From contig JAQVDA010000015.1 in assembly GCA_028698535.1 (NCBI GenBank), positions 1 through 12,245 of the forward strand: 12,245 bases of DNA, given 5' to 3'. Origin of the DNA: Bacilli bacterium. Lineage in GTDB: Bacteria; Bacillota_I; Bacilli_A; RF39; UBA660. This document shows, piece after piece, positions 1 through 12,245 of the stretch. Made by a program: the position numbers and the translations under genes. Positions within the stretch are counted from its first letter, which is position 1. Each line of letters starts with the position of its first letter. Below the pieces are notes generated by a model, which saw only the letters and a program-made list of their open reading frames with translations, ran no database searches and was not told the origin of the DNA.

Positions 1-993
1 GGGATGTCGTACGGCGGAAGTTTGTCACTACCAATCAAAATAGCCTTAGCTAAGGGGTCGGGGATGGTGGGCACCTCCACTAATACTGGTGAGTCAGTAT
101 TAGCTAAAGAGGTAAGAGAAAACGCTAAATATGTAATAGGGCAAATTCATCGTGGCACTTTGATGAGTTCTAAGGATTTAGCTTATTTAGATGCGATTGA
201 GTTAAGATTTGGTCAGGGGGCTTGGGGTGGCGGAGCGGAGTCAATTAAATATGCTACTGATATTGGCCCAAGATTAAGATGCGATTGGCGTTTAAAGGAA
301 AATGAAGATAAGTTTTTCGCCGCTAGATTAAAGGGGATTAATTCCCCCGCGGATTTAATTAAATATATTGATACCCTAAAAGAAAAGTATGATGTTCCGA
401 TTGGTATTAAGATAGCTGCCACTGATTTTCTGGAGCGAGAACTGGATGTAATTACCAGTACTAATTGTGATTATATTGTACTTGATGGCTGTGAGGGGGG
501 AACGGCTGTCGCTCCACCAACTTTAGCCGATAATTTAGGGTTGCCTACTTTATACGCTTTGATTAGAGCGGTTAAATATTTAGAGAAAAAAAAGATCAAA
601 GATAAATTTGATTTAATTATAACAGGGGGCTTAACAACTCCCGGTCATTTTCTAAAAGCTTTGGCACTTGGGGCTAAGGCTGTATATATTGGTTCAATTG
701 CGGTCTTTGCTACTATTCACAACCAAGCGGTTAAAACCTTACCAGAATTACCGCCAACCCAATTAGCTTTATATAAGGGTCAATATAAGAATAAACTTAA
801 CATTGATTTAGCCGCTCGTTCTTTAAGTAACTTTTTAACTTCTTGTAATAAAGAAATGAAGTTAGCGCTACAAGCGATGGGAAAGAAAAATATTAGTGAA
901 TTATCAATAGATGATTTGGTGTCGTTAGATCGAAATATTAGTGATTATACTAACATTAGATATGTTCTTGGTGAATATAATAATAAGGAATAA
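1..993 (+). CDS. FMN-binding glutamate synthase family protein (5' end outside window)
   Basis: Partial gene: the frame is open to the window edge, so the N-terminal part is missing and the first visible ATG (position 4) is internal. About 330 residues remain, matching the FMN-barrel of the glutamate synthase large-subunit family. Visible family signatures are NTGE (residues 27-30), the RFGQGAWGGG segment (residues 68-77; GQGAKPG-like in relatives), DGCEGGTA near 160 (flavin/substrate region) and ITGGLTTPGHF near 208 followed by LGAKAVYIG. After that point GltB proteins carry a cysteine cluster for a [3Fe-4S] centre. Here the stretch reads FATIHNQAV with no cysteines, as in stand-alone FMN-binding relatives. 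It is probably a stand-alone oxidoreductase; substrate and partner are unknown. No gltD-like gene is visible. It ends in TAA at 991-993, 15 bp before the next promoter. Confidence 0.85.
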   Translation, partial: GMSYGGSLSLPIKIALAKGSGMVGTSTNTGESVLAKEVRENAKYVIGQIHRGTLMSSKDLAYLDAIELRFGQGAWGGGAESIKYATDIGPRLRCDWRLKENEDKFFAARLKGINSPADLIKYIDTLKEKYDVPIGIKIAATDFLERELDVITSTNCDYIVLDGCEGGTAVAPPTLADNLGLPTLYALIRAVKYLEKKKIKDKFDLIITGGLTTPGHFLKALALGAKAVYIGSIAVFATIHNQAVKTLPELPPTQLALYKGQYKNKLNIDLAARSLSNFLTSCNKEMKLALQAMGKKNISELSIDDLVSLDRNISDYTNIRYVLGEYNNKE

Positions 994-1007
994 CTTTATT
1001 GAGTTAC

Positions 1008-1036
1008 TTTACAAGCGCCAATTTTTATGGTAAAAT
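1008..1036 (+). promoter_or_regulatory. Sigma-A promoter with extended -10 for the OLE RNA/oapA unit
   Basis: A -35 box TTTACA (1008-1013), a 17-bp spacer and a -10 box TAAAAT (1031-1036) preceded by TGG (extended -10). The predicted start is about 1042-1044. It lies just after the stop of the upstream gene and before the structured non-coding stretch, so that RNA has its own promoter. Confidence 0.75.
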
Positions 1037-1042
1037 CTCCTC

Positions 1043-1560
1043 ACATATGGTGCAATATTCTAGTTAGGTAACACAACTTTAAGGTGGGGCTAAAAATCTA
1101 CCCATGGGGTTGAAGGACAAATCATCTTTATGCTTTTTCCGCCCAGGTTAGGGTGTAATTATGGTTTAAGAGTTAAGGTGGAACTATAATGGCATATAGT
1201 GGCCTGCCTTTTCTCGCGTCAATAAAAAAGTAAAAAACCTCGTTGTGAGTGAATGTAGCGGATAAGGAGTCTGATTTGTTTCTCTGGCCAAAGAAATAAA
1301 TCTATTGTCTTTTGAAATTACTTTTGCAAAAACAACTAAGAGTTGAAGTTATCTTGTTGGGAAAACCTCTAGATTGTTCAAAGTAATATGAGGTGCTATG
1401 GGGATTGAAGTGTGGACTAAGTGGCAATCAAGTAACTATGTTGTTTATAGTTATTTCCTTTAAAGGGAAACCGCCCGGAAGCAATGAACGGTAGGAAATA
1501 GGGAAAGCCGACTTGACCTAAGCCGCAAGATTTACCCATAGCACTACCATAGACATTTTT
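1043..1560 (+). ncRNA. ole: OLE RNA (ornate large extremophilic RNA) candidate
   Basis: About 520 nt with no convincing reading frame, less AT-rich than other spacers here, behind a strong promoter and directly upstream of a gene with OapA features. That is the known arrangement of OLE RNA and its membrane partner. Helices I can pair by hand: 1119-1125 with 1161-1167 (one wobble); 1183-1188 with 1195-1200; an 11-bp hairpin 1273-1283/1292-1302 (one wobble, 8-nt loop); and a 10-bp perfect long-range helix 1393-1402 with 1535-1544. The last closes a 3' domain holding hairpins 1403-1407/1425-1429, 1433-1439/1447-1453, 1452-1459/1493-1500 (which shares two bases with the preceding hairpin, so not all pairs coexist) continued by 1470-1473/1489-1492, and 1512-1515/1526-1529. 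No terminator is seen before oapA, so the RNA is probably made on a transcript that continues into oapA. Known OLE RNAs are about 600 nt, so this one is slightly short. The family call rests on architecture and the neighbouring protein; I could not align it to the consensus. The 5' end follows from the promoter and the 3' end is approximate. Confidence 0.82.
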
Positions 1561-1576
1561 TAAGGAGAACTAATTA

Positions 1577-2128
1577 GTGGCAAAGCGAAAAAAGAAGAAA
1601 AAAAAGAAATTAGATAAGTGGATATATCATATTTTTATTATCACTTTTTTATTATCACTTTTTTTAGGGATAATTACTAATACCATCATTAATAATTTAC
1701 CCATTCTCTTGGCTATTATTATATTAATAATTATTATCTTGATAGGGATTATCTTTGATATTATTGGTACGGCTATTGTTAGTGCGGATATTTCTGTTTT
1801 TAATGCTAAAGCTTCGCGAAAAAAGAAGGGGGCTAAAGCGGCCATTTTGTTAATTAAAAATGCGGATAAAGTGGCTAGTGTCTGTAATGATGTTGTCGGT
1901 GATGTTTGTGGCATCATTAGCGGGGCTATTGGCATTTTAATTGCTTTTCGGTTAGGTGCTATAATAAAAATTAATATACCCCTTATAACATTATTACTAG
2001 GAGCAATAATTGCGGCGCTAACGGTAATTGGTAAGGCGCTTGGTAAAAAGATAGCTTTAAAAAACAGTAATGATATTATTTATCGCGTAGCCGTTATTAT
2101 TCATTATATAGGTGTTCCTAAAAAGTAG
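1577..2128 (+). CDS. oapA: OLE RNA-associated membrane protein OapA
   Basis: 183-residue polytopic membrane protein. GTG start at 1577 with AAGGAG at 1562-1567, nine bases upstream. The N-terminus is extremely basic (eight lysines/arginines in residues 3-11), which suits RNA or phospholipid contact at the cytoplasmic face. Hydrophobic segments lie at about 16-38, 42-63, 110-130 and 132-152. The middle loop contains a basic SRKKKGAK stretch (80-87), then NADKV and NDVVGD, giving a D-x3-D motif at D105 and D109. From memory, OapA of Bacillus halodurans carries a functionally important DX3D motif at almost the same position. In known systems OapA recruits OLE RNA to the membrane and the complex affects tolerance of alcohol, cold and magnesium stress. 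Position, length, topology and motif all agree with OapA. Confidence 0.85.
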   Translation: MAKRKKKKKKKLDKWIYHIFIITFLLSLFLGIITNTIINNLPILLAIIILIIIILIGIIFDIIGTAIVSADISVFNAKASRKKKGAKAAILLIKNADKVASVCNDVVGDVCGIISGAIGILIAFRLGAIIKINIPLITLLLGAIIAALTVIGKALGKKIALKNSNDIIYRVAVIIHYIGVPKK

Positions 2129-2152
2129 TTATTTTTTAAACAACTACTTTTT
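2120..2152 (+). terminator. Intrinsic terminator after oapA
   Basis: Arms 2120-2130 and 2142-2152 (AAGTAGTT / AACTACTT core) pair without mismatch around an 11-nt loop. The 3' arm ends in a run of five T, with further T-rich sequence after it. The oapA stop codon lies inside the left arm. Confidence 0.65.
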
Positions 2153-2169
2153 ATTACTTAAATATCAAC

Positions 2170-2197
2170 TTGACATACGGATAATTATAAATATTGT
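2170..2197 (+). promoter_or_regulatory. Probable promoter of the RsgI-like gene
   Basis: A perfect -35 TTGACA (2170-2175) is followed after 16 bp by TATTGT (2192-2197), a weak -10. Overlapping AT-rich alternatives such as TATATT at 2197-2202 have too long a spacer. The -35 is clear; the exact -10 is not. Confidence 0.4.
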
Positions 2198-2246
2198 ATA
2201 TTATAAAAAGATATGCTAAATTTATATTATAGAAAGGATGTTGTTA

Positions 2247-3155
2247 ATGAAAAAAGGTTTATTATTTATTGTTGTTTTAGTTCTTTTAATGATTGGTGGT
2301 TATTATTTATATTTTGTTCCTGTTAATTATATTGGGATTGATATTAATCCAAGTATTGAACTGGCGACTAATCGTTTAAAACGGGTAATTGAAGTTTTAC
2401 CTTTAAATGATGAAGCCGATTTATTAATAGCGGATATTAAACTTAAGAATTTACCTTATAATGAGGCTATTGAAAAGGTTATAAAAGAAGCTGGGGCATC
2501 AGGTTACCTTGATGATTTAGCCGAAGATAATGTTATTGTTGTTAGTGTGGCTGCTTCTAATGATGATGTGGCCAAGACTTTGGAAAATGATCTTCATAAC
2601 AATATTGACAAATATTTATCTAATAATAAGATTCCGGCTTTGATATTAATGGAACAAAATCATGAAGAAAGAAAAGATTTAGCTAAATCCTATGATATTA
2701 GTTATGGCAAGTTATTATTAATTCAAAAATTAATATCATTAAATCCTGATTTAGAAATGGATGAACTGGTGGATCAACCACTACGTAATATTGCTAATCA
2801 GATAGGAGCCGCCAGAGTAGAAATAGTTCATAATAGAGCTAGGGAACGTCAACAAACCCTAGCCCAACAAAGAGAACAATTAAAAAATGAATATCAGGAA
2901 AGACGTGAGGCAACCATAAAAGGGATTTTGGACGCGAATGATGTTCCGAATGAAGATCGTAATCAAGTTAGACAAGAAATAATTGCTAAACACAAAGAGA
3001 AAATTATGGATGCTATTGATGATACTAAAGAAACAATTGAAGATAATTGGGGCGAAATAAAGGATAAGCCAGCTCCTAATATACCACCAACTATTCAAGA
3101 AAAAGTAGAAAAAGCTAAAGTTAGATGGGGTAATCAAAAAGATAATAAAAGATAA
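2247..3155 (+). CDS. RsgI-like membrane-anchored protein without an anti-sigma domain
   Basis: Start chosen at ATG 2247 (302 residues): the Shine-Dalgarno GAAAGG at 2232-2237 is nine bases upstream of it but touches the alternative ATG at 2238. One N-terminal membrane helix (residues 4-23) follows a short basic tail, placing the rest outside the cell. Residues about 28-50 (GIDINPSIELATNR, then RVIEV) match the start of the extracellular domain of RsgI, the anti-sigma-I factor, including the Asn34-Pro35 bond where RsgI proteins are reported to self-cleave. A YDISYGK segment later in the protein also fits RsgI-type domains. The C-terminal third is highly charged and probably helical or coiled-coil. 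The cytoplasmic anti-sigma domain of true RsgI is absent, and no sigI gene adjoins. It may therefore be an envelope-sensing or structural relative rather than a sigma-factor regulator; its role is unknown. Confidence 0.75.
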   Translation: MKKGLLFIVVLVLLMIGGYYLYFVPVNYIGIDINPSIELATNRLKRVIEVLPLNDEADLLIADIKLKNLPYNEAIEKVIKEAGASGYLDDLAEDNVIVVSVAASNDDVAKTLENDLHNNIDKYLSNNKIPALILMEQNHEERKDLAKSYDISYGKLLLIQKLISLNPDLEMDELVDQPLRNIANQIGAARVEIVHNRARERQQTLAQQREQLKNEYQERREATIKGILDANDVPNEDRNQVRQEIIAKHKEKIMDAIDDTKETIEDNWGEIKDKPAPNIPPTIQEKVEKAKVRWGNQKDNKR

Positions 3156-3179
3156 AAAAGAATCAATTGATTCTTTTTT
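3154..3179. terminator. Bidirectional terminator between the RsgI-like gene and cotJC
   Basis: A perfect 26-bp palindrome of A6-GAATCAATTGATTC-T6 form. It gives a hairpin with a U-run on either strand and separates two convergent genes. It overlaps both stop regions. Confidence 0.8.
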
Positions 3180-3735
3180 GTATGCCTTGACTTAGGTATT
3201 CATCCAAGAGATTTTTAAACCGGTCAAAGTGAACTATTTCGCGATGATGTAGGAAAGCAAGGGGTGCTAAAACCTCGGGGTCATCAGTTAAATCCATTAG
3301 ATATTCATATGTTATACGGGCTTTTTCTTCTGCCGCTAAATCTTCATAAAGATCAACAATGGGGTCTCCCTTACTAGCAAAATATTTGGCTGAGAATTGA
3401 ACGCCATTGGCATTGAGTGGAAAAGGGGCTCTACCATGTTCTGAGTAATGACCATCTAAACCAGCTGCTTTTAACTCAGCAATAGTTGCATCTCGTAATA
3501 GCTGATAAACCATGGTTGCAACCATTTCAGCATGGCCTAGTTCCTCACTGCCAATATCCGTTAATAACGCTTTCCCTTTTTCATCGGGCATGGTATAACG
3601 CTGGTTTAAATATCTAAGCCCGGCGGCTAGTTCACCGTCAGGGCCACCGTATTGAGTTGCCAGAGCTTTAGCTAATCTAATATCCTTCTTTTTGATGTTT
3701 ACTGGAAACTGTAATTTTTTTTCATACTTCCACAT
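3163..3735 (-). CDS. cotJC: Spore coat protein CotJC, manganese-catalase family
   Basis: 190 residues starting MWKYEKKLQFP, the typical CotJC N-terminus. The longer frame up to 3786 only overlaps the cotJB end, so I start at 3735, two bases after the cotJB stop, with GAAGGTGG upstream inside cotJB. Features of the dimanganese ferritin-like fold: YGGPDGELAA (E35), EELGHAE (E64/E65, H68), LYEDLAAEEKAR (E136/E137) and REIVH (E166, H169), supplying the expected Glu/His metal ligands. In Bacillus subtilis the cotJ operon is expressed in the mother cell under sigma E, and CotJC is a component of the inner spore coat. Length and motifs are ordinary, so the protein looks intact. Translational coupling with cotJB is likely. 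Confidence 0.95.
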   Translation of the reverse strand: MWKYEKKLQFPVNIKKKDIRLAKALATQYGGPDGELAAGLRYLNQRYTMPDEKGKALLTDIGSEELGHAEMVATMVYQLLRDATIAELKAAGLDGHYSEHGRAPFPLNANGVQFSAKYFASKGDPIVDLYEDLAAEEKARITYEYLMDLTDDPEVLAPLAFLHHREIVHFDRFKNLLDEYLSQGIQKRIN

Positions 3736-3737
3736 AC

Positions 3738-4307
3738 TTACTGGCCACCACCTTCCCAGGGCCATGGACCCCGCAACCATTGCCAAGGATATTGTTTTAA
3801 TACCTCGCTACGAAGACTAATTGGCCCAAACTTCTTTTCAAATTCGTTTGTTAGTTGTTTAAGCTGTTCATTATTTTGATTAAATTGTTTAAGAGCTTCT
3901 TGATTAGTTGGGAAAACATCTAAAAATAAATCATAATTAATCACATTAGTAGTTAATAACTGAATATCATATAACATTTGGTCTCTTTCGCTTAGGGGTG
4001 GATTCATGCGATGTATTTGGTCAATTTCAGCCACAACATCTTGATATTCTTTAGCCATAGGAACAGTTACAGTATCATGTGGAGTAGGATATATTTTTGC
4101 TAAATAGGAACTTCTTCTTTTGGGCGGTAGAACGGGACTTAAATACTGTTGATAATCTTGAGGTGATAACGCAACAGTTGTAGAATTAAAGGGCGGACTT
4201 TGATAATGTGGGGTATTTAAGTGGTGGGTATCATCCATAGCCGGGGAATTATAATAATGGTTATCGCCACATCCTCGATACGATGGTAAGTAATGATAAT
4301 AATTCAT
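3738..4307 (-). CDS. cotJB: Spore coat protein CotJB with a long N-terminal extension
   Basis: 189 residues from ATG 4307, preceded by an ideal AAGGAGG (4314-4320) six bases upstream; the open frame continues to 4355 but has no comparable site. Residues about 105-189 are a CotJB domain: SERDQMLYDIQ, YDLFLDVFPTN, EFEKKFGP and a Trp-rich PWQWLRGPWPWE end. The first ~100 residues are low-complexity and rich in Tyr, His, Pro, Asn and Ser, as in many coat proteins. Ordinary CotJB is only about 85-100 residues, so this is a fusion or extension. No CotJA-type sequence is recognisable in it or next to it. It forms an operon with cotJC. Confidence 0.88.
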   Translation of the reverse strand: MNYYHYLPSYRGCGDNHYYNSPAMDDTHHLNTPHYQSPPFNSTTVALSPQDYQQYLSPVLPPKRRSSYLAKIYPTPHDTVTVPMAKEYQDVVAEIDQIHRMNPPLSERDQMLYDIQLLTTNVINYDLFLDVFPTNQEALKQFNQNNEQLKQLTNEFEKKFGPISLRSEVLKQYPWQWLRGPWPWEGGGQ

Positions 4308-4326
4308 ATTTTTCCTCCTTCGTGGT

Positions 4327-4334
4327 ATTGTATG
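4327..4334 (-). promoter_or_regulatory. Sporulation-type -10 box (CATACAAT) upstream of cotJB
   Basis: On the minus strand this reads CATACAAT, a full match to the sigma-E -10 consensus; with the next base it also fits the sigma-K pattern CATAnnnTA. The -35 is poor: GGCTCATT (4346-4353) resembles the sigma-E -35 but lies only 11 bp away instead of 13-15. The predicted start would leave a very short leader of about 13 nt. Known mother-cell expression of cotJ supports it. Confidence 0.4.
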
Positions 4335-4402
4335 TGGATTTTTGTAATGAGCCAAGGCTAATGGCTATAATTAATTTATCTTGTAAAATAATATTTATTA
4401 AT

Positions 4403-4423
4403 AAAAAAACACCCCTAAGGGTG
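4403..4423 (-). terminator. Terminator of the lipoprotein gene
   Basis: On the minus strand, a hairpin with arms 4419-4423 and 4410-4414 (CACCC/GGGTG, 4-nt loop) is followed by seven T (4409-4403), a few bases after the stop of the lipoprotein gene. Confidence 0.8.
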
Positions 4424-4428
4424 ACCTT

Positions 4429-5187
4429 TTATTGTTTTGGTTCAATAGATTGATTAAAATCTATTTTATTATTCTTATTTTTATATGTGATGATTGTTAG
4501 TTGATAGTTATATTTGGTGGTGAAGGTTATCTTAATAAACGGCGCCTCCTCATCAGATGAGCAATCTAATATAAGTGCTTCATTTTTAGGTAAAATATTT
4601 TTAAAATAAATTATTGCTTTTTCCTTTGGTTTATCATTTGCATATTCAATTAAACTGACTTTAAAATTATAAACCTCTTCGTTACTAATAAAATGATAAG
4701 CATTAATTGATTTATCTTCATAATTATCTTTTCCATTAGTTAAATGAATAACAATGTCATCATTCTGATGATTAAAATCAGTGTTAAAGGTAATGTTATA
4801 AAAAGACATATCGGTGTATTTTTCCTCTACCTCTGTATAAAATTCATTTAATACAGTTGTATCATGACTTGCAAAGTATTTTTCATCGCCATGTTTATAA
4901 ACAATAGTGTTGTTAGGGTATATATAAAAATAATAATTATCATCTTCGACAGTAGTAATAATTAATTCTTTATAACTTAAATCTAAATCGGTCATCTTTT
5001 TGTTAGTAAATGCAATCTTATCTAAAATATTATTAATTTTCATGAAATCATCGGTAATTAAGGAAACCTCATCAAATTGTACTGCCTTTATTTCTTCAGT
5101 ATAACGTTTAAACGAAACTGTTTTTTGATTAAAACAACCTAGAATAATAATGAATACCATAAAAATAAAGGGAGTTACTTTTTTCAT
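4429..5187 (-). CDS. Putative lipoprotein of unknown function
   Basis: 252 residues from ATG 5187, chosen because GGAGG lies eight bases upstream and because it starts a signal peptide: basic MKK, a hydrophobic stretch to residue 16, and the lipobox IILGC with Cys18 as the lipidation site. The upstream extension to 5226 lacks such features. The mature part is hydrophilic, rich in Asp, Asn, Tyr and Lys, with alternating pattern suggesting mostly beta structure; I recognise no domain. It is probably anchored on the outer face of the cytoplasmic membrane. It is monocistronic, with its own extended -10 promoter and terminator, back to back with the tRNA gene. Confidence 0.72.
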   Translation of the reverse strand: MKKVTPFIFMVFIIILGCFNQKTVSFKRYTEEIKAVQFDEVSLITDDFMKINNILDKIAFTNKKMTDLDLSYKELIITTVEDDNYYFYIYPNNTIVYKHGDEKYFASHDTTVLNEFYTEVEEKYTDMSFYNITFNTDFNHQNDDIVIHLTNGKDNYEDKSINAYHFISNEEVYNFKVSLIEYANDKPKEKAIIYFKNILPKNEALILDCSSDEEAPFIKITFTTKYNYQLTIITYKNKNNKIDFNQSIEPKQ

Positions 5188-5206
5188 ATTAGGCCTCCAT
5201 AATCGC

Positions 5207-5215
5207 ATTATAACA
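5207..5215 (-). promoter_or_regulatory. Extended -10 promoter of the lipoprotein gene
   Basis: The minus strand reads TGT-TATAAT. No good -35 is seen at 17 bp (TGTTTT), consistent with an extended -10 promoter. It lies about 20 bp before the gene's start codon. Confidence 0.55.
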
Positions 5216-5274
5216 TAAAATAACAATAAAAAACACTTGAAGATACTTGCTAAAAGTGTGTTTTACTGTTAAAA

Positions 5275-5280
5275 TATAAT
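5275..5280 (+). promoter_or_regulatory. -10 box of the tRNA-His gene
   Basis: A perfect TATAAT placed 16 bp before the first tRNA base. No convincing -35 at the usual spacing; TTGCTA at 5247-5252 is 22 bp away. Confidence 0.45.
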
Positions 5281-5296
5281 TCGTAATAGTTAATAT

Positions 5297-5373
5297 GGCG
5301 ACTGTGGTGAAGTGGTTAACACACCAGATTGTGGATCTGGCATGCGTGGGTTCGATTCCCATCAGTCGCCCCA
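5297..5373 (+). tRNA. tRNA-His (anticodon GTG)
   Basis: Complete cloverleaf. Acceptor stem GCGACTG (5298-5304) pairs with CAGTCGC (5363-5369). G5297 is the extra G-1 typical of tRNA-His and faces discriminator C5370, followed by an encoded CCA (5371-5373). Anticodon stem CCAGA (5324-5328)/TCTGG (5336-5340) with a 7-nt loop and anticodon GTG at 5331-5333. T-arm GTGGG-TTCGATT-CCCAT. It stands alone with its own terminator. Confidence 0.97.
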
Positions 5374-5376
5374 TTA
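5367..5376 (+). repeat. Putative attL-like direct repeat at the tRNA-His 3' end
   Basis: CGCCCCATTA spans the tRNA 3' end and three following bases. The same 10-mer recurs at 7146-7155 in the same orientation. Both copies are preceded by AGT (AGT-CGCCCC here, AGTA-CGCCCC there). The interval holds the AbiE cassette, so the pair could be the footprint of integration at the tRNA. Confidence 0.45.
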
Positions 5377-5415
5377 ATAGGATTATATGAGAACTAAAAG
5401 TTCGCATTTAAGAAG

Positions 5416-5450
5416 ATCCCCAAGCTTTAATACAAATCTTGGGGATTTTT
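5416..5450 (+). terminator. Terminator downstream of tRNA-His
   Basis: ATCCCCAAG (5416-5424) pairs perfectly with CTTGGGGAT (5438-5446) around a 13-nt loop, and five T close the site. Confidence 0.88.
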
Positions 5451-5532
5451 ATATGTTAGAAGGTGTAAACGAAAATATAAAAAATTTAATATATTTTATC
5501 AACTATGTTACACTACACAAAACAAAAAAACA

Positions 5533-5580
5533 ATTTCCTTCTACTACTTATTGTGTTATAACTTAGTAGCGGAAGGAAAT
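5533..5580 (+). promoter_or_regulatory. abiE promoter/operator: inverted repeat around an extended -10
   Basis: ATTTCCTTC (5533-5541) is exactly complementary to GAAGGAAAT (5572-5580), and the inner CTACT/AGTAG (5544-5548/5565-5569) extends the repeat. Between the arms lies TGT-TATAAC (5554-5562), an extended -10 box; the -35 is weak. AbiEi antitoxins repress their own promoter by binding inverted repeats, so this is a good candidate operator. Confidence 0.6.
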
Positions 5581-5586
5581 GAAAGA

Positions 5587-6180
5587 ATGAATAATGAAGG
5601 TAAAATTTTAAAATTAGCAATGAATAACAATGGTTATATCACTACAAATATAGTAGAAAAAAACGGAATCAAAAGACAATTTTTAGGATATCTAGTAAAA
5701 AAAGGAAAACTTGAAAAAGTCGCCCGTGGTATTTATATTCTTCCAGAAGAAGCAGAGGATATTTATTTAATTTTACAAAATAAAAGTAAAAAAATGGTTT
5801 TTTCTCATATGACTGCCTTAAGGTTTCATAATTTCACTGATAGAATTCCGCATATTATTGATATTACTGTTACAAATGAATATCGTGGTTCTTTACAAAA
5901 CAAAGAGAACATTAATTTATTTCGTGTGAAAAAAGAATATATTGATTTAGGGATGATTTGGGTGAAATCACCATATGGAAATAAGATTAAAATTTATGAC
6001 TTAGAGAGATCTATCTGCGATATTATTAGAAATAAAAAAGATATCGAATTAGAATTGTTTAACAAAGCAATTAGGGATTACCATAGTAAAACTGATAAAA
6101 ATCAATTAAAATTAATGAATTACGCTCAAAAGCTAGGAATTGAGAAAGAAGTATTAAAAACTTTTGAGGTACTATCATGA
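5587..6180 (+). CDS. abiEi: AbiEi-type antitoxin / transcriptional autorepressor
   Basis: 197 residues from ATG 5587, ten bases after GGAAGG (5571-5576). The longer frame to 5551 would begin inside the operator and has no ribosome site. Residues about 4-50 form the winged-helix N-terminal domain of AbiEi antitoxins (GKILKLA, NNGYITT, LVKKGKLEKVARGIYILPEE). The C-terminal domain includes FSHMTALRFHNF, DITV and YDLERSICDIIR, also typical. AbiE is a type IV toxin-antitoxin and phage-defence system in which the antitoxin does not bind the toxin protein but counters it and represses the operon. It overlaps the toxin start by ATGA. The gene appears intact while its toxin is broken. Confidence 0.88.
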   Translation: MNNEGKILKLAMNNNGYITTNIVEKNGIKRQFLGYLVKKGKLEKVARGIYILPEEAEDIYLILQNKSKKMVFSHMTALRFHNFTDRIPHIIDITVTNEYRGSLQNKENINLFRVKKEYIDLGMIWVKSPYGNKIKIYDLERSICDIIRNKKDIELELFNKAIRDYHSKTDKNQLKLMNYAQKLGIEKEVLKTFEVLS

Positions 6181-6998
6181 TAACTAGTTCAGACAGCTTA
6201 AAAGCGAAATTGAAAAATCTCGCTAAAGAAATAAATATTTCTCAAGAAGCGTTAAGAAAAATGGTAATGTTTGAAAGATTATTAATGAGAGTTTCTTTAT
6301 CCAAATATAAAGAAAATTTTATATTAAAAGGTGGATTTTTAATTGCCGCAATATTTGATATTAATTTGCGAAGTACAGTTGATGTTGATACGACTATTAA
6401 AGGAGTGTCATTAAATAGTGAATCATTAAAAAAATGATGAAAGATATTATTAATATATCAACTGACGATAATTGTAGTTTTGAAATTGTTAATATAGAAG
6501 AAACTAGGTTAGAAGATGAATATAACGGTTATAAAGTAATGTTAAAAGTAAAAATGGATAAAATTTGGGATTATATAACAATTGATGTTACTACAGGAGA
6601 TTCTATAACATATAAAGAAATAGACTTTGTATATACTACTATCTTATAATAACGAAACTATAATTGCTGAAAAATTTGAAGCTATTGTATCTCGTGGTAT
6701 TATTAATTCTAGAATGAAAGATTATTACGATTTATATATGTTTGTTAATTTCAAATTATCGGAAATCGATGTAAAAATTTTAATAGCGGCCATAAATAAC
6801 ACCGCAAAGAGAAGAAAAACTTTAGATAATATAAACAGTAGTTCTAAGATAATAGCGTTAATTGAAAACAATGATCAACTAAAAGAATTATGGAAGCAAT
6901 ATCAATCAAAATTTGAATATGTCAAAAATATAGAGTTTAAAGATGTAATTGCATCAATTAAAGTTATTAGTGAAATAGTAACACCAGTTAGCGTTTAA
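6177..6998 (+). pseudogene. abiEii: AbiEii nucleotidyltransferase toxin, split by two frame changes
   Basis: Three consecutive fragments together give an AbiEii/AbiGii-like toxin of about 270 residues (family about 280-300). Fragment 1 (6177-6437) carries LKGGF (residues 50-54) and the D-x-D metal site DVD (69-71). Fragment 2 (stop at 6647-6649) supplies the middle, ending with IDVTTGD and ITYKEIDFVY. Fragment 3 (readable from about 6640 to 6998) has SYNNETIIAEKFEAIVSRG and SRMKDYYD, the remaining conserved motifs. The first break sits at an A7 run (6428-6434): one extra A would join the frames as ESLKK-MMKDI. The second, at 6630-6650, seems to lack about ten residues found in relatives between FVY and SYNNET, so a small out-of-frame deletion is likely. 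The toxin is probably inactive unless frameshifting restores part of it. Confidence 0.85.
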
Positions 6999-7145
6999 AT
7001 AACAACTATTTAGTAAAATTATAACGCATTAAATACAAAATGATACATATTCAATCTATTTACAAATTTCATTGGACTTCTAACATCTATTGCGGTATGT
7101 TATTGTTGTATTAACCTTAGAAGGTTGTACTATATAGATAAAGTA

Positions 7146-7155
7146 CGCCCCATTA
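7146..7155 (+). repeat. Putative attR-like copy of the tRNA-His 3' end
   Basis: Second copy of CGCCCCATTA, in direct orientation to 5367-5376 and beyond the toxin remnant. Identity ends after 10 bases (13 if one inserted A is allowed), which is short for an attachment site and leaves chance possible. Confidence 0.4.
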
Positions 7156-7228
7156 GGAAATGAAGCAAATTCTAATTTGGAGTTCGTTTTTTTATACCCA
7201 ACATTATATATGATATAATTATGTCATT

Positions 7229-7299
7229 GTTGATAATAAGGCTCACTTAATTGATATATCAACGATATCATTATCAAAAAACTTAGTGAAATTATCAAC
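7229..7299. repeat. Cluster of TTGATAAT-like half-sites in an inverted repeat
   Basis: GTTGATAAT (7229-7237) is complementary to ATTATCAAC (7291-7299). Inside are the palindrome TTGATATATCAA (7251-7262) and a further ATTATCAA (7270-7277). Four related half-sites in 71 bp could be protein-binding sites or one folded RNA. No protein can be assigned. Confidence 0.45.
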
Positions 7300-7349
7300 G
7301 GTATTAGAAGGAATATCCTAATTAATAACAGAGAAGAATAAAAAAAATA

Positions 7350-7374
7350 AAAATAAAAAGACGCTTTTGCGTCT
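7350..7374 (-). terminator. Terminator of the DUF5661 gene
   Basis: On the minus strand, AGACGC (7374-7369) pairs with GCGTCT (7364-7359) around a 4-nt loop, followed by T-rich sequence, just beyond the stop of the DUF5661 gene. Confidence 0.85.
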
Positions 7375-7378
7375 AATT

Positions 7379-7672
7379 TTATTTTATTGTCGCCCAATAT
7401 TGTTTTGCCTCCTGCTCCATTTTAGTTAATCTAATATAATAATCAGGGAATTCTCTTAAATGGGCTAGGGCTATTTTACCGGTCAATATAGGATTATCAT
7501 TGGTTACGTTTGTAGCCGGCGAAATTTTGCCGTGTTCTAATTCGACATCTAACCCCGTTCTAAATTGTTCAATATCAAATCGTTCTTTCGCGAAGTTAAT
7601 ACCGAGCAAGGTTGCGATTTGTTTAGCCTCTTCGGTTGTAAACCCCGACTTTGCATATCTATAATAATTCAT
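7379..7672 (-). CDS. DUF5661 family protein
   Basis: 97 residues, starting at ATG 7672 with GGAGGT nine bases upstream. The C-terminal two thirds match the DUF5661 family as I remember it: FDIEQFRTGLDVELEHG (residues about 33-49), ATNVTNDNPILTGKIALAHL and FPDYYIRLTKME. No signal peptide or membrane segment, so it is cytoplasmic. The function of the family is unknown. Upstream, CATATAAT resembles both a sigma-A -10 (TATAAT) and a sigma-E -10, but no good -35 accompanies it. It has its own terminator; hsp20 lies 95 bp upstream on the same strand behind another terminator, so the two are separate units. Confidence 0.82.
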   Translation of the reverse strand: MNYYRYAKSGFTTEEAKQIATLLGINFAKERFDIEQFRTGLDVELEHGKISPATNVTNDNPILTGKIALAHLREFPDYYIRLTKMEQEAKQYWATIK

Positions 7673-7741
7673 ATAATATTTACCTCCTTACTTATATATT
7701 ATATGTATACTGTTATGGTAATGATATTAAAATAGGCGTTA

Positions 7742-7772
7742 ATAAAAACAAAAAATAGAGCAATGCTCTATT
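7742..7772 (-). terminator. Terminator of hsp20
   Basis: On the minus strand, AATAGAGC (7772-7765) pairs with GCTCTATT (7761-7754) around a 3-nt loop, followed by T5, G and T5. The hsp20 stop codon lies within the stem. Confidence 0.85.
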
Positions 7773-8166
7773 CAATTGTAATAGTTTTTTTACTTGGATG
7801 TTCAAGTTGTTTTTTAGGGAAAGCCACTTTTAAAATACCATTTTCAAAATTAGCTTTAATTGAAGATTCATCTAACTCACCAATATAAAAACTACGTTTG
7901 TATTCGCCATAAAACCTTTCTCTTTTGATGTAATTTTTGTCTTCTTTGACTTCGGTTTCTTTCTTAGCTCTAATAGTTAGATACCCTTTGTCATAGTCAA
8001 CGGTAACATCCTCTTTTTTGAAACCAGGGATATCCATTTCGACAACATAGTTATTATCTTCCTCATAGATATCAGTTTTCATAATGTTATTGGTGGTTAC
8101 TAATGGTATGTCAAAAAAATCATCGAATAAATCCCCAAAAAACCCTCTTCTTGGTAATAAATTCAT
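7768..8166 (-). CDS. hsp20: Small heat-shock protein, Hsp20/alpha-crystallin family
   Basis: 132 residues, ATG 8166 with GGAGGG upstream. A short N-terminal arm (residues 1-29, Phe/Asp-rich) is followed by a complete alpha-crystallin domain: KTDIYEEDNNYVVEMDIPGF, LTIRAKKE, the RSFYIGELDE strand and the signature ANFENGILKVAFPKK. A C-terminal ITI motif (I-x-I) serves for oligomer assembly. Such proteins are ATP-independent holdases in the cytoplasm. Regulation is visible: a consensus sigma-A promoter with a CIRCE-like operator just upstream suggests heat induction through HrcA. Length and motifs are normal. Confidence 0.96.
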   Translation of the reverse strand: MNLLPRRGFFGDLFDDFFDIPLVTTNNIMKTDIYEEDNNYVVEMDIPGFKKEDVTVDYDKGYLTIRAKKETEVKEDKNYIKRERFYGEYKRSFYIGELDESSIKANFENGILKVAFPKKQLEHPSKKTITIE

Positions 8167-8189
8167 TATTTATCCCTCCTTACTTACAT

Positions 8190-8217
8190 ATTATATAAAA
8201 TATTTGGCGCTTGTCAA
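8190..8217 (-). promoter_or_regulatory. Consensus sigma-A promoter of hsp20
   Basis: The minus strand reads TTGACA (8217-8212), a 16-bp spacer, then TATAAT (8195-8190). Both boxes match consensus, which implies that a repressor keeps the gene low in normal growth. Confidence 0.85.
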
Positions 8218-8224
8218 CCCATTT

Positions 8225-8251
8225 TTAGCGCTTTCTTCAGAAGAGCGCTAA
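8225..8251. promoter_or_regulatory. CIRCE-like HrcA operator
   Basis: TTAGCGCTT-N9-GAGCGCTAA, the exact 9-9-9 layout of CIRCE (TTAGCACTC-N9-GAGTGCTAA). The A-to-G and T-to-C changes are symmetric, so the dyad is kept; the ninth position is a wobble pair. It ends 7 bp upstream of the hsp20 -35. Confidence 0.72.
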
Positions 8252-8307
8252 TTTTATTATGCCCCCCGGATATTAAAATATACAATAAATAAGTTATTTA
8301 CCGCCGT

Positions 8308-8336
8308 TTGAATATTTAAATAAACTAGTGTATAAT
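8308..8336 (+). promoter_or_regulatory. Sigma-A promoter of gpsA
   Basis: TTGAAT (8308-8313), a 17-bp spacer and TATAAT (8331-8336). Predicted start about 8343, 22 bases before the ATG, with AAGGAG (8351-8356) in the leader. Confidence 0.8.
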
Positions 8337-8364
8337 TTAAATATCAATCTAAGGAGACATAAAT

Positions 8365-9375
8365 ATGAATAATCGAGTAACTATTATTGGAGCGGGCAGT
8401 TTTGGAACCGCTATTGCCCAAATATTTGCGGATAAAAAATATGTGGTAAAAATATATACAAAATCCCGAGAACAAGCCCAAGAAATTAATGAAATGAAGA
8501 CTAATCGGTATTACTTTGATGATTTAATCTTTACTGATCAAGTTGAGGCTACCACTGATTTAACGACTGCGATTAATTTTTCCAAATATATTATTTTAGC
8601 GGTTCCCAGTGATGCGATAAGAGCCGTTTGTTGTGATATTAATAAAGTTCTTAAATTGCCGAAGATATTTATTAATGTCGCAAAAGGTTTAGAACCGGGC
8701 ACTAATAAGCTATTATCAGAAATAATTGATGAGGAAATAGAGGAAAAAGGGCGTACTGGGGTGGTGGTACTATCAGGCCCTTCCCATGCTGAAGAAATAG
8801 TAAAAAGGTATTTTACTGCTTTGGTGGCCGTTTCTAAAAATGAAGCTTTAGCGAAAGAAGTACAATATTTATTTAGTAATGAATATATTAGAGTATATAC
8901 ATCAAATGATTTAGTTGGTGTTCAAGTGGCGGCGACAGTGAAAAATATTTTAGCTATTGCTAGTGGTATTATATATGGTATGGGTTATGGAGATAATACT
9001 AGAGCCGCCTTAATAACAAGAGGTTTAGCCGAGATGGTAAGGTATGGCCGCTATAAAGGGGTAATGTTGGATACTTTTTTTGGCCTAGCGGGGATTGGTG
9101 ATTTAATTGTGACTGCGACTAGTTACCATAGCCGTAATTTCCAAGTGGGTCTTAAAATTGGTAAGGGTATGTCAGCTCAAGAGGCCTTAGCTTCTTCTAA
9201 AACAGTTGTTGAGGGTGTTAGGGCTACCGAAGCTGTTTATCAAGATATTCGCCAAAATAATATTGATATGCCAATAACAGTAGGTGTATATCAAATTCTC
9301 TTTGATAATAAGGATGCTAAGGAAGTTATGGATAATATTATTAAACGGCAATTAAAGGCGGAAATTATTGGTTAA
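8365..9375 (+). CDS. gpsA: Glycerol-3-phosphate dehydrogenase [NAD(P)+]
   Basis: 336 residues, the usual length for GpsA. It reduces dihydroxyacetone phosphate to sn-glycerol 3-phosphate, the backbone of membrane phospholipids; cytoplasmic. Visible motifs: the Rossmann dinucleotide site GAGSFGTA (residues 9-16), AVPSDAIR, VAKGLEPGT, LSGPSHAEE, the catalytic-lysine segment VAATVKNILA (Lys near 191), GDNTRAALITRG, GLAGIGDLIVTATS and SRNFQVG. Start supported by AAGGAG eight bases upstream. It has its own promoter. No strong terminator follows, so some read-through into the next unit is possible. Confidence 0.97.
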   Translation: MNNRVTIIGAGSFGTAIAQIFADKKYVVKIYTKSREQAQEINEMKTNRYYFDDLIFTDQVEATTDLTTAINFSKYIILAVPSDAIRAVCCDINKVLKLPKIFINVAKGLEPGTNKLLSEIIDEEIEEKGRTGVVVLSGPSHAEEIVKRYFTALVAVSKNEALAKEVQYLFSNEYIRVYTSNDLVGVQVAATVKNILAIASGIIYGMGYGDNTRAALITRGLAEMVRYGRYKGVMLDTFFGLAGIGDLIVTATSYHSRNFQVGLKIGKGMSAQEALASSKTVVEGVRATEAVYQDIRQNNIDMPITVGVYQILFDNKDAKEVMDNIIKRQLKAEIIG

Positions 9376-9460
9376 AGGGTGGTGTTACTTTAGAATAAAT
9401 AGGGCTGTATTTTTATATTTCAAATCGTTATAATATAATTATAGAGAGGAAGGTAATTAA

Positions 9461-10108
9461 ATGAAAAAAGAATCAAAAACTAATTTTGAAGTCAAAATAA
9501 ATGAATTAGTAAGTAATATAGTTAACTGGATTAAGAGTTTATTTAATGGCAAAAAAAGCCATGAACAAGTGCTTAATTTAGTTTTAACTATTATCGTCTT
9601 AATTTTCTTGTTGTGGTTATTAAAAATACCTTTTATTTTTTTGAGTATGTTAGGTAAGGGCTTAATGTTAACAACTTTTTCACCAATTGATAATTTTTTC
9701 AAAATTATCTGGGATATCATTATTCAGTTAACCTATATTATTGTGTCGTTGTATTTAATGATTGCCGTGGTGCGAGGTCTAATAGTTCGCGATATAAGAA
9801 ATTATAAACAATCAGTGGGGGAGAAGAAGACCGCTAAGAAGGATGAACTAACAAGAGTTAATGGTGAAAATAACACCCAGCCTTTATTATCTATTTTTAT
9901 GATGATTATTAAGATTTTAATTATAATTGCGATGATTCCCTTTATTATCTTTATTATTGGGTTGCTTGTTTTATTAGGATTTTTAATTGGTCTTTGGATA
10001 AAGGGGACGGCTTTAATAGGGGCTATTTTAATTATCATTGGTATTTTTCTAATAATAAGTACGGTAATGGGATTATTATTGAAAATGGTGTTTAAGGGGG
10101 ATAATTAA
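9461..10108 (+). CDS. Polytopic membrane protein of unknown function
   Basis: 215 residues, ATG 9461 with GAGGAAGG just upstream; overlapping TATAAT boxes at 9429-9439 may be its promoter, without a good -35. The first ~35 residues are hydrophilic. Membrane segments are at about 41-72, 80-108, 142-174 and 178-208, probably five or six helices in all. A charged loop (about 109-140, rich in Lys, Glu, Thr, Asn) separates the two halves. I recognise no family. The gene is followed after two bases by the next one, so the two very likely form an operon and act together at the membrane. Confidence 0.65.
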   Translation: MKKESKTNFEVKINELVSNIVNWIKSLFNGKKSHEQVLNLVLTIIVLIFLLWLLKIPFIFLSMLGKGLMLTTFSPIDNFFKIIWDIIIQLTYIIVSLYLMIAVVRGLIVRDIRNYKQSVGEKKTAKKDELTRVNGENNTQPLLSIFMMIIKILIIIAMIPFIIFIIGLLVLLGFLIGLWIKGTALIGAILIIIGIFLIISTVMGLLLKMVFKGDN

Positions 10109-10110
10109 TC

Positions 10111-10596
10111 ATGAAAAGATTATTAGTTCCGATTATTTTAGGAAGCCTTTTAATTGGTGTTGGGATTGTTTTAATGGCGTATGATTTTTCTCATTTTACT
10201 TATTCTAATCAAGAATACCAATCACAAGGCGAATGTACCATTGAAACCGCAACGTATAGAATAGGGGCGAAACGTATATATATAAAAGTTTATAATAGTA
10301 AATATCGTATCATTGAAGATAACACTTTAGATGATAAATTTATGGTAATAACCTATTATAATCCTGATGTTATTAAACTACTAAAGACTGAAAGGGAAAA
10401 TGTTGAATATAGGGATTTAGGGTTTGGTTACCAATTAAATCATCATCAACAGCGATTTTATCAAGAAATAATAACCGCTTTAATAACCAGTATTAACGAT
10501 AGAAAGATTTATAATTATGATACGTTATTTTTCCCTTATTTAGAAATAAAGGTTAATGTTAAAGATCGAACAAAATTAAAAGTATTATCTTTTTAA
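10111..10596 (+). CDS. Membrane-anchored protein of unknown function
   Basis: 161 residues, ATG 10111 two bases after the previous stop, with AAGGGGG upstream inside the preceding gene. One N-terminal helix (residues 4-24, basic MKR before it) anchors the protein; the remaining ~135 residues should be outside. They contain alternating hydrophobic/polar stretches (RIYIKVYNSKYRII, FMVITYYNP, LEIKVNV) that suggest beta-strands, faintly like DUF4097-type beta-strand proteins, which also have such an anchor. That resemblance is weak and by memory only. The pairing with a polytopic protein suggests a small envelope module. Confidence 0.6.
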   Translation: MKRLLVPIILGSLLIGVGIVLMAYDFSHFTYSNQEYQSQGECTIETATYRIGAKRIYIKVYNSKYRIIEDNTLDDKFMVITYYNPDVIKLLKTERENVEYRDLGFGYQLNHHQQRFYQEIITALITSINDRKIYNYDTLFFPYLEIKVNVKDRTKLKVLSF

Positions 10597-10627
10597 ATTA
10601 AAGTTTACAATAACTTATAGTAGGATG

Positions 10628-10636
10628 TGGTATAAT
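10628..10636 (+). promoter_or_regulatory. Possible extended -10 promoter overlapping the hisS start
   Basis: TGG-TATAAT fits an extended -10 exactly. TTTACA at 10604-10609 is 21 bp upstream, too far for a usual -35. Initiation would fall near 10641-10644, downstream of the first candidate start codon and 3-6 bases before the second (10647). Confidence 0.45.
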
Positions 10637-11978
10637 GTGTAGTAAAATGGAGAAGATTGAACCCAGAATATTATCTGGTTTTGTCAATTTTTTGCCAAGA
10701 GAACAACAAGCTTTTAATAATTTAGTGACTAAAGTACGTGAAACATACGAAACATATGGTTTTTTACCGCTTGATACCCCGATAGTAGATTTAGCGGAAA
10801 TATTATTAGCCAAAGCGGGCGGGGAAACTGAAAAACAAATATATCAAATGAAAAAAGGGGATACTAATTTAGCCCTTCGTTTTGATTTGACGGTGCCCTT
10901 AGCGAAGTATGTGGCGAAGAATTATTATCAGTTGAAATTTCCCTACCGGGCTTATCAAATTGGGCGGGTTTATCGTGGCGAAAGGGCTCAACGGGGGCGT
11001 TTTCGTGAGTTTTATCAAGCTGATGCGGATATTATTGGTGATAATGAATTAAATATTATAAATGATGCGGAAATAATTGTGCTTATTTATCATGTTTTTA
11101 AAGCCATAAATATTAATCGTTTTTTAATTAAAATAAATAACCGTAAAATTTATAGTGGTTTATTAACGGTGCTTGGTTTAAGTGATAAGTCAACTGATAT
11201 ATTAAGAACAATTGATAAAGCTAGTAAAATAGGTATTGAAGGCGTTAAAAAAGAATTTTATAAATTAAATCTTCTGGATGCGGATATTAATTTATTAGTA
11301 GAACTTATTACTTTAGAGGGCGATTTTGACCAAATAATAAAAAAATTACAAACTATTAATAATAACCAAAATGATATATTTACAGAGGGGATTGTCGAAT
11401 TAAAAGAATTAACGCAATATTTAAAGGCTTTCAATGTCGATAAGAATAATTATCAAATTGATTTAAGTATAACTAGAGGTTTAGATTATTATACGGGTAC
11501 TGTTTTTGAGACCGTGTTAAAAGGGCGCGAGGATATGGGTAGTATTTGTGGCGGCGGTCGTTATGATAATTTAGTCAGTAATTATAGTAATAAAAAATTA
11601 CCAGGCGTCGGGATGGCTATTGGTCTAAATCGATTGTTTTATGTGTTAAATGAAGTTAATTTATTAGATAACACTAAAATACCGAGCCTTGATATATTAG
11701 TTGCCCCCTTAACAAATGATTTATCTTATAGTATTCAAGTGGCTAATGAATTAAGGGACTCTGGAATTAAGACACAAATATATTTTGATAAGAAGAGTTT
11801 AAGAAGCCAAATTAATTATGCTAATCAATTAGAAATACCATATATAATATTTATAGGTGAAGACGAAGAAAAAACAAAAACAGTGGCTCTTAAGGAGCTT
11901 AAAACCGAAAATCAAGTTAATGTTTCTTTAGAAGAGGCGATTAAGAAAATTAAAGACAATAACAAAGTTGAGCAGTAA
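10635..11978 (+). CDS. hisS: Histidyl-tRNA synthetase, HisS2/archaeal-eukaryotic-like type
   Basis: 447 residues (443 from the second Met at 10647, where family similarity begins: MEKIEPRILSG). It attaches histidine to tRNA-His with ATP; a class II dimer in the cytoplasm. Motifs: RFDLTVPLAKYVA (about 78-90), the motif 2 region YQIGRVYRGERAQRGRFREFYQ (split here as YQIGRVYRGE and RAQRGRFREFYQ, about 103-124), the histidine signature TRGLDYYTGTVFE, and GGGRYDNLV with motif 3 LPGVGMAIGLNRL. A C-terminal anticodon-binding domain starts near LDILVAPL. Typical bacterial HisS has LTLRPEGT where this has FDLTVPLA, so it belongs to the type closer to archaeal and eukaryotic enzymes. AGGA nine bases before 10635 supports the first start. 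No T-box leader precedes it. The matching tRNA-His lies 5.3 kb upstream. Confidence 0.93.
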   Translation: MCSKMEKIEPRILSGFVNFLPREQQAFNNLVTKVRETYETYGFLPLDTPIVDLAEILLAKAGGETEKQIYQMKKGDTNLALRFDLTVPLAKYVAKNYYQLKFPYRAYQIGRVYRGERAQRGRFREFYQADADIIGDNELNIINDAEIIVLIYHVFKAININRFLIKINNRKIYSGLLTVLGLSDKSTDILRTIDKASKIGIEGVKKEFYKLNLLDADINLLVELITLEGDFDQIIKKLQTINNNQNDIFTEGIVELKELTQYLKAFNVDKNNYQIDLSITRGLDYYTGTVFETVLKGREDMGSICGGGRYDNLVSNYSNKKLPGVGMAIGLNRLFYVLNEVNLLDNTKIPSLDILVAPLTNDLSYSIQVANELRDSGIKTQIYFDKKSLRSQINYANQLEIPYIIFIGEDEEKTKTVALKELKTENQVNVSLEEAIKKIKDNNKVEQ

Positions 11979-12000
11979 TATTTCAATTAATTATTAAAAT

Positions 12001-12036
12001 AAAAACAGGATTTCATTAATGAAACCCTGTTTTTTT
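12001..12036. terminator. Bidirectional terminator between hisS and dut
   Basis: ACAGG (12005-12009) pairs with CCTGT (12026-12030). Inside, TTTC/GAAA extends the stem after one mismatch. A5 on the left and T7 on the right give a U-run for both convergent genes. Confidence 0.8.
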
Positions 12037-12245
12037 ATTTTGATCCGGTATGACCAAACCCACCGCCTCGGTTAATACCTATAGTTTTAACTGTCCCTGA
12101 TTGTACTGGTATAAACTCTATTTGTTCTATTTTATTTAAAACCAGTTGGGCAATGCGATCTCCTTTGCGAATATGATAGATACCTTCTTTGTTACCCGCT
12201 TCATCAATTGTATAAACAGGATAATCATTATCGCCTTCAGTCAAA
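12035..12245 (-). CDS. dut: dUTP diphosphatase, C-terminal part (5' end outside window)
   Basis: Only the last ~69 residues are in the window; the frame remains open at the right edge, so the apparent TTG start is internal. Visible: KGDRIAQLVL (conserved motif IV) and the C-terminal NRGGGFGHTGSK (motif V, the flexible P-loop-like tail that closes over the nucleotide in trimeric dUTPases). The enzyme hydrolyses dUTP to dUMP and pyrophosphate, keeping uracil out of DNA and feeding dTMP synthesis. Gly-His-Thr-Gly in the tail, where Gly-Ser-Thr-Gly is common, is a mild variation. Active-site motifs I-III lie outside. Confidence 0.93.
   Translation of the reverse strand, partial: LTEGDNDYPVYTIDEAGNKEGIYHIRKGDRIAQLVLNKIEQIEFIPVQSGTVKTIGINRGGGFGHTGSK

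Follow-up and report, generated by a model that had tools for sequence, protein, structure and literature searches.

The window, i.e. the whole 12,245-nt stretch of DNA analysed here from a Bacilli bacterium of the UBA660 lineage, which we take to be a GTDB family within the order RF39, carries an OLE RNA followed on the same strand by an intact oapA gene (Table 1). The Rfam OLE model RF01071 is matched over its full length (model positions 1-616) with a score of 284.2 bits (gathering score 50, E 2.2e-80). This is the single OLE match in the source genome (assembly of 670 kb in 85 contigs, 80% complete), and the same search found no OLE in 14 control genomes. A sequence-only reading had proposed an OLE RNA with OapA beside it, preceded by a promoter with an extended -10 and followed by a terminator, and lying in a cotJ-bearing setting outside the isoprenoid operon. 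Each of these features was recovered, the terminator as a probable one.

Table 1. Features of the ole-oapA locus (window positions; all on the forward strand).
Feature	Position	Strand	Description
Promoter	1008-1036	+	-35 TTTACA 1008-1013, 17-nt spacer, extended -10 TGGTAAAAT 1028-1036
OLE RNA	1031-1566	+	RF01071 match; probable transcript about 1043 to 1555 (inferred ends)
Terminal helix, 5' strand UAUGGU	1046-1051	+	predicted from the sequence to pair with ACCAUA 1546-1551
P3/P3.1, 5' strand	1066-1080	+	pairs with 1339-1354, 14 base pairs
P4 hairpin loop GCUAAAAAUC	1089-1098	+	A-rich dimer contact, role from PMC12265935
P5.1 loop GCCCA	1141-1145	+	dimer contact with P6.1, role from PMC12265935
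P6.1 loop UGGCAU	1190-1195	+	dimer contact with P5.1, role from PMC12265935
Place of P7/P8	1209-1245	+	15 nt stand in for 80 model positions (RF01071 alignment)
P9.3 loop UGGCCA	1285-1290	+	self-complementary kissing loop, role from PMC12286853 and PMC12265935
Domain 2 (3' part)	1380-1555	+	aligned stretch of OLE
oapA ribosome-binding site AAGGAG	1562-1567	+
oapA	1577-2128	+	183 aa, GTG start, intact
Probable terminator	2119-2153	+	A/T-rich hairpin and T run, 3' of oapA

The extended -10 consists of TAAAAT at 1031-1036 with TG at 1028-1029. Sites of this kind occur at chance level in window 850-2330 (9 seen, 8.2 expected). Directly before OLE, a promoter-like site of at least 10 of 13 points was found in 103 of 112 family loci, as compared with 36 of 2240 shuffles; one of the 112 loci (L098) was scored at a wrong anchor. 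As judged by the promoter sequence, transcription probably starts near 1043, so that the Rfam match would begin with ~12 positions of promoter DNA. The hairpin at the end of the unit has a folding energy of -10 kcal/mol (z -4.1). A terminator scan with a G+C rule called none at the unit's end because the hairpin stem is A/T-rich.

Upstream of the unit is a glutamate synthase match, and downstream lie rsgI and cotJ genes. Unlike full-length OLE systems, the window OLE is not part of a long polycistronic cluster; it has a separate promoter, and its neighbours are a glutamate-synthase-like gene and rsgI. The gene directly 3' of oapA (2238-3155) encodes an RsgI-like anti-sigma factor (PF23750), possibly a spore-linked neighbour, and rsgI also lies directly 3' of oapA in UBA660 (L130, and L058 of genome G151). 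The spore-coat genes, a cotJC-like gene of the Mn catalase family and cotJB, are on the reverse strand at 3163-4355. Further downstream are a tRNA (5298-5370) with an anticodon read by eye as GUG (His), an AbiEi-like antitoxin gene (PF13338) with three short frames behind it that overlap one another (5551-6998) and presumably represent a broken AbiEii-type gene, and hisS (10635-11978).

We read the locus as a two-gene ole-oapA transcription unit with an OLE of the variant-2 type, in reduced-genome Bacilli of the UBA660 lineage, at a probability of about 0.88. A shortened OLE lacking P7/P8 ("variant 2") was described by Fernando and Breaker in 2024 as common in RF39 (PMC11332333), and the window locus is therefore a further example of a known variant. 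Like the published variant, the window OLE lacks P7/P8, is accompanied by OapA in a small genome, and belongs to a genome in which OapC was not found. Its score of 284 bits, obtained with the Rfam model, falls in the published variant-2 class of 235-310 if both models score alike. It differs from variant 2 in also lacking the GGNRAC letters in the P13 loop (1434-1453), which reads GUUGUUU in the window and GGNRAC in most of 30 aligned relatives; loss of the OapB site was reported for variant 1 in PMC11332333. The P13 loop is the region bound by OapB elsewhere, and most of these relatives keep GGNRAC although OapB, together with OapC, is reported absent from RF39 in the same paper. With full-length OLE (~600 nt) of Halalkalibacterium halodurans and clostridia the window form, roughly 60-80 nt shorter, shares domain 2, P3, and the P4, P5.1, P6.1, and P9 loops, as well as an OapA with DxxxD.

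The structured character claimed for the RNA was examined by covariation among related sequences, which was evident in domain 2. In an alignment of 30 sequences, both sides had changed with the pair kept in 35 of 45 pairs. Pairing cells amounted to 97.9%, versus 75.3% in shuffles that ignore kinship and 34-46% with one side slid, a control biased in favour of the structure since the latter was predicted from the same alignment. According to PMC12265935, the contacts of the OLE dimer are P4, P5.1/P6.1, and P9, and all of these loops are present in the window OLE. The same paper suggests that P7/P8 is dispensable because it makes no contact, and proposes P3/P3.1, which lies outside the Rfam structure, as a membrane-crossing helix. 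Folded alone, window 1043-1110 is unremarkable (z +1.4).

A survey of 386 genomes of the same family, many of which are incomplete so that absences are soft, revealed OLE in 249 (covariance search) and an OapA profile match in 253. One or both were found in 257 genomes: both in 245, OLE only in 4, and OapA only in 8, with neither in the remaining 129 (Fisher p 1e-86 for co-occurrence, kinship ignored). In genus g4, three loci (L011, L040, and L045) have OLE without oapA in the fetched stretch; in G003, G274, and G348 the OapA gene is on a separate contig. The small genome, the missing P7/P8 and P13 loop letters, and the many relatives without the pair could be taken as signs of a relict decaying in a shrinking genome. 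We consider this highly improbable, given the covariation, the intact oapA with invariant residues (see below), the recurrence of the promoter, and the near-perfect pairing of OLE with OapA across genomes.

Homologues of the partner proteins OapB and OapC, which the sequence-only reading had named as worth looking for, were sought. OapC (L7Ae family) was not found in 23 family genomes, i.e. the source genome and 22 relatives; an L7Ae-family match occurred in 13 of 14 genomes of other families in the class, 12 of them over the cut-off. OapB was probed indirectly, through matches to KOW, which we take to be the OapB domain: the 80% complete source genome has two, whose frames measure 118 and 181 aa and which, by size, would be L24 and NusG. 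Another published partner, bS21, is present in the source genome.

The MpfA-type domain PF01595 was over the cut-off in one of the 23 family genomes, and that genome has neither OLE nor OapA. None of the 14 genomes with OLE, including the source genome, had such a match. Since it was also lacking in 8 of the 9 sampled genomes without OLE and OapA, a swap of one system for the other is not strict.

The size of OLE was compared across 121 loci, chosen as the best-scoring full-length and nearly all low-scoring ones, so that class counts are not frequencies. Domain 1, from GGUGCA to GGACUAAG, was measured in 114 of them, and 110 gave a length for domain 2, taken from GGACUAAG to the end of GACCUAAG.... 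Six loci (L026, L073, and L084-L087) gave no domain-1 length, and L060, cut by its contig (the match begins at model position 54, only 4 bases from the contig end), was also excluded. Domain 1 spans 440 to 202 nt, and domain 2 measures 115-137 nt in all 110 loci. Four classes were distinguished by domain 1: full (399-440 nt, 41 loci), mid (350-386 nt, 12 loci, with the window at 365), short (296-341 nt, 58 loci), and mini (202-205 nt, 3 loci).

The P3/P3.1 helix has class medians of 12 to 14 possible pairs across the four classes (102 loci), with modest shuffle z-scores (class medians -1.2 to -2.7). In 40 of 41 full and 10 of 12 mid loci, the P9.3 loop contains one of four self-complementary motifs, GGCC, AGCU, GAUC, or GUAC. 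Changes from GGCC to GAUC or AGCU are already reported in PMC12286853, and GUAC is an addition to the published loop variants. Of the 58 short loci, 46 have no P9.3, 3 have one whose loop is self-complementary, and 9 carry a longer segment that, by our own rule, contains none.

The three mini-OLEs (L025, L082, and L083, from genera g36 and g126) are 378-381 nt long by Rfam bounds. They keep P3 (11-13 pairs possible), the P4 hairpin with its loop, short hairpins, and domain 2, but the loops of P5.1 and P6.1 that make dimer contacts are gone. The P5.1 motif GCCCA, missing in these three, is found in the others (106 of 109 loci measured), and the exact UGGCAU of P6.1 is missing in the three and also in 11 others of the 109. 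The mini-OLEs thus exceed the loss of P7/P8, as the P5.1/P6.1 contacts are gone too. In the OapA tree the three loci cluster within the short group as a single clade (SH-aLRT 99) and hence represent one event seen three times. The oapA start lies 37-39 nt past the measured end motif in all three. The full mini-OLE folded alone is unremarkable (z -1.4). Its UGAUCA was considered as a P9 kissing loop and dropped, the minimum-energy fold placing these letters in a stem. No published description of an OLE without P5/P6 was found in the main-text portions of the OLE RNA and OapA articles covered, and six variant terms were absent from PMC12054373. Judging by the size series, the indispensable part may consist of domain 2, P3, and P4 together with OapA.

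Several matches fall outside the series. Those in G265, G305, G120, and G307 are at or nearly at contig ends and were set aside. Two very short matches, L084 (genome G355, 377 nt) and L085 (genome G265, 288 nt), may reflect contig-end or assembly effects; other listed members of their genera have OLE of about 590-607 nt. L026 (G025:C3) comes in addition to a full-length OLE of the same genome; this second match runs off the contig and has a poor 5' fit. Near another OLE locus (L020), an L31-Firmicutes ribosomal protein leader was found at 876-909.

Over 106 loci with OLE and oapA on the same strand, the median distance from the measured end motif to the oapA start is 56 nt, and together with the promoter of its own this would suit an OLE acting in cis as a long 5' leader that controls oapA. 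We regard a leader as unlikely: oapA starts about 1.0-1.2 kb away in L012, L017, L061, and L069, OLE and OapA are on different contigs in three genomes (G003, G274, and G348), loops joining two RNA copies are not expected in a leader, and in H. halodurans OLE belongs to a membrane ribonucleoprotein (PMC12265935).

The OapA of the window contains 27 K/R and 7 D/E residues and includes W15, D105, and D109. An AlphaFold2 model has helices at residues 6-38, 43-69, 96-130, and 134-162, the N-terminal helix 6-38 being followed by a CNNM-like bundle. The basic four-helix protein with D105-x3-D109 claimed earlier is therefore borne out, with its membrane placement as a prediction. D61, D105, D109, K153, and K157 are invariant in aligned relatives; D105 and D109 occur together in 50/50 and 20/20 aligned rows, the window being in both sets. 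The protein has 673 relatives, and among the 120 listed the name OapA does not occur. The grouping with OapA that had been claimed is likely by position, as the protein groups with proteins adjoining OLE in relatives. Of 80 loci, all eight named ones scanned with cmscan had OLE beside the relative, and a looser motif scan of the 80 detected the core of OLE on the same strand as oapA in 70 and on the opposite strand in 9. The nearest row to the window in the OapA tree is from G151. A scan of viral contigs revealed no relative, and the chain sequences of the PDB yielded nothing at E 1 when searched with an OapA profile.

A basic OapA tail of at least 12 residues before W15 is present in 30/34 full, 9/12 mid, 0/56 short, and 0/3 mini loci. 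A tie between tail length and RNA size was considered and not adopted: the tree contains only two independent pairs, none contrary, and the link is therefore not significant.

Comparison of the OapA model with MtCorB (7m1t) and TpCorC (7cff) showed a CNNM-like fold in residues 41-178, and nothing besides CNNM stood out. The relation of OapA to CNNM proteins is already in print (PMC11332333). OapA thus shares the fold of the transmembrane part of the MpfA/CorB/CNNM proteins and differs from them in an extra first helix, the DxxxD motif, and the lack of CBS or CorC domains. The remote profile alignment (hhalign E 3e-5 and 3e-6, probability 73-74%) indicates further differences. Glu111 of MtCorB, which binds Mg2+ (PMC8242095), aligns with Lys153, invariant in 50/50 and 20/20 OapAs; Ser25 aligns with the invariant D61, and the conserved CNNM proline (Pro114) with Gly156. 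As far as this alignment holds, a lysine at the Mg2+ glutamate site puts CNNM-type Mg2+ transport by OapA in doubt. No description of the Glu-to-Lys change was found in the main-text portions of the OLE, OapA, and CNNM articles covered.

Two opposed readings of OapA follow. OapA may be an active CNNM-type divalent-cation transporter gated by OLE RNA, in the manner of the CBS domains in CorB. The CNNM fold, the weak PF01595 match (26.9 bits against a cut-off of 28.4, E 4.4e-6), and the knock-out phenotypes and anticorrelation with MpfA in PMC11332333 speak for transport, and the invariant K153 and D61 and the Gly156 at the aligned positions against it; we hold it possible and doubtful. Alternatively, OapA may be a transport-dead CNNM relative. 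In this case K153, together with D61 and D109, would occupy the former ion pocket, and the sole role of the protein would be to anchor the RNA, which would act via other partners. The charge reversal at the aligned ion site amid invariant acidic residues and the retention of P3, P4, and OapA with the mini-OLE are consistent with loss of transport; the remoteness of the alignment weakens the case, which we put forward with reserve. Only tentatively can the two lines be combined, with the dimer domain of OLE seen by cryo-EM being largely dispensable and the irreducible device consisting, as in the mini-OLEs of two genera, of domain 2, P3, and P4 along with OapA; the latter would be no CNNM-type Mg2+ transporter, its former ion pocket being locked by a lysine.

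For the ole-oapA transcription unit the following course may be proposed. RNA polymerase would start near 1043, and the OLE RNA would fold and then dimerise via the P4, P5.1/P6.1, and P9 loops. An OapA dimer beside P3, its subunits translated from read-through of the ole transcript, would hold the RNA at the membrane. By analogy with the published work on H. halodurans, the particle may modulate responses to Mg2+, cold, alcohol, and carbon stress. Since the source genome has no MpfA-type match over the cut-off, the OLE-OapA particle may take the stress and cation role that MpfA proteins have elsewhere. Most likely, the seat in the membrane and an altered ion pocket would come from OapA, and OLE RNA would stand in for the CBS/CorC regulatory domains.

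The main interest comes from the relatives, among which a minimal OLE occurs naturally, and from the reversed charge in OapA at the aligned CNNM ion site. To our knowledge, few structured bacterial RNAs whose biochemical function is not known are as large as OLE, and the cryo-EM structures of OLE that we know of resolve domain 1 and not domain 2. The domain of near-constant length in the size series is thus the one that cryo-EM did not resolve, and the small RNA-protein pairs of the series could serve structural studies. Whether OapA transports Mg2+ becomes a directly testable question through the lysine at the aligned CNNM ion site.
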